Assembly: GCA_947631505.1 (NCBI GenBank)
Contig: CANRLR010000012.1
Span: forward strand, 1-64,000
DNA length: 64,000 nt
Source of the DNA: an uncultured Lachnospiraceae bacterium
GTDB taxonomy: Bacteria; Bacillota; Clostridia; Lachnospirales; Lachnospiraceae
Direction: 5' to 3'
Below the pieces are notes generated by a model. It saw only the letters and a list, made by a program, of their open reading frames with translations. It did no database searches and was not told the DNA's origin. Position 1 is the first letter of the stretch. Every line of letters begins with the position of its first letter. Positions 1 through 64,000 of this stretch are shown here, one piece after another. The translations under genes and the position numbers were made by a program.

Positions 1-3
1 TGA

Positions 4-75
4 TCCTCGATAGCTCAATGGTAGAGCACTCGGCTGTTAACCGAGTTGTTGTAGGTTCGAGCCCTACTCGGGGAG
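4..75 (+). tRNA. tRNA-Asn (anticodon GTT)
   Basis: Cloverleaf: acceptor tcctcga/tcgggga, anticodon loop ctGTTaa, T-arm ggttcgagccc. Confidence 0.95.
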
Positions 76-84
76 CTCATGTTA

Positions 85-118
85 AAATCCGTAGATAGAG
101 ATATTTACGGATTTTTAT
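85..118 (+). terminator. Intrinsic terminator after tRNA-Asn
   Basis: Stem aaatccgta/tacggattt followed by T-rich tract. Confidence 0.7.
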
Positions 119-331
119 TTTACTGTATAGGAAAGTCCGGCATTTGCGGAGCTGGAGCGTCGGTCTTTCACGACGCTTTTTTTTGAATGAATTAAAGTTA
201 AAAGGGGGAAAGTTAGCCACACGAACAAAAAATGCGTTTGTGATGAGCAACAAAGGAGAAAAAGTAAGAAAGGTAAAATTTTCTCATGGTTTGAGCCATG
301 CAAAGAAAAAACATAATAAGGGAGGTTCATA

Positions 332-780
332 ATGGCGATATTATTTGATAAGGAAAGAAGTAAATATATTGAAATACAGTTATTTTCCCTTGCTGATCCA
401 GAATGGCTGACATATAAGTTGTATGGAGGGAGATTTTGTAATAATAAAAAATTTGAACTGTTTAGGCTGGATAATGAAGAATTATTTTTTCATAATGCAT
501 ATTATGAGAAAGAAGTGGAAGATCTTCTTAATAATTTAAGTAGTATAAAAAAATACATCATTATACTTTTACACCTGTAGATGAAGGAGAATTTCGGCTT
601 ATTGCTGATTATAAAGATCGTAGTGTATCTATTAAGTTTTCCTTTCGTGTGCTTGATCATATCAACTCAGTCGATATGAAAGACAAGGTATTTCATATAG
701 TAACGACAGAGTCTTTACTATATGATTTCTTGGAAGAGTTAGAAAAAGATTATCTTGCTATAGATTGGGCTGAAGAATAA
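332..780 (+). pseudogene. Putative immunity-type protein (WapI/SUKH-like appearance), reading frame interrupted at an A7 tract
   Basis: ORF 332-580 (82 aa) continues in the -1 frame as HHYTFTPVDEGEFRLIADYKD...LEELEKDYLAIDWAEE* to 780; the switch point is A7 at 547-553. RBS ggagg upstream. Confidence 0.5.
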
Positions 781-851
781 ATATATCTACATAAAATAAT
801 ACATCATTTAATTGTAACACATAAAAAGTAGCGCAGAAAAGGAGAATAATA

Positions 852-1177
852 ATGAAAATAATGGAAGATTTTGATGAATATTATAATAATAATCCACTTG
901 CACAAAAACGGATGAGAGATTTAATTTGCTGATAGATTCTGCTATCGTGAGGCGCTGGTATTGGAATAAAGGTTTTTTCTATAATGTGGGCATAGATATA
1001 GAAATTCCTGATGATGTAGATTATGGATTTTATGATATTATGGGAAGACAGTATGTAGATGAGTATGAAAATACGATAGAAAGGGTGCCTGAGTTAGTAG
1101 GTGTATATGGAGCAAAGACTGGTCAAGGCATTGCGTATGAGATGAATTATGAACTCATTGCATCTGGAATTATATAA
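852..1177 (+). pseudogene. Decayed paralogue of the 1311-1889 immunity-like gene (internal deletion plus frame change)
   Basis: N-term MKIMEDFDEYYNNNPLAQKRMRDLI in one frame, then LLIDSAIVRRWYWNKGFFYNVG..DYGFYDIMGRQYVDEYENTIERVPELVGVYG..AYEMNYELIA in another, matching the C-terminal half of 1311-1889. Confidence 0.6.
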
Positions 1178-1310
1178 ATTGTATACTATTCATGGTCTAT
1201 TGAAAAAATCAATCTTTTGATGGAAGAAAAGATAAAAAAGACTGGATAGAAGAAAAAGTGCAAAGGATGGAACCGTGGAAGAAATTGGAATTAAGGAGGA
1301 ATAAACAAAT

Positions 1311-1889
1311 ATGCAGTTAGATATAAATAACAATCCCTTATCAAAACGAGCAGAAAGAAGATATGCTTCTTTTTCAAAAAAACAAAAGAGACAGATTGAA
1401 ATGCTAAATAATATGTCATGGAAAGATTATAGACTTAATATAATAAAGAGAACAAGGATTATACCTAAAAAAGGGGATGTTTTTTTGGTTTCGCCCGATA
1501 ACAATTGTTATTTTTGGGGTGTGGTTGTTCAGGAAAAAGTTTATCATATGGAAAATGAAAGCTTTTGGCTTGTATTCATTTTAAAAGATAAAGTGAGGAA
1601 CATACCAACTAATATACCTGAATTAGACATAGAAAATTTACTAATTGAGCCTGCAATGGTAGGGAAAATGTTTTGGACTAGTGGTGTATTTTTTAATGTT
1701 GGGAAAATAGCGATTCCATCCGGGTTGGATTATGGATTTTATAGAATTGGGAAGGGGTATGTTGATGAATATGGGAGAACTCTTGAACGAGAACCTAAAT
1801 TGTTGGGAACATATGGAGTTTCTACAAAAGATGGACTAGCATATGAGATTCATTATGAATTAATTGCTAATAATATGTATTTGGACTAA
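1311..1889 (+). CDS. Putative Imm26-like immunity protein (192 aa)
   Basis: Good RBS (aaggaggaa); KKGDVFLVSPDNNCYFWGVVV resembles the Imm26 N-terminal motif; intact homologue of the decayed 852-1177 gene. Confidence 0.55.
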   Translation: MQLDINNNPLSKRAERRYASFSKKQKRQIEMLNNMSWKDYRLNIIKRTRIIPKKGDVFLVSPDNNCYFWGVVVQEKVYHMENESFWLVFILKDKVRNIPTNIPELDIENLLIEPAMVGKMFWTSGVFFNVGKIAIPSGLDYGFYRIGKGYVDEYGRTLEREPKLLGTYGVSTKDGLAYEIHYELIANNMYLD

Positions 1890-1922
1890 AAATGCTTTCT
1901 TTTATTTTAATAGATGTCGTAG

Positions 1923-1967
1923 CCCTCCGGTCAGATTTTATTTTCAAAATAAAATCTGACCGGAGGG
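1923..1967 (+). terminator. Perfect 22-bp inverted repeat, intrinsic terminator
   Basis: ccctccggtcagattttatttt-c-aaaataaaatctgaccggaggg followed by ttttta. Confidence 0.85.
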
Positions 1968-2140
1968 TTTTTATGTTTGATTGCTCTGAGCCTTCCGGCA
2001 TACAGGAAGCTGGGAGAAAGGTGGTAAGTCTAACAGTGCGGTGCACAATTATTCAACGGCAAAGTACGCAAAAGGATTTAAGGACTATTTAATAAATTCA
2101 TGCTAGAATAAAATCATAATATAGGAAAGGGGAGAAAAAA

Positions 2141-4507
2141 ATGTATCTTAACATACTGAAAAAAGACCTAAAACGCAAGAAGACCATGAATGTGATATTG
2201 CTGCTGTTTATCACTCTGGCTGCAATGTTCGTTTCAAGTGGTTTTAACAACGTATTTACGGTGCTGAACGGCACGGACTATTATCTTGACAAAGCGGAAA
2301 TAGGAGATTTTGCGTTTATTACAATGGGCGACAACGCCACGGGAAACGCCGCGCCCGTGCTTGACAACGCCCCATGCGTAAAAAGCTATAAGATCGAAAG
2401 CTGTATTTACGGTTCGCAGGAAAGCGTAAAAAAAGCTGACGGAACAGACGCAGAAACCAAGAACATCACACTGTTTCAATCCATATCGGACGCAAAGCTG
2501 AAATTCTTTGATGTGAATAACGAGCCTGTCACAGAAGTAAAACAGGGCGAGATTTTTGTTACAGGCAAGTTCATTCAGAAAAACGGACTGGAAACCGGAG
2601 ATTATATCCGCATTAAGCTTGGCGGCGTTCAGATGGATCTGAAGATCGCGGGCAAGGCAAAGGACGCTTTTTTAGGCTCAGATTTTATGGGCAACACAAG
2701 ATTCTTGCTTAATCAGTCGGATTATGATGAGTTTTTGTCCGATGAAATGATAAAAGCACACTATCAGGGAGAGATTGCCTATATCGAAACCGATGATACA
2801 ACAGCAACGCTGTCTGCTGTTACCGACATTCCCGGAATCGCCTTTTCGGGAGCAAGAAGCACCCTTAAGATGTGCTATGTAATGGATATGCTTGTGGCGA
2901 TTATTGTGCTTATTTTAAGCGTATGCCTTATTGTCGTATCATTCGTTGTACTCCGCTTCTCGATCGGTTTTACCATCGCCGAGGAGTACAGAGAAATCGG
3001 CGTTATGAAGGCAATAGGACTTAGAAACCGCAAAATCAGGGGACTTTACATAGTAAAATATCTGATTCTTTCGGTAATCGGCGGCGTTATCGGCTTTTTC
3101 GCAAGTATTCCCTTCGGAAATATGCTGCTTATGTCGGTGAGCGAAAATATGGTATTGGGCAACAACGCGGGTCTGCTGATTAATGTCATAAGCGCAATCG
3201 GCACAATCACCATAATTCTTCTCTTCGCTTACGGCTGTACGCGAAAGGTCAAAAGGCTTACTCCCATTGACGCGATCCGCTCGGGGCAGACGGGCGAGCG
3301 CTTCGGCAAAAAGAGTATTCTGCGCCTCGGAAAGACAAACGCAAGGCCCTCGCTTTATATGGCGTTAAATGATATTTTAAGCTCACCGAAACGCTTTTTG
3401 ACGGTTATTATTTCATTTTTTATCTGCACGCTTTTTGTCCTTATGCTGGTGAATACGACCGCTACAATGAAAAGTCCCAATCTGATCACCACCTTCGGTA
3501 CCGAAAGCGACCTTTACATAACTGACATTGACAGCGCTATGGAGCTTATGAACACAAGTGACAAAAAAGGAGTGGAAAAGGAATTAAAGCGTATTGCCGA
3601 TGAAATTTCGGCGGAGGATATGCCGTGTAATGTCGGTGTTGATATTCAGTATAAATACAAGGTTTCCTCCAAAGGCAGCGACTTCTCTTTAAGCTGTGCA
3701 CAGAGCGTAAATATCGGCGCGGGCGAGTACGAATATTTTGAGGGCACACCGCCTCAGAGCAAAAATGAGATTGCAGTCACCCCGCAGGTTTCCGAAATGC
3801 TGGACGCAAAAATCGGTGACACGGTGACGATTGATTTCGGCACGGAAAAAATCGATTGCATTGTGACGGCATATTTCCATTCAATGAATAATATAGGCGA
3901 GATTATAAGACTCAGCGATGAAGCGCCCACCGATATGAGCTTTGTTTCGAGTATGAGACAGCATCAGGTCGATTTCACCGATGGTCCGTCCGAACAGGAG
4001 ATTGAAAGCCGCAAGGAAAAGATCAAGGCGCTTTACAATAATTCCGACGTTATGGATACAACCGAATACTGTATCGACTGCGTATCGGTCGTTCCCACTA
4101 TGGAGGCTGTTCAGTTCCTGCTTTTGGCAATAACCGTAATTGTGGTAATTCTAGTGACAATTCTGGTGGAACGCTCCTTCATTTCCGACGAGAACAGTCA
4201 GGTCGCAATCCTCAAGGCTATCGGTTTCAGAAACAGTACAATAATCAGCTGGCACACAACGCGATTCGGTATAGCCGCATTTGCGGCGGCAATTTTAGCG
4301 GCAATAGCCTCTATTCCCATGACAAAGCTTTGCATTACCCCTGTTTTCGGAATGATGGGTGCAAGAGATATTGATTTCAATATTGACCCTGTGCAGATAT
4401 TCCTGCTTTACCCTGCGGTTATTTTTGCCGTAACCATAATCACGGCGTGGATAACTTCGCTTTACACAAAAACAATCAAGACTTCGGAAGCTACTAATAT
4501 CGAATAA
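2141..4507 (+). CDS. ABC transporter permease, two FtsX-like domains (788 aa)
   Basis: N-terminal TM, large extracellular domain, EYREIGVMKAIGLRNRKI and SQVAILKAIGFRN FtsX-type motifs; paired with an adjacent ATPase. Confidence 0.85.
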   Translation: MYLNILKKDLKRKKTMNVILLLFITLAAMFVSSGFNNVFTVLNGTDYYLDKAEIGDFAFITMGDNATGNAAPVLDNAPCVKSYKIESCIYGSQESVKKADGTDAETKNITLFQSISDAKLKFFDVNNEPVTEVKQGEIFVTGKFIQKNGLETGDYIRIKLGGVQMDLKIAGKAKDAFLGSDFMGNTRFLLNQSDYDEFLSDEMIKAHYQGEIAYIETDDTTATLSAVTDIPGIAFSGARSTLKMCYVMDMLVAIIVLILSVCLIVVSFVVLRFSIGFTIAEEYREIGVMKAIGLRNRKIRGLYIVKYLILSVIGGVIGFFASIPFGNMLLMSVSENMVLGNNAGLLINVISAIGTITIILLFAYGCTRKVKRLTPIDAIRSGQTGERFGKKSILRLGKTNARPSLYMALNDILSSPKRFLTVIISFFICTLFVLMLVNTTATMKSPNLITTFGTESDLYITDIDSAMELMNTSDKKGVEKELKRIADEISAEDMPCNVGVDIQYKYKVSSKGSDFSLSCAQSVNIGAGEYEYFEGTPPQSKNEIAVTPQVSEMLDAKIGDTVTIDFGTEKIDCIVTAYFHSMNNIGEIIRLSDEAPTDMSFVSSMRQHQVDFTDGPSEQEIESRKEKIKALYNNSDVMDTTEYCIDCVSVVPTMEAVQFLLLAITVIVVILVTILVERSFISDENSQVAILKAIGFRNSTIISWHTTRFGIAAFAAAILAAIASIPMTKLCITPVFGMMGARDIDFNIDPVQIFLLYPAVIFAVTIITAWITSLYTKTIKTSEATNIE

Positions 4508-4527
4508 TCAAATAAAGGAGAATAATT

Positions 4528-5295
4528 ATGAGTACAGTATTAATCGTAAAAGACTTGTGTAAGACATATATCGCGAACAAGCGTCAGAACAACGTCCTTA
4601 AAAACGTGAATTTTTCTGTGGAGGATGGCCAGATGGTTGCCATAATGGGACCGTCCGGCTCGGGAAAATCCACGCTGCTCTACTCCGTTTCAGGTATGGA
4701 CAGCATTACTGCAGGCGAGGTTCGCTTCTGCGGAAAGGATATTGCAAAAATGGGCGAAAAGGAGCTTGCGGATCTAAGGCTTAATGAAATGGGGTTTATT
4801 TTCCAGCAGATGTATATGCTGAAAAATCTCACTGTTCTGGATAACATTATTCTTCCGGCGTGCCAGTCGGATAAAATCTCTGAGAGCCGCAAGGAAACGG
4901 TTTCACGCGGACAAGGGCTGATGAGGAAGCTCGGTATTATCGACATTGCCGACAACGACATAAACGAGATTTCGGGTGGTCAGCTCCAGCGCGCCTGCAT
5001 CTGCCGCAGTATGATAAACAAGCCTAAGATCATTTTTGCAGACGAGCCGACAGGTGCGCTCAACCGCACCTCCTCCGAAGAGGTTATGGACGAACTCGCA
5101 AAGCTTAATGCGGAGGGCACAACAATAATGCTTGTCACTCACGACGCAAAAGTTGCGGCAAAATGCACAAAAGTTCTATTTATAGTTGACGGGAACATAA
5201 AAGGAGAGTATAGTTTAGACAAGTACACCTCTCCTTCACAGCTGAGAGATCGCGAAAGGATGCTGAATAACTGGCTGATGGAGATGGGCTGGTGA
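4528..5295 (+). CDS. ABC transporter ATP-binding protein (MacB/lantibiotic-export type)
   Basis: Walker A GPSGSGKST, signature ISGGQLQRACICRSM, Walker B IIFADEPTGAL. Confidence 0.9.
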   Translation: MSTVLIVKDLCKTYIANKRQNNVLKNVNFSVEDGQMVAIMGPSGSGKSTLLYSVSGMDSITAGEVRFCGKDIAKMGEKELADLRLNEMGFIFQQMYMLKNLTVLDNIILPACQSDKISESRKETVSRGQGLMRKLGIIDIADNDINEISGGQLQRACICRSMINKPKIIFADEPTGALNRTSSEEVMDELAKLNAEGTTIMLVTHDAKVAAKCTKVLFIVDGNIKGEYSLDKYTSPSQLRDRERMLNNWLMEMGW

Positions 5296-5318
5296 TTTTG
5301 TATAATTTTGAGAAGCCT

Positions 5319-5981
5319 ATGACCGATATACTGATTATTGAAGATAACAAAGAATTAGCGGCGCTGCTGTGTGATTTTCTGCGTGCGGGAAATTACACAG
5401 TATCCGTCGCTGACACGGGAGAAAAAGCCTTGCTGCTGTATGAAAAATACGGCGCAAGGCTTGTTGTGCTTGATATCATGCTGCCCGATATTGATGGCTT
5501 TGCGATCTGCTCTAAGATCCGTGAGGAGAGCAATACGCCTATCCTCATTGTCAGCGCGAGGACTGGCAAAGAGGACAAGCTGAACGGTCTGAATCTTGGT
5601 GCGGACGATTATATCGAAAAGCCATATGACATAGACATAATGCTTGCGAAAATCGGCGGGATTTTCAAACGGCGATATTCGCTTGACGAGCTTATCGAGG
5701 GCGATTTGTGCTTGAACAAGGTCACGCGCGGAGCGACGAAAAACGGCGTGCCGCTTGAACTTACCGCTAAGGAATTTGACTTGCTTGTACTGCTTATCGA
5801 AAATAAGAACAAGACGCTTACCAAGGATTATCTGTTCAAAAGGATATGGGGCAGTGACAGCTTTTCCGAGCAGCAAACGCTTACTGTACACATAAAATGG
5901 CTGCGGCAAAAAATCGAGGACGACCCGAAAAAGCCGCAGAAAATCCAAACAGTCTGGGGAGTGGGATATAAATTCGTATGA
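5319..5981 (+). CDS. OmpR-family response regulator
   Basis: TDILIIEDNKELAALL receiver, VVLDIMLPDIDGF, C-terminal winged HTH; start refined to ATG 5319. Confidence 0.9.
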   Translation: MTDILIIEDNKELAALLCDFLRAGNYTVSVADTGEKALLLYEKYGARLVVLDIMLPDIDGFAICSKIREESNTPILIVSARTGKEDKLNGLNLGADDYIEKPYDIDIMLAKIGGIFKRRYSLDELIEGDLCLNKVTRGATKNGVPLELTAKEFDLLVLLIENKNKTLTKDYLFKRIWGSDSFSEQQTLTVHIKWLRQKIEDDPKKPQKIQTVWGVGYKFV

Positions 5982-7204
5982 AAAGCTTTGACAGAATTTT
6001 TGCCGCGGTCATCACGTTGATTTTGCTGATTTTTGCTGTGGCGAATATGTTTCTTTTACGAGAAAATAATGATAAAGACCGTCCGTATCGCGTTGAAGTA
6101 AGCAGACTTGCGCGTGAAATCGAAGAAAACGGTTTTGAAAAAATTGATTTATCCGTATGCAGTTATGTTACTCATGTTGAACAATACGGCAGGGATTTTT
6201 ACGACACCGAGAGCGATTACACGATTCGTGAAATCGGCGGCAAATTGTACAGATTTGATTACGCAGTTTCGCAGTCGGACAAATCCGGATTAATACTCGC
6301 GGTCAATCTGATTTTAGCGGCAATGGCGGCGGTTATTGTCACGATGATGATTTTCATTCGCCAAAACATTTTAGCGCCGTTTGATAAGCTCAAGGAGCTG
6401 CCTTTCGAGCTGTCAAAAGGAAATCTTACCGCGCCGATAAAGGAGAACAAAAGCCGTTTTTTCGGACCGTTTTTATGGGGGGTGAATCTGCTGCGGGAAA
6501 ATCTGGAGCAGCAAAAATCCCGCGAGCTTTCATTGATAAGGGAGAAAAAGACTCTGCTTTTGTCGCTCTCGCACGATATAAAAACCCCGCTTTCCGCAAT
6601 CAAATTGTACGCTAAAGCGCTGTCGAGGGGATTGTATCCCGAAAAGGAAAAGCAGCTTGAAATCGCCGATCATATCAATGAAAAAGCAGACGAAATCGAG
6701 AGATTTATATCGCAGATAATGACCGCTTCAACAAACAATTTTTTAGAGTTTGACGTTCAAAACGGCGAGTTTTATCTATCGGATCTGATGGCGGGAATTT
6801 CCTCGTATTACAAAGAAAAGCTGGCGTTTGTGCAAACGGACCTTTTCATTGAAAAATACGACGACTGCTTGCTCAGGGGCGATCTTGACCGCTCCGTTGA
6901 GGTGCTGCAGAATCTTCTTGAAAATGCAATGAAGTATGGCGATGGAGCTTGGGTGAAAATCACGTTTTCAGACGAGGAAAACTGCCGGCTGATTACCGTA
7001 AGCAACAGCGGCTCTGCGCTTTCGGAGAGCGAGCTTGCACATATTTTCGACAGCTTCTGGCGTGGCTCTAATGCGGGAAACAAAGCCGGCAGCGGGCTTG
7101 GTCTGTACATCTGCAGACAGCTTATGCGTAAAATGAACGGGGAAATTTTTGCGGAAAAAAGTGGCGATATTATGAGCGTTACAGCCGTTTTCGCACAGGT
7201 ATAA
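5978..7204 (+). CDS. Sensor histidine kinase
   Basis: Two TM segments, SLSHDIKTPLSAIKLY H-box, LLENAMKYG N-box, GSGLGLYICRQL; 4-nt overlap with the regulator. Confidence 0.9.
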   Translation: MKSFDRIFAAVITLILLIFAVANMFLLRENNDKDRPYRVEVSRLAREIEENGFEKIDLSVCSYVTHVEQYGRDFYDTESDYTIREIGGKLYRFDYAVSQSDKSGLILAVNLILAAMAAVIVTMMIFIRQNILAPFDKLKELPFELSKGNLTAPIKENKSRFFGPFLWGVNLLRENLEQQKSRELSLIREKKTLLLSLSHDIKTPLSAIKLYAKALSRGLYPEKEKQLEIADHINEKADEIERFISQIMTASTNNFLEFDVQNGEFYLSDLMAGISSYYKEKLAFVQTDLFIEKYDDCLLRGDLDRSVEVLQNLLENAMKYGDGAWVKITFSDEENCRLITVSNSGSALSESELAHIFDSFWRGSNAGNKAGSGLGLYICRQLMRKMNGEIFAEKSGDIMSVTAVFAQV

Positions 7205-7220
7205 TCGTGCCGCTGACATC

Positions 7221-9500
7221 CTACATCTGATAAAATAGCAGATTCTCTTTTAAATCCTCTGTAATCTCACCGCCTGCTTTTACATATCTAGTATATACGC
7301 TGTTATACCGTTGCAATTTCTTTGCGGTGTCCGCTTCAAATTTGGAAATCAAAAACTGGTACATAGGATTTGTTTTTAATTCATTGCGCAACGCCTTTGC
7401 AAAAGGACAATAACGAACCAAAATACCCCTTGATACCTTATTCAGACGGAAGCTTCCCTTTGATTCAAATTTTATCCAGTTCACATAGTCTTTTATAAAT
7501 ACTTCCCGGTAATTATTTTGTACACGCATAAGTGCATTCTTGATTCTTTCTTTGGCATCTGCCGATAAATCATGATTTTTCCGGTAAAACTGCAGATAGG
7601 AACAATATTCTGCTGTCAAAGAATTATCACGGATATCATTCCAGTGGACACCTTGTAATCTCCGGCACATTTCCCATCGGAAATATCCTACCACTCCTAA
7701 CATCAGGTCATCTACATCCAATGCTGTAAAAATGGGGAACATAAAACGTCCTGGTGTATCGCTCTTTGGTCCGGAAGTTTCCTGCCACATAATCACACGG
7801 GTTCCGGCATTTGGCATCAGGATAAAATCTGGTAGAACTTCTTTCATAATTCTTTCACAATTGATTCCTTTATCTGGATCTGAAAACAATATTTCACGAT
7901 AAAATGCAGAATAGTCGATTTTTCTTATTTCATTCAAGGCATTTTCAAGTTTTTCCGATGTCACCAGCATTTTTTCTATGGCATTAATCAAATCATTTTT
8001 ACATAGAATCGGACAGAATTTTGAAATATTGCCGTAAGTAATTTTGTTGACAGAAGGAAACATATTCTTTATCTCAAAATCAACTTTCATTTCCCTGTTG
8101 TGCTGATAGGAAGCAGCCTGCTCTGACGAGATTTTACCTTTTTTGCACAAATCGGCAAGATATGCAGGGAAGTCCATATCAAATTCATTTTTAGACGGAG
8201 ACTTTTCTCCTCTGTAAATGCATTTAAGCCACTCATAAATTGTATAAATATGCTCAGAATGACAGATATCTAAATGAGCGGTCAACTCATAAAGGTCCTT
8301 CGCATGCTCCTCCCCAACGAATGATACATCCATAAATCCAAAATTTAAAAACATTTCCAAGATAGGTGTAAGGGTCTTTTCATCCTTTACTGCACGCATA
8401 AACACCTTATAATAAATATCATAAAAAACAGATGTCAATTTCTTCCTAAGAGCATAGATCTCATTATCGATAGACATCCTGTCCGGAAGGTCTCTATATT
8501 GTTCGATCATGTTATAGATGGATTCTATGTCCTCGTCATTGAAGCCTGCATATTCTAGTATATGCGCAATACAATCCTCTTCCATGATATCAATTTCTCT
8601 TCTGACAGTTTCGCTGTCACCGGCTCCATTTATACCCTGAGACGTATCACTGCTGTAATCATAATTTTTAAATTCAGCAAAACGTCTGTTAAGCATTCTT
8701 TTATTATACACATTCAATTTTTCAGCAACCTTTATAATTAAATGCATATCCTTAGTAATGGGGGCAATATCATATTTTTTGGCATAAGTTTTCACCGATA
8801 ACTCAAAGAAAAGTTCTAAAAGGTCATTTGATGAATCACTAACTAAAATATCCTTGTTATAAGATAGATATGACTCGATTTCGCCGATTCCCAAAGTAAA
8901 CCTTCGCATCTGTGCGGCGGCTTCCATAATAGCACCGACCGTAAGGCTGTCATCCTTTTCCATTAACTGCAGATATTCCTGCATATAGTTATTTATAATA
9001 CTATTGCTATTGTTGATTTCCCATGATTCTGCTTTATGCTGCATCTTCAAAGAATTGAAATGCTCGATTCTTAAAAAATGCTGCTCTTCAATCTTATACT
9101 TGCCGCAAAATGTTTTATAATCATTATAAATGTTTTCCACAAATATATGGAACTGACGTGCCTTATTATACAAATCCGAGTAAAGGCATAACATTTGATG
9201 CCGCTGTTCCATGGATGCTTTTAAAAAAATGTTGCGGATTTTCTCCTGTCCTGTCAGCAGATTTTTTAAATCTTCGGAATTTTCACAAATAAATCCAGCC
9301 AGAACCGTATCTTCTCCCGCTATATAATCACACAAAAATATATCTTTTTCCAAAATTCCAATAATGGCATTTTTTTCCAATCTTACCTCGGAAAAGCCAA
9401 ACTTCTGTAAAACACTGCCTTCCTGTATCAGATACCAGTATTTTACCTTGTCATTTTTTCTTGCTATGATCTGATTTTGTTTTGCATTAATTATCTCCAT
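7221..9500 (-). CDS. Large protein with N-terminal Crp/cNMP-binding-like domain, function unknown (759 aa)
   Basis: IIARKNDKVKYWYLIQEGSVLQKFGFSEVRLEKNAIIGILEKDIFLCDYIAGEDTVLAGF resembles a cNMP-binding beta-roll; no HTH recognised. Confidence 0.6.
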   Translation of the reverse strand: MEIINAKQNQIIARKNDKVKYWYLIQEGSVLQKFGFSEVRLEKNAIIGILEKDIFLCDYIAGEDTVLAGFICENSEDLKNLLTGQEKIRNIFLKASMEQRHQMLCLYSDLYNKARQFHIFVENIYNDYKTFCGKYKIEEQHFLRIEHFNSLKMQHKAESWEINNSNSIINNYMQEYLQLMEKDDSLTVGAIMEAAAQMRRFTLGIGEIESYLSYNKDILVSDSSNDLLELFFELSVKTYAKKYDIAPITKDMHLIIKVAEKLNVYNKRMLNRRFAEFKNYDYSSDTSQGINGAGDSETVRREIDIMEEDCIAHILEYAGFNDEDIESIYNMIEQYRDLPDRMSIDNEIYALRKKLTSVFYDIYYKVFMRAVKDEKTLTPILEMFLNFGFMDVSFVGEEHAKDLYELTAHLDICHSEHIYTIYEWLKCIYRGEKSPSKNEFDMDFPAYLADLCKKGKISSEQAASYQHNREMKVDFEIKNMFPSVNKITYGNISKFCPILCKNDLINAIEKMLVTSEKLENALNEIRKIDYSAFYREILFSDPDKGINCERIMKEVLPDFILMPNAGTRVIMWQETSGPKSDTPGRFMFPIFTALDVDDLMLGVVGYFRWEMCRRLQGVHWNDIRDNSLTAEYCSYLQFYRKNHDLSADAKERIKNALMRVQNNYREVFIKDYVNWIKFESKGSFRLNKVSRGILVRYCPFAKALRNELKTNPMYQFLISKFEADTAKKLQRYNSVYTRYVKAGGEITEDLKENLLFYQM

Positions 9501-9677
9501 GTTATCCCTTCCACTGTCTCACTTTCTTATGTTATGTGTTCACGTTCTAGAATTACTTAAAGTATACCACGAATAAATAACAGATACAAACTTATTTTGT
9601 GTCTTTCAATGTTTTTGAAAAAACTGCTTGCAAAAAGAATAGAAGTATGGTAATATATTTTTTGTTGTCAGGTTAAA

Positions 9678-9749
9678 GGCCCCTTGGTCAAGCGGTTAAG
9701 ACATCGCCCTTTCACGGCGGTAACACGGGTTCGATTCCCGTAGGGGTCA
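9678..9749 (+). tRNA. tRNA-Glu (anticodon TTC)
   Basis: Acceptor ggcccct/aggggtc, anticodon loop cctTTCac, T-arm cgggttcgattcccg. Confidence 0.95.
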
Positions 9750-9833
9750 TAGACTTTCATGGGAGAGCTGGTTCGGGAATCGAACCCGCGAAGTTTGTGA
9801 AACAAACTTCTATGCGAATCTTTGATTCGCTAT

Positions 9834-9850
9834 ATTCCCGTAGAGGTCAT
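9834..9850 (+). repeat. Duplicate of tRNA-Glu 3' end
   Basis: attcccgtagaggtcat versus attcccgtaggggtcat at 9734-9750, exactly 100 bp downstream, one mismatch. Confidence 0.8.
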
Positions 9851-9924
9851 TCATTTTTATGAATAGAAGGTTCAGCAGTGGATTTGTGTTCATAAAAATA
9901 AAAAAGTTTCATATAATATAATAT

Positions 9925-9995
9925 GGCGACTTAGCCAAGTGGTAAGGCATGGGACTGCAACTCCCTGATCATCGGTTCAAATCCGTTAGTCGCCT
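9925..9995 (+). tRNA. tRNA-Cys (anticodon GCA)
   Basis: Acceptor ggcgact/agtcgcc, anticodon loop ctGCAac, T-arm atcggttcaaatccgtt. Confidence 0.95.
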
Positions 9996-9996
9996 T

Positions 9997-10031
9997 AAAA
10001 AATCCTGTATGAGCATCATACAGGATTTTTC
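9997..10031. terminator. Bidirectional terminator between tRNA-Cys and the MerR-like gene
   Basis: aaaaaatcctgtatg-agcat-catacaggattttt. Confidence 0.8.
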
Positions 10032-10705
10032 TTTGCTTTACGATTTTTTCGGCGGGATATGCGTTTGGATTTATACTCATTAATTTCTGAAGCTGCTGCT
10101 TCCTGACGTGCCCGTTGAAAATTGCGGATTGTTTCGTCTAATTGACGGTACCGTTTTTCGTCTGCATCTTCTTTTTCACGAAATAAAAAATCCAGCTCTT
10201 TGTTGACATGTTCAGAAACATTATTTGCAATGTCTGTTGTAAGTTCATCTGAATTATCCCGGATGGCATCCGTGACAATGCGGCCAAGAATCTGTTTGAA
10301 TTGAACCATTTTCAAATTGTCTTCGGCTTCTCCGGCAACATTTACAACAGATGTTTCCGCAGCAGAAGAATCGACCGGATAGGGAATTACCTGATGATGG
10401 GATATAGAGCCCTCTTTATGCGATGAAGGACTCTTGTCAGACGGATTACATTTATCATGAATATCTTTTAGGGAAAGTCCCTCTTCTTTCCATCGGATAA
10501 TTTGATGAAAAAGTTCCATCTCCTTTTTTCCGTAAATTCGGTGTCCCATCTTGTTGCGGGGGATTTTGAGGCCAAGCTCTTCTTCCCAATAGCGGAGAAC
10601 ATGAGATTCTACATGAAGCTCCTTTGCTGCATCTGAAATTATGTAATACGGCTTGTCCATATTAGAGTTCCCTGTTGTTGTAATTGTTTTCATTCCATTA
10701 AGCAC
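10016..10705 (-). CDS. MerR-family-like HTH protein
   Basis: YYIISDAAKELHVESHVLRYWEEELGLKIPRNKMGHRIYGKKEMELFHQIIRWKEEGLSLKDI. Confidence 0.8.
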   Translation of the reverse strand: MLNGMKTITTTGNSNMDKPYYIISDAAKELHVESHVLRYWEEELGLKIPRNKMGHRIYGKKEMELFHQIIRWKEEGLSLKDIHDKCNPSDKSPSSHKEGSISHHQVIPYPVDSSAAETSVVNVAGEAEDNLKMVQFKQILGRIVTDAIRDNSDELTTDIANNVSEHVNKELDFLFREKEDADEKRYRQLDETIRNFQRARQEAAASEINEYKSKRISRRKNRKAKKNPV

Positions 10706-10822
10706 CTCCTAAAGCTTGTTTCTTCTATTATAGCATGAGAAAAATAGCGAAATATAGGATATGCCTGTTCGGGGAATAATTCGTGTTACAAAAAACAAGA
10801 GGAACTGACAAAAAATACCTGT

Positions 10823-12172
10823 CTAATTTTCTTTTACATATTCAAGATTCGCAAATTTAGTATATTGTGCGAGCCATTTAAGTTCAACGGTACAGGTAGG
10901 ACCGTTACGCTGTTTGCCAATAATTACTTCGGTAATCCCTTTTTTAGTGGATGCATCTTTTGTATAATACTCATCCCGGTATAAGAACATGACGACATCC
11001 GCATCCTGTTCGATCGCACCGGATTCGCGTAAGTCTGATAGAATAGGGCGCTTGTCCTCACGCTTTTCTACTTCACGGCTGAGCTGTGAGAGAGCAATGA
11101 CCGGACAATTTACTTCACGGGCAAGTGCTTTCAGGGAACGGGATATATCGGATATTTCCTGTTGGCGTGAAATGTTTTTGTTGCCGCTGTTGCCGGACAT
11201 CAATTGCAAATAGTCAATTATAATAAGTCCAAGTCCTCGTTCCATTTTTAACTTTCGGCATTTACTGCGAAGCTCATGAATGGAAATACCGGGAGTATCA
11301 TCAATGACGAGTGAGGATTCTCCGAGAATAATGGAACTTTCAGTGATTTTTGCCCATTCGTCATCTTCCAGTGTACCCGTGCGGATGTGCTGGGAATCGA
11401 CCTTTGAGTTCATAGAAATGAGGCGTTTGGCTAATTGAACCTTAGACATTTCCAAACTGAAAATAGCGGTGGGAACATGATTATTCATAGCCACGTATTC
11501 AGCTATATTTAAGGCAAAAGCAGTCTTACCCATAGAAGGTCTGGCAGCAATCAAAATAAGGTCAGAAGGCTGTAATCCTGCGGTCCTGTAGTCAAGGTCA
11601 CGAAACCCGGTAGAGAGACCAGTGACAGAACCGGTACTCATAGCGGCACTTTGAATATTTTCCAGTGTTTCTAAGGCAACTTCGTTAATCGGTGTAAAAT
11701 CTTCTGAAGTAGTGCGGCTGTTTACAATTTGAAATACTTCCCGCTCCGTATCCTCCAGCAATTCATTAATATCGGAAGAATCCTGATATCCCCGGTTCGT
11801 GATATCCTCTGTTATACGGATCAGCCGACGTAATAAAGCCTTCTGTGCCACAATATCTGCATAGTATTTTACATTGGCAGAGGTAGGGACAGAGGATATA
11901 ATATTGCTTATAAATTCAATACTGCTGATTTCCTCAGAAACCTTACGCTCTTTCAGTTTTTCGGTAAGAGTAATAAGGTCAACAGCACTGCCGGATTGAT
12001 AGAGAGAATTAATGGCAGAAAATAATACTTTATATCTTGGATTATAAAAATCATCTTCGTTCAATTTTTCAGAAGCAACCAGAATTGCTTCCTGATCCAT
12101 CAGCATAGAACCAATAACAGACTGTTCTGCTTCCTGATTGCTAGGCATAATTCTTTTGATGGTTTCGTCCAT
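10823..12172 (-). CDS. dnaB: Replicative DNA helicase DnaB
   Basis: PSNQEAEQSVIGSML N-term; AARPSMGKTAFALNIA Walker A; IIIDYLQLM; QLSREVEKR. Confidence 0.97.
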   Translation of the reverse strand: MDETIKRIMPSNQEAEQSVIGSMLMDQEAILVASEKLNEDDFYNPRYKVLFSAINSLYQSGSAVDLITLTEKLKERKVSEEISSIEFISNIISSVPTSANVKYYADIVAQKALLRRLIRITEDITNRGYQDSSDINELLEDTEREVFQIVNSRTTSEDFTPINEVALETLENIQSAAMSTGSVTGLSTGFRDLDYRTAGLQPSDLILIAARPSMGKTAFALNIAEYVAMNNHVPTAIFSLEMSKVQLAKRLISMNSKVDSQHIRTGTLEDDEWAKITESSIILGESSLVIDDTPGISIHELRSKCRKLKMERGLGLIIIDYLQLMSGNSGNKNISRQQEISDISRSLKALAREVNCPVIALSQLSREVEKREDKRPILSDLRESGAIEQDADVVMFLYRDEYYTKDASTKKGITEVIIGKQRNGPTCTVELKWLAQYTKFANLEYVKEN

Positions 12173-12174
12173 GA

Positions 12175-12621
12175 TTATTTCCCTTTCACGATTACTTTCA
12201 GCTCGGCAGTAACTTTAGGATGCAAACGAATAGGAACCATGTAAGTGCCGACATTTTTAATCGGCTCCTGCAGCTGCATTTTCTTTTTGTCCAAGTCATA
12301 GTTCAATTGTTCCTTTGCAGCGGAAGCGATTTCCTTCGTAGAGACCGAACCGAATACCCTGCCGTCCTGTCCGACTTTAATAGAAATTTCAACCGATTTT
12401 TCAGATAACTCCTTTGAAAATTTTTCAGCGGCAGCAAGATTTTCCGCAGCTACCTTTTCATCATTTTTTTGACGGAGTTTTAAATCGTTCAAGTTTTTAG
12501 ATGTTGCTTCCAAACCGAGATTTTTCTTTAAAATAACATTTCTTGCATAACCGTCACTTACATTTACGATTTCATTCTTTTTGCCAATTGACTTGACATC
12601 TTCTAATAAAATTACCTTCAT
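12175..12621 (-). CDS. rplI: 50S ribosomal protein L9
   Basis: [33 protein letters not shown]. Confidence 0.97.
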
Positions 12622-14684
12622 TCTATGTCACCTTCTTCTTTCATTTTCTGTAATATTTCTTTTACAATATTTGTTGCCTCTTCAAGAGAGCAGTCAGCTA
12701 ATTGGGCACCCGCACTGCTGATATGACCGCCGCCACCAAGCTTTTCCATGACGACCTGTACATTTAACTCGTCAATCGAACGGGCACTGATATAAATTTT
12801 ACCTTCATAAGCAGTTAAGATAAAGGTAGCTTTAATTCCATTAATATCTAGTAAATCATCAGCAATTTTGGCACCCACAATGGTAGGTGAAATACAATTA
12901 TCCGCATTACATGGTGCAATTGCATAGGAATTCATGAAAATCTCCATATTCTGTATTGCTTCTGCACGAACCTTATATTCTGCGATATCCGAGCGGAACA
13001 TTTTACGGATGCGGAGAATATCTGCTCCGGAACGCCGGAGGTAGGCAACTGCTTCAAAGGTACGTACACCCGGTTTGTTCATAAAATTGTTCGTGTCAAC
13101 CATAATACCTGAGTAAAGGGCATCTGCCTCCACTGCCTTGAGCCGGATTTCTTCGCCGGCATACTGTAAGATTTCTGCAACCATTTCACAGGAGGAAGAG
13201 GCGAAGGATTCAATATAGGAAAGTGCCGGATTGTCAAAGGACTCTCCTGTCTGCCGATGATGGTCAATTACAACAAGGGTAGAAACCAGTTTTAAAAGTT
13301 CAGGAGCATCGGTATAGGATGGTCGGTTTACGTCTACGACAATAAGGAGTACCCCGGTTCCATTTCCAATAAACTCTTTTGCTTCCTCTCCGGTAATAAA
13401 TAAATTCTCTGGATAATCTTTATTACCCTTGAACAAACCTAAAAGTGGGGCAAGAGACGAAGTTACTTCATTCACAATGATACGGGTTGGTTTGCCGAGA
13501 GTCTGGGCAATGCGATTGATACCAATCGCACTTCCTATGGCATCTACATCCGGGAGTTTATGCCCCATAATTACTACTTTGTCGGCAGCTTCAATGGATT
13601 CCCGAAGTGCATGTGCCTTGACCCGGGTCTTGACACGGGTATTTTTCTCTTGCTGAATACTTTTGCCGCCATAGTATAAAATATTGTCTTTCGATTTTAC
13701 AACAACCTGATCGCCGCCGCGTGCGAGGGCCAGATCAATGGCACTGCGGGCATATTCCTGACGTTTGCGGAAAGTATCTGCCTGAATACCGATTCCCATA
13801 CTAATGGTAACACTTTTGTCTTCGGCAACATTGACATTGCGGACTTCATCTAAAAGCGAAAATTTGTCTGCCTGTAATTGTGACAAATATTTATGCTGGA
13901 AGAGAACAATATACTTGTCCTTTTCCAGTTTTCTTGTAACAGCATCAATGCGCAGCATATATTTATTGATTTTACGGTCGATCAGTGCCGCCAATAGAGC
14001 ACGGCGGACATCATCCACCATAGCCAGTGATTCTTCATAATTGTCAATATAGAGGAGAGCGATATCCAAACGCTGGTCATAGTTCTCACGAATATAGTGG
14101 ACAATTTCCGTTTCGTCATAGATAAATACGGCATACAGAATATCTCCAATGCCGATTTCACCTGCATTTTCCTTCATACGCTCCGGTGCATCTTCCAATT
14201 CTACCCGCTGAATCACTGCTTTATAAAAGGAATCATTCCGATTAAAATGCACTTCTCCATTTTTCTCTGCCGTTTCAGGAAAATAGTCATTGGTGAGTGC
14301 AGAAATGGCATCCGTTATTGCATACTTTTTCTTCAGACCTGCCGCAAAGGTAGAGTGAAACTTCCGGTTTTCCCAAATACAACGGCCATCAGGACCAAGA
14401 ATAGCAATGGGCAGTTCCAAATCACCGGCAACCTTATTGACTGTCACATGAAAACGCATAGAGTAATCTACCAGATCATGTAAAAGAGCACTTCGTTTAA
14501 AATAAAACAAAAGAACGGCTATGATCAGGTAGACAACTACATAAATTGACATTATAATGCCGGCTTTTAAATTGACAAAATAGATTTGTATATTCATAAT
14601 AATTAAGAGAACGGCTAATAATAGCGGCCATCGAAGATAGGACCGTAAGGTTCCCTTAATCTTGTTATTTGTCAAGGTCAGCAC
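12618..14684 (-). CDS. gdpP: GdpP/YybT-family DHH phosphodiesterase (c-di-AMP hydrolase type)
   Basis: Two N-terminal TMs, degenerate GGDEF region, [19 protein letters not shown] and [11 protein letters not shown] motifs, [17 protein letters not shown]1. Confidence 0.92.
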
Positions 14685-14898
14685 CTCCTAGTTTCTTTCA
14701 TTTATAAAATTACCCTAAAAAAATAGAATGATTTTCAAGAATACTATCTATTATACCATGTAATGGCAGGGATGACAAATTATTTGTTTTTATCGGTATT
14801 AAGATAGTTTTTGTTAGATATTTCTGTTATAATAGAATATAAGTCAGAAAATATGTATAAGGAGGTATTTTTATGAGGGAAAAAAACAGGTAGCTGTT

Positions 14899-17800
14899 AT
14901 GTTAGTCATCGTACTGGCACTAACTGTCATTCCGTGGCAGCGGGGAGCAACGGTCTATGCTGGCAGTTATGAAGACGCTCTGGTGGTAAATTATGATTTA
15001 TCTTCATCAGCCGGTCTATCCGGTTCGACGAATGTGTCCTTTGTGAAATCTGCAGAAATGGATGCGACAGTGGCACAATTTAAGGGAACAGGAAACAATA
15101 CAAGTTATCTTAAACTGCCGAACACCGCATTCAGTTCAGTAAGTGCAGCGACAGGACTTACGATTTCTCTTTGGTTTAATGCCGATGCAAAGGCAGGAGA
15201 GTGGTCAAGGCTGTTTGATTTTGGGTATTCTGAGTTTGGTCAGAATATGCCATTTATGTTTCTGACACCAGATATGCATTTTTCCTATAATTCAACTAAC
15301 GGTGCTTGGATGGGAGGAACGGAAAAAGTATGTGACTTTACAGGAAATACGGTGCCGGAACGGGGAACATGGAATCATGTAGTAGTGACGTTATCTGCGA
15401 CTGAAATTCATCTCTATCTGAACGGAAATCTGATTGGGGAAGCAGAGAACGATAACGGCTTGATTCTAAATAATTTAAAGCAATTTAACAGTGTTGATTT
15501 GGGACGTTCTAAGTTTCAGGCAGATCCGGACTATATTGGTTATATGAAGGATGTTTCTATTTATAAAACAGCCTTGACAGCGGAGGATGTGGTGAATCTG
15601 TATCAGTCGAATGGCGGTACGGGTGCTATCAGTACCCCATCTCCTTGGGAGGCACATGATATGAAGGCAGATGATAACAGTGACGCATCCATACAGTTTC
15701 CGTCAGCACCGACAGCTTATACAAATGATTATAATAAAAGGCAGAATGTACATGATCCGAGCTTGCTGAAAGGGGATGATGGATACTATTATATGTATTC
15801 AACCGGTTTGATACCGAACAATAAGGATGTCGAAATCAGGCGTTCCCAAGATATGATTGAATGGGAGTATGTGGGCGTCGCCAAACTGATTCCGGCAAAT
15901 AGCGAGGTGTCATCTTATCTCAGCTCGAATATATGGGCGCCGGAAGTTATAAAATATGGAAACGAATACCGGATGTACTATTCCTGTTCCGGTGTGTCCG
16001 GCGGCAATTCCTGTATTGCATTGGCAACCTCGGATAGTCCGAAGGGACCGTTTACACATAAAGGAATTGTTGTGACTTCCACTACCGATTCGTGGACAAA
16101 AGGCGGGGTAAATGCGATTGATGCTAATATCATCAGTGATACGGAACAGAATATGTATATGGTCTGGGGATCTTTCTTCGGGGGAATTAAGATTGCTCCG
16201 ATGGATGCTGCGACCGGATATTTAAAATCGAAAACGGATGGTACGATTATTGCCAAGCGCTCCCTTGCCTTTGATAATGGAGCCTGTGAGGGACCATTTG
16301 TCTTTTATAATGCCGATACAGGGTATTACTATTTGGTAGTTTCCTACGGAAATCTTACGAATGAAGACAGAGGCGGCGGGGGATACAGCATGCGTGTGGG
16401 CCGTAGTAAAACGATTACAGGACCTTATCTTGATTATAATGGAAAAGATATGACAGATACATCAACGGAGGATGCTAAAGTCGGATATAAGCTGGCAACG
16501 AACTATAAATTTAAGGATGGTTCCGGCTGGATGTGTATCGGTGGTAATTCCGTGTATCAGGAGGATGGAAAATTTTACTGTGTGGCACATGCAAGGGTAA
16601 ATGGAGACTCAAACGCCATTTATGTGAATATCCGTCAGATGTTCTGGACAGAAGACGGCTGGCCTCTTTGTAATCCATCGCTGTATGCAGGGGAAACGGA
16701 GCAGAAAGTTCCGGTACAGTACGTTCCGGGAAAATATGAGAGAATTGAATTCGCCTATACAAAAGAAACTTCTGCTGTAACGTCAAAGACAATGCAGCTG
16801 TATCCAAACTATACGGCTTCTGTTAATAATACAAGTGGTACATGGACATATTCCGGAGAAAATATGATTACGGTAACCCTTGGTGAGGTAACTGAAAAAT
16901 ACAAGATCGTGCCTTCTTGGGATTGGGAGAAGAATCAGGCAACATATACGATTATGGGAATTAATACAGAGAATGGCCTTCAGAGGTGGGGCAAGAAAGT
17001 TGCATACTATGACTGGACGGGCGAGCAGCAGCCGACGGAAGAACCGACGAAGAAGCCGGATGCCCCGACGGCAGAACCGACAAAGGAACCGGATGCCCCG
17101 ACAGCAGAACCGACGAAGAAGCCGGATGCCCCGACAGAAGGACCGACGAAGGAACCGGATGCCCCGACAGAAGGACCGACGAAGGAACCGGATGCTCCGA
17201 CGGAAGAGCCAACAAAGGAACCGGATGCCCCGACAGCAGAACCGACAAAGGAACCGGATGCCCCGACAGAAGGACCGACGAAGGAACCGGATGCTCCGAC
17301 GGAAGGACCGACAAAAAAACCGGATGCTCCGACAGAAGGACCGACAAAAGACCCGTCACCAACAGGTAATCCATCCGTGATAAAAGGTACTGTGAGCTTG
17401 GCAAAGGCGAGTCAAAGTATTACGAAAGCGAATACGGATAAAGGAGACCCGAAGGGTTCCGTTTTTGCGACGCTGCGTTTAAAGGGAAAAGGAAGTAAAA
17501 AGGCGGTTAAGCTGTCATGGACAAAAGTAAAAGGCGCCAATGGTTATATTATATATGGTTCTGCCTGTGGCAGGAAAATGAAAGAAATTGCCAAAGTATC
17601 TGCTTCACAAAAAAACTATACAGTTAAGAAGTTAAAGCGCGGAAAATATTATAAATATGTGGTAGCCGCTTATAAAGAAATCGGCGGAGAAATAAGAGTT
17701 TCTACCCAGTCAAAATCCGTTCATGTATGTACCAGTGGCGGGAAAGTGGCGAACCCTGTTAAGGTATCCGCAAAGAAGTCTTTGACAGTGAAGAAGGGAA

Positions 17801-18003
17801 AGACCAAGAAATTAAGTGCAAAAATGAAACCAAAGAAAAAGATTAAAGTTCATATTGCTAAATTCCGTTATGAATCCAGTAATACGAAAATTGCAACGGT
17901 GAATAAAAAAGGAAAGCTAAAAGCAAAGAAAAAGGGAAGATGTATTGTATATATATATGCACAAAATGGTTTGTATGCCAAAACAAAAATTAAAGTAAAA
18001 TAA
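14899..18003 (+). CDS. Secreted LamG + GH43-type (arabinanase-like) surface protein; true start probably ATG 14873 with a frameshift at A7
   Basis: LamG-like N-terminus, HDPSLLKGDDGYYYMYSTG and IWAPEVIKYGNEYRMYYSCSG GH43 motifs, repeat linker, Lys-rich C-terminal Ig-like (BIG2-like) domain. Signal peptide MREKKQVAVMLVIVLALTVIPWQRGATVYA is restored by +1 A. Confidence 0.85.
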   Translation: MLVIVLALTVIPWQRGATVYAGSYEDALVVNYDLSSSAGLSGSTNVSFVKSAEMDATVAQFKGTGNNTSYLKLPNTAFSSVSAATGLTISLWFNADAKAGEWSRLFDFGYSEFGQNMPFMFLTPDMHFSYNSTNGAWMGGTEKVCDFTGNTVPERGTWNHVVVTLSATEIHLYLNGNLIGEAENDNGLILNNLKQFNSVDLGRSKFQADPDYIGYMKDVSIYKTALTAEDVVNLYQSNGGTGAISTPSPWEAHDMKADDNSDASIQFPSAPTAYTNDYNKRQNVHDPSLLKGDDGYYYMYSTGLIPNNKDVEIRRSQDMIEWEYVGVAKLIPANSEVSSYLSSNIWAPEVIKYGNEYRMYYSCSGVSGGNSCIALATSDSPKGPFTHKGIVVTSTTDSWTKGGVNAIDANIISDTEQNMYMVWGSFFGGIKIAPMDAATGYLKSKTDGTIIAKRSLAFDNGACEGPFVFYNADTGYYYLVVSYGNLTNEDRGGGGYSMRVGRSKTITGPYLDYNGKDMTDTSTEDAKVGYKLATNYKFKDGSGWMCIGGNSVYQEDGKFYCVAHARVNGDSNAIYVNIRQMFWTEDGWPLCNPSLYAGETEQKVPVQYVPGKYERIEFAYTKETSAVTSKTMQLYPNYTASVNNTSGTWTYSGENMITVTLGEVTEKYKIVPSWDWEKNQATYTIMGINTENGLQRWGKKVAYYDWTGEQQPTEEPTKKPDAPTAEPTKEPDAPTAEPTKKPDAPTEGPTKEPDAPTEGPTKEPDAPTEEPTKEPDAPTAEPTKEPDAPTEGPTKEPDAPTEGPTKKPDAPTEGPTKDPSPTGNPSVIKGTVSLAKASQSITKANTDKGDPKGSVFATLRLKGKGSKKAVKLSWTKVKGANGYIIYGSACGRKMKEIAKVSASQKNYTVKKLKRGKYYKYVVAAYKEIGGEIRVSTQSKSVHVCTSGGKVANPVKVSAKKSLTVKKGKTKKLSAKMKPKKKIKVHIAKFRYESSNTKIATVNKKGKLKAKKKGRCIVYIYAQNGLYAKTKIKVK
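17041..17337 (+). repeat. Tandem 33-bp repeat (9 units) coding an 11-aa (E/G)PTK(E/K)PDAPT(A/E) linker
   Basis: Nine consecutive 11-residue units plus a partial tenth. Confidence 0.95.
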
Positions 18004-18024
18004 ATGGTTTAGAGGAGGGTTCGT

Positions 18025-18351
18025 ATGGCAAAAAGACTTAAACAATTGCTCCGTTATTATCAAGAACTGGTAAATCAGTCGTTTTCCCCGGAAGAAATGA
18101 CTCATTATCGGGATGAACTGTTGATACAAATACAGTTTTTTCAACATGAGCGGTTGATTCACTTGATTGTGACCGTTTTATTTGCCTTGCTGACGGTGCT
18201 CACATTATTTGCTGCACTGTTTCTTGAGAAACTCATCCTGCTTGTATTGTTTTTACTATTTTTTGTTCTGCTTGTTCCGTATATCCAACATTATTATGTT
18301 CTGGAAAACGGAGTGCAGAAATTGTATGAATACTACGACCGTTTGAATTAA
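18025..18351 (+). CDS. Small predicted membrane protein, unknown function
   Basis: RBS gaggaggg; two hydrophobic segments (LIVTVLFALLTVLTLFAALF, LILLVLFLLFFVLLVPYI). Confidence 0.7.
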   Translation: MAKRLKQLLRYYQELVNQSFSPEEMTHYRDELLIQIQFFQHERLIHLIVTVLFALLTVLTLFAALFLEKLILLVLFLLFFVLLVPYIQHYYVLENGVQKLYEYYDRLN

Positions 18352-18353
18352 AA

Positions 18354-18383
18354 AAGAGGCTGCCGCATCTGCGGCAGCCTCTT
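18354..18383. terminator. Bidirectional terminator
   Basis: aagaggctgccgca-tc-tgcggcagcctctt. Confidence 0.85.
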
Positions 18384-18395
18384 GGGATTATGCAA

Positions 18396-18659
18396 TTAGT
18401 CCAATGTGTATGGCATCAATGCAACATGACGGGCACGTTTAATTGCTACCGTAAGAGCTCTCTGATGTTTTGCACATGTACCGGTGATTCTTCTAGGAAG
18501 AATTTTACCTCTTTCAGACATATATCTTTTTAATTTTGCTACGTCTTTGTAATCAATAAAATCATGCTCTTTATCCGAACAGAATGCACATACTTTTTTT
18601 CTTCTGCGAGGACCTCTTCTTCTTGCAGGAGAGTTTCCTCCTTCTTTATTATAAGCCAT
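18396..18659 (-). CDS. rpsR: 30S ribosomal protein S18
   Basis: [66 protein letters not shown]. Confidence 0.97.
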
Positions 18660-18696
18660 CTTTAAACCTCCTTATAAAATTCTGACTGCAATGGAT

Positions 18697-19143
18697 TTAG
18701 TTAAATGGTAATCCATCTTCAATACCGTCTGGAATGTTCATAAAGTCATCATTTGCTGCCGCATTTGGTTGTGGAGCTCCACCACCAAAGCTGTTCTGGC
18801 TGGCAGCATTTGCATCTGCCGTACTCTTTCTCTCAGCAAATTCAACCTCTTCTGCGATAATCTGAACACTGTAAACTTTTTCGCCATTTTTGTTGGTGTA
18901 GTTATCATTTTGGATACGTCCGCTTAATAAAATACGGGAACCCTGTTTGAAATACCGTTCCACAAATTCAGCCTGACGGCCGAATGCAGTACAGTTGAAA
19001 AAGTCTGTGTCGGTATCGCCCTGACGGCTGAAACGACGGTTCACTGCTACACTAAACCGGGCAATCGCCAATGAGTTCTCACCCTGAGAGTAACGAATCT
19101 CAGGATCACGGGTAAGATTACCCATTAATATTACCTTATTCAT
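18697..19143 (-). CDS. ssb: Single-stranded DNA-binding protein
   Basis: MNKVILMGNLTRDPEIRYSQGENSLAIARFSVAVNRRF ... acidic DDFMNIPDGIEDGLPFN tail. Confidence 0.96.
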   Translation of the reverse strand: MNKVILMGNLTRDPEIRYSQGENSLAIARFSVAVNRRFSRQGDTDTDFFNCTAFGRQAEFVERYFKQGSRILLSGRIQNDNYTNKNGEKVYSVQIIAEEVEFAERKSTADANAASQNSFGGGAPQPNAAANDDFMNIPDGIEDGLPFN

Positions 19144-19161
19144 AGGAACAAAACCTCCTTC

Positions 19162-19449
19162 TTATGCCTCTTGTTTTACGCATAAGTATCTGAGCACGTT
19201 GTCCATAATGCGAAGTCGCTGTTCCAATTCGCCCGGAGTATCAGACTCGGAATCGAACTGAATAAAGTAGTAAAAGCCTTCACCCATCTTCTGAATTTCA
19301 TAAGCAAGCTTTTTCTTGCCCCATTCATCGACGTTTGTAACTGTTCCGCCCAAAGCTGTAATATATTCTTTTGCTTTTTCGACGGTGGCATTTCTTACTT
19401 CGTCTTCAACTTTTGCACTAACAACTAAAGCTAATTCATACTTATTCAT
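19162..19449 (-). CDS. rpsF: 30S ribosomal protein S6
   Basis: MNKYELALVVSAKVEDEVRNATVEKAKEYITALGG; start refined downstream of the ORF-track start. Confidence 0.95.
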   Translation of the reverse strand: MNKYELALVVSAKVEDEVRNATVEKAKEYITALGGTVTNVDEWGKKKLAYEIQKMGEGFYYFIQFDSESDTPGELEQRLRIMDNVLRYLCVKQEA

Positions 19450-19572
19450 AGTTGCTTGCACCTCCTTTTGGTCTCTGGCTCTCTTATTATAGAAAGAGAA
19501 CAAGGAATTATGATTTTTACATCACGGAATATCATTGTACCATAGGAGGGGAAGAAAAGCAAGAAAAATCTT

Positions 19573-19752
19573 CTAAGGTTCAATAAATCCCTTAAATCCT
19601 TTCTCTACTGTTTTGCGGGGAAGCATTACTTGTCTGCTGCAGCCAAGACACTTCAAGCGAAAGTCCATGCCAACCCGAAGGATTTCCCATGAATTTTCTC
19701 CACAGGGATGGGGTTTCTTCATTTTAATAATCTGTCCTACGGAAAAGTCCAT
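19573..19752 (-). CDS. DUF951-like small protein (59 aa), below ORF-track cutoff
   Basis: Reverse-strand translation MDFSVGQIIKMKKPHPCGENSWEILRVGMDFRLKCLGCSRQVMLPRKTVEKGFKGFIEP*. Confidence 0.85.
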   Translation of the reverse strand: MDFSVGQIIKMKKPHPCGENSWEILRVGMDFRLKCLGCSRQVMLPRKTVEKGFKGFIEP

Positions 19753-19877
19753 ATCAACACACCTTTCTTATAGTTGGGAGAGCGTCGGATTTTCACGACG
19801 CTTTTTAAATCTTATTCTTGCGATTCATGGCAATTTGAATTACAATGATTATAACACAATTTTAAGGAGGATGCGAC

Positions 19878-20255
19878 ATGGATTTAATTTGGAAGGACAG
19901 AAAGAGAACTTTATTTGGATTGCCATGGTCTTTTACGAAATATGAGTTAGAGAGCGAGCGGTTATTTGTAAAAACCGGATTCTTTACCCAAAAGGAAGAT
20001 GAGGTAAGATTATATCGTATTATGGATATTGGCTTGACGAGGACTTTGGGACAGCGTATTTTTGGCGTGGGAACGATTCATTGTTCTTCTGCGGATAAAA
20101 CAATGGGGGATTTTGATATCAAAAGCGTGAAAAATCCAGCAGAAGTCAAAGAAAAATTGTCCCAGCTGGTAGAGGAACAACGAGAGAAGAAACGTGTTAC
20201 CAACCGGGAGTATATGTTTGACAGTGATGATATGGATAATGACGAGCAGCTGTAG
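19878..20255 (+). CDS. Bacterial PH-domain-like protein
   Basis: RTLFGLPWSFTKYELESERLFVKTGFFTQKEDEVRLYRIMDIGLTRTLGQRIFGVGTI; RBS aaggagg. Confidence 0.75.
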   Translation: MDLIWKDRKRTLFGLPWSFTKYELESERLFVKTGFFTQKEDEVRLYRIMDIGLTRTLGQRIFGVGTIHCSSADKTMGDFDIKSVKNPAEVKEKLSQLVEEQREKKRVTNREYMFDSDDMDNDEQL

Positions 20256-20305
20256 GATTTTAAATTGTGCGGTTTCGCGTAAACACAATCGAAATGGGGA
20301 TGAAA

Positions 20306-21400
20306 ATGAAAAAATTATTAGTAATTACAATGGTGTTTGCTTTGGGGATAACAATGGCAGGTACATTACCTGTGGTGGAGGCAGCAGCAAGAGTGACAAT
20401 AGCTTCTATGGATTATTCCTATTCAGGAACATCGGATGCAGAAATGCAGAATGGAGCGGTAACGACGGATTTGAATAAGAGCAAATACGGAAGCAAAAAG
20501 AAGGGGTATGCGTTCACAAAGGGGAATGCCCGGATTTATGCTTCGGTTGACGGGAAAAGCCTTCGGAAGCTGGAGTGGTCAGCAGAGAATAAGGCAGTGG
20601 CAAAGGTTTATTCCATGAATGGCACAAAAGAGGCAAGTCCGGTTATGACGGCCGGTAATAAAGATATCTCGAATAAATGGACAAAAGGTACGAAGCCGTA
20701 TTTTGAGATTCAATTATCCACAAAGGGATATAAAAATGTTTACTTTTCTGCCTATGTGGCGGCAACGAAAAAGGGACCAAGAGATTATGCCCTTTCTTAT
20801 GCGGTAGGAAATAGTACATCGTTTAAGGCACTATCCGGTCAGTCGGCAAAAATTTCCCTATCTGATAATAAGAAATTTACGAAAATCAGTGGTATTTTAC
20901 CATCGGCAGCAGATAATCAGACCTTGGTGAAAGTCAGGGTAGAGATTACATCTATGAGAACGGTTTCCACAAAGGATGCCGGTGTGTACTTATATACAAA
21001 TCCTGCCAAAGGAGAGGCTGCGATAAACCATATTACAATAACAGGAGATAAAGTGAGCGGTTCGTCAACAGGAAGTACCGCCAAGAACAGTTCTTCCAAC
21101 AAGAAAGTATCTGCTTCATCATCAAAGAAAAAGCTGACAAAACTTAAACTGAATAAGAAAAAACTGACCTTGAAAAAAGGGAAAACATATAAGCTGAAAG
21201 TGACCTATAAGCCAAATAAAAAGAGCATTGTAAAAGCAGCGAAGAAAAAGATAAAATGGATAAGTTCAAATAAGAAGGTTGCCACAGTTTCAAAATCCGG
21301 GAAAATAAAAGCCAAAAGGGCAGGAAAGGCAACCATTACGGTTCAATATTCTAAAAAGATAAAATCGACATGTAAAGTAACCGTTCGAAAAGCCTCATGA
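20306..21400 (+). CDS. Secreted protein with C-terminal Lys-rich Ig-like (BIG2-like) domain
   Basis: Signal peptide MKKLLVITMVFALGITMAGTLPVVEA; KGKTYKLKVTYKP...ISSNKKVATVSKSGKIKAKRAGKATITV. Start could be 20294, 20300 or 20306. Confidence 0.75.
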   Translation: MKKLLVITMVFALGITMAGTLPVVEAAARVTIASMDYSYSGTSDAEMQNGAVTTDLNKSKYGSKKKGYAFTKGNARIYASVDGKSLRKLEWSAENKAVAKVYSMNGTKEASPVMTAGNKDISNKWTKGTKPYFEIQLSTKGYKNVYFSAYVAATKKGPRDYALSYAVGNSTSFKALSGQSAKISLSDNKKFTKISGILPSAADNQTLVKVRVEITSMRTVSTKDAGVYLYTNPAKGEAAINHITITGDKVSGSSTGSTAKNSSSNKKVSASSSKKKLTKLKLNKKKLTLKKGKTYKLKVTYKPNKKSIVKAAKKKIKWISSNKKVATVSKSGKIKAKRAGKATITVQYSKKIKSTCKVTVRKAS

Positions 21401-21437
21401 GGATCCTGTCCGGCACAATAGAACTATTTGCTAAGGG

Positions 21438-21467
21438 AAAGAAGTGGCGTAAATACGCCACTTCTTT
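21438..21467. terminator. Bidirectional terminator
   Basis: aaagaagtggcgta-aa-tacgccacttcttt. Confidence 0.85.
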
Positions 21468-21494
21468 AATCTTATAGGAAAGACCGACGCTTTT

Positions 21495-22955
21495 CTAATG
21501 ATAAAGCCCGGAAACCGTCGGATATAGTTTTTTAAAGTATTCATACTTCTTTTCGTATTTTGCCACCAGATCCGGCTCAGGAGATTCTGTTTTTACAATC
21601 TTAACAATCTGTTCTGTAGCAGCCTGAACGGATGGATATTCTCCACAGGCGACGGCGGCCAATATAGCACCGCCCAGACCCGGTCCCTCTTCGCTTTCAA
21701 TTATCGTTACAGGAAGGTTAAGAACATTTGCAAGGATTTTCCGCCATAAAGGACTTTTGGCGCCACCGCCACAGATTTTTGTTTCGGTAAGGGAAATCCC
21801 GATTTTTTTTGCAATTTCATAGCAGTCCCGCATGGCAAAAGCGACACCTTCCAATACGGCCTGTGTCATATCGGAACGGGTGGTGTCCATGGTCATTCCG
21901 ATAAACATTGCCCGGGCATTTGGATTATTGTGCGGGGAGCGTTCTCCCATAAGATAGGGCAGGAAAAATACGTTGTTCTCACCTAAATTTTTTATCGACT
22001 CCTGTTCTCCGGCAAAATCATTCGTACCGATAATTTCTTCCATCCACCATTTATTACAGGATGCAGCACTGAGGATACAGCCCATCAGATGATATCCGCC
22101 GTCTGCATGGGCAAAGGAATGAAGAGCATTGTTCTCATCTACCCGGAAGGTGTCACTGGAAATGAAAATGGTACCGGAAGTACCAAGAGAAATGTTGCAG
22201 CCGCCATTTCCGACTGTACCTGTTCCGATTGCAGCGGCAGCATTGTCACCGGCACCGGCAGCAACTTTACAGTTTGTTGTAAGCCCTAACTGTGCGGCAG
22301 CAGTTTCTGTCAGACTGCCCGTAATTTCATAGCTTTCGTAAAGAGCAGGCAGTTGATTCTCTTTTATATGGCAGATTTCCATCATTTCTTTGCTCCAGCA
22401 TTTGTTTTTTACATCCAGCAATAGCATACCGGAAGCGTCCGAATAGTCACAGCTGTGAACACCTGTCATACGATAGGCGATATAATCCTTCGGAAGCATG
22501 ATTTTACAAATACGGGAGAAATTTTCAGGTTCATTTTTCTGCAGCCAAAGAATTTTCGGTGCGGTGAAACCGGCAAAGGCAATATTTGCCGTGTAGTCCG
22601 AAAGTTTGTCTGTCCCGATTACGGTATTGAGATATTCCGTTTCTTTTGCCGTTCTGCCGTCATTCCACAAAATGGCAGGGCGGATGACCGTATCATTTTC
22701 GTCCAGTATAACAAGCCCATGCATCTGACCGCCAAAACTGATACCACAGATTTCTTCTTTCTTGTAGTTTTTTGTCAGCTCCCGAATACCGGCAGTTACT
22801 GCCTGCCACCAATCCAAAGGATTCTGTTCTGACCAGCCGGACCGGGGAAAGGAAAGCGGATATTCCTTGGAAACAATGTTACATATTTCACCGTTTTCTT
22901 TCATGAGTAAAAGTTTGACGGCAGAAGTGCCTAAATCTGTACCAATGTAATACAT
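21495..22955 (-). CDS. xylB: Xylulokinase-type FGGY kinase
   Basis: MYYIGTDLGTSAVKLLLMKENGEI, GISFGGQMHGLVILDENDTVIRPAILWNDGRT, GGGAKSPLWRKILANVLNLPV. Confidence 0.92.
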   Translation of the reverse strand: MYYIGTDLGTSAVKLLLMKENGEICNIVSKEYPLSFPRSGWSEQNPLDWWQAVTAGIRELTKNYKKEEICGISFGGQMHGLVILDENDTVIRPAILWNDGRTAKETEYLNTVIGTDKLSDYTANIAFAGFTAPKILWLQKNEPENFSRICKIMLPKDYIAYRMTGVHSCDYSDASGMLLLDVKNKCWSKEMMEICHIKENQLPALYESYEITGSLTETAAAQLGLTTNCKVAAGAGDNAAAAIGTGTVGNGGCNISLGTSGTIFISSDTFRVDENNALHSFAHADGGYHLMGCILSAASCNKWWMEEIIGTNDFAGEQESIKNLGENNVFFLPYLMGERSPHNNPNARAMFIGMTMDTTRSDMTQAVLEGVAFAMRDCYEIAKKIGISLTETKICGGGAKSPLWRKILANVLNLPVTIIESEEGPGLGGAILAAVACGEYPSVQAATEQIVKIVKTESPEPDLVAKYEKKYEYFKKLYPTVSGLYH

Positions 22956-23024
22956 TTTTGTTACCTCCCATCTGAAGTGTCTGCAGAGCAAACGGTTCAT
23001 TATTGAAGAATTTTACGGGTAAAA

Positions 23025-23050
23025 GAAAGCGGCTCGTACGAGCCGCTTTC
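23025..23050. terminator. Palindromic hairpin terminator between isomerase and kinase genes
   Basis: gaaagcggctcgtacgagccgctttc. Confidence 0.75.
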
Positions 23051-23068
23051 GTATGTGCTGTGTATGCA

Positions 23069-24559
23069 TTATTTAAATGGGTTCTCAGTCTTGTAAAGAA
23101 CACCTGCTGGCTTATTGTAGCCAATTTCTTCAACTGGAACACCGATGTACTTAAATACTTCGTACAATGCTTTTCCGTGATGTCCAAATGCTACTGCACC
23201 GTGATGAGGATAGTTGCCCTCGATCAATACATGACGGTAGAAGCGTCCCATTTCATTAATGGCAAATACACCAATTGAACCAAATGAACGTGTTGCAACA
23301 GGAAGAACTTCACCGTTTGCGATATAAGCACGAATCTTAGCATCTGCTGTACTCTGGAGACGGAAGAATGTGATATCACCAGGGATGATATCTCCCTCAA
23401 GAGTTCCGTTTGTTACTTCGATTGGAAGGCTTCTTGCCATAATCTTCTGATATTTCATCTCACAGAAGGACAATTTGCTGGATGCTGTATTTCCACAGTG
23501 GAATCCCATGAATACGTCCGTAGGGCCATAGTTAAATTTGCCTTTAATATCCTCTTCGTAAATATCAGCCGGAACGGAGTTGTTAATATCGAGAAGGGTT
23601 ACAGCATCTTGGCTGACAACGGTTCCGATAAACTCGCTCAAACATCCGTAAATATCAACTTCACAGGATACCGGAATACCTTTTGCTGTCAAACGGCTGT
23701 TGACATAACATGGTACAAATCCAAACTGTGTCTGGAATGCCGGCCAGCATTTTCCGGCAATGGCAACATATTTTCGGTATCCTTTGTGGTCTTCGATCCA
23801 GTCCAGAAGAGTAAGCTCGTACTGAGCAAGTTTCTCAAGAATTTCCGGTTTTTTGTTGGCAGTTCCAAGTTCTTTCTGCATATCCGCAACAACTTCTGGA
23901 ATTCTCTCATCGCCGGCGTGATTATTGTATGCTTCAAATAAGTCAAGCTCAGAGTTCTCTTCAATTTCAACACCGATGTTGTAAAGCTGTTTGATCGGAG
24001 CGTTACAAGCAAGGAAGTTTAATGGACGTGGTCCAAAGCTGATGATCTTTAAGTTATTCAATGCAACGATAGCACGAGCGATTGGAACAAACTCATGAAT
24101 CATATCCGCACATTCATCTGCTGTTCCTACCGGATATTCTGGAATGTAAGCCTTTACATTTCTTAATTTCAAGTTGTAGGAAGCATTCAACATACCGCAG
24201 TATGCATCCCCGCGGTTATCGATCAGACCACCGTCTTTGGATGTTTCCTCAGCTGCTGCACAGTACATAACAGGACCGTCAAAATGTTTTGCAAGCAGTG
24301 TCTCGGAAATTTCCGGTCCGAAGTTTCCAAGATAAACTACGAGAGAATCACAGCCTGCTTTTTTCACATCTTCAAGAGCCTGCATCATATGAATTTCGCT
24401 TTCTACGATACAAACAGGACATTCATAGATATCGTCAGCTCCGTATTTCTTTGTGTAAGCCTCAACAAGGGCTTTTCTTCTGTTTACAGAAAGTGATTCT
24501 GGGAAACAGTCGCGGCTTACTGCCACGATACCAATTTTAGTTTTTGGCATATTGTTCAT
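23069..24559 (-). CDS. L-fucose/L-arabinose isomerase family protein
   Basis: MPKTKIGIVAVSRDCFPESLSVNRRKALVEAY; SFGPRPLNFLACNAP; DINNSVPADIYEEDIKGKFNYGPTDVFMGFHCGNT; HHGAVAFGHHG. Confidence 0.85.
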   Translation of the reverse strand: MNNMPKTKIGIVAVSRDCFPESLSVNRRKALVEAYTKKYGADDIYECPVCIVESEIHMMQALEDVKKAGCDSLVVYLGNFGPEISETLLAKHFDGPVMYCAAAEETSKDGGLIDNRGDAYCGMLNASYNLKLRNVKAYIPEYPVGTADECADMIHEFVPIARAIVALNNLKIISFGPRPLNFLACNAPIKQLYNIGVEIEENSELDLFEAYNNHAGDERIPEVVADMQKELGTANKKPEILEKLAQYELTLLDWIEDHKGYRKYVAIAGKCWPAFQTQFGFVPCYVNSRLTAKGIPVSCEVDIYGCLSEFIGTVVSQDAVTLLDINNSVPADIYEEDIKGKFNYGPTDVFMGFHCGNTASSKLSFCEMKYQKIMARSLPIEVTNGTLEGDIIPGDITFFRLQSTADAKIRAYIANGEVLPVATRSFGSIGVFAINEMGRFYRHVLIEGNYPHHGAVAFGHHGKALYEVFKYIGVPVEEIGYNKPAGVLYKTENPFK

Positions 24560-24667
24560 TTTTGTAAACCATCCTTTCGTTTTATAGTCATTTTTAATAA
24601 CAAAATCAGTACCTTTATTCTAATATAAATATAGGGAAAATGCAACTGTATTTAATGGGAAATCACA

Positions 24668-27600
24668 TTATTTATCGGTTATTTCGGAATGGTAGACCTG
24701 CAAGGACTTGATTTCGCCCTGACCATGCTCCTTCACATAATGGATTCCCTCGGCAGATGCTTTTGCCGCAGCTACTGTCGTGAGGTAAGGGACCTTTGCC
24801 TTGACGGCAGCTTTACGAAGATAACTGTCATCATGGACACTGTCTTTGCCGACCGGAGAGTTGATTATCAATTGAATATCTCCGTTTGTAATCATATCTG
24901 AAATATTCGGTCTGCCCTCGTAAATTTTGTTGACACGTTTTGCCGGAATATTATTTGCCTGTAATAAATCGTAGTTTCCGCTGGTGGCAACAATTTTAAA
25001 TCCGTCTTTAACAAGATTTCTGGCAACCTCTACAACTTCGTTTTTATCCTTGTTGTTTACCGATATCAGAACAGTACCTTCCAGTGGAAGTTTGGACTGG
25101 ATTCCCTCCTGAGCTTTGTAGAAGGCTTCTCCATAAGAAGAAGAAAGTCCGAGTACCTCTCCGGTAGAGCGCATTTCCGGTCCCAGTACAGGATCCACTT
25201 CCTGGAACATGTTGAATGGGAATGCGGCTTCCTTTACACCGTAGTTCGGAATATTCTGTTCTTTTAAGTCTGTAATCGGTGATGGTCTGCCGGTAAGTTC
25301 AGAAGTAATAATCTCTGTAGCAAGCGGTACCATACGGATATTACAGACCTTGGAAACAAGTGGTACAGTACGGGATGCCCTAGGATTTGCTTCTAATACA
25401 TATACCTTGCCATTCTCAATGGCATACTGCATATTCATCAATCCCTTAACATGCATTTCTTCTGCAATCTTTTTGGTGTATTCTTTAATGGTTTCTACAT
25501 TTTCCTTGCTGATATGGACAGAAGGGATGATGCAGGCAGAGTCACCAGAGTGGACACCAGCAAGCTCAATGTGTTCCATAACAGCCGGAACGAAAGCGTT
25601 TGTTCCATCACTGATGGCATCTGCTTCACATTCTAACGCGTGATTCAGAAAACGGTCAATCAGGATTGGACGGTCTGGTGTCACACCAACAGCTGCTTTC
25701 ATGTATTCTGTCATACTCTCATCATCATAAACTACTTCCATTCCACGCCCGCCCAGTACATAGGAAGGACGGACCATGACCGGATAACCGATTCTGCCGG
25801 CAATATCAATGGCCTCCTCTACGGTAGTTGCCATTCCGGATTCCGGCATCGGAATCTCTAATTTATCCATCATTTCCCGGAATAAATCGCGGTCCTCTGC
25901 CAAATCAATAACAGATGGGGCAGTGCCAAGGATTTTTACACCATTTTTTTCAAGTTCTGCTGCCAAATTGAGCGGTGTCTGACCACCGAACTGGGCAATT
26001 ACGCCAAGTGGTTTTTCTTTGTTATAAATACTTAGAACATCTTCTAATGTCAGTGGCTCAAAGTAGAGCTTATCGGAAGTATCATAGTCGGTTGAAACAG
26101 TTTCGGGATTACAGTTTACAATAATTGTTTCAAAACCTAATTTCTTTAAGGCGATGGCAGCATGTACACAGCAGTAATCGAATTCGATACCTTGTCCGAT
26201 CCGGTTCGGACCGCCGCCGAGAATCATAATTTTAGGTTTATCGGTGCTGATTGGATTTTTATCCGGTGCATTGTAGGTCGAATAATAATAAGAACTGTTT
26301 TCCGTTCCGCTTACATGAACACCCTCCCAAGCCTCTTCAATGCCTAAAGCTAGGCGGCGGTTCCGGATATCTTCTTCTGGAATTTCTAAGAGCTGGCTCA
26401 GATATTTGTCAGAGAAACCATCCTTCTTTGCCGCGATTAAGGCATCGTCAGCAGGAAGGCTTCCCTTGCAGGCAAGAAGTGCTTCCTCTTCTTCTACCAA
26501 TTCTTTCATCTGCTCGATAAAATATGCTTTTACTTTTGTGATCTCAAAAATTTCCTCTACCGTTGCACCTTTGCGAAGTGCTTCATACATAATAAAGTGA
26601 CGTTCGCTGGATGGAGTAATCAGCTTTTGCAATAACTCTTCTTTCGTGAGAGTGTCAAAGTTTTTGGCATGACCAAGGCCATAGCGTCCGGTTTCCAAGC
26701 TGCGGATGGCTTTTTGGAAAGCTTCTTTATAGGTTTTACCAATACTCATGACTTCACCTACCGCACGCATCTGTGTACCGAGTTTATCTTCCACACCTTT
26801 GAACTTTTCAAATGCCCAGCGGGCAAATTTAATGACTACATAGTCACCGTCTGGTACATATTTATCCAGTGTTCCATATTTGCCGCAGGGGATATCCTTT
26901 AAGGTAAGTCCGGTTGCCAGCATGGCAGATACAAGGGCAATCGGGAATCCGGTTGCCTTGGATGCCAGTGCAGAGGAACGGGAAGTACGAGGATTGATCT
27001 CAATTACAATGATACGGTCTGTAACCGGATCATGGGCAAACTGTACATTGGTACCACCGATCACCTGTACGGATTCTACGATTTTGTATGCTTGTTCCTG
27101 TAATCTTTTCTGACATTCTTCTGAAATGGTAAGCATAGGGGCAGAACAGAAGGAATCTCCGGTATGAACACCAAGAGGATCGATATTTTCAATAAAACAA
27201 ACAGTAATAATATTGTTGTCGGCATCGCGGACAACTTCCAGCTCCAGCTCTTCCCAGCCGAGAATGGATTCTTCCACCAGAACCTGTCCCACCAGACTTG
27301 CCTGAAGGCCTCGGGCACAAACGGTTTTTAATTCTTCCTTATTATATACAAGACCGCCGCCGGCACCACCCATTGTATAAGCTGGGCGGAGAACAACCGG
27401 ATATCCTAACTTGTCAGCGATGGCAAGTGCTTCATCTACACTGTAGGCAACTTCACTCCGGGCCATCTCAATACCGAGCTTGTCCATGGTCTTCTTAAAT
27501 TCGATTCGGTCTTCACCACGCTCAATGGCATCCACCTGAACACCGATTACTTTTACGTTATATTTGTCAAGAATTCCGGCTTTATTTAATTCAGCACAGA

Positions 27601-27892
27601 GATTTAATCCAGACTGTCCACCAAGATTTGGCAGCAGAGCGTCGGGACGCTCTTTGGCAATGATCTGCTCCAGACGATTTACGTTCAATGGCTCAATGTA
27701 AGTCACATCTGCTGTTTCCGGATCCGTCATAATCGTAGCAGGATTGGAATTCACAAGGACAATTTCATATCCGAGCTTACGCAGTGCTTTACAAGCCTGT
27801 GTACCCGAGTAATCAAATTCACATGCCTGTCCAATAATAATCGGACCGGAACCAATGATTAGTACCTTATGAATGTCTGTTCTTTTTGGCAT
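24668..27892 (-). CDS. carB: Carbamoyl-phosphate synthase large subunit
   Basis: MPKRTDIHKVLIIGSGPIIIGQACEFDYSGTQACKALR; duplicated ATP-grasp halves; start refined to 27892. Confidence 0.97.
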   Translation of the reverse strand: MPKRTDIHKVLIIGSGPIIIGQACEFDYSGTQACKALRKLGYEIVLVNSNPATIMTDPETADVTYIEPLNVNRLEQIIAKERPDALLPNLGGQSGLNLCAELNKAGILDKYNVKVIGVQVDAIERGEDRIEFKKTMDKLGIEMARSEVAYSVDEALAIADKLGYPVVLRPAYTMGGAGGGLVYNKEELKTVCARGLQASLVGQVLVEESILGWEELELEVVRDADNNIITVCFIENIDPLGVHTGDSFCSAPMLTISEECQKRLQEQAYKIVESVQVIGGTNVQFAHDPVTDRIIVIEINPRTSRSSALASKATGFPIALVSAMLATGLTLKDIPCGKYGTLDKYVPDGDYVVIKFARWAFEKFKGVEDKLGTQMRAVGEVMSIGKTYKEAFQKAIRSLETGRYGLGHAKNFDTLTKEELLQKLITPSSERHFIMYEALRKGATVEEIFEITKVKAYFIEQMKELVEEEEALLACKGSLPADDALIAAKKDGFSDKYLSQLLEIPEEDIRNRRLALGIEEAWEGVHVSGTENSSYYYSTYNAPDKNPISTDKPKIMILGGGPNRIGQGIEFDYCCVHAAIALKKLGFETIIVNCNPETVSTDYDTSDKLYFEPLTLEDVLSIYNKEKPLGVIAQFGGQTPLNLAAELEKNGVKILGTAPSVIDLAEDRDLFREMMDKLEIPMPESGMATTVEEAIDIAGRIGYPVMVRPSYVLGGRGMEVVYDDESMTEYMKAAVGVTPDRPILIDRFLNHALECEADAISDGTNAFVPAVMEHIELAGVHSGDSACIIPSVHISKENVETIKEYTKKIAEEMHVKGLMNMQYAIENGKVYVLEANPRASRTVPLVSKVCNIRMVPLATEIITSELTGRPSPITDLKEQNIPNYGVKEAAFPFNMFQEVDPVLGPEMRSTGEVLGLSSSYGEAFYKAQEGIQSKLPLEGTVLISVNNKDKNEVVEVARNLVKDGFKIVATSGNYDLLQANNIPAKRVNKIYEGRPNISDMITNGDIQLIINSPVGKDSVHDDSYLRKAAVKAKVPYLTTVAAAKASAEGIHYVKEHGQGEIKSLQVYHSEITDK

Positions 27893-28053
27893 AAAAAATA
27901 CCCTCCTTTGTTCTCTATTTAGTATTTGGCTATGAGGATAGTCCAAATATATCCATCTTCCTATTATATAGGAAAATGGATAAAGTCACAAGAAAAATTT
28001 CATGTTTCCATCAAACTTCTTAAAACGGGAAACGGAAATGGCAGTTCATGCTG

Positions 28054-28683
28054 TTAGCGGCGTAATCTGCGGTAATAAAAAACAGCTAACTGGGTTCTGT
28101 CACGCAGTTCCAGTTTTTCCAGTATGGTACTCAGATAGTTTCTCACCGTTCCCTCGCTGAGAAAGAGGTCATGGGCAATTTCCTTGTTATTTCGTCCATT
28201 GGCAACCCTTTCAATAATGTCAAGTTCTTTTTGCGTCAGGTGATATTGCTTGAAAACATCTGGATTCGTGCTCTGACGCATAAGATTTGGTATTTTTTCG
28301 ATCACCGCATCTCCAAATACAGTCTGTCCATTATAAACAGCAAGCAGTGCGGGCAGGATACTGGTGAAATTCTGCTTTAGAATATATCCCTTTACGCCAA
28401 GATGAAGAGCTTTAATAATATACTCATCATCATTAAAAGTGGTGAGGAGAAGTATTTTGGCATCGGGATATTTTTCTAATATTTTTGCCCCGGCTTCCAG
28501 CCCGGACATTCCTTTCATTTGAATGTCCATAAGAAGAATGTCCGGTTGGATTGTGTCATATAGAGTGACTGCTTCAGCTCCGCAGCATCCCATACCGGCA
28601 ATCGTAACGTCTGGACTTGCCTCTAATATGGTTTTTAGAGAAAGAGAAACTAAGTTATCATCATCTACAATTACAATATTCAT
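28054..28683 (-). CDS. NarL/LuxR-family response regulator
   Basis: MNIVIVDDDNLVSLSLKTILE receiver; LTQKELDIIERVANGRNNKEIAHDLFLSEGTVRNYLSTILEKL HTH. Confidence 0.92.
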   Translation of the reverse strand: MNIVIVDDDNLVSLSLKTILEASPDVTIAGMGCCGAEAVTLYDTIQPDILLMDIQMKGMSGLEAGAKILEKYPDAKILLLTTFNDDEYIIKALHLGVKGYILKQNFTSILPALLAVYNGQTVFGDAVIEKIPNLMRQSTNPDVFKQYHLTQKELDIIERVANGRNNKEIAHDLFLSEGTVRNYLSTILEKLELRDRTQLAVFYYRRLRR

Positions 28684-29756
28684 TGTTTTGCTCCTTTCAT
28701 GACAGAAACGGAAATGCAAAACCCGCGTTTCGTTGAAAAGTGAATATTTCCCTCTAAGTTTTCAATTCGTTCCCGCATATTGGCTAATCCGATGCCCGTG
28801 TCCCGGATCGGGCCGATATTTGTGCCGTTATCCGCAATTATGAGCTGGTAAAAGGCCGGATGCTCTCTGACATGGATTTTGATTTTGGTGGCATTGCTGT
28901 GCTTACGGACATTGTTGAGGGCCTCTTTACTGATCGCACTGAAAGCATAGCGGATGTCCTTCCCGGGTTCCTCCCATAGTTCATAGACCAGTTCCTTTTC
29001 AAAACCCGTCATATAATTGAGAAGAGCGGTCAGAGTTTTTTTTAAATCCAAAGCATCTTCATGAAGGTCATGAACACTGCTGCGTACACTCGTCATGGCA
29101 CAATTTAAGGTGTCACTTAAATTCTGCAGGGGAGAATCTAAAAGCTGGTCTTTATTGATGACCTGTAATGCTCCTGTCTGCAGGATAGAGCTGGTGAGTA
29201 AGTGTCCTACATTGTCGTGGATCTCGCGGGCAATCCGGTTTCGTTCGGTGAGTGTGGCAACATGAAGCTCATAATCCTGCTGTGCTAAAAGGGCATTATG
29301 TTTTTCTTTTAAATATAGGGAGGCTTCCACGCTGTCATCCCGGTATTTATGGAACTGATTTTTCGTATTATGGATTTCTTTGTGATAGTATTGTAATAGA
29401 CATGCCGTCAGAATCACAATGATCATATAACCGGTCTGTTCCGGGGCAGTATGCCAAAAACAAATACAGGAAGTCCCTGCCAGCAAAATAAATACGGGGA
29501 GATTTTTCTTATGTGCAATATCAATGTTATAAAAGCAGAGTGGTAAGAAGTAAGTAAGATATGGAAACGGAATTGCTAAAATGGCATAAAGCAATGTTAA
29601 AATGCAGATATATTTTTGAGAGGGGAGACAGGAAATAAGACAGTTCAGGGAAAGAACGGCGAGACATACAGCAATACAGGAGAGGGAAAGAAAATTATGT
29701 AAAAAGGGAACAAGGCAGAGTAAATATAAAATCCCCCGGTTGATCAAGTCTTTCAT
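28680..29756 (-). CDS. DesK/NarL-type sensor histidine kinase
   Basis: Several TMs; TLTERNRIAREIHDNVGHLLTSSI HisKA_3-type H-box; KEALNNVRKHSNATKI. Confidence 0.92.
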   Translation of the reverse strand: MKDLINRGILYLLCLVPFLHNFLSLSCIAVCLAVLSLNCLISCLPSQKYICILTLLYAILAIPFPYLTYFLPLCFYNIDIAHKKNLPVFILLAGTSCICFWHTAPEQTGYMIIVILTACLLQYYHKEIHNTKNQFHKYRDDSVEASLYLKEKHNALLAQQDYELHVATLTERNRIAREIHDNVGHLLTSSILQTGALQVINKDQLLDSPLQNLSDTLNCAMTSVRSSVHDLHEDALDLKKTLTALLNYMTGFEKELVYELWEEPGKDIRYAFSAISKEALNNVRKHSNATKIKIHVREHPAFYQLIIADNGTNIGPIRDTGIGLANMRERIENLEGNIHFSTKRGFCISVSVMKGAKQ

Positions 29757-29947
29757 TGGGTAGCTCCTCCTTTTGGCGTAATAAGATGAAAGCATCTCTT
29801 ATTTACAAGTATACAAAAAAACAGAAAAACTTCAATATGACATTTGTCACATCAGAAAAGGACATTTTTCACTGGCAAAGAATCAGGAAAAGGACTAGAA
29901 TAAAAAACATCAAGGGCATCTTGCTGTGCCGGAAAGGGAGCATATAT

Positions 29948-30886
29948 ATGGAAACAGTAGTAAAGATTAGCAATTTAGTAAAACGATACAAAGAGCTTGT
30001 GGCACTGGAACATTTGAATCTGGAAATCAAAGAAGGGGAAATTTTCGGACTTTTGGGACCAAATGGAAGTGGTAAAACGACGACCATCAATTGTATTCTC
30101 TCTCTGTTGACTTATGATAAGGGGAAGATTGAGGTCTTTGGGAAGGAGATGAAGCCCTCTGCCTATGATTTAAAACAAAATATCGGTGTAGTGATGCAGA
30201 ATGTGGCGGTTATTGAAGAATTGACAGTGTATGAAAATATTGACTATTTCTGCGGGTTATATATTACGGATAAAAAAATAAGAGCGAAATACGTAGAGGA
30301 GGCAATTGCCTTTGTGGGATTAGAAGATTTTGTGAAATTTTATCCGAAAAAATTATCCGGCGGCTTGCTGCGAAGATTGAATATTGCCTGCGGAATTGCT
30401 CATAAGCCTAAGTTGATCTTTTTTGATGAGCCGACGGTAGCTGTTGATCCCCAGAGCCGCAATAAAATATTGGAGGGAATTGTAGAACTGAACCGTCAGG
30501 GCGCAACGATTATTTATACCAGTCATTATATGGAAGAGGTAGAACAGATCTGTACCCGTATTATGATTATGGATAAAGGGAGAACCATTGCACAGGGAAC
30601 CAAGGATGAATTAAAGCAAATGATAAAGAATACAGAGACCATAGTGCTGGAAATGGAGCAGCCGTCGAATGAACAGATGAATCAGTTAGAAACGTTACCG
30701 CATGCTTATGAAGTAAGGAATGAGGATGGGAAGGTAAGTATTCTCTTTAGCGGTGGGGAGAGGAACCTGCTGGATACACTTCATTTATTGCAGGATAATG
30801 ATATCTCTTACGGAAAAGTTTATACGGAATTACCAACCTTAAATACGGTCTTTTTAGAAATTACCGGAAAAGAATTAAGAGATTAG
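29948..30886 (+). CDS. ABC transporter ATP-binding protein
   Basis: GPNGSGKTTTINCILSLL Walker A; KLSGGLLRRLNIACGIAH signature; start refined to METVVKISNLVKRYKEL. Confidence 0.92.
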   Translation: METVVKISNLVKRYKELVALEHLNLEIKEGEIFGLLGPNGSGKTTTINCILSLLTYDKGKIEVFGKEMKPSAYDLKQNIGVVMQNVAVIEELTVYENIDYFCGLYITDKKIRAKYVEEAIAFVGLEDFVKFYPKKLSGGLLRRLNIACGIAHKPKLIFFDEPTVAVDPQSRNKILEGIVELNRQGATIIYTSHYMEEVEQICTRIMIMDKGRTIAQGTKDELKQMIKNTETIVLEMEQPSNEQMNQLETLPHAYEVRNEDGKVSILFSGGERNLLDTLHLLQDNDISYGKVYTELPTLNTVFLEITGKELRD

Positions 30887-30897
30887 GAGGAAGCGAT

Positions 30898-32028
30898 ATG
30901 TTTTGGCATAATTTTAAATATGGACTGAAGACGCTGCTCCGTGTAAAAGAATTGGTATTTTGGAATCTGATCTTTCCGATTGCACTGGCAAGCTTTATGT
31001 ATCTTGCCTTTGGAAATATTTCAGAAGCAACAGAGAAAATGCATAAGATTCCGGTGGCGGTCGTACAGGGACAGGACAGCCAAGTGATGGAGCTGGTGCT
31101 GGAGCAGTTATCGGAGGGAGAGGAAGCACTGCTGACCGTTCAAAAAGTGACAGAGGATAAAGCAGAGCAGTTATTGGAGGAAGAGAGTGTCAAGGGGATT
31201 ATTTATGAGGGGGAGAATCCTAGATTGCGGGTGAAGGAAAGCGGCATAGATCAGACGGTGCTTCAGATGATCCTGCAGCAATATAAGCAGCAGGAAACGG
31301 TAATAAAAGATGTGATTGCACAACATCCGGACAGATTAGCAGTCCTGCTGTCAGGGATTTCGGATTCTTCCCATGTTATAAAAAGAGAGGCCATGGGAGA
31401 GGGAAATCAGGACAACTTAGTCAACTATTTCTATGCTATTTTTGCAATGGTCTGTCTTTTTGCTTCTTTTTGCAGCTGCAATATGATAGGGGGAATACAG
31501 CCGAACATTTCTGCCATGGGACAGAGGCGTGCTGTGTCACCGGTGCATAAAATGACAGCAGTTCTGGCACAATATACGGCTTGTGAATTATTTCAGATGG
31601 TTGTGGTATTACTGCTGCTTGTATACATGAGAGCTGTTCTGGGAATTCATCTTGGCAGTCATTATGGTGCCATTGTACTGTTATTATTTGTGGCTACCAG
31701 CTGTGGCAGCATGATTGGGATTTGCATTGGCTGCATATCACGGATCGGTGCGGGTGCCAAAATGGGAATCTTAGTGGGGATAAGTCTTTTTTTATCCATG
31801 CTCAGTGATTTGATGATAGCAGGAATCCGGAGTGCAATTGAACATACCGTACCAATCATAAATGATATCAATCCGGCATCACTGATCGTAGATTCCTTCT
31901 ATGCCCTGAATGTATATGATACCTATGAGAGGTTTACCGGTAATCTCATTATGCTGCTTCTTATTACCGTGATTTTGGCAGTTGTCAGTATTTTTTTAGT
32001 AAGGAGGAACCGCTATGCAAGTTTATAA
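30898..32028 (+). CDS. ABC-2 type transporter permease
   Basis: N-terminal TM, soluble domain, C-terminal TM cluster; downstream of ATPase with RBS aggagg. Confidence 0.85.
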   Translation: MFWHNFKYGLKTLLRVKELVFWNLIFPIALASFMYLAFGNISEATEKMHKIPVAVVQGQDSQVMELVLEQLSEGEEALLTVQKVTEDKAEQLLEEESVKGIIYEGENPRLRVKESGIDQTVLQMILQQYKQQETVIKDVIAQHPDRLAVLLSGISDSSHVIKREAMGEGNQDNLVNYFYAIFAMVCLFASFCSCNMIGGIQPNISAMGQRRAVSPVHKMTAVLAQYTACELFQMVVVLLLLVYMRAVLGIHLGSHYGAIVLLLFVATSCGSMIGICIGCISRIGAGAKMGILVGISLFLSMLSDLMIAGIRSAIEHTVPIINDINPASLIVDSFYALNVYDTYERFTGNLIMLLLITVILAVVSIFLVRRNRYASL

Positions 32029-33175
32029 ATGTTTCTTTCGGATTCTGAAAAAACAGATGGGGCAGATCATTATGTATCTTGCCATTTTTCTTTCACTCAG
32101 CATCGTTGTATCCTTGCAGGGAGCGGAGAATAAGGGAAATGAATTTGAGGCGGAAACTTTTTCCTTTTCTGTTTTTGATGAGGACAATAGTCCCATTAGT
32201 AAGCAGATGACTGCCTATCTGGAACAGGAAAATGAGAGGGTTGAAATTAAGGATGATAAAACGGCCATTCAGGACGAACTTTATAATCGGAATACCCATT
32301 GTGTACTGCGGATACCAAAGGGATTTGGAGAGTCATTAAAGGAAGGCAGGGAGAAAGAAATTTCTATGACCTCCATACCAGGTACGGTGTACGGGGAAAT
32401 GTTCGAGGGAAAAATAGATGGCTATGTCATGATATTGAGAAACTATTTACGAGGTGGTTTTGAGGAACAGGAAGCAATTCAAAAGGCAGAAAAGACATTG
32501 GCATTGGAGGCAGAGGTTGAACTTTCTTCCAATCAGGACACAGGGGTTCATTCCAAATTATATTACTTTTTTAATTATGTCCCTTACATTTTTCTCTGTA
32601 TCTGTATCGTGGCAATTACTCCCATTCTTATTGTGTTCCGCAAAAAGGGAATTTGTGAGCGGATAGAGAGTTCGGCATATCCGGCTGTGAAGGTAAATCT
32701 CTTTTTGTGTGCAGGAACCGTTACAGCAGGAATCGGATTAGTTATTCTTCATTGTGCGATTGTGGCAGTGTTGACAAGAGGGGACTTATTTTCAGATAAA
32801 GGCGTTTGGTTTGTAGTAAATGAGATATGCTTTACGTTTGTGGCAATTTCCTTTGTGTTTTTCATCGGAAAGCTGATAGGAAAACAGGAGATACTGAGCA
32901 TGGTAGCCAATGTTGCAGGGCTTGGCATGGCATTTTTAGGCGGTGTTTTTGTACCATTGTCCATGCTGGGGGATGGTGTCATTAAAATTGCACATCTGAT
33001 TCCTGCTTACTGGTATATCCGTGCAGCAGAATGGGTGGATTCGGATTTGGGAAGTTCCAAAATAGAATTGTTTGAATTTTACGGCGTTCAGCTTTTGTTT
33101 GCCGCTGCATTTTTGTGTATGGGCTTTGCTTATAGTCAGAAACGGGGGAAAAGTTCAGCCACAAAAATGCCATAA
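32015..33175 (+). CDS. ABC-2 type transporter permease
   Basis: Same architecture; overlaps the previous CDS by 14 nt. Confidence 0.85.
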   Translation: MQVYKCFFRILKKQMGQIIMYLAIFLSLSIVVSLQGAENKGNEFEAETFSFSVFDEDNSPISKQMTAYLEQENERVEIKDDKTAIQDELYNRNTHCVLRIPKGFGESLKEGREKEISMTSIPGTVYGEMFEGKIDGYVMILRNYLRGGFEEQEAIQKAEKTLALEAEVELSSNQDTGVHSKLYYFFNYVPYIFLCICIVAITPILIVFRKKGICERIESSAYPAVKVNLFLCAGTVTAGIGLVILHCAIVAVLTRGDLFSDKGVWFVVNEICFTFVAISFVFFIGKLIGKQEILSMVANVAGLGMAFLGGVFVPLSMLGDGVIKIAHLIPAYWYIRAAEWVDSDLGSSKIELFEFYGVQLLFAAAFLCMGFAYSQKRGKSSATKMP

Positions 33176-33221
33176 AAAAAACTAAATTTTGCCAAAAAAA
33201 ATGAACGAAAGTGACAAAATT

Positions 33222-33264
33222 AAATGATATCCTCAACTCACAATACGAGAGGGGGATATCATTT
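33222..33264 (+). promoter_or_regulatory. Inverted repeat spanning SD and start region of the ASST-like gene
   Basis: aaatgatatcc (33222-33232) / ggatatcattt (33254-33264); SD gagaggggg lies in loop/right arm, arm ends on the TTG start. Confidence 0.55.
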
Positions 33265-35222
33265 TGTTTTGGAAAACTTACATATTAAATCATATTAGTA
33301 AAAAAGGATATCATTCTTATACCGGAACAGAATTTTCTTATTGGGTGAAAAAGGCAGGAAAGGGGAACAAGGAGGACAGACGGCTTCGGACATTAATGCC
33401 GAAAAGGAGAAGCCGTGTTTTTCAGGCAGAAAGGATAGATGAAACACTGGAGTGGTGTCTGGATTCAGGAAAATATACAGAGAAGCGTATGCTGCTCGTA
33501 AGAGATCCGTTTCAGACAGCACCTCTTACGGCGGTTCTTCTATTTGTGACAGAGGTTCCCTGTTCGGTGAAAGTCACGTTGGACTCGGGTGAAGTATTTC
33601 AGGAAGAAACAGAGATTACGAAAAGGCATCGTGTGGCAATATACGGATTACATCCGGCACAGCAAAATGAGGTACATGTGGAGCTGAGACAGGGCGATGC
33701 TGTTATTTATAAAAAGGATATTCTGGTGCAGACCGGGGAACTGCCGAAAGAGCTTTGTGATTCTGTTATTGTAAAAAAGCAATCGGAAACGCAAAGTCCG
33801 CTCACGCTTGTATTTGGGGGAGATACCAAATATGCATATGCCTTTGATTCGGAAGGGGAAGTGAGATACTATTTGAAACAGAGAACCCGTTCTTATGGAC
33901 TGTACCCATTGTCACAGGGACATTTTTTGTTCCTGTCCAAAAAAGTGCTGGCACCTTCCTATGGGAATCCTCATTCTATTCTGGCGGCGGAGATGGATTT
34001 TTTGGGAAGAGTGTACCGGGAATATATTGTGCCGGAAGGAATCCATCATGATGGCTGCGAAATGACACCCGGGGGAAATCTTCTCACAGTATCCAGTTCC
34101 ATGAATATGTATGTAGAGGATGCGGTTATTGAGATCGACAGAGAGACCGGAAAAGTGGTAAAGAAGCTGTGTCTCTTTGATGTGTTATCGGACCACCCAT
34201 ATTTGGATTATTTTGACTGGGCACATATTAATACGGTGTCCTATCAGGCAGAGGAGCATAGCATTCTTATTTCTGCCAGAAATCTTCATTCGGTATTGAA
34301 GATTGACTGGAAGACCAATGAGCTTTTATGGATTTTTTGTGATACAGAATTTTGGAAGGGTACAAAATATGAAAATAAAGTGCTTTCCCCAAAAGGAGAT
34401 ACTCCATTTTGTTATCAGAGCCATGCGGCATATTTTTTGGATGGATATCATTCCGGTGATGTAAAACGGCTGATTATCTATGATAATCATTGGCAGAAAA
34501 GGAGACCTGTGGCCAGCTTTGATAAAGATAAGAAATCCTATGTGCGTATCTATGAGATTGATGAGAAGAAGAAAACGGTGGAGCATCTGAAAAGCTATGG
34601 GACGGAGAAATCTACAATTCGTTCCAATGGGGTTGTAGTGGGGAACAGTGTCTTTTCCATGAGCGGTGCCCTTCGGAAAACGGTGGAAAACTGCGGCGGG
34701 AAAATTACGGAATTTGATTCCATGACAGGCAGGGAGAAAAATGTTTATCTGACAAAGACAACGTTTTACCGTGGTTATTCGTTTTTTGCTGATTTTCATG
34801 CTCTTTGCGAGCCGATGGAGAAGAGGGATGAGGGACTGCTGGGTGTGAAGCCGGAGGCACTTTACTGTCCAGAGGAAACATTAAAAAAGGTGAAGTGGAA
34901 GCCATGCTGCTGTGAACGGTTTTTTCCGATTCAGGATGAGAAGCGCAGGGAACTGGCAAGGATTCACATGGATTTGTATGAAAATACTCTTTTAGTAAAT
35001 GGAAAGGACCATCAGGTGCAAAAAATTTTCTTCCGGGGGAAGAAACACATATATGAGAAGGATTACTCCGAGACATTTCAGAGACTCCCTCATTTATTTG
35101 GTGAATTTTGTTATTCGCTTGCCGTATCGACCGATAATCTCAAGAAAGATGCCTATTGGATATATATTCAGTGCGGAAATCAGATATACAGGACAACAAA
35201 CCGGATCAGGGTCGTGGAATAA
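33264..35222 (+). CDS. Aryl-sulfate sulfotransferase (ASST) family-like protein (652 aa)
   Basis: HHDGCEMTPGGNLLTVSSS, WAHINTVSYQAEEHSILISARNLHSVLKIDWKTNELLWIF, SHAAYFLDG resemble ASST beta-propeller motifs. Confidence 0.75.
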   Translation: MFWKTYILNHISKKGYHSYTGTEFSYWVKKAGKGNKEDRRLRTLMPKRRSRVFQAERIDETLEWCLDSGKYTEKRMLLVRDPFQTAPLTAVLLFVTEVPCSVKVTLDSGEVFQEETEITKRHRVAIYGLHPAQQNEVHVELRQGDAVIYKKDILVQTGELPKELCDSVIVKKQSETQSPLTLVFGGDTKYAYAFDSEGEVRYYLKQRTRSYGLYPLSQGHFLFLSKKVLAPSYGNPHSILAAEMDFLGRVYREYIVPEGIHHDGCEMTPGGNLLTVSSSMNMYVEDAVIEIDRETGKVVKKLCLFDVLSDHPYLDYFDWAHINTVSYQAEEHSILISARNLHSVLKIDWKTNELLWIFCDTEFWKGTKYENKVLSPKGDTPFCYQSHAAYFLDGYHSGDVKRLIIYDNHWQKRRPVASFDKDKKSYVRIYEIDEKKKTVEHLKSYGTEKSTIRSNGVVVGNSVFSMSGALRKTVENCGGKITEFDSMTGREKNVYLTKTTFYRGYSFFADFHALCEPMEKRDEGLLGVKPEALYCPEETLKKVKWKPCCCERFFPIQDEKRRELARIHMDLYENTLLVNGKDHQVQKIFFRGKKHIYEKDYSETFQRLPHLFGEFCYSLAVSTDNLKKDAYWIYIQCGNQIYRTTNRIRVVE

Positions 35223-35344
35223 GGCTGAAAAAATGTAAAACGGTCCTTTCTAAGAATTGACTTTCTTTCAGACAAACGGTATACTAAAAAATAGTAAAAT
35301 CGTTTGAATAATGACAGAAAGCTCATGGGAAAGGCAGGATTATT

Positions 35345-36187
35345 ATGACGGGAATTATTTTAGAAGGTGGAACATTCCGGCCGATTTTCAGCTGTGGTGT
35401 AATGGATGCCCTTTTGGCAGAAAATATATTGCTGCCGTATTGCATTGGTGTTTCGGCAGGAATTGCGAATGGAGTATCTTATATTTCCAAGCAGCCTCAG
35501 CGCAATTTGGAAATTATGCAAAAGTATCGTAACGATAAACGGTATATGAGCCGGCAGAATTTAAAAAAATGCAAAAGTATTTTTGGTCTGGATTTTGTTT
35601 TTGGAGAAATACCAAAAACCTTGCTTCCCTTTGACCGGGAAACTTTTTTAAGCTATGAGGGAACCTGTCTTGTTGGTGTGACGAACGCAAAGACCGGAGA
35701 GGCAGAATATAAAAATGCCATGGATATGGATGAAGATTTTACAATGCTCCGTGCTACTTGTGCACTGCCGATGTTTTTTCCGGCGATTGAACTGGATGGG
35801 CAAAAATATTATGATGGCGGAATTGCAGATCCGATTCCTGTCAGGAAAGCATTGGAGGACGGATGTGACAAGGTCATTATTGTACTGACTCAGCCAAGAG
35901 GCTTTGTAAAACGTTTTGGTAAATACGATAAAATGGGTGCACGGATACTGGGACGTAAGTATCCTGAGATGAAAAAACTTATTAAGAGCCGGCCGGAACG
36001 CTACAATGAGGCTGTGCGCTATTGTGAGGAGCTGGCAAAAGAGGGAAAGGCAATGATTATTCGCCCGAATCATTTTCTGAATAGTTTTGAGAGTGATGTC
36101 CGCAAATTGGAAATGGCTTATTGGCATGGATTCCGCATGACAAAAGAGCGTATGAAAAAAATAAAACATTTTCTGGAAATCAATTAA
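35345..36187 (+). CDS. Patatin-like phospholipase family protein
   Basis: GIILEGGTFRPIFSCGVMDAL, GVSAGIANG nucleophile elbow (G-x-S-x-G), DGGIADPIPVRKAL. Confidence 0.92.
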   Translation: MTGIILEGGTFRPIFSCGVMDALLAENILLPYCIGVSAGIANGVSYISKQPQRNLEIMQKYRNDKRYMSRQNLKKCKSIFGLDFVFGEIPKTLLPFDRETFLSYEGTCLVGVTNAKTGEAEYKNAMDMDEDFTMLRATCALPMFFPAIELDGQKYYDGGIADPIPVRKALEDGCDKVIIVLTQPRGFVKRFGKYDKMGARILGRKYPEMKKLIKSRPERYNEAVRYCEELAKEGKAMIIRPNHFLNSFESDVRKLEMAYWHGFRMTKERMKKIKHFLEIN

Positions 36188-36206
36188 AGATTTTATAAAA
36201 AAACTA

Positions 36207-36235
36207 TTGACAATACCACCGCGAGGTGGTATTTT
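36207..36235 (+). promoter_or_regulatory. hrcA operon sigma-A-type promoter
   Basis: TTGACA - 17 bp - TATTTT; spacer is occupied by the palindrome aataccacc-gcga-ggtggtatt. Confidence 0.7.
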
Positions 36236-36250
36236 AATGTTAGTCAGTGA

Positions 36251-36277
36251 TTAGCACTCGATTTCAGTGAGTGCTAA
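36251..36277 (+). promoter_or_regulatory. CIRCE element (HrcA operator)
   Basis: TTAGCACTC-gatttcagt-GAGTGCTAA, consensus 9-9-9 layout. Confidence 0.97.
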
Positions 36278-36300
36278 CAAAGCAAAAGGATGTGATTCGG

Positions 36301-37338
36301 ATGGATTTGAATGAGCGAAAACAAAAGATTTTGGAAGCAATCATTCGGAATTATATGGAGACCGGTGAACCGGTTGGCTCGCGTACGGTTTCTAAATATG
36401 CAGATCTGAATCTGAGTTCTGCCACGATTCGCAATGAGATGTCAGACTTGGAAGAAATGGGTTACATCCTGCAGCCGCACACTTCAGCAGGGAGAATTCC
36501 ATCTGATAAGGCCTACCGGCTTTATGTCGATACCATGTTGAAAAGTAAGGATGCAGAAGTAAAAGAGATGAAGGAGCTGCTTGTGGATAAGGCAGATAAG
36601 CTTGATATTCTACTGAAGCAGGTGGCAAAGCTGCTGGCACAGAATACAAATTATACTACAATGGTCACGAAGCCGAAGTATGAGCATAAGAAGATAAAGT
36701 TCATACAATTAAATCAGATTGCAGAAGGCCAGCTGTTAGTGCTGATTGTATTAGATAACAATCATGTGAATAATAAATTTATTAATTTGGAAGAAATTGT
36801 AGATGAAAACGTGATTGTTCAAATGAATTTTCTGATAAACACTGCTTTAAATGGTCTGGATTTTACCGAGATCAACATGGCAATTATGCAGCAGATCAAA
36901 GAAAAGGCCGGTGTTTATGGAGATTTGGCAAGCAGTATTCTGGATTGTATAGCAGAGGCTATGACGGAAGAGGATGATTCGGAGATTTATACATCTGGAG
37001 CAACGAACATTTTAAAATATCCGGAGCTGTCAGACAAAGAGAAAATAACAGAACTTCTGTCCACGTTTGAAGAGAAACAGATGCTGGCGGCATGGGCGAA
37101 TGACCGCCCGGTCGAAGAAAACAAAGAACATGGAATTCAAGTATATATCGGAGAGGAATCTCCGGTGGAATCGATGAAAGATTGTTCGGTTGTTACAGCA
37201 ACATATCAGATCAAGGAAGGGGTATATGGGAAAATTGGTATTGTGGGGCCGAAGCGGATGGATTATGAGAAGGTTGTAGGAACGCTGGAAAACTGTATGC
37301 AGCAGTTGGATGATATATTTAAAAAGAAACAGGAATAG
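36301..37338 (+). CDS. hrcA: Heat-inducible transcriptional repressor HrcA
   Basis: MDLNERKQKILEAIIRNYMETGEPVGSRTVSKYADLNLSSATIRNEMSDLEEMGYI; CIRCE upstream. Confidence 0.97.
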   Translation: MDLNERKQKILEAIIRNYMETGEPVGSRTVSKYADLNLSSATIRNEMSDLEEMGYILQPHTSAGRIPSDKAYRLYVDTMLKSKDAEVKEMKELLVDKADKLDILLKQVAKLLAQNTNYTTMVTKPKYEHKKIKFIQLNQIAEGQLLVLIVLDNNHVNNKFINLEEIVDENVIVQMNFLINTALNGLDFTEINMAIMQQIKEKAGVYGDLASSILDCIAEAMTEEDDSEIYTSGATNILKYPELSDKEKITELLSTFEEKQMLAAWANDRPVEENKEHGIQVYIGEESPVESMKDCSVVTATYQIKEGVYGKIGIVGPKRMDYEKVVGTLENCMQQLDDIFKKKQE

Positions 37339-37367
37339 AGAGAAATTGACAGAAAGGTGGCAAGAAG

Positions 37368-38000
37368 ATGGTTGAAGTGAAAAACGAGCAGAAGGAAGAA
37401 GAAAAAGAACCGGTAGTGCCAGAGGAAGAGCTGGAACAAAAGATAGAGCCGGATGAAGCCGGAGAGGCAGGGGAAGAGAGTACAGAAGATTCCAATGAAA
37501 AGAAGATAGAGGAAGAAAGTACGGAAGATTCCAAAGAAAAGAAAAAGAAAAAGGTCAAAAAGGATAAAAGGGACGAAAAGATAGAGGAACTGAATGACCG
37601 TTTGATGAGAAATCTGGCGGAATTTGAGAATTTTAGAAATCGTTCCGAAAAAGAAAAAGGTGCCATGTTTGAAATCGGAGCAAAGTCGGTCATTGAAAAA
37701 ATTCTTCCCGTCGTGGATAATTTGGAGAGGGGATTTGACGGACTTTCCGATGAAGAAAGAGAAACACCGTTTGTAAAAGGAATTGATGCGGTATATAAGC
37801 AGATGCTAACGGCACTGGAGGAACTTGGTGTTACAGCGATTGAGGCAGTCGGGCAGGAATTTGATCCAAATCTTCATAATGCTGTGATGCATGATGAGGA
37901 TGATTCAGAAGAGTCCAATAAAGTAATTGAAGAGTTCCAAAAGGGTTATATGTATAAAGACAGCGTAGTCAGACACAGTATGGTTAAGGTTTTAAACTAA
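37368..38000 (+). CDS. grpE: Nucleotide exchange factor GrpE
   Basis: Acidic N-term, RLMRNLAEFENFRNRSEKEK, LHNAVMHDEDDSEESNKVIEEFQKGYMYKDSVVRHSMVKV. Confidence 0.96.
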   Translation: MVEVKNEQKEEEKEPVVPEEELEQKIEPDEAGEAGEESTEDSNEKKIEEESTEDSKEKKKKKVKKDKRDEKIEELNDRLMRNLAEFENFRNRSEKEKGAMFEIGAKSVIEKILPVVDNLERGFDGLSDEERETPFVKGIDAVYKQMLTALEELGVTAIEAVGQEFDPNLHNAVMHDEDDSEESNKVIEEFQKGYMYKDSVVRHSMVKVLN

Positions 38001-38004
38001 TTGA

Positions 38005-39924
<1,920 letters not shown>

Positions 39925-39980
39925 GAACCACTCGGGGCGCGGGACTCTTAGATGAGCTGCGAAACGAGATGATATGTTTG

Positions 39981-40003
39981 GCTCGTGCTATTACGGCACG
40001 AGT
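39981..40003 (+). other. dnaK-dnaJ intergenic hairpin
   Basis: gctcgtgc-tattacg-gcacgagt. Confidence 0.5.
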
Positions 40004-40036
40004 CATTCCCATGTAAATGAAGAGGAGGCTGGCAAC

Positions 40037-41155
40037 ATGGCAGATAAGAGAGATTACTATGAAGTGCTCGGTGTCGACAAAAATGCCGATGACGCTGCAT
40101 TAAAAAAAGCATATCGTGTTCTTGCCAAAAAATATCATCCGGATACGAATCCGGGAGATAAAGAGGCGGAAGCGAAATTTAAGGAAGCATCCGAAGCATA
40201 TGCTGTCTTAAGTGATGCAGAAAAAAGAAGACAATATGATCAATTCGGTCATGCTGCCTTTGAAGGCGGAGCCGGTGGAGCAGGCGGCTTTAGTGGCATG
40301 GATATGGATGATATCTTTGGAAGTTTCGGAGATATTTTTGGAGACTTGTTTGGCGGCGGCTTTGGCGGACGAAGCAGAAGGGCAGATCCGAATGCACCGC
40401 AGAGAGGAGCGAATCTCCGCACTCAGGTTCGTGTGACATTTGAAGAGGCATGCTTTGGTGCTGAGAAAGAAATTGAGATTCCATCTAAGGTAGAGTGTAA
40501 GACCTGTGGAGGAAATGGTGCCAAACCGGGAACCAGCCCGGTCACCTGTGAGCAGTGCGGCGGACGAGGTCAGGTGGTTCGCACCCAGCAGTCCCTGTTT
40601 GGTATGGTTCAGAATGTTACAACCTGTCCTGCCTGTGGTGGAAAGGGAACTATTATTAAGGAAAAGTGTCCGGACTGTCATGGTAACGGATACACGAGTA
40701 AAAAGGAAAAATTGCAGGTATCCATTCCGGCTGGTATTGACCACGGACAGAGCGTACGTCTTCGCGGAAAAGGAGAACCGGGTAAAAATGGTGGCAGCCG
40801 GGGAGACCTTTTAGTAGAGGTTTATGTGGAGGGACATGAAGAGTTCAAACGTCATGACTATGATATCTATTCCACTGTAAAAATCAGCTATCCGAGAGCA
40901 GTCCTCGGTGGTGATGTAATTATTCATACAATAGATGGTGATGTTGCCTACAATGTAAAGGCAGGAACACAGACTGGCACAAGAGTACGGTTGAGAGGAA
41001 AGGGTGTACCGTCTCTTCGCAACAAAAAGATGCGCGGAAATCATTATGTGGATTTGGTTGTAGATGTACCGACTTCCTTATCCAGAGAGCAGAAAAAGCT
41101 ATTGGAACAGCTGGATGCAACCTTTGAGAAAAAAGAAAAGAAGAAAAAGAAGTAA
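40037..41155 (+). CDS. dnaJ: Chaperone DnaJ
   Basis: [40 protein letters not shown]; four CxxCxGxG-type zinc motifs. Confidence 0.98.
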
Positions 41156-41170
41156 ATAGGAAATGTATGA

Positions 41171-41222
41171 AGCGGTGACCAATGATGCAGACGTTATTGT
41201 ATGCAATTTGCCACCGCTTTTC
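41171..41222 (+). terminator. dnaJ terminator-like hairpin
   Basis: agcggtg...caccgct followed by tttc. Confidence 0.6.
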
Positions 41223-41243
41223 TTTGATTTTCACCCCTGATAA

Positions 41244-41346
41244 TATGCAGAATTATTGCATACTTGACAATTATGCAGGATTATTGCATATTTAACGATT
41301 ATGCAGAATTATTGCATACTTGACAATTATGCAGGATTATTGCATA
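41244..41346 (+). repeat. Four 19-bp palindromic repeats phased at exactly 28 bp (operator array)
   Basis: TATGCAG(A/G)ATTATTGCATA at 41244, 41272, 41300 and 41328; inverted TATGCA-N7-TGCATA. Confidence 0.95.
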
Positions 41347-41348
41347 AT
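41320..41348 (+). promoter_or_regulatory. Promoter for the SatD-like gene (second, degenerate copy at 41264-41292)
   Basis: TTGACA-17 bp-CATAAT; upstream TTGACA-17 bp-CATATT; operator copies fill the spacers. Confidence 0.65.
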
Positions 41349-41368
41349 TTACACAGGAGGATACAGTC

Positions 41369-42040
41369 ATGAATTATATAGCAATTATCGGTGATATAAA
41401 GGATTCTAAGGAGTTAGAAAATCGCAGTGAGGTGCAACAGAAACTGAATTGTGCCTTAAAATCTATAAATGAAGCTTACAGCACAGAGATTTCGTCAAAA
41501 TTTATTATTACTTTAGGGGATGAATTTCAGGGATTGTTAAAAGGCTATGGACATGTTCTTGATATTATAAAGTACATTCAGAGAGAGCTGTATCCTGTCA
41601 AGCTGCGTTTCGGAGCAGGTTTGGGTGAAATAAATACAGATATTTTTCATGAAGCGGCTTTAGGTGCTGATGGCCCGGCTTATTATGCGGCCAGAAAAAT
41701 GATAGAAGAATTGCGGGAACAGGAGAAAAGTTTGAAAAAGCAGGCTGCTGATATTCAAATTGCAATGTATAATATAGAAAAATTTGAAGTGACAGAGATT
41801 AATACCATTCTTTTACTTATGAAGATAATTGAGGATGGGTGGTCGGAAAAGCAGAGGTATACGATTTGGGATATGGAACAGAACGGTGGAAGTCAGGAAG
41901 AATGTGCAAAACGGATGGGGACAACTCAGTCAACGGTTGCCCGTAGACTGGCGGAGGGCAATTATGTAAGTTATATACGAGTTAGAAAAACGGTTGAGGA
42001 AGCATTAAAGAGATTAGGAGAAGCACAGAATGATAACTAA
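41369..42040 (+). CDS. SatD-family-like protein with C-terminal HTH
   Basis: MNYIAIIGDIKDSKEL...FIITLGDEFQGLL...LRFGAGLGEI...GADGPAYYAARKMIEEL; EECAKRMGTTQSTVARRL HTH; RBS caggagg. Confidence 0.8.
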   Translation: MNYIAIIGDIKDSKELENRSEVQQKLNCALKSINEAYSTEISSKFIITLGDEFQGLLKGYGHVLDIIKYIQRELYPVKLRFGAGLGEINTDIFHEAALGADGPAYYAARKMIEELREQEKSLKKQAADIQIAMYNIEKFEVTEINTILLLMKIIEDGWSEKQRYTIWDMEQNGGSQEECAKRMGTTQSTVARRLAEGNYVSYIRVRKTVEEALKRLGEAQNDN

Positions 42041-42773
42041 ATATCTATTGATTTTCGGAATTGCACATTTGCTGGGGGATTTCTATTTTCAGACTGAAAA
42101 AATGGCGAGGGAGAAAGAGATAAAATATAAGGGAGTATTATTCCACTGTGCAGAGTATTTTGTAGTCACTTTATTAGTTGTTTTACCGGTATTCAGCTTT
42201 GATATGATGATTGCGTCTCTATATACAGCTTTAGCACATTTGGTAATAGATACGGTAAAGTATTTACTTTTGGCAACGAAAAAGATAAGAAAAAGCGGCA
42301 GAGTATTTGTGGCTGACCAGTGTGTACATGTATTCAGTATTTTTATGCTGGCTTCTTTCATGACTTACCGGAATTTTTCGATAGGGCATATAGGAATAGT
42401 AAATCGTATGTTAAATTTATATGGTTATGATGCAGAGATGCTTGCAAAATGGCTGTTTGTGATATTCATAAATCATAAACCAGCTAACATTTTGATACAG
42501 AACCTTCTTGGCGTTTATAAACCCAAGACGGAGGATAAGATAATAAAGGCAGATAATAAGATAGGAAGAAAAATTGGAACAATCGAACGATTTATAATGC
42601 TTGCCTTTTTGTCCGTGAATCAGTATACAGCGATGGGATTTGTACTCACAGCAAAGTCGATTGCCAGATACGATAAGATTACAAAGGATGAAAAATTTGC
42701 AGAATATTATCTGCTTGGCACATTAGTCAGTACATTAAGTGTAGTTCTGTGTAAACAGTTGATTTTATCGTGA
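42030..42773 (+). CDS. DUF3307-like integral membrane protein
   Basis: LLIFGIAHLLGDFYFQTEKMAREKEIKYKGVLFHCAEYFVVTLL; overlaps the SatD-like gene by 11 nt. Confidence 0.8.
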   Translation: MITKYLLIFGIAHLLGDFYFQTEKMAREKEIKYKGVLFHCAEYFVVTLLVVLPVFSFDMMIASLYTALAHLVIDTVKYLLLATKKIRKSGRVFVADQCVHVFSIFMLASFMTYRNFSIGHIGIVNRMLNLYGYDAEMLAKWLFVIFINHKPANILIQNLLGVYKPKTEDKIIKADNKIGRKIGTIERFIMLAFLSVNQYTAMGFVLTAKSIARYDKITKDEKFAEYYLLGTLVSTLSVVLCKQLILS

Positions 42774-42824
42774 AAGGAATTGCAGCAGGAGGTTGTGATT
42801 TTAAATAAAAAAACGTTTTTAAAA

Positions 42825-42853
42825 TTGACAAAAATGTACAATGATGATACAAT
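42825..42853 (+). promoter_or_regulatory. Promoter upstream of the MCP leader
   Basis: TTGACA (42825-42830) - 17 bp - TACAAT (42848-42853). Confidence 0.75.
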
Positions 42854-42859
42854 ACTAAT

Positions 42860-42988
42860 ACAAAATCATATGGAAAACCGGGGATAGGATTTGACAAAGA
42901 TGTGTCAGGAGAACAAACTTGGGTACAAGCTGTTTTTGGCATATATACTTAGCAGGTCCTAGCTTGTGAGTATGAAAGTAAATATTAA
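42860..42988 (+). ncRNA. Candidate structured 5' leader (riboswitch-like), class unknown
   Basis: Lies between a good promoter and an intrinsic terminator upstream of the MCP; local stems acaagct/agcttgt and tgaca/tgtca. Confidence 0.4.
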
Positions 42989-43030
42989 AACCTGTTATTA
43001 TAGTCTGTACTATAATAACAGGTTCTATTT
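42989..43030 (+). terminator. Intrinsic terminator in the MCP leader
   Basis: aacctgttattatagt-ctgt-actataataacaggtt followed by ctattt. Confidence 0.8.
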
Positions 43031-43095
43031 AATTAGCGATTTATACATAACAAGCGTAATTTTTAAGTATTACAATATTGGTGTCAGGAGGAAAA

Positions 43096-44634
43096 ATGAT
43101 GGAGAAGAAAAAAGGTGCAGTTGAAGTATATTTATCTACTGTGTTTAAATGGGGAATCATAATATTTGTGAGTGCCTGTATGTGTGCTACATTGACGTTT
43201 ATGACGGAAAAACTGTTGGGATTCTATCCGAATGTTCCGTGGATCGCATTAACTCTTTTTGTCTTGATGGATGTTTTAGTCTTTTTAATTGGTATCTTTA
43301 TCGTAAAGACATCATTTGATGGAGAGGGTTATCTGAAAGAGGGAAAACTGAAGGTTGGTAAATTGTTTACCGGAATTGTATTGGTAGTACAGTGGAATTA
43401 TATTTTGTATATGATTCCGTCAAGAACATTTTGGGGATTTTTGTTCTTCTTTCTGATTCTTATAGCGTTCTTCTTGGATATTAAATTGGTATTGACCAGT
43501 GGAATTATCTGTATAGGCTCTCTGTTTATTGCATGGGGCGTGCGGAGTGCAGAACTCATGCCGGTAAAAGATGAGTTATTTATTACCGATATTCTTATGA
43601 GTTTGATAGCACTTTTATTATCATTGGCAGGATTACTGATTTTTGTATATTTTGTGGCACATTTTCTAGTAAATGCAAAGAGGGATGAGTTAGAAAAGAA
43701 TAATGAACATGTGATGAGTGTTTTGGATTCTGTTCAGACATTATCGGAAAGACTTTATTCTGCGGGGGACTCCCTTTCACAGATTTCGGAGAATGAGAGT
43801 GCTTCTGCTGAGGAACTGGCCGCCACAAGTGAACAGTTAGTTAAAAGTAGTAATGTACTTAGTTCGAGAACGGATGAAAGTATGGTAAATCTGAGTGAAT
43901 TAAGTGAGTGGGAGGGCGTTGTTGCAAATAATGTAGAAAAGGTTGAAGTGACGTCCAAAGACCTGCTTGATAAATCAATCGAAAATGAAAAATTATTGAA
44001 TGATTTACATACAATTAACGGTGAAGTATCAGAATCCATGAAAGCTACGACTGATATCGCCCAAAAGTTATCCGATGCAGTACAGGAAATAGGCGTTACG
44101 CTGAATCTGATAAGTGATATTTCTTCGTCAACTAATTTATTGGCATTAAATGCTTCGATCGAAGCGGCAAGAGCCGGAGATGCCGGAAAAGGCTTTGCTG
44201 TTGTTGCAACAGAGGTAGGAAATCTTGCTAATAGCACACAGGAGTCCTTGAAGGAAGTAGAGTCTGTTATCGAACGGGTACAGCAAAATGTTAGAGAAAT
44301 TACGATGCAGGTCGAAGAAAATGCATCCAAACTGGGTACTCAAAATGATTATTTTGCAAATGTATTCCAAAGTATGAAGGATATGACAGAACTTCTGAAT
44401 GTCTCTGTTCAGGCCATTAATACGATGGGCGAGGCACATGGCAAACAGGCAGAAGTGATTAAAAAGACGGTTACGATTAATCAGGATATTGCAGAAAGTA
44501 TCAGAAATGAGATTGAGCAGTTTGATAACATTAATTCGATGGTGGAGAGCAATGCCACTGATACGGCACAGGTGGCAGATCAGGCAAATGCAATTAATGA
44601 AATGGTGGATGAAATGAGCAGACTGCTTAAATGA
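43096..44634 (+). CDS. Methyl-accepting chemotaxis-type protein with multi-TM N-terminus
   Basis: NLLALNASIEAARAGDAGKGFAVVATEVGNLANST hairpin tip; about 5-6 hydrophobic segments at the N-terminus; RBS aggagg. Confidence 0.92.
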   Translation: MMEKKKGAVEVYLSTVFKWGIIIFVSACMCATLTFMTEKLLGFYPNVPWIALTLFVLMDVLVFLIGIFIVKTSFDGEGYLKEGKLKVGKLFTGIVLVVQWNYILYMIPSRTFWGFLFFFLILIAFFLDIKLVLTSGIICIGSLFIAWGVRSAELMPVKDELFITDILMSLIALLLSLAGLLIFVYFVAHFLVNAKRDELEKNNEHVMSVLDSVQTLSERLYSAGDSLSQISENESASAEELAATSEQLVKSSNVLSSRTDESMVNLSELSEWEGVVANNVEKVEVTSKDLLDKSIENEKLLNDLHTINGEVSESMKATTDIAQKLSDAVQEIGVTLNLISDISSSTNLLALNASIEAARAGDAGKGFAVVATEVGNLANSTQESLKEVESVIERVQQNVREITMQVEENASKLGTQNDYFANVFQSMKDMTELLNVSVQAINTMGEAHGKQAEVIKKTVTINQDIAESIRNEIEQFDNINSMVESNATDTAQVADQANAINEMVDEMSRLLK

Positions 44635-44752
44635 TGTAGGAAATATATTTTGTCATTTTAAATGTTCCGATATATTTTCTATGAAAATATAGATTTTTCG
44701 AAGTCTGGGTTTTGTGTCTTTGGGGGAGCTGATACAATAAGAAACGTCATAT

Positions 44753-44835
44753 AAAAGAAGGAACTACAAATCAGCGAGAAACATTATTCGCAATGCGAAT
44801 ACCCCGTTTCGAGTCGATTTGTAGTTCCTTCTTTT
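44753..44835. terminator. Long bidirectional hairpin with internal palindrome
   Basis: aaaagaaggaactacaaatc (44753-44772) / gatttgtagttccttctttt (44816-44835); loop contains attcgcaatgcgaat. Confidence 0.75.
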
Positions 44836-44895
44836 TATTTTAGGACTTTCTTAGTGCGACAGCCCCTTTTTTTGCCGTTGTTTGTATCGGGGCAC

Positions 44896-45297
44896 TTAGT
44901 GACAGCTATGATTACCGCAGCCGTGTTCGCCGCAGGTATGTCCCTCGCTGCCATGGTGTTCACCGTGATGTTCGCATTTGGCATCTGGATCGTAATTAAG
45001 AGTGCCGGCAAGAAGAGCTTCAACCGCATCATCACATTTTCCGCTGACACCCCCATATAGTTTTATGCCGGCTTCTGCGAGTGCCATCTGGGCACCACCA
45101 CCGATACCACCGCAGATAACGGTATCAATGCCTAAATCAGAAAGGAATCCGGCAAGAGCACCGTGACCGCTGCCGTTGGTATCAAATAGTTCGGAGGAAA
45201 CCGTCTTTCCATCCTCAATATGATAGATTTTAAATTGTTCGGTATGACCGAAATGCTGGTAGATTTGTCCATTTTCAAAAGTTACTGCAATTTTCAT
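44896..45297 (-). CDS. Dinitrogenase iron-molybdenum cofactor biosynthesis (NifX/NifB C-term-like) family protein with His/Cys tail
   Basis: MKIAVTFENGQIYQHFGHTEQFKIY; GIDTVICGGIGGGAQMALAEAGIKLYGG; tail CEHHGEHHGSEGHTCGEHGCGNHSCH. Confidence 0.9.
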   Translation of the reverse strand: MKIAVTFENGQIYQHFGHTEQFKIYHIEDGKTVSSELFDTNGSGHGALAGFLSDLGIDTVICGGIGGGAQMALAEAGIKLYGGVSGKCDDAVEALLAGTLNYDPDAKCEHHGEHHGSEGHTCGEHGCGNHSCH

Positions 45298-45315
45298 AAT
45301 TATTCTCCTTATGTT

Positions 45316-46092
45316 TTATATTTTAATACTCTGTCCACAGGACAGATAATTAAGCTTTGACATATAATTTTTCATAAATTCATACTGTTTTTCTCCCGTA
45401 CAATGGCAGGTGTAATATTCGGTGTCAAAACTGTCTAATTGAAGAGCATATTCTTGAAGATTCTTATCAAGAGGAAGTTTGGAAAAATGAAAGCCGCCAA
45501 TCAGGTAATTGGGACAAAACCACCGGGTAATGTCTATGATTCCCTTGTGTGAGCATCCACTGATCAGCACCCTCTTATCTGCTTCTTCGATCAAGAGATA
45601 TTGTTCATGGCGAAAATCATCTGGTCTGAATATGCCATTTTCAACTGTATTTAATCCGGAGCTGCCGAGGTCAGAATTTCGTTTATTCTCATTGCAGCAA
45701 TATAGTGTCAATCCTTTATCAATGGCTGTAATATTATTGGTGTAAACGAGCCGGATATTATTTTTCAGCGTCAAATCAAGTCCGATATATTTTTCGGTGC
45801 CGTTATAGTGTGGTTCAAACGCATAACGGCTTAAATAGACCGGTGCTTTCTGATTGATTTCCAAAAATCTTGGAAGTCCGCCGCCATGGTCGTAATGTCC
45901 ATGGGATAAAATGGCAATATCAACAGAGGAAAGGTCAATGCCAAGAACTTCTGCATTTTGACAGAACAGGCTGGTCTGCCCCATATCAAAAAGGATGTTA
46001 TGTTCTTTTGTTTCGATATAAAGGCTTAGTCCATGTTCGGTGAATAAATTATCCTGCGTTGTTGTGTTCTCCAATAAAGATGTAATTTTCAT
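45316..46092 (-). CDS. MBL-fold metallo-hydrolase
   Basis: LSHGHYDHGGGLPRFLEI; LISGCSHKGIIDI; YYTCHCTG. Confidence 0.9.
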   Translation of the reverse strand: MKITSLLENTTTQDNLFTEHGLSLYIETKEHNILFDMGQTSLFCQNAEVLGIDLSSVDIAILSHGHYDHGGGLPRFLEINQKAPVYLSRYAFEPHYNGTEKYIGLDLTLKNNIRLVYTNNITAIDKGLTLYCCNENKRNSDLGSSGLNTVENGIFRPDDFRHEQYLLIEEADKRVLISGCSHKGIIDITRWFCPNYLIGGFHFSKLPLDKNLQEYALQLDSFDTEYYTCHCTGEKQYEFMKNYMSKLNYLSCGQSIKI

Positions 46093-46442
46093 TCAATATC
46101 ACCTCTTTTACAACGATGTCGTTTACAACCGCCGCAGCCGCAATGTTCTTCCTTGCCGTCACAGAGCCTGTAATCACCGCCTTCGATACGAAGAGCAGCA
46201 CCGTCAACAATGGCAGTGGCAATTTTCGTTCTTGCATTATTATAGATTTGCTGTACGGTAGTACGGGCGACCTGCATATAGCCGGCACACTCTTCTTGGG
46301 AAAAGCCCTCTTTATCAATAAGGCGAATACTCTCATATTCATCGACGGTCAGTATAATAATATTTTCTCCACCTGAACTTGGTAAAAATTCGGTTGCTTT
46401 TGGTAAACAACAAACCTTACGGCATTTTCTTGGTCTTGGCAT
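46089..46442 (-). CDS. DUF134-like HTH DNA-binding protein
   Basis: MPRPRKCRKVCCLPKATEFLP; LTVDEYESIRLIDKEGFSQEECAGYMQVARTTVQQIYNNAR. Confidence 0.9.
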   Translation of the reverse strand: MPRPRKCRKVCCLPKATEFLPSSGGENIIILTVDEYESIRLIDKEGFSQEECAGYMQVARTTVQQIYNNARTKIATAIVDGAALRIEGGDYRLCDGKEEHCGCGGCKRHRCKRGDIE

Positions 46443-46639
46443 AGCCTGCTCCCTTTTCTCACAGTATAAATCTATATCCTTTATAGCATAGTTTATGTCA
46501 TATGTCAATAACTACGGAAGTATTCGGACAACTTTCCCTGACAGTTCCCGTTATGATCGTATTCATTATTTCAGTTAATTCCGCATAAATCACAACGTTC
46601 TGTTTCATACTAAAAGAAAAGGAAACAGGAGGTTCTATT

Positions 46640-47944
46640 ATGATGGAACATAAGTATCGAATTAACACAATACGAGGAAGAGAAATTTTGGATTCCAGAG
46701 GTAATCCGACGGTGGAGGTGGAGGTTGCATTATGCGGTGGAGTGAAAGGAAGAGCTTCGGTGCCATCCGGTGCATCTACAGGGGCATTTGAAGCAACAGA
46801 ATTAAGGGATACAGAACTTCCGCGTTACCGTGGACAAGGTGTAAAAAAGGCAGTGGAGCATGTAAATGATACGATCAGCTACATTTTGGAAGGAAAAAAT
46901 GCATTGAATCAGGTGGAAATTGATTCCATTATGATCCATGAGGATGGTACAAAGAACAAAGGGAAATTTGGAGCCAATGCCATTCTTGGCACGTCAATGG
47001 CGGTGGCAAAAGCGGCGGCAAAGGCAGTAGGGCTTCCGTTGTATCAATATCTGGGCGGGGCAAATGGAAGAACATTACCAGTGCCTATGATGAATATTGT
47101 CAATGGAGGAAAGCATGCTGACAGCAGCTTGACTATACAGGAGTTTATGATAATGCCGGTTGGAGCAAAATCCTTTCATAGCTGTTTGGAGTGGAGTGTA
47201 AATGTTTTTCATACATTAAAAAAGCTTCTTCATGATGGTGGGTATGCCACCTCGGTTGGAGATGAGGGAGGCTTTGCACCGAGACTTGCGAATGATGAAG
47301 AAGCCCTGCAATTTATTGTAAAGGCGATTGAAAAAGCCGGATACCGGGCGGGAGAGGATTTCAAGATCGCCATGGATGCTGCCAGTACGGAGATGTATGA
47401 GGAAGCAGTAAAACAGGGAAGAACGGGTGAATATTTATTCTGGAAATCCGGTGAATATAAGACCGTGGATGAAATGATTGATCTGTGGGAAAAACTTTGC
47501 AATAACTATCCGATTTATTCGATTGAGGATGGATTGGCAGAAGAGGACTGGGACGGCTGGCAAAAGCTGACAAAGCGGTTAGGTGACCGGATTCAGCTGG
47601 TAGGTGATGATTTGTTTGTTACCAATACGGAGCGCATCCAAAAAGGGATGAATCTTCATACGGCTAATGCTGTTCTGATTAAGCCAAATCAGATTGGAAC
47701 GATTTCCGAAACGTTAGAGGCAATCCGCATGACAAAAAATAATCGCTGGCATGCTATTGTCAGCCACCGCTCCGGCGAGACAGAGGACACTACGATTGCA
47801 GATATTGCGGTAGGATTGAATGCCGGACAAATCAAGACCGGAGCTCCGTCCCGGACCGATCGTGTGGCAAAATATAACCAGCTTTTGCGTATTGAGGAAC
47901 AGTTGGGAAACAGTGCAGAATTTGGAAGAGGGTTTCGCATTTAA
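46640..47944 (+). CDS. eno: Enolase
   Basis: [69 protein letters not shown]. Confidence 0.98.
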
Positions 47945-47962
47945 TAAGAAATGGGAATTCGT

Positions 47963-48020
47963 ATAAAAAGAACCACGATAGATTAACAGTTCTGAATCAA
48001 TTTATCGTGGTTCTTTTTAT
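47963..48020. terminator. Bidirectional terminator downstream of eno
   Basis: ataaaaagaaccacgata ... tatcgtggttctttttat. Confidence 0.85.
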
Positions 48021-48047
48021 CTAATAGGAAAGTCGATCGATTCCCTT

Positions 48048-48254
48048 TTACTCCGTATCCGTTACCAAATAAACTGTTTTATCGAGCTGGTATTGATAAT
48101 TCTTTATAACATTACCGCTGTACAGTCTCATTGGCTGCCAGTTACATAGGTCATAGTCTTTCACATAAGGCAGATTGTAATAGAACATGTCGTGGTCGCC
48201 GCTGCCTTTGTCATATGTCATTAATTCTTTGGTAAAGAGCTCTTGTGATGTCAT
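48048..48254 (-). CDS. Small protein, unknown function
   Basis: MTSQELFTKELMTYDKGSGDHDMFYYNLPYVKDYDLCNWQPMRLYSGNVIKNYQYQLDKTVYLVTDTE; RBS aaggaggc. Confidence 0.55.
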   Translation of the reverse strand: MTSQELFTKELMTYDKGSGDHDMFYYNLPYVKDYDLCNWQPMRLYSGNVIKNYQYQLDKTVYLVTDTE

Positions 48255-48301
48255 AAATCTGCCTCCTTTCTTTTTCATCCTATAACATTCATTACTATTT
48301 A

Positions 48302-49681
48302 TTATATGTCAAAATTGGCAGATGTGCAAGAGTCCTTTTCAGATAGTATTTCACAGCCGCACCCCTCTAAGAGAAGGAGAATCTGTCCGTTTTCCACTTT
48401 ATAGGTCTTGCCGGAAAGTTCACCTGTAAAGGCTGTTTGGGCACCCTGATAAGGAATCGAAAGTGTTGCGGAATCCTCATCATTATTTACCGCGGTAATC
48501 ACATCCATTCCGTTAAAACTGCGGGCGAATGCATACTGGCGGTTGGTGAGTAAAAGTTCCTTGTATTCTCCGTACGATAAAACGGCGGAATTCTGACGAA
48601 TCATACCGAGCTTTTTCAAAAATGCAGTATAAGGATTTGTGGAAACCGCATCCTTATAGTCTTCCAGATCTAAGCAGGGACGAAGGGAGGCATCGGAACC
48701 CTTTTCCTTCTTTCCCTCAATGGCGAACTCGGAACCGTAATAAATGGATGGGATGCCGGGTAATGTATACAGTAACGTATGAACAATGTTAAAATGGTCT
48801 TTATTCTGCAGCTTATTAATAATTCGTTCCACATCATGGTTATCTGCAAAATTATACAATTTCAAGTTTTCATAATGGCAGCCTCCCATTTCATAGAGAC
48901 GCTTTACCGTATGGGCTATTTCAAAAAAATTGTGTTCATTACAGCCGGACCAAAGTGCTTTATTTAAGTGATAGTTCGTAACGGCATGTAATGTTTCGGG
49001 ATTGACCCATCGGTTATATTCTCCATGAATGACTTCGCCCATAAGCCAGAAATCCGGCTTCACTTCATTGGCTACCTGCCGCATTCCTTTCATAAAGTTA
49101 AAATCAAGGACATCAGCAGCATCTAAACGGATACCATCGATATCAAATTCTGATACCCAAAAACGAATGACATCATAGATGTAATCTTTTACTTCCGGAT
49201 TCCATTGGTTCAATTTTACCAAAAGGTTGAATCCACCCCAGTTATCGTAGGAAAATCCATCATTGTACTCATTGTTCCCTCCGAAATTTACGTTACAGTA
49301 CCAGTCCTTGTAGTGCGATTGTTCGCGGTTTGCTTTCAGATCTTTAAAAGCAAAAAATTCCCTGCCTGTGTGATTAAATACACCATCTAAAATTACCCTT
49401 ACATTTTTATCGTGACAGGTCTGAATAAAATGTTTTAAATCTTCATTGTCACCAAGACGGCGGTCCAGCGTTTTATAATCCGTTGTTTCATAACCATGTC
49501 CGACGGATTCGAACAGAGGCCCGATATATAGGGCATTACATCCGATTTCCTTTATATGTTCAATCCATGGTTCCAATTTGCGTAAGCGATGCACGATCTC
49601 CCCTTTATCATTGAGAGCAGGTGCTCCGCTTAATCCTAATGGATAGATGTGGTAAAATACGGCTTCATCATACCATGCCAT
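48302..49681 (-). CDS. GH13 alpha-amylase family protein
   Basis: AVFYHIYPLG; RVILDGVFNHTG; DGIRLDAADVLDF; FADNHDVERI. Confidence 0.92.
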   Translation of the reverse strand: MAWYDEAVFYHIYPLGLSGAPALNDKGEIVHRLRKLEPWIEHIKEIGCNALYIGPLFESVGHGYETTDYKTLDRRLGDNEDLKHFIQTCHDKNVRVILDGVFNHTGREFFAFKDLKANREQSHYKDWYCNVNFGGNNEYNDGFSYDNWGGFNLLVKLNQWNPEVKDYIYDVIRFWVSEFDIDGIRLDAADVLDFNFMKGMRQVANEVKPDFWLMGEVIHGEYNRWVNPETLHAVTNYHLNKALWSGCNEHNFFEIAHTVKRLYEMGGCHYENLKLYNFADNHDVERIINKLQNKDHFNIVHTLLYTLPGIPSIYYGSEFAIEGKKEKGSDASLRPCLDLEDYKDAVSTNPYTAFLKKLGMIRQNSAVLSYGEYKELLLTNRQYAFARSFNGMDVITAVNNDEDSATLSIPYQGAQTAFTGELSGKTYKVENGQILLLLEGCGCEILSEKDSCTSANFDI

Positions 49682-49828
49682 TTTCATACCCCTTTCTTGA
49701 TTCATTTCTTGCCCCTAACAGTATAACACAAAGAAAAGATGAGCGAAAGAAAAAAAGAGGAAGAATCTTGTAGATTTATTCTCTTTTTGATAAACTAATG
49801 TTTATAAAACTATGGAGGAGTGCATTTT

Positions 49829-50797
49829 ATGTATCTGAAACAATTCGATGAGTTTGACAAAATATGTATCCAATGCCACGACAGTCCCGATGCGGATACG
49901 ATTGGTTCGGGTTTTGGATTGTATTCCTATTTCAAAGATTTAGGAAAGGAAGTACATCTTATTTACAGTGGCATTCATGAGATTACAAAGCCAAGTCTCC
50001 GTATTATGGTGGAGCAATTACAGATTCCGATTGAGTATGTGGAGGAACTGCCGGAATGTGATGTTCTGATTACGGTAGATTGTCAGTACAAGGGTGGGAA
50101 TATTACCGAATTTGATGCCAAGCGGGTAGCAATGGTGGACCATCATCCGGCCTGTGGGAGAGTGGATGACTGGTGCTGTATCTGCAGCAAAAACGGAAGC
50201 TGTGCAACGGTAGTCTGGAAATTATTGAAGGAAATGGGATATGATGTAAATGAAAAGATTAATGTGGCAACAGCATTATATTTTGGACTTTTTATTGATA
50301 CAGGGCATCTGTCGGAGATTTTTTATGAGGCTGATAAGGACATGAGGGATTCTCTTGTGGTAGACCGGGATATTTTGGAGTACATGATTAATTCGAATTT
50401 GTCACGGGAGGAATTAGAGATTGCAGGAGAAGCGTTGTCGAACTATTTTTATGATGAAGAATATCGTTTTGCCCTGCTGCGGACAAGACCTTGTGATCCG
50501 AACCTTTTGGGGGTTATCAGTGATTTGGTAAATCAGGTGTCTACCATTGATACCTGCATTGTATACAATGAAACATCAATTGGTTATAAACTGTCTTTGA
50601 GAAGCAGTCTGTCAAAGTGTGAAGCCAGTGGGCTGGCAGTGGCGGTCACGAAGGATATCGGCTCCGGTGGCGGACATACCAATAAGGCGGGAGGGTTTAT
50701 TATGAAAAAAATGTTTCGGACGGCATACGGGACAGCAGATTTTGAAACAGTGGTTCGTACCCGCTTGCGGGAATATTTAGGTAGAATGGGAGAATGA
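49829..50797 (+). CDS. DHH-family phosphoesterase (NrnA-like)
   Basis: CIQCHDSPDADTIGSGFGLYSYF; VAMVDHHPA; GSGGGHTNKAGGFI DHHA1. Confidence 0.85.
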   Translation: MYLKQFDEFDKICIQCHDSPDADTIGSGFGLYSYFKDLGKEVHLIYSGIHEITKPSLRIMVEQLQIPIEYVEELPECDVLITVDCQYKGGNITEFDAKRVAMVDHHPACGRVDDWCCICSKNGSCATVVWKLLKEMGYDVNEKINVATALYFGLFIDTGHLSEIFYEADKDMRDSLVVDRDILEYMINSNLSREELEIAGEALSNYFYDEEYRFALLRTRPCDPNLLGVISDLVNQVSTIDTCIVYNETSIGYKLSLRSSLSKCEASGLAVAVTKDIGSGGGHTNKAGGFIMKKMFRTAYGTADFETVVRTRLREYLGRMGE

Positions 50798-50803
50798 TGA
50801 GAG

Positions 50804-52093
50804 GTGAAAAAAAGAGTATTCGGTTTCATTTTTGTAGTGGTGTTTTCTGTGCTTACTGCGGCGGGATGCACAGAAAAGAAGAATATATCTCCGAAAAAGA
50901 GTGCCAGTGTATCGGGAGAGAGTATTCAAAAACAGGATGACCCGCCGGCTGCAACAGGTAGTGCGGTTTCTGAAAATGGGAGTCCGTTCGTGCAAAAAAG
51001 TAAAAAATATGCGGAGCAGATGGTATCCGGCCTTTTTTCGGCAGCATGGGAGGATTTTTCTAAAGATTTGGCGAATCAGCTTTCGGAGGAGAGCCTGAAA
51101 GTGTCATTTAACAGCGTGCTGTCAGGTGTTTCCGGTTATCAGGGTATTGACCGCGTAGAGGAGAAAGAAAGTGACGGCTATCAAATGGTCGATGTGGTAC
51201 TTGCCTTTGAAAATCATCAGGGACGAAGTATTCGGTTCGTTTATGATTCTGAGGAACATATAGCCGGAATCTGGTTTGATACAGCGGTGCTGGACAAGAA
51301 AGGAACCACGAATAACGGCGATACAGAACAGTCCGGTTCTTATCGGGAAAAGGATATTACGGTGGGGAGAGAGCCCTATGAGCTGAAAGGAACGCTGCTG
51401 ATTCCGCAGCAGAAGAAAAAAGCACCCGTTGTCATTTTATTTAGCGATGATGACTGTGATATGGATGGAACAATCGGAACGGCCGGAAATACACCGCTAA
51501 AAGATATTGCAGAGGGATTGGCAAAACAGGGGATAGCAGCATTGCGGTATCACACGAGAAAATACGAGCATGGAAATAGGCTGACGGATAATCTTGGAAT
51601 TTACGATAGCTTTTTACAGGATGCCTGTTATGCAGTAGACCAGATGTATAATGAGAACGATATTGATTCCGGACACATTTATTTAGCGGCCATGGGGGAA
51701 AATGCCAGCCGCATGTCTGCGTTGGTGAAAAGGAAGAAAAACCGGCTTTCCGGTGTAATTCTTATGGGAGCAAAGCCGATGAAAATGCAGGAAACTTTTT
51801 ATGCCAGCCCGAATAAGACGGTAGAAATGGATGCTGCCTATTTTATGAAAGAAAATTCCACGATACCCCTGCTTGTATTGCAGGGAAAAGCAGATTTTGA
51901 GACGACAACAGAGGACTATGAGCAGTGGAAAGAAATATGGAAAGGGCGTTCTCATGTTACTTATCGGGAATATGAACGCTTGAACCATTATTTTATGACG
52001 ACCACTGGCAAATCTGATGCCACCGACTACAACTCCCCAAATAATGTCAGCAGTCAGGTGATTTCAGAAATTGCCAAATGGTGCCGCGGATAG
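50804..52093 (+). CDS. Lipoprotein with N-terminal DUF3887-like region and alpha/beta hydrolase-like domain
   Basis: GTG start, lipobox VLTAAGC; REPYELKGTLLIPQQKKKAPVVILFSDDDCDMDGT; DNLGIYDSFLQDACYAVDQM; C-terminal LVLQGKADFET and LNHYF. Confidence 0.75.
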   Translation: MKKRVFGFIFVVVFSVLTAAGCTEKKNISPKKSASVSGESIQKQDDPPAATGSAVSENGSPFVQKSKKYAEQMVSGLFSAAWEDFSKDLANQLSEESLKVSFNSVLSGVSGYQGIDRVEEKESDGYQMVDVVLAFENHQGRSIRFVYDSEEHIAGIWFDTAVLDKKGTTNNGDTEQSGSYREKDITVGREPYELKGTLLIPQQKKKAPVVILFSDDDCDMDGTIGTAGNTPLKDIAEGLAKQGIAALRYHTRKYEHGNRLTDNLGIYDSFLQDACYAVDQMYNENDIDSGHIYLAAMGENASRMSALVKRKKNRLSGVILMGAKPMKMQETFYASPNKTVEMDAAYFMKENSTIPLLVLQGKADFETTTEDYEQWKEIWKGRSHVTYREYERLNHYFMTTTGKSDATDYNSPNNVSSQVISEIAKWCRG

Positions 52094-52097
52094 TTTT

Positions 52098-54626
52098 TTA
52101 TTTCCGGGAGATTTTCTTTTCCAACTCTACGAGCGGAATTGGTAACAGGGACAAGGCAATTACCATTCCCCACTGCACTCCGGTAAGGGCGGAGGTATGG
52201 AAGATTCCCTGTAAGACGGGCAGGGTGATGACAAGACATTGCAGCAGGATACACAGTGTTACGCTGAAAAATAGTTTCTTGTTTCCCCAAAAGCCGATTT
52301 CGGTCAGAGAGTGCTTGCTTCTCATATTAAAGGAATGGACGAGCTGCGATAAGGACAATACCGCAAAACACATAGTGGAATTTCCGGCCACATAGGCAAA
52401 GAGTGCCAGTGAGCCTATGAACATTCCCTCTACTAACATTTGAAAAACGGATTCAAAGGTAAACATTCCCTTACTGGCTTTTACCGGAGGGCGGTTCATA
52501 ATATCAGAATCCGGAGGCTCTACCCCAAGGCAGAGGGCTGGAAAGGAATCCGTTACTAAATTGATAAATAGGAGCTGTACCGGAAGAAGCGGTACCTCCA
52601 AACCAAATAGAATGGCAGCAAAAATAGTCATGATTTCCCCGATGTTACAGGACAGGAGGAAATGGATGGCTTTTTTTATGTTGTCAAAGATTCCCCTGCC
52701 TTCTTTTATGGCAGATACAATCGTAGAAAAATTGTCGTCCATTAAAATCATATCAGAGGCATTTTTGGCTACATCCGTTCCGGTCTGTCCCATGGCACAG
52801 CCAATGTCAGCTGCTTTTAAGGCAGGGGCATCATTTACTCCGTCTCCCGTCATTGCCACAATGTTTCCCTTGTTTTGGAAGAGCTTTACCAGACGTACTT
52901 TGTGGCTCGGTGTTACCCGGGCAAAGACAGAATGCCGGGACAATTGCCGGGATAGTTCCTCATCTGTCAGTAAATCCAGTTCCTGTCCGGTCATCACTTC
53001 ACATTCATCCGAACAGATGCCTAATTCGGTTCCGATCGCAGCGGCAGTAATGCGGTGGTCTCCGGTAATCATAACGGGCTGTATGCCTGCTTTTTTACAT
53101 TGTATGACAGCGGCATAGGCTTCCTTTCGCGGCGGATCCATAAGTCCGACAAAGCCGGCAAAAATAAGTTCCTTTTCAAGAGTTTCATTTTTGTGGGCGC
53201 TCGCAGAACGCCGGTATCCCACTGCCAGTACCCGGAGCGCACGGGAAGCGTACTGCTCTGCTTTTTTGAGAAATTCCTTTCGCTTGGAGGAAGTCATGGG
53301 ATGCAAGCTTCCATTTTCTTCGTAGTGGGATGAATCGGCCAGAAGAATTTCCGGTGCTCCTTTTGTGATGGAGAGAAATCCTTTGTTGTCATTATGCAGA
53401 GTTGTCATTTTCTTTCGGTCGGAGTCAAAAGGCAGCTCAAAGATGCGGGGAGTTATTTTTTGTTCCGTTTGAAAATCAACTCCCTGCTTTTTGGCGAAGT
53501 GAACCAATGCTTCTTCCATAGGTCCGGTATTGTCATTGCACAGGACGAGGAGTCTGGCAAAAAACGGCTCACTGCAGAGTGGAAAGGATTCCCTTACCGT
53601 CATTTTATTTTCGGTCAGGGTTCCTGTTTTATCGGAGCAGATGACAGAAGCACTTCCCAGAGTTTCCACAGCGGGAAGATGACGAATGATAGCTTTCTTT
53701 TTTGCCATTCGCTCTACGCCCAGAGAGAGCATTATCGTAACGAGAGCAGGAAGGCTTTCTGGAATCGCAGCAACTCCAAGACTTACGGAGGTCATGAACA
53801 TAGAAAAAATAGGTACACTTTTCCGGATTCCAAGGAAAAAGATGACGATACAGATTCCCAGTGCCAGCAGACCGAGTATTTTCCCGGTTTTATTGAGGCG
53901 GCGGGTAAGGGGCGTTTCCGGGGATTCCTCCCGTGCCAGCATGCCGGCAATCTGCCCGATCTGTGTGTTCATCCCGGTTTCTGTTACATAAAAGGTACCC
54001 CGTCCGGTGGTGACTACTGTGCCGGAGAACACACAGTTGCGGCGGTCGCCTAAAGGAATGCTGTGGGAAGAAAGAGCATCGGCTGTTTTAGCGACCGTTC
54101 CGGTTTCTCCTGTGAGGGCAGATTCCTCGGTAGATAGATTATGGCAGGTGAGAATCCGGCCGTCGGCGGGAATTTGGCAGCCGGTATTCAGGAATACAAT
54201 ATCACCGGGAACAAGCTCGCTGGAGGGAATCGTCATTTTTTCCCCCTCTCTCAGAACAAGAGTTTCCGGTGTCTGGAGAGAGCGGAGAGCTTCGAGGGAA
54301 TGCTCGGCACGCTGTTCCTGAAAGACACCGATAATGGCATTGATAATCACGATGGCTAAAATAATGCAGGGATCGGTAAAGTCCGCATTTCCCTGAAAAT
54401 AGGATGCCAAAAAGGAAATCAAGGCAGCTGCCAATAAGGTAAGAATCATAAAATCTTTAAATTGTAAAAAGAAACGCTGTAAAAGTCCGGGACCTTTTTC
54501 CTGCAAAAGTTCATTAGCTCCCCATTTTTTCCTTGCGTGATTTACTTCTTTACGGGTGAGCCCCTGTTCCGGATCGATTCCCGTTCTGCGAATTAGTTCG
54601 GTAACGGTGATAGAATACCATTCCAT
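52098..54626 (-). CDS. P-type cation-transporting ATPase (Ca2+ type)
   Basis: SDKTGTLTENKMTV phosphorylation motif; AMTGDGVNDAPALKAADIGCAMG; EWYSITVTELIRRTGIDPEQGLT N-term. Confidence 0.93.
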   Translation of the reverse strand: MEWYSITVTELIRRTGIDPEQGLTRKEVNHARKKWGANELLQEKGPGLLQRFFLQFKDFMILTLLAAALISFLASYFQGNADFTDPCIILAIVIINAIIGVFQEQRAEHSLEALRSLQTPETLVLREGEKMTIPSSELVPGDIVFLNTGCQIPADGRILTCHNLSTEESALTGETGTVAKTADALSSHSIPLGDRRNCVFSGTVVTTGRGTFYVTETGMNTQIGQIAGMLAREESPETPLTRRLNKTGKILGLLALGICIVIFFLGIRKSVPIFSMFMTSVSLGVAAIPESLPALVTIMLSLGVERMAKKKAIIRHLPAVETLGSASVICSDKTGTLTENKMTVRESFPLCSEPFFARLLVLCNDNTGPMEEALVHFAKKQGVDFQTEQKITPRIFELPFDSDRKKMTTLHNDNKGFLSITKGAPEILLADSSHYEENGSLHPMTSSKRKEFLKKAEQYASRALRVLAVGYRRSASAHKNETLEKELIFAGFVGLMDPPRKEAYAAVIQCKKAGIQPVMITGDHRITAAAIGTELGICSDECEVMTGQELDLLTDEELSRQLSRHSVFARVTPSHKVRLVKLFQNKGNIVAMTGDGVNDAPALKAADIGCAMGQTGTDVAKNASDMILMDDNFSTIVSAIKEGRGIFDNIKKAIHFLLSCNIGEIMTIFAAILFGLEVPLLPVQLLFINLVTDSFPALCLGVEPPDSDIMNRPPVKASKGMFTFESVFQMLVEGMFIGSLALFAYVAGNSTMCFAVLSLSQLVHSFNMRSKHSLTEIGFWGNKKLFFSVTLCILLQCLVITLPVLQGIFHTSALTGVQWGMVIALSLLPIPLVELEKKISRK

Positions 54627-54677
54627 AATAACCTCCAAAGCATAAAATATAGTAAATAAACAGGAGTAGAATATAAT

Positions 54678-55208
54678 ATGGGTCTAATCCTATTGCTGTC
54701 AGTTTCGGTCAGCTTAGATACACTGGGGATTGGTATGTCTTATGCCATAGAGGGAATTCGGATTCCATGGCAGACACGGTTTATTGTTGCCCTGACCAAT
54801 ATGGTCCTGACTTTTATGTCGGTATTGCTGGCACAGTATCTGGATGGTCTGGTACCGGATCTATGGCTCAGCATTTTTGGCGGAAGCGTCCTTGTGGTTC
54901 TGGGCGGCAAAACTTTATGGAACGCTCTTGGTGAGAATAAAACCGCAGACTATGACAAAGATAAGTCCCATGTGTTAGAGCCGGCAGAGGGCTGTGTATT
55001 GGGGCTGACAATGGCACTTGATGCGGTCAGTGCCGGTCTGGGACTTGGAAATTTAGGTGCGGCGGCTTATCTCTTCCCGGTTCTTACTGCTTTTTCCGGT
55101 GTCTTGTTTTTGTCATTGGGGGCAGCGATGTGGTGCAGTACCAGACGATTAAACGGAGCGGGTGGTATCATTTTGGTTCTTCTTGGGCTGTTTCGGATTT
55201 TTTACTGA
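54678..55208 (+). CDS. MntP-like manganese efflux family protein
   Basis: LLLSVSVSLDTLGIGMSYAIEGIRIPW; GLTMALDAVSAGLGLG; multi-TM. Confidence 0.75.
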   Translation: MGLILLLSVSVSLDTLGIGMSYAIEGIRIPWQTRFIVALTNMVLTFMSVLLAQYLDGLVPDLWLSIFGGSVLVVLGGKTLWNALGENKTADYDKDKSHVLEPAEGCVLGLTMALDAVSAGLGLGNLGAAAYLFPVLTAFSGVLFLSLGAAMWCSTRRLNGAGGIILVLLGLFRIFY

Positions 55209-55788
55209 TTTTGCACAATTTGCGAAACAGGATAAACAGTAACAAAAGGGAAGCAATGGCTAAAATCCATTTTTTGTAACGGTTAAAATAGAAGAAAAAG
55301 ATATCGTGGTACTGGTAAAAGTAATAACCTAAGCTGGTCAGTAAGGTATTCCAAAGAAGGATGCCAAGGGAGGAACAAAGCAGGTATCCCAAAAGAGACT
55401 GCTTCATGGCTCCGGCAACAAAACCGATATAGGTGCGGCAGAGCGGAATGATCCGGCTCAGAAAGACAGCGGATTTTCCATGGTCTCCAAAGGTGCGGTA
55501 AGAGGAGAGGATGGGCTTTTCTAAAGAGGGAAACCGCTTCATAGCCTTTTCTAACAGGGGGGAACCACCGAATCTTCCGATGGCGTAAGTGATGGTGGTT
55601 CCGATAAGCCCTGAAAGAGTGCTTGCCAGCACCAGACCGGCGAAGGTCATGCCATGTCTTGCTCCTAAAACTCCGGCGAGCGGGAGAACAAGCTCACTCG
55701 AAACAGGAAAACAGGCATATTCGAGCAGAATGAGCAGGAAAAGAGCCGGAAGCCCATATTGGTCAATGAGAGATTCGATTATGGACAT
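55168..55788 (-). CDS. DedA/VTT-domain membrane protein
   Basis: LILLEYACFPVSSELVLPLAGVLGARHGM; LSRIIPLCRTYIGFVAGAMKQSLLGYLL; convergent 41-bp overlap with the MntP-like gene. Confidence 0.88.
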   Translation of the reverse strand: MSIIESLIDQYGLPALFLLILLEYACFPVSSELVLPLAGVLGARHGMTFAGLVLASTLSGLIGTTITYAIGRFGGSPLLEKAMKRFPSLEKPILSSYRTFGDHGKSAVFLSRIIPLCRTYIGFVAGAMKQSLLGYLLCSSLGILLWNTLLTSLGYYFYQYHDIFFFYFNRYKKWILAIASLLLLFILFRKLCKISKKSETAQEEPK

Positions 55789-55851
55789 AGAATTACTCCG
55801 GTATACGTAAAATAGTTGTTATAGTCTATGAGTGGGAGAGTGAAAGTATTC

Positions 55852-55880
55852 TTGACAAAGGTTTTGAGAGTTGATATTAT
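55852..55880 (+). promoter_or_regulatory. leuS promoter
   Basis: TTGACA-17 bp-TATTAT. Confidence 0.65.
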
Positions 55881-55961
55881 AAATTTATATGCGTATATGT
55901 AAATTGATTTGCGAAAAATCGTTAAAAATAATAGATGTGCTACAGGAAAGAGAGGAATATT

Positions 55962-58370
55962 ATGAGCCGGAGTTATAATCCAAAGGAAATTGAAAAAAAG
56001 TGGCAGAAAGTCTGGGAAGAGGAAAAAGCTTTCCGGGCAACGAAGGAGTACAGTAAACCAAAGTATTATGCGTTAGTTGAGTTCCCATATCCGTCGGGAC
56101 AGGGACTTCATGTCGGACATCCTCGTCCCTATACGGCACTTGATATTGTGGCACGTAAGAGAAGAATGCAGGGATATAATGTTTTGTATCCGATGGGCTG
56201 GGATGCGTTCGGACTTCCGACCGAAAACTATGCGATTAAAAATAAAATCCATCCAAAGGAAGTAACGAAAAATAACGTAGCACGTTTTAAGGCACAGCTG
56301 CAGGCACTTGGTTATTCCTTTGACTGGGAGAGAGAAGTAAATACGACAGATCCGAATTATTTTAAATGGACGCAGTGGATTTTCTTAAAATTATTTAAAG
56401 CGGGACTTGCCTATAAGACGGAGATGCCGATTAACTGGTGTACTTCCTGTAAATGCGGACTTGCGAACGAAGAGGTCGTGAACGGTGTATGTGAACGATG
56501 CGGAAGTCCGGTCGTGCGCAAAGTAAAGAGCCAGTGGATGCTAAAGATTACGGAATATGCAGATAAATTGATTGATGATCTGGATGGACTGGACTATATT
56601 GAACGGGTCAAGGTCTCCCAAAAAAACTGGATTGGACGTTCCCACGGTGCAGAGGTAGATTTTTCCTTGAAAGATAAGGAAGAAAAATTGACAATATATA
56701 CAACAAGACCAGATACATTATTTGGTGTTACTTATATGGTTGTTTCTCCGGAACACCCTTATTTGGACAAATACAGAGATGAGATTAAAAACTGGGATGC
56801 CATTGTGGAATACCGTGAGATGGCAGCGAGAAAATCTGATTTTGAGCGTACGGAACTGGCAAAGGATAAGACGGGGGTTGCCATTGACGGCTTATCCGCC
56901 ATCAATCCGGTCAATGGAAAAGAGATTCCGATCTGGATTTCGGATTATGTCCTTATGAGTTATGGAACCGGTGCGATCATGGCAGTGCCGGCACATGACA
57001 CCCGTGACTGGGAATTTGCAAAGAAATTCGGACTTCCGATCGTGGAAGTCATTGAGGGCGGAAATGTTGAGGAAGAGGCATTCACCGATGTGGCAACAGG
57101 AACGCTTGTAAATTCAGGCTTTTTAACGGGCAAAACGGTTGAAGAGGCGAAGAAAGCGATTATTGACTGGCTGACAGAAGAGGGAGTGGGAACGGCAAAG
57201 AAAAACTTTAAACTCCGTGACTGGGTATTTTCCAGACAGCGCTATTGGGGGGAACCGATTCCGATTGTAAAATGTGAGAAATGTGGTTATGTTCCGGTTC
57301 CGGAAAAGGAACTGCCTTTATTGCTGCCGGAAGTAGATAATTATGAGCCGACGGATAACGGAGAGTCTCCGATTGCCAATATCCGCTCATGGGTGGAAAC
57401 CACTTGTCCATGCTGTGGTGGCAGAGCAGAGAGGGAGACAGATACCATGCCTCAATGGGCAGGCTCTTCCTGGTATTTCCTGCGCTACATTGATCCGGAT
57501 AATGATGAGGCACTGGCAGGCAAAGAGGCACTGGATTACTGGCTGCCGGTGGATTGGTACAATGGTGGTATGGAACATACCACACTGCATCTGCTCTATT
57601 CCCGTTTTTGGCACAAATTCCTTTATGATGAGGGAGTAGTTCCGACCAAGGAGCCATATCAGAAGAGAACTTCCCACGGTATGATTCTTGGTGAGAACGG
57701 TGAGAAGATGAGTAAATCCCGCGGCAATGTTGTAAATCCGGATGATATTGTAAATGCTTATGGTGCAGACACCCTTCGTACCTATGAAATGTTTATCGGT
57801 GCGTTTGATGCAGCAGCCGCATGGTCAGAGGATGGTGTAAAAGGATGCCGTCGTTTTTTGGAGCGTGTCTGGAAATTACAGGAAATGGTAACAGATGAAA
57901 CCGGATATTCTGCGGACATGGAAACGAAGATGCATCAGACGATTAAGAAGGTCAGCAATGATTTTGAGACATTAAAATATAATACAGCCATTGCGGCGAT
58001 GATGGCACTCATTAATGATTTTTACAAGAAGGGTTCGGTTACAAGAGATGAGTTCAAGACACTTCTTGTATTGTTAAATCCGGTTGCCCCGCATATTACA
58101 GAAGAACTGTGGGCAGAAAAAAATTATGGCGGAAGACTATATGAGACAACATGGCCGGAATATGATGAGGCGAAGACGATTGAAGCGGTACAGGAAATAG
58201 GGGTACAGATTAATGGCAAGGTCCGTGCTACGGTAGCACTTGCAATTGATGTTTCTAAGGAAGAGGCTTTGGCAGCTGGTAAAGAGGCAGTTGCGGATAA
58301 ATTAGAGGGCAAACAGATCATAAAAGAAATCTATGTGCCTAGACGGATTATCAATATTGTAGTAAAATAG
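55962..58370 (+). CDS. leuS: Leucyl-tRNA synthetase
   Basis: [53 protein letters not shown]. Confidence 0.98.
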
Positions 58371-58401
58371 AACTTACAATGGAAAAGTAGGAGAGTGCAA
58401 A

Positions 58402-60804
58402 ATGGCTAAGGTGAGTATTATCATTCCTTTCTTTAAGGGGACTGCGTATTTGGAAGATTGTGTGGGCAGTATTGAAAAACAGAACTTCACAGATTATGAA
58501 ATTATCATTGTGAATGATAAGGACGGACACGAAGTGCCGGAATCCGTTGCGGCAAAAGAAAAAGTGACAGTCTACAGAGCCTTGGATGAGGTTTCAGAGG
58601 AGGTAATTCGCCAAAATGAGGAAGCTGCTGCAGCATGGCGTGAGCAGAAAATTCATGAGCGTGTGGAGAAACGCTTGACGAATGCAGAGCGTCGGAGACA
58701 GGAAGTGGAAGCCTATAAGAAAAAGGGCGAAATTTTGGATGTTTACACCGAAGAACAGTTAAATCCGCAGGAAGAGGACTTAATTGACGAATATGAGGAA
58801 AAGATTGATAAGGTATATCCTTTTGGTGTGTCCTATTGCCGGAACATTGGTATTGAGAAAGCAACAGGCAAGTATCTCTATTTTATTGACTGTGATGACT
58901 ATCTGCTTGAGGATGCTTTACCGAAGCTGGTCGAACTAGCAGAGGAGAAGGATTCTTTGGTTACGACAGGAAATAAGTACAGCAGCTGGTTCAAGCCGGT
59001 GAACTTTACGTTTGAAAAGGCAGTTCAGGAAACGGTAATTGAGGGAAAGCAGCAAATGACAGGACAGATTCTGAGAGCCCGTTTTGTGGAGATGTTCTCT
59101 GTACAGCATTTGCTGATCAACCGTGAGTTTGTTGTATCTCATGGAATTCAATTTGATACTTCTACCAGATTTTACAGTGACATGCGGTTCTGTTCTCAGG
59201 TGCTGCAGGAGGCAGGAGACCGTATGTGGATCGACGGGGACAGTCTCTATGTATGGCGGCACCGTAACGATCAGGTGCATCTTCCGGCATTGTGTCAGAA
59301 GAGGCGTGGAAATCACAGCTTGGAGTTCTTGGAATCCTACCATGCTTCTGTTGTATATGCGGCAAAAAATAAAGATTTACGATTTGCCTTAGACCATTAT
59401 TTTCTCAGTTTCTTTTACAAGAGATATATTGCGAGAATTCGGAGAGATCTGGTTCCTCAGTATACCAAGGTCATGCAGGAGATGCCGGATTGGAATGTTC
59501 TGAAAAAGGAATATAAGTTTGCAGAGAGAGTGGCACTTCACTTTATCCATAAAGGGAAATACCGTACAGCCAAACCTGCGATTAAGTATTTTAAATGGGC
59601 AAAGAAAAAGAAAGGTTTATTGGGAAGCCGGCTTCAGTGGTATCGTGTTCTGGAAAAGAAAATATTTAAGAAAATGCCATTGCGGAGAGACTGGGTGCTG
59701 CTTGAGAGCTTCTTCGGAAAGAGTTATTCGGACAGCCCGAAATATTTATATGAGTATTTGCAGAAAACAAGAGGGGATAAGTACCGTTATATCTGGGTAC
59801 TGAATCAGAAATCAGACGCTCTGGCAAAGAGTGGAAAGCATACCCGGGTCAAAATGAACAGTCTGCGTTACGTTTATTATGCCTCCCGCTGCGGATATCG
59901 TATTTTTAATGTCCGCCAGCCGGCATGGAATAAAAAACGGGCAGGAGTTGTATTTTTGGAAACATGGCATGGTACACCGTTGAAAAAACTGGCCTTTGAT
60001 ATGGATGACATTACATCCGCCAGCCAAAATCATAAGACCATGTTCTATAAACATGGCAGAGAGTGGAATTATCTGATTTCTGCCAATCCATTTTCGACCG
60101 ATGTATTTGAGCGTGCGTTTGTTTTTGAACGCAGTAAAATTCTGGAATACGGATATCCGCGTAATGATATTCTGTATGCGGAAAATAAAGATGAGATTGC
60201 TTTGGAAGTAAAGAAGGAACTGGGAATCCCAACGGATAAGCGGGTTATTTTATATGCACCGACTTGGCGGGATAATCAGTTCTATGACAAAGGAAAGTAT
60301 AAGTTTACACTGGCAATGGATCTGGACCGCATGAGAAAAGAATTTAGTGAAGACAGCGTTATTTTGCTGCGTACCCATTATTACATTGCGGATATTCTGG
60401 ATCTGTCAGAGTATGAAGGATTTGTTTTTAATGGCAGTCAGTATGAGGATGTGTCCAGATTATATTTGGCATCGGATATTTGTATTACCGATTATTCTTC
60501 TGTATTTTTTGATTTTGCCAACCTGAAAAGACCGATTTTGTTCTTCGTATACGATTATGCAGAGTATGCGGATGAAATTCGCGGTATGTATATGGATATG
60601 GAAAAAGAAATGCCTGGTCCGATTCTTCATGATAACGATGCATTAATTGATGCATTGCACAATATGGATGCGATCAATGAGAATTATAAAAAACGGTATG
60701 AGGAATTTTATAACCGGTTCTGCTGCGTTGATGACGGGCATGCATCGGAACGGACGATTGAGAAGGTATTCGGAGAAAGAGAAAAGGGAATGAGTAACCT
60801 GTAA
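58402..60804 (+). CDS. Bifunctional GT2 + CDP-glycerol glycerophosphotransferase-like protein (800 aa)
   Basis: KVSIIIPFFKGTAYLEDCVGSI; CRNIGIEKATGKYLYFIDCDDYL; LETWHGTPLKKLAFDMDD; ILYAPTWRDNQF; CITDYSSVFFDFANLKRPILFF. Confidence 0.9.
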   Translation: MAKVSIIIPFFKGTAYLEDCVGSIEKQNFTDYEIIIVNDKDGHEVPESVAAKEKVTVYRALDEVSEEVIRQNEEAAAAWREQKIHERVEKRLTNAERRRQEVEAYKKKGEILDVYTEEQLNPQEEDLIDEYEEKIDKVYPFGVSYCRNIGIEKATGKYLYFIDCDDYLLEDALPKLVELAEEKDSLVTTGNKYSSWFKPVNFTFEKAVQETVIEGKQQMTGQILRARFVEMFSVQHLLINREFVVSHGIQFDTSTRFYSDMRFCSQVLQEAGDRMWIDGDSLYVWRHRNDQVHLPALCQKRRGNHSLEFLESYHASVVYAAKNKDLRFALDHYFLSFFYKRYIARIRRDLVPQYTKVMQEMPDWNVLKKEYKFAERVALHFIHKGKYRTAKPAIKYFKWAKKKKGLLGSRLQWYRVLEKKIFKKMPLRRDWVLLESFFGKSYSDSPKYLYEYLQKTRGDKYRYIWVLNQKSDALAKSGKHTRVKMNSLRYVYYASRCGYRIFNVRQPAWNKKRAGVVFLETWHGTPLKKLAFDMDDITSASQNHKTMFYKHGREWNYLISANPFSTDVFERAFVFERSKILEYGYPRNDILYAENKDEIALEVKKELGIPTDKRVILYAPTWRDNQFYDKGKYKFTLAMDLDRMRKEFSEDSVILLRTHYYIADILDLSEYEGFVFNGSQYEDVSRLYLASDICITDYSSVFFDFANLKRPILFFVYDYAEYADEIRGMYMDMEKEMPGPILHDNDALIDALHNMDAINENYKKRYEEFYNRFCCVDDGHASERTIEKVFGEREKGMSNL

Positions 60805-61970
60805 TGCGTAAAATTGTTAAAAAAGCGGTAATCTTTCTTTACCGTGTCATGTGTCTTATTTTACCGGTAAAGAAAAATCGAATTGTATTCGATAGTAATT
60901 TAGGAAAAAGCTATGCGGGGAATCCGAAATACATTTATGAGTATATTGTGACAAATGGTTATGATAAAAAATGGGACTGTATTTGGTTCTATGAAAACGA
61001 AAGATATAAAATTTCAGGAAGGAGCCGCCAGATAAAATATGGTCGGCTCCGTTATCTGTATTATATGGCTACAGCCAGAATCTGGATTTTTGACAGCCGT
61101 CAGCCGGAATTTCTGATACGGAGAAAGAACACCTATTATATTCAGACGTGGCATGGCACCCCGTTGAAGAAGCTGGCACTGGATCTAGAAGATGTATTTA
61201 TGGTAAATGAAAGTGACATTGAGGTATACAAGAAGGGATTTGCAAAGAATGCCCATACATGGGATTATCTGATTTCCCAAAATGCCTATTCCAGTGAGAT
61301 CTTTCGCCGTGCTTTTGATTTTCAAAATGAAATGCTGGAAATAGGCTATCCAAGAAATGATATTCTATTCCGGGAAAATACGAAAGAGGCGGTGGAGCAT
61401 TACCGCCGGGAATTGGGACTGCCGCTGGATAAGAAGATTATTCTGTATGCACCGACCTGGCGTGATGATGAATTTTCTGATGATAAGAAATATGAATTTC
61501 GTCCTCAGATTTCGTTCGATCTTTTGAAAAAGGAGCTGGGGGATGAATATGTTATTATTGTAAAATATCACTATTTAATTATGGATGCTGTGGATTGGTC
61601 ACCTTATCATGGATTTATTTATCCTTTTGACCAGAGCCGGGATATTGCAGAGCTTTTTATTGTGTCGGACATGCTGATTACGGACTATTCTTCTGTGATG
61701 TTCGACTATAGTCTGTTAAAGCGGCCAATGTTCTTTTTTGCTTATGACTTATATAAATATAAAAATGAACTGCGGGGCTTTTACTTTAGCTATCAGGATG
61801 AAATGCCGGGACCGATTTCCGAAACAACAGAAAAGCTTATCGAGGATATTAAGATGTATGATGCTTCTTTGTATGAGGAGCGGTATCGGCTCTTTTCCCA
61901 AAAATATAATTCTGTTGATAACGGGACAGCATCTCAGCAGGTTGTTGAGCTGATGGAGTCCCTAATATAA
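60804..61970 (+). CDS. CDP-glycerol glycerophosphotransferase family protein
   Basis: IQTWHGTPLKKLALDLED; ILYAPTWRDDEFSD; MLITDYSSVMFDYSLLKRPMFFF. Confidence 0.92.
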   Translation: MRKIVKKAVIFLYRVMCLILPVKKNRIVFDSNLGKSYAGNPKYIYEYIVTNGYDKKWDCIWFYENERYKISGRSRQIKYGRLRYLYYMATARIWIFDSRQPEFLIRRKNTYYIQTWHGTPLKKLALDLEDVFMVNESDIEVYKKGFAKNAHTWDYLISQNAYSSEIFRRAFDFQNEMLEIGYPRNDILFRENTKEAVEHYRRELGLPLDKKIILYAPTWRDDEFSDDKKYEFRPQISFDLLKKELGDEYVIIVKYHYLIMDAVDWSPYHGFIYPFDQSRDIAELFIVSDMLITDYSSVMFDYSLLKRPMFFFAYDLYKYKNELRGFYFSYQDEMPGPISETTEKLIEDIKMYDASLYEERYRLFSQKYNSVDNGTASQQVVELMESLI

Positions 61971-61978
61971 AGATGTCA

Positions 61979-62038
61979 GGGTCAAAAGGTCAACATTGCA
62001 CGTGCTTGCACGAAAGCAATGTTTGACCTTATTGCCCC
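61979..62038. repeat. Long hairpin-forming intergenic element upstream of luxS
   Basis: gggtcaaaaggtcaacattgc-acgtgcttgcacgaaa-gcaatgtttgaccttattgcccc. Confidence 0.7.
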
Positions 62039-62095
62039 CAACATCATATAAAGAGAAGTGTGAAGACATAGCAACGCTTCAGAATGGAGGCTGAA

Positions 62096-62572
62096 ATGGA
62101 ACCAATTGAAAGTTTTACTGTGAATCATCTGAGTCTGCTGCCGGGGGTTTATGTGAGCCGCAAAGACAGCACAGGAAATGATGTTGTGACAACTTTTGAT
62201 ATACGGATGACAAGACCGAACTATGAGCCGGTTATGAATACCGCAGAAGTCCATGCAATTGAGCATTTGGGAGCTACTTTTTTGAGAAATCATAAGGATT
62301 GGGGCAGTAAAGTTATTTACTTTGGTCCAATGGGATGCCGTACCGGATTTTATCTTCTTATAGCAGGCGATTATGATTCCGAAGATATCATTCCGCTAAT
62401 GCGGGAGCTGTTTGATTTTATCCGGACTTATGAGGGAGAAGTTCCGGGGGCTTCCCCGGAGTGCTGTGGGAATTATCTGGATCTGAATCTGCCGATGGCA
62501 AAGGTTTTAGCAGAGCGGTTTTTCGAACATGTGCTGACGGGAATTACACCGGACAGGTTAAAGTATTCATAA
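62096..62572 (+). CDS. luxS: S-ribosylhomocysteine lyase
   Basis: FDIRMTRPNYEPVMNTAEVHAIEHLGATFLRNH; GPMGCRTGFYLL; PECCGNYLDLNL. Confidence 0.97.
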   Translation: MEPIESFTVNHLSLLPGVYVSRKDSTGNDVVTTFDIRMTRPNYEPVMNTAEVHAIEHLGATFLRNHKDWGSKVIYFGPMGCRTGFYLLIAGDYDSEDIIPLMRELFDFIRTYEGEVPGASPECCGNYLDLNLPMAKVLAERFFEHVLTGITPDRLKYS

Positions 62573-62638
62573 TATAACAAATCTCTGCATACATTTTATA
62601 AAAAGACAAGTACAGCTTGTTCAAAGGCAGGGGAAATC

Positions 62639-63022
62639 ATGATGCAATGGGATAGTCGAATGCAAAATAATCACAGTGTGAAAGTTTTGAAGGCGGCTAT
62701 CCCTTTTTTGGACATAGCCGTAGGTGAAAAAATTGATTTTCGGGGACTTTTGACAGCAATTCGTCCGTTTGCATCTGCGAGGGAGGCTAAAGTGCTGGAT
62801 ATGATTCTTCAATTTTTTCAAATTCAGGAAATGTTGGAGATGGTGAAGCTCTTCCAATCCATGCAGGAAATGAATGCAGGGGAGGGAGAAGAAAGCGGAG
62901 GCGGTTTTAATCCATTTTCGATGTTTGAGAATATGCCGATGGATATGACAGAGGTCATGAATATGTTTCAGGCTCCTTTGAACAATGATGACGAGGAGGA
63001 ACATGAGCCAATCGATATTTGA
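62639..63022 (+). CDS. Uncharacterised acidic/Met-rich small protein
   Basis: MQWDSRMQNNHSVKVLKAAIPFLDIAVGEKIDFRGLLTAIRPF...; overlaps next ORF. Confidence 0.65.
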   Translation: MMQWDSRMQNNHSVKVLKAAIPFLDIAVGEKIDFRGLLTAIRPFASAREAKVLDMILQFFQIQEMLEMVKLFQSMQEMNAGEGEESGGGFNPFSMFENMPMDMTEVMNMFQAPLNNDDEEEHEPIDI

Positions 63023-63281
63023 CGATTATGATATTTTCAAAACAATGCACCCAGTGAAAATTCAGATTATGAAAGATTTAGCGGAGAAAATGCAGGGAAA
63101 ACAAATGAAAGATGCTGCTCCTCTGTTAATGGCAGCTACCAGTCAGTTAAAGGCACACAATCTTTCCTTTACCCCGGAAGAAAGCAGTGTTTTACTGGAA
63201 ATTCTCACAAAAGATATGACACCACAGGAAAAAGCAAAAGTGGAAATGATGAAAAATATGGTGAAAAAGAATAGAAAATAG
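63003..63281 (+). CDS. Uncharacterised small protein
   Basis: MSQSIFDDYDIFKTMHPVKIQIMKDLAEKMQGKQMKDAAPLLMAATSQLKAHNLSFTPEE; RBS gaggagg inside the upstream ORF. Confidence 0.7.
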   Translation: MSQSIFDDYDIFKTMHPVKIQIMKDLAEKMQGKQMKDAAPLLMAATSQLKAHNLSFTPEESSVLLEILTKDMTPQEKAKVEMMKNMVKKNRK

Positions 63282-63342
63282 TTTCTATTTTTTGGATTCT
63301 GTGATAAGATAACACCATTAGACTAAGTACACGTTAAAAGAA

Positions 63343-64000
63343 ATGAGTGATGATACGATGGCAGAAAAGTGGATAGAACTGAAAAATATTTCCAAGTCTT
63401 TTGACGGCGAGATGGTTTTGGATAAATTGAATTTGGATATACATGAAAATGAGTTCGTGACTCTGCTGGGGCCGAGTGGCTGCGGCAAGACAACAACGCT
63501 GCGTATCATGGGTGGATTTGAAACAGCGGATGAAGGGCAGGTGCTTTTGAACGGCAGCGATATAGCCCGCGTGCCGGCAAATAAAAGACCGATTAACACA
63601 GTTTTTCAGAAATATGCCCTGTTTTCCCATATGAATATTGCAGATAATATTGCATTTGGATTGAAAATTAAGAAGAAATCCAAAGATTATATTGCAGATA
63701 AGATAAAATATGCTCTGAAATTGGTGAATTTGGAAGGATACGAAAAGCGGATGCCGGACTCTTTGAGCGGTGGACAGCAGCAGCGTATCGCCATTGCCAG
63801 AGCGATTGTCAATGAACCAAAGATATTGTTGTTAGATGAGCCGTTAGGGGCATTGGATTTGAAATTGCGGCAGGAAATGCAGTACGAGCTGATTCGGTTA
63901 AAAGAAGAACTGGGAATTACGTTTGTCTATGTAACCCATGATCAGGAAGAGGCTCTCACCATGTCAGACCGTATTGTTGTAATGAATCAGGGATATATCC
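63343..64000 (+). CDS. potA: Spermidine/putrescine ABC transporter ATP-binding protein (truncated by window edge)
   Basis: [54 protein letters not shown]; no stop before 64000. Confidence 0.88.

Follow-up and report, generated by a model that had tools for sequence, protein, structure and literature searches.

The question raised by this locus is what a SatD protein and the DUF3307 membrane protein encoded directly behind it do together, and which protein acts on the palindromes in front of them. We analysed a window of 64,000 nucleotides (the whole stretch of DNA), in which the two genes are located as follows:

41369–42040, forward strand: satD, 223 aa, N-terminal palm domain and C-terminal helix-turn-helix (HTH), PF16264 E 2e-41
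42030–42773, forward strand: membrane partner gene, 247 aa, DUF3307 domain and C-terminal module, PF11750 E 1e-18

The first-pass annotation had read them as a translationally overlapping two-gene operon of a SatD-like and a DUF3307-like protein. The genes indeed share 11 nt, and both family assignments were right, with 142 bits for SatD against PF16264 (Pfam cut-off 29) and 68 bits for the partner against PF11750 (cut-off 23). It also knew of no defined biochemical function for the pair, in agreement with our literature search for a function of the SatD-DUF3307 pair, which found no paper. The S. mutans sat operon gave the SatD family (PF16264) its name and thereby its acid-tolerance label; no mechanism for the family was found in the literature.

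SatD was present in 22 of 295 sampled genomes of the order and in 70/399 genomes of the phylum, with a patchy distribution in the genus (2/39 genomes). DUF3307 was adjacent in 18 of the 22; the remaining four were two contig-end fragments and genomes G226 and G245. A contig scan recovered 548 SatD relatives, 80 of which were kept as named loci, and in nearly all of these a membrane gene directly follows satD with an overlap of 4–11 nt. The same overlapping pair is found on haloarchaeal plasmids, and the pairing survives at several loci in which the gene order is swapped, with the partner ahead of satD. Conservation of the pair as a neighbourhood, on which the first-pass annotation had made its proposal depend, was thus found in the order, at the named loci and in haloarchaea.

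An array of four 19-bp palindromes, TATGCARRATTATTGCATA, lies 5' of satD with an exact period of 28 bp and 9-bp linkers, interlaced with two promoter-like sites:

41244–41262, no strand: operator palindrome 1, TATGCAGAATTATTGCATA (motif search with shuffles)
41264–41292, forward strand: promoter-like site P1, TTGACA-17-CATATT, 10/12, enclosing palindrome 2, phase kept in relatives
41272–41290, no strand: operator palindrome 2, inside the −35/−10 spacer of P1 (motif search with shuffles)
41300–41318, no strand: operator palindrome 3 (motif search with shuffles)
41320–41348, forward strand: promoter-like site P2, TTGACA-17-CATAAT, 11/12, enclosing palindrome 4
41328–41346, no strand: operator palindrome 4, located in the P2 spacer and extending into the −10 box (CATAAT)
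41355–41360, forward strand: Shine-Dalgarno sequence AGGAGG (from sequence)

Four palindromes covering the promoter region were seen as claimed: at up to three mismatches the window contains four matches, all in the array (shuffle mean 0.15; 0/100 shuffles reached four), and an exact search of the whole 2.74-Mb genome with the core palindrome motif returned this array only. The TTGACA boxes of P1 and P2 fall in the 9-bp linkers 1 and 3, and one period of the array is as long as one promoter. P2 is most likely the main promoter of the satD operon; a transcript from its CATAAT box would begin near the Shine-Dalgarno sequence.

Palindrome scoring without the period separated loci from shuffles too weakly, and period-aware scoring was used instead. 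When autocorrelations of the regions upstream of satD at 78 loci were pooled, 28/29 bp and twice these values gave the sole peaks, and control regions had none; 24% of loci exceeded z = 3 at lag 29 and 9% at lag 28, against 0% of control stretches. Free-period scans of distant loci, one of them haloarchaeal, gave 28 or 29 in 14 of the 15 significant scans. Site width co-varies with the period (19 bp/28 or 20 bp/29 in 48/52 scored loci), so that the 9-bp linker is constant. The phase of the −35 box within the linker is fixed as well, at +1 in 11/18 of the 28-bp loci and at +4 or +5 in 28 loci of the 29 family. The array therefore co-occurs with the pair as had been anticipated, but its letters are not conserved (TATGCA, TATAGC, TATTCA, TTCACCC, and GTTCGCC at different loci), and only the geometry is kept. 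At some 29-bp loci the array stops just upstream of the −35 box, and with such arrays regulation could have a different sign in different lineages.

The candidate for binding these operators is SatD itself, through the following element:

41894–41956, forward strand: SatD HTH, residues 176–196 in the AF2 model, with the R192 codon at 41942–41944

Pfam gave weak HTH matches for the C-terminal HTH proposed from the sequence, and the AF2 model (pLDDT 94.7), in which helices 176–183 and 187–196 form the motif, supports it as well. HTH_30 (PucR/CdaR regulator) reached an insignificant 12.1 bits against a cut-off of 27, and the relatives of SatD by sequence among solved structures cover the HTH part only. 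Operator distance tracks recognition-helix distance after removal of palm-domain distance (partial Mantel r 0.32, 0/5000 permutations), and residue 192, within helix 187–196, ranks top of all variable positions for association with the operator. The TATGC operator accompanies R192 in 20/27 loci and K192 in 3/29. This association involves about six changes on the tree, and an independent-pairs test agrees in direction, with too few pairs for significance. Binding of the array by SatD is predicted with high confidence, and the suggested autoregulation through its own HTH is favoured by the association between operator and recognition helix. It is very improbable that the array serves some other regulator of the host and that the HTH of SatD is irrelevant to it: nothing speaks directly for such a regulator, the genome has no other exact sites, and across phyla the array accompanies satD and varies with the SatD recognition helix.

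The N-terminal domain of SatD is, by model comparison, a putative palm of the nucleotidyl-cyclase/GGDEF/mCpol type, which we report as new. Its candidate metal ligands are encoded at two places:

41393–41395, forward strand: D9 codon, invariant acid at the end of β1, putative metal ligand (alignment, HHalign)
41519–41524, forward strand: D51-E52 codons, GDEF hairpin, invariant, putative metal ligand (alignment, HHalign)

The fold search speaks for the nucleotide-binding domain guessed at earlier: in Foldseek, class III adenylyl cyclases came out on top, and after them the Panoptes OptS mCpol, GGDEF domains, GTP cyclohydrolase III, and Cmr2. The similarity to class III cyclases (E 7e-5, probability 1.00, target-normalised TM 0.51–0.59) is a likeness of fold only. 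In the AF2 model D9 ends β1 and D51 is in the β2/β3 hairpin, and HHalign placed D9 and D51/E52 opposite the catalytic acids of GGDEF domains and class III cyclases. A wide palm profile gave 65% for GGDEF, 27% for class III and 0.5% for an unrelated control, and a narrow one 3.6% for class III cyclases; homology to cyclases at the level of sequence profiles is below usual certainty. SatD had no match in a search with Pfam PF00211. It shares with class III adenylyl/guanylyl cyclases and GGDEF domains the palm fold, the acid at the end of β1 and a GD or GDEF hairpin, but is remote from them by sequence: the GG(D/E)EF motif is replaced by LGDEF, with an invariant L49 in place of the first G, and of the class III Asn-x3-Arg the alignment has an invariant R109 and no Asn at the matching place, nor is a base-specifying Lys evident.

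All 161 alignable homologues with a membrane partner keep both D9 and D51 (some loci were sampled twice, and the apparent exceptions are open reading frames cut by contig ends, i.e. gaps and not substitutions), and every alignable homologue with a substituted D9 or D51 is without one. The substituted cases are G226, G245, and a clade of paralogues within one family. In G245, satD precedes a metallophosphoesterase gene; in G226 (locus L261) a SatD with decayed palm acids, an intact HTH, and a 29-bp-type array stands directly before a gene for an EF-G/tetracycline-protection-like GTPase, whose score does not reach the curated family cut-off, and this suggests that SatD was recruited there as a regulator of another gene. 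The paralogue clade (L243, L245, L249, L250, L252, L255, L258, and L259) lacks both palm acids and the partner, and several of its members share a conserved PPTLYA motif at their start. A further variant (L023–L025, L028, L029, and L265) has a long tetratricopeptide-like C-terminal extension beyond the HTH. At six loci (L044, L047, L048, L187, L194, and L217) no partner is nearby despite an intact SatD, which we count against the model proposed below.

That the palm catalyses or senses a ligand in a manner tied to the partner has, in our judgement, even chances. PucR/CdaR proteins have a palm-like domain followed by an HTH as well, and two of them, Rv2242 (9f80) and BAD_0249 (3onq), share this architecture and were aligned over their full length in the fold search. 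By analogy, the palm could be a ligand-sensing or dimerisation domain only, in which case SatD would make no signal and simply repress its own operon, the partner being a membrane transporter or enzyme. The persistence of degenerate SatDs with an array, which likely regulate other genes (L015/L261 before the GTPase), fits this reading as well. SatD differs from PucR/CdaR proteins in retaining the acids and in having a membrane partner, and the invariance of D9 and D51-E52 where the partner is present argues against a sensor alone. A role beyond DNA binding is also indicated by palm-only extra SatDs lacking the HTH near the pair in three genomes and by L049 (5980–7182), where the palm of SatD and the complete membrane partner read as one in-frame chain, the HTH being gone and two palindromes lying upstream; both kinds of locus are reported here as new, and a deletion or assembly error is a possible alternative origin of the fusion. 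We regard the sensor-only explanation as rather unlikely.

In the partner, two regions stand out:

42048–42371, forward strand: DUF3307 domain with conserved H13/D17, H39, H70/D74, and D96-Q97-H100 (alignment)
42540–42770, forward strand: unnamed C-terminal membrane module, GxxIGxxER...AKSIARF/Y...FAEYYLLGTLxS (alignment of relatives)

The DUF3307 half has the conserved pattern H-x3-D, H, H-x3-D, DQ-x2-H, and the second half conserves E186, R187, K209, R213, and E225. Stand-alone DUF3307 (PF11750) proteins are phage proteins of about 120 aa, to which the cellular partner adds the C-terminal module; no Pfam model covers this module. The partners of alphaproteobacteria and of several Firmicutes lineages keep the module and are without DUF3307. 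The first-pass annotation was correct in assigning a multi-TM DUF3307-like protein, with one correction: judged from alignments, the constant partner of SatD is the unnamed C-terminal module and not DUF3307 itself, and we report this as new. The partner is predicted to be all-helical (pLDDT 93.6). Its model contains no soluble nucleotide-binding domain, which counts against our model, and a PDB fold search with it found no solved structure alike. A viral fold library returned only small DUF3307 phage proteins, none with E < 0.001. Homology to the membrane metal-dependent hydrolase YdjM found no support (HHalign 1.3%).

Two other parts of the window are recorded here as separate observations. 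The leader of a chemoreceptor gene (43102–44634), at 42825–43030, has a strong promoter-like site, a very stable fold (z −5.5), and a terminator-like hairpin; it had no credible Rfam match, was absent from 38 other genomes of the genus, and is possibly an unclassified cis-regulatory RNA. At 45316–46508 on the reverse strand, a metallo-beta-lactamase-fold protein adjoins a DUF134 protein.

Structure 9pd0 of the Panoptes mCpol is among the best structural matches to SatD, and the pair resembles Panoptes OptS/OptE (mCpol and 2TM effector) in its two-gene operon of a membrane protein and a palm protein with two similarly placed key acids, which in OptS are Asp6 and Asp57 (PMC12657218). We considered a Panoptes- or Pycsar-like anti-phage system, with a toxic membrane effector that a nucleotide either holds back or sets off. 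This layout of a cyclase/mCpol-like palm with a membrane protein (PMC12657218) and the patchy presence noted above for genus and order, and on plasmids, are compatible with it. However, PADLOC gave no match, the genes flanking the loci had no clear excess of defence families (judged with no formal background set), and the all-helical partner lacks S-2TM-beta and a CNB-type sensor. SatD differs further in its HTH and self-operator, such an array being no hallmark of Panoptes or Pycsar systems. A tblastn search with SatD and DUF3307 against phage records yielded no relatives. An anti-phage function of this type appears improbable.

The reading we prefer, and hold to be somewhat better than evenly supported, is an autoregulated SatD-DUF3307 signalling operon in which SatD binds the array, produces or senses a nucleotide through its palm, and thereby controls the partner. 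SatD would bind via its C-terminal HTH as cooperating dimers on the tandem palindromes, which occupy the spacers of the satD promoters, and so set the dose of both itself and the membrane protein. Repression is likely where a site sits between −35 and −10. The palm may bind metal and nucleotide at D9/D51 and either make or sense a small nucleotide signal, and this activity would serve to control the co-translated membrane protein, the essential part of which would be the C-terminal module.

No earlier description was found of the palm fold of SatD, the operator arrays, or the link between residues and partner. More tentatively, and with somewhat less than even confidence, the system could represent an undescribed class of signalling in bacteria and haloarchaea, in which one protein combines a palm nucleotide synthase or sensor with transcriptional control of its own operon and doses a membrane effector of new fold via a phase-locked array, the letters of which drift at constant geometry. 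Two named, functionally blank families are joined here into one testable system. The loci also provide a natural series of pairs of DNA-binding protein and operator, with built-in symmetry, a spacing set as by a ruler, and predictions of specificity for residue 192. Should the palm prove active, nucleotide signalling would gain a new branch, widespread in gut Clostridia and found also in archaea, in which a synthase and its own regulator are fused in one protein.
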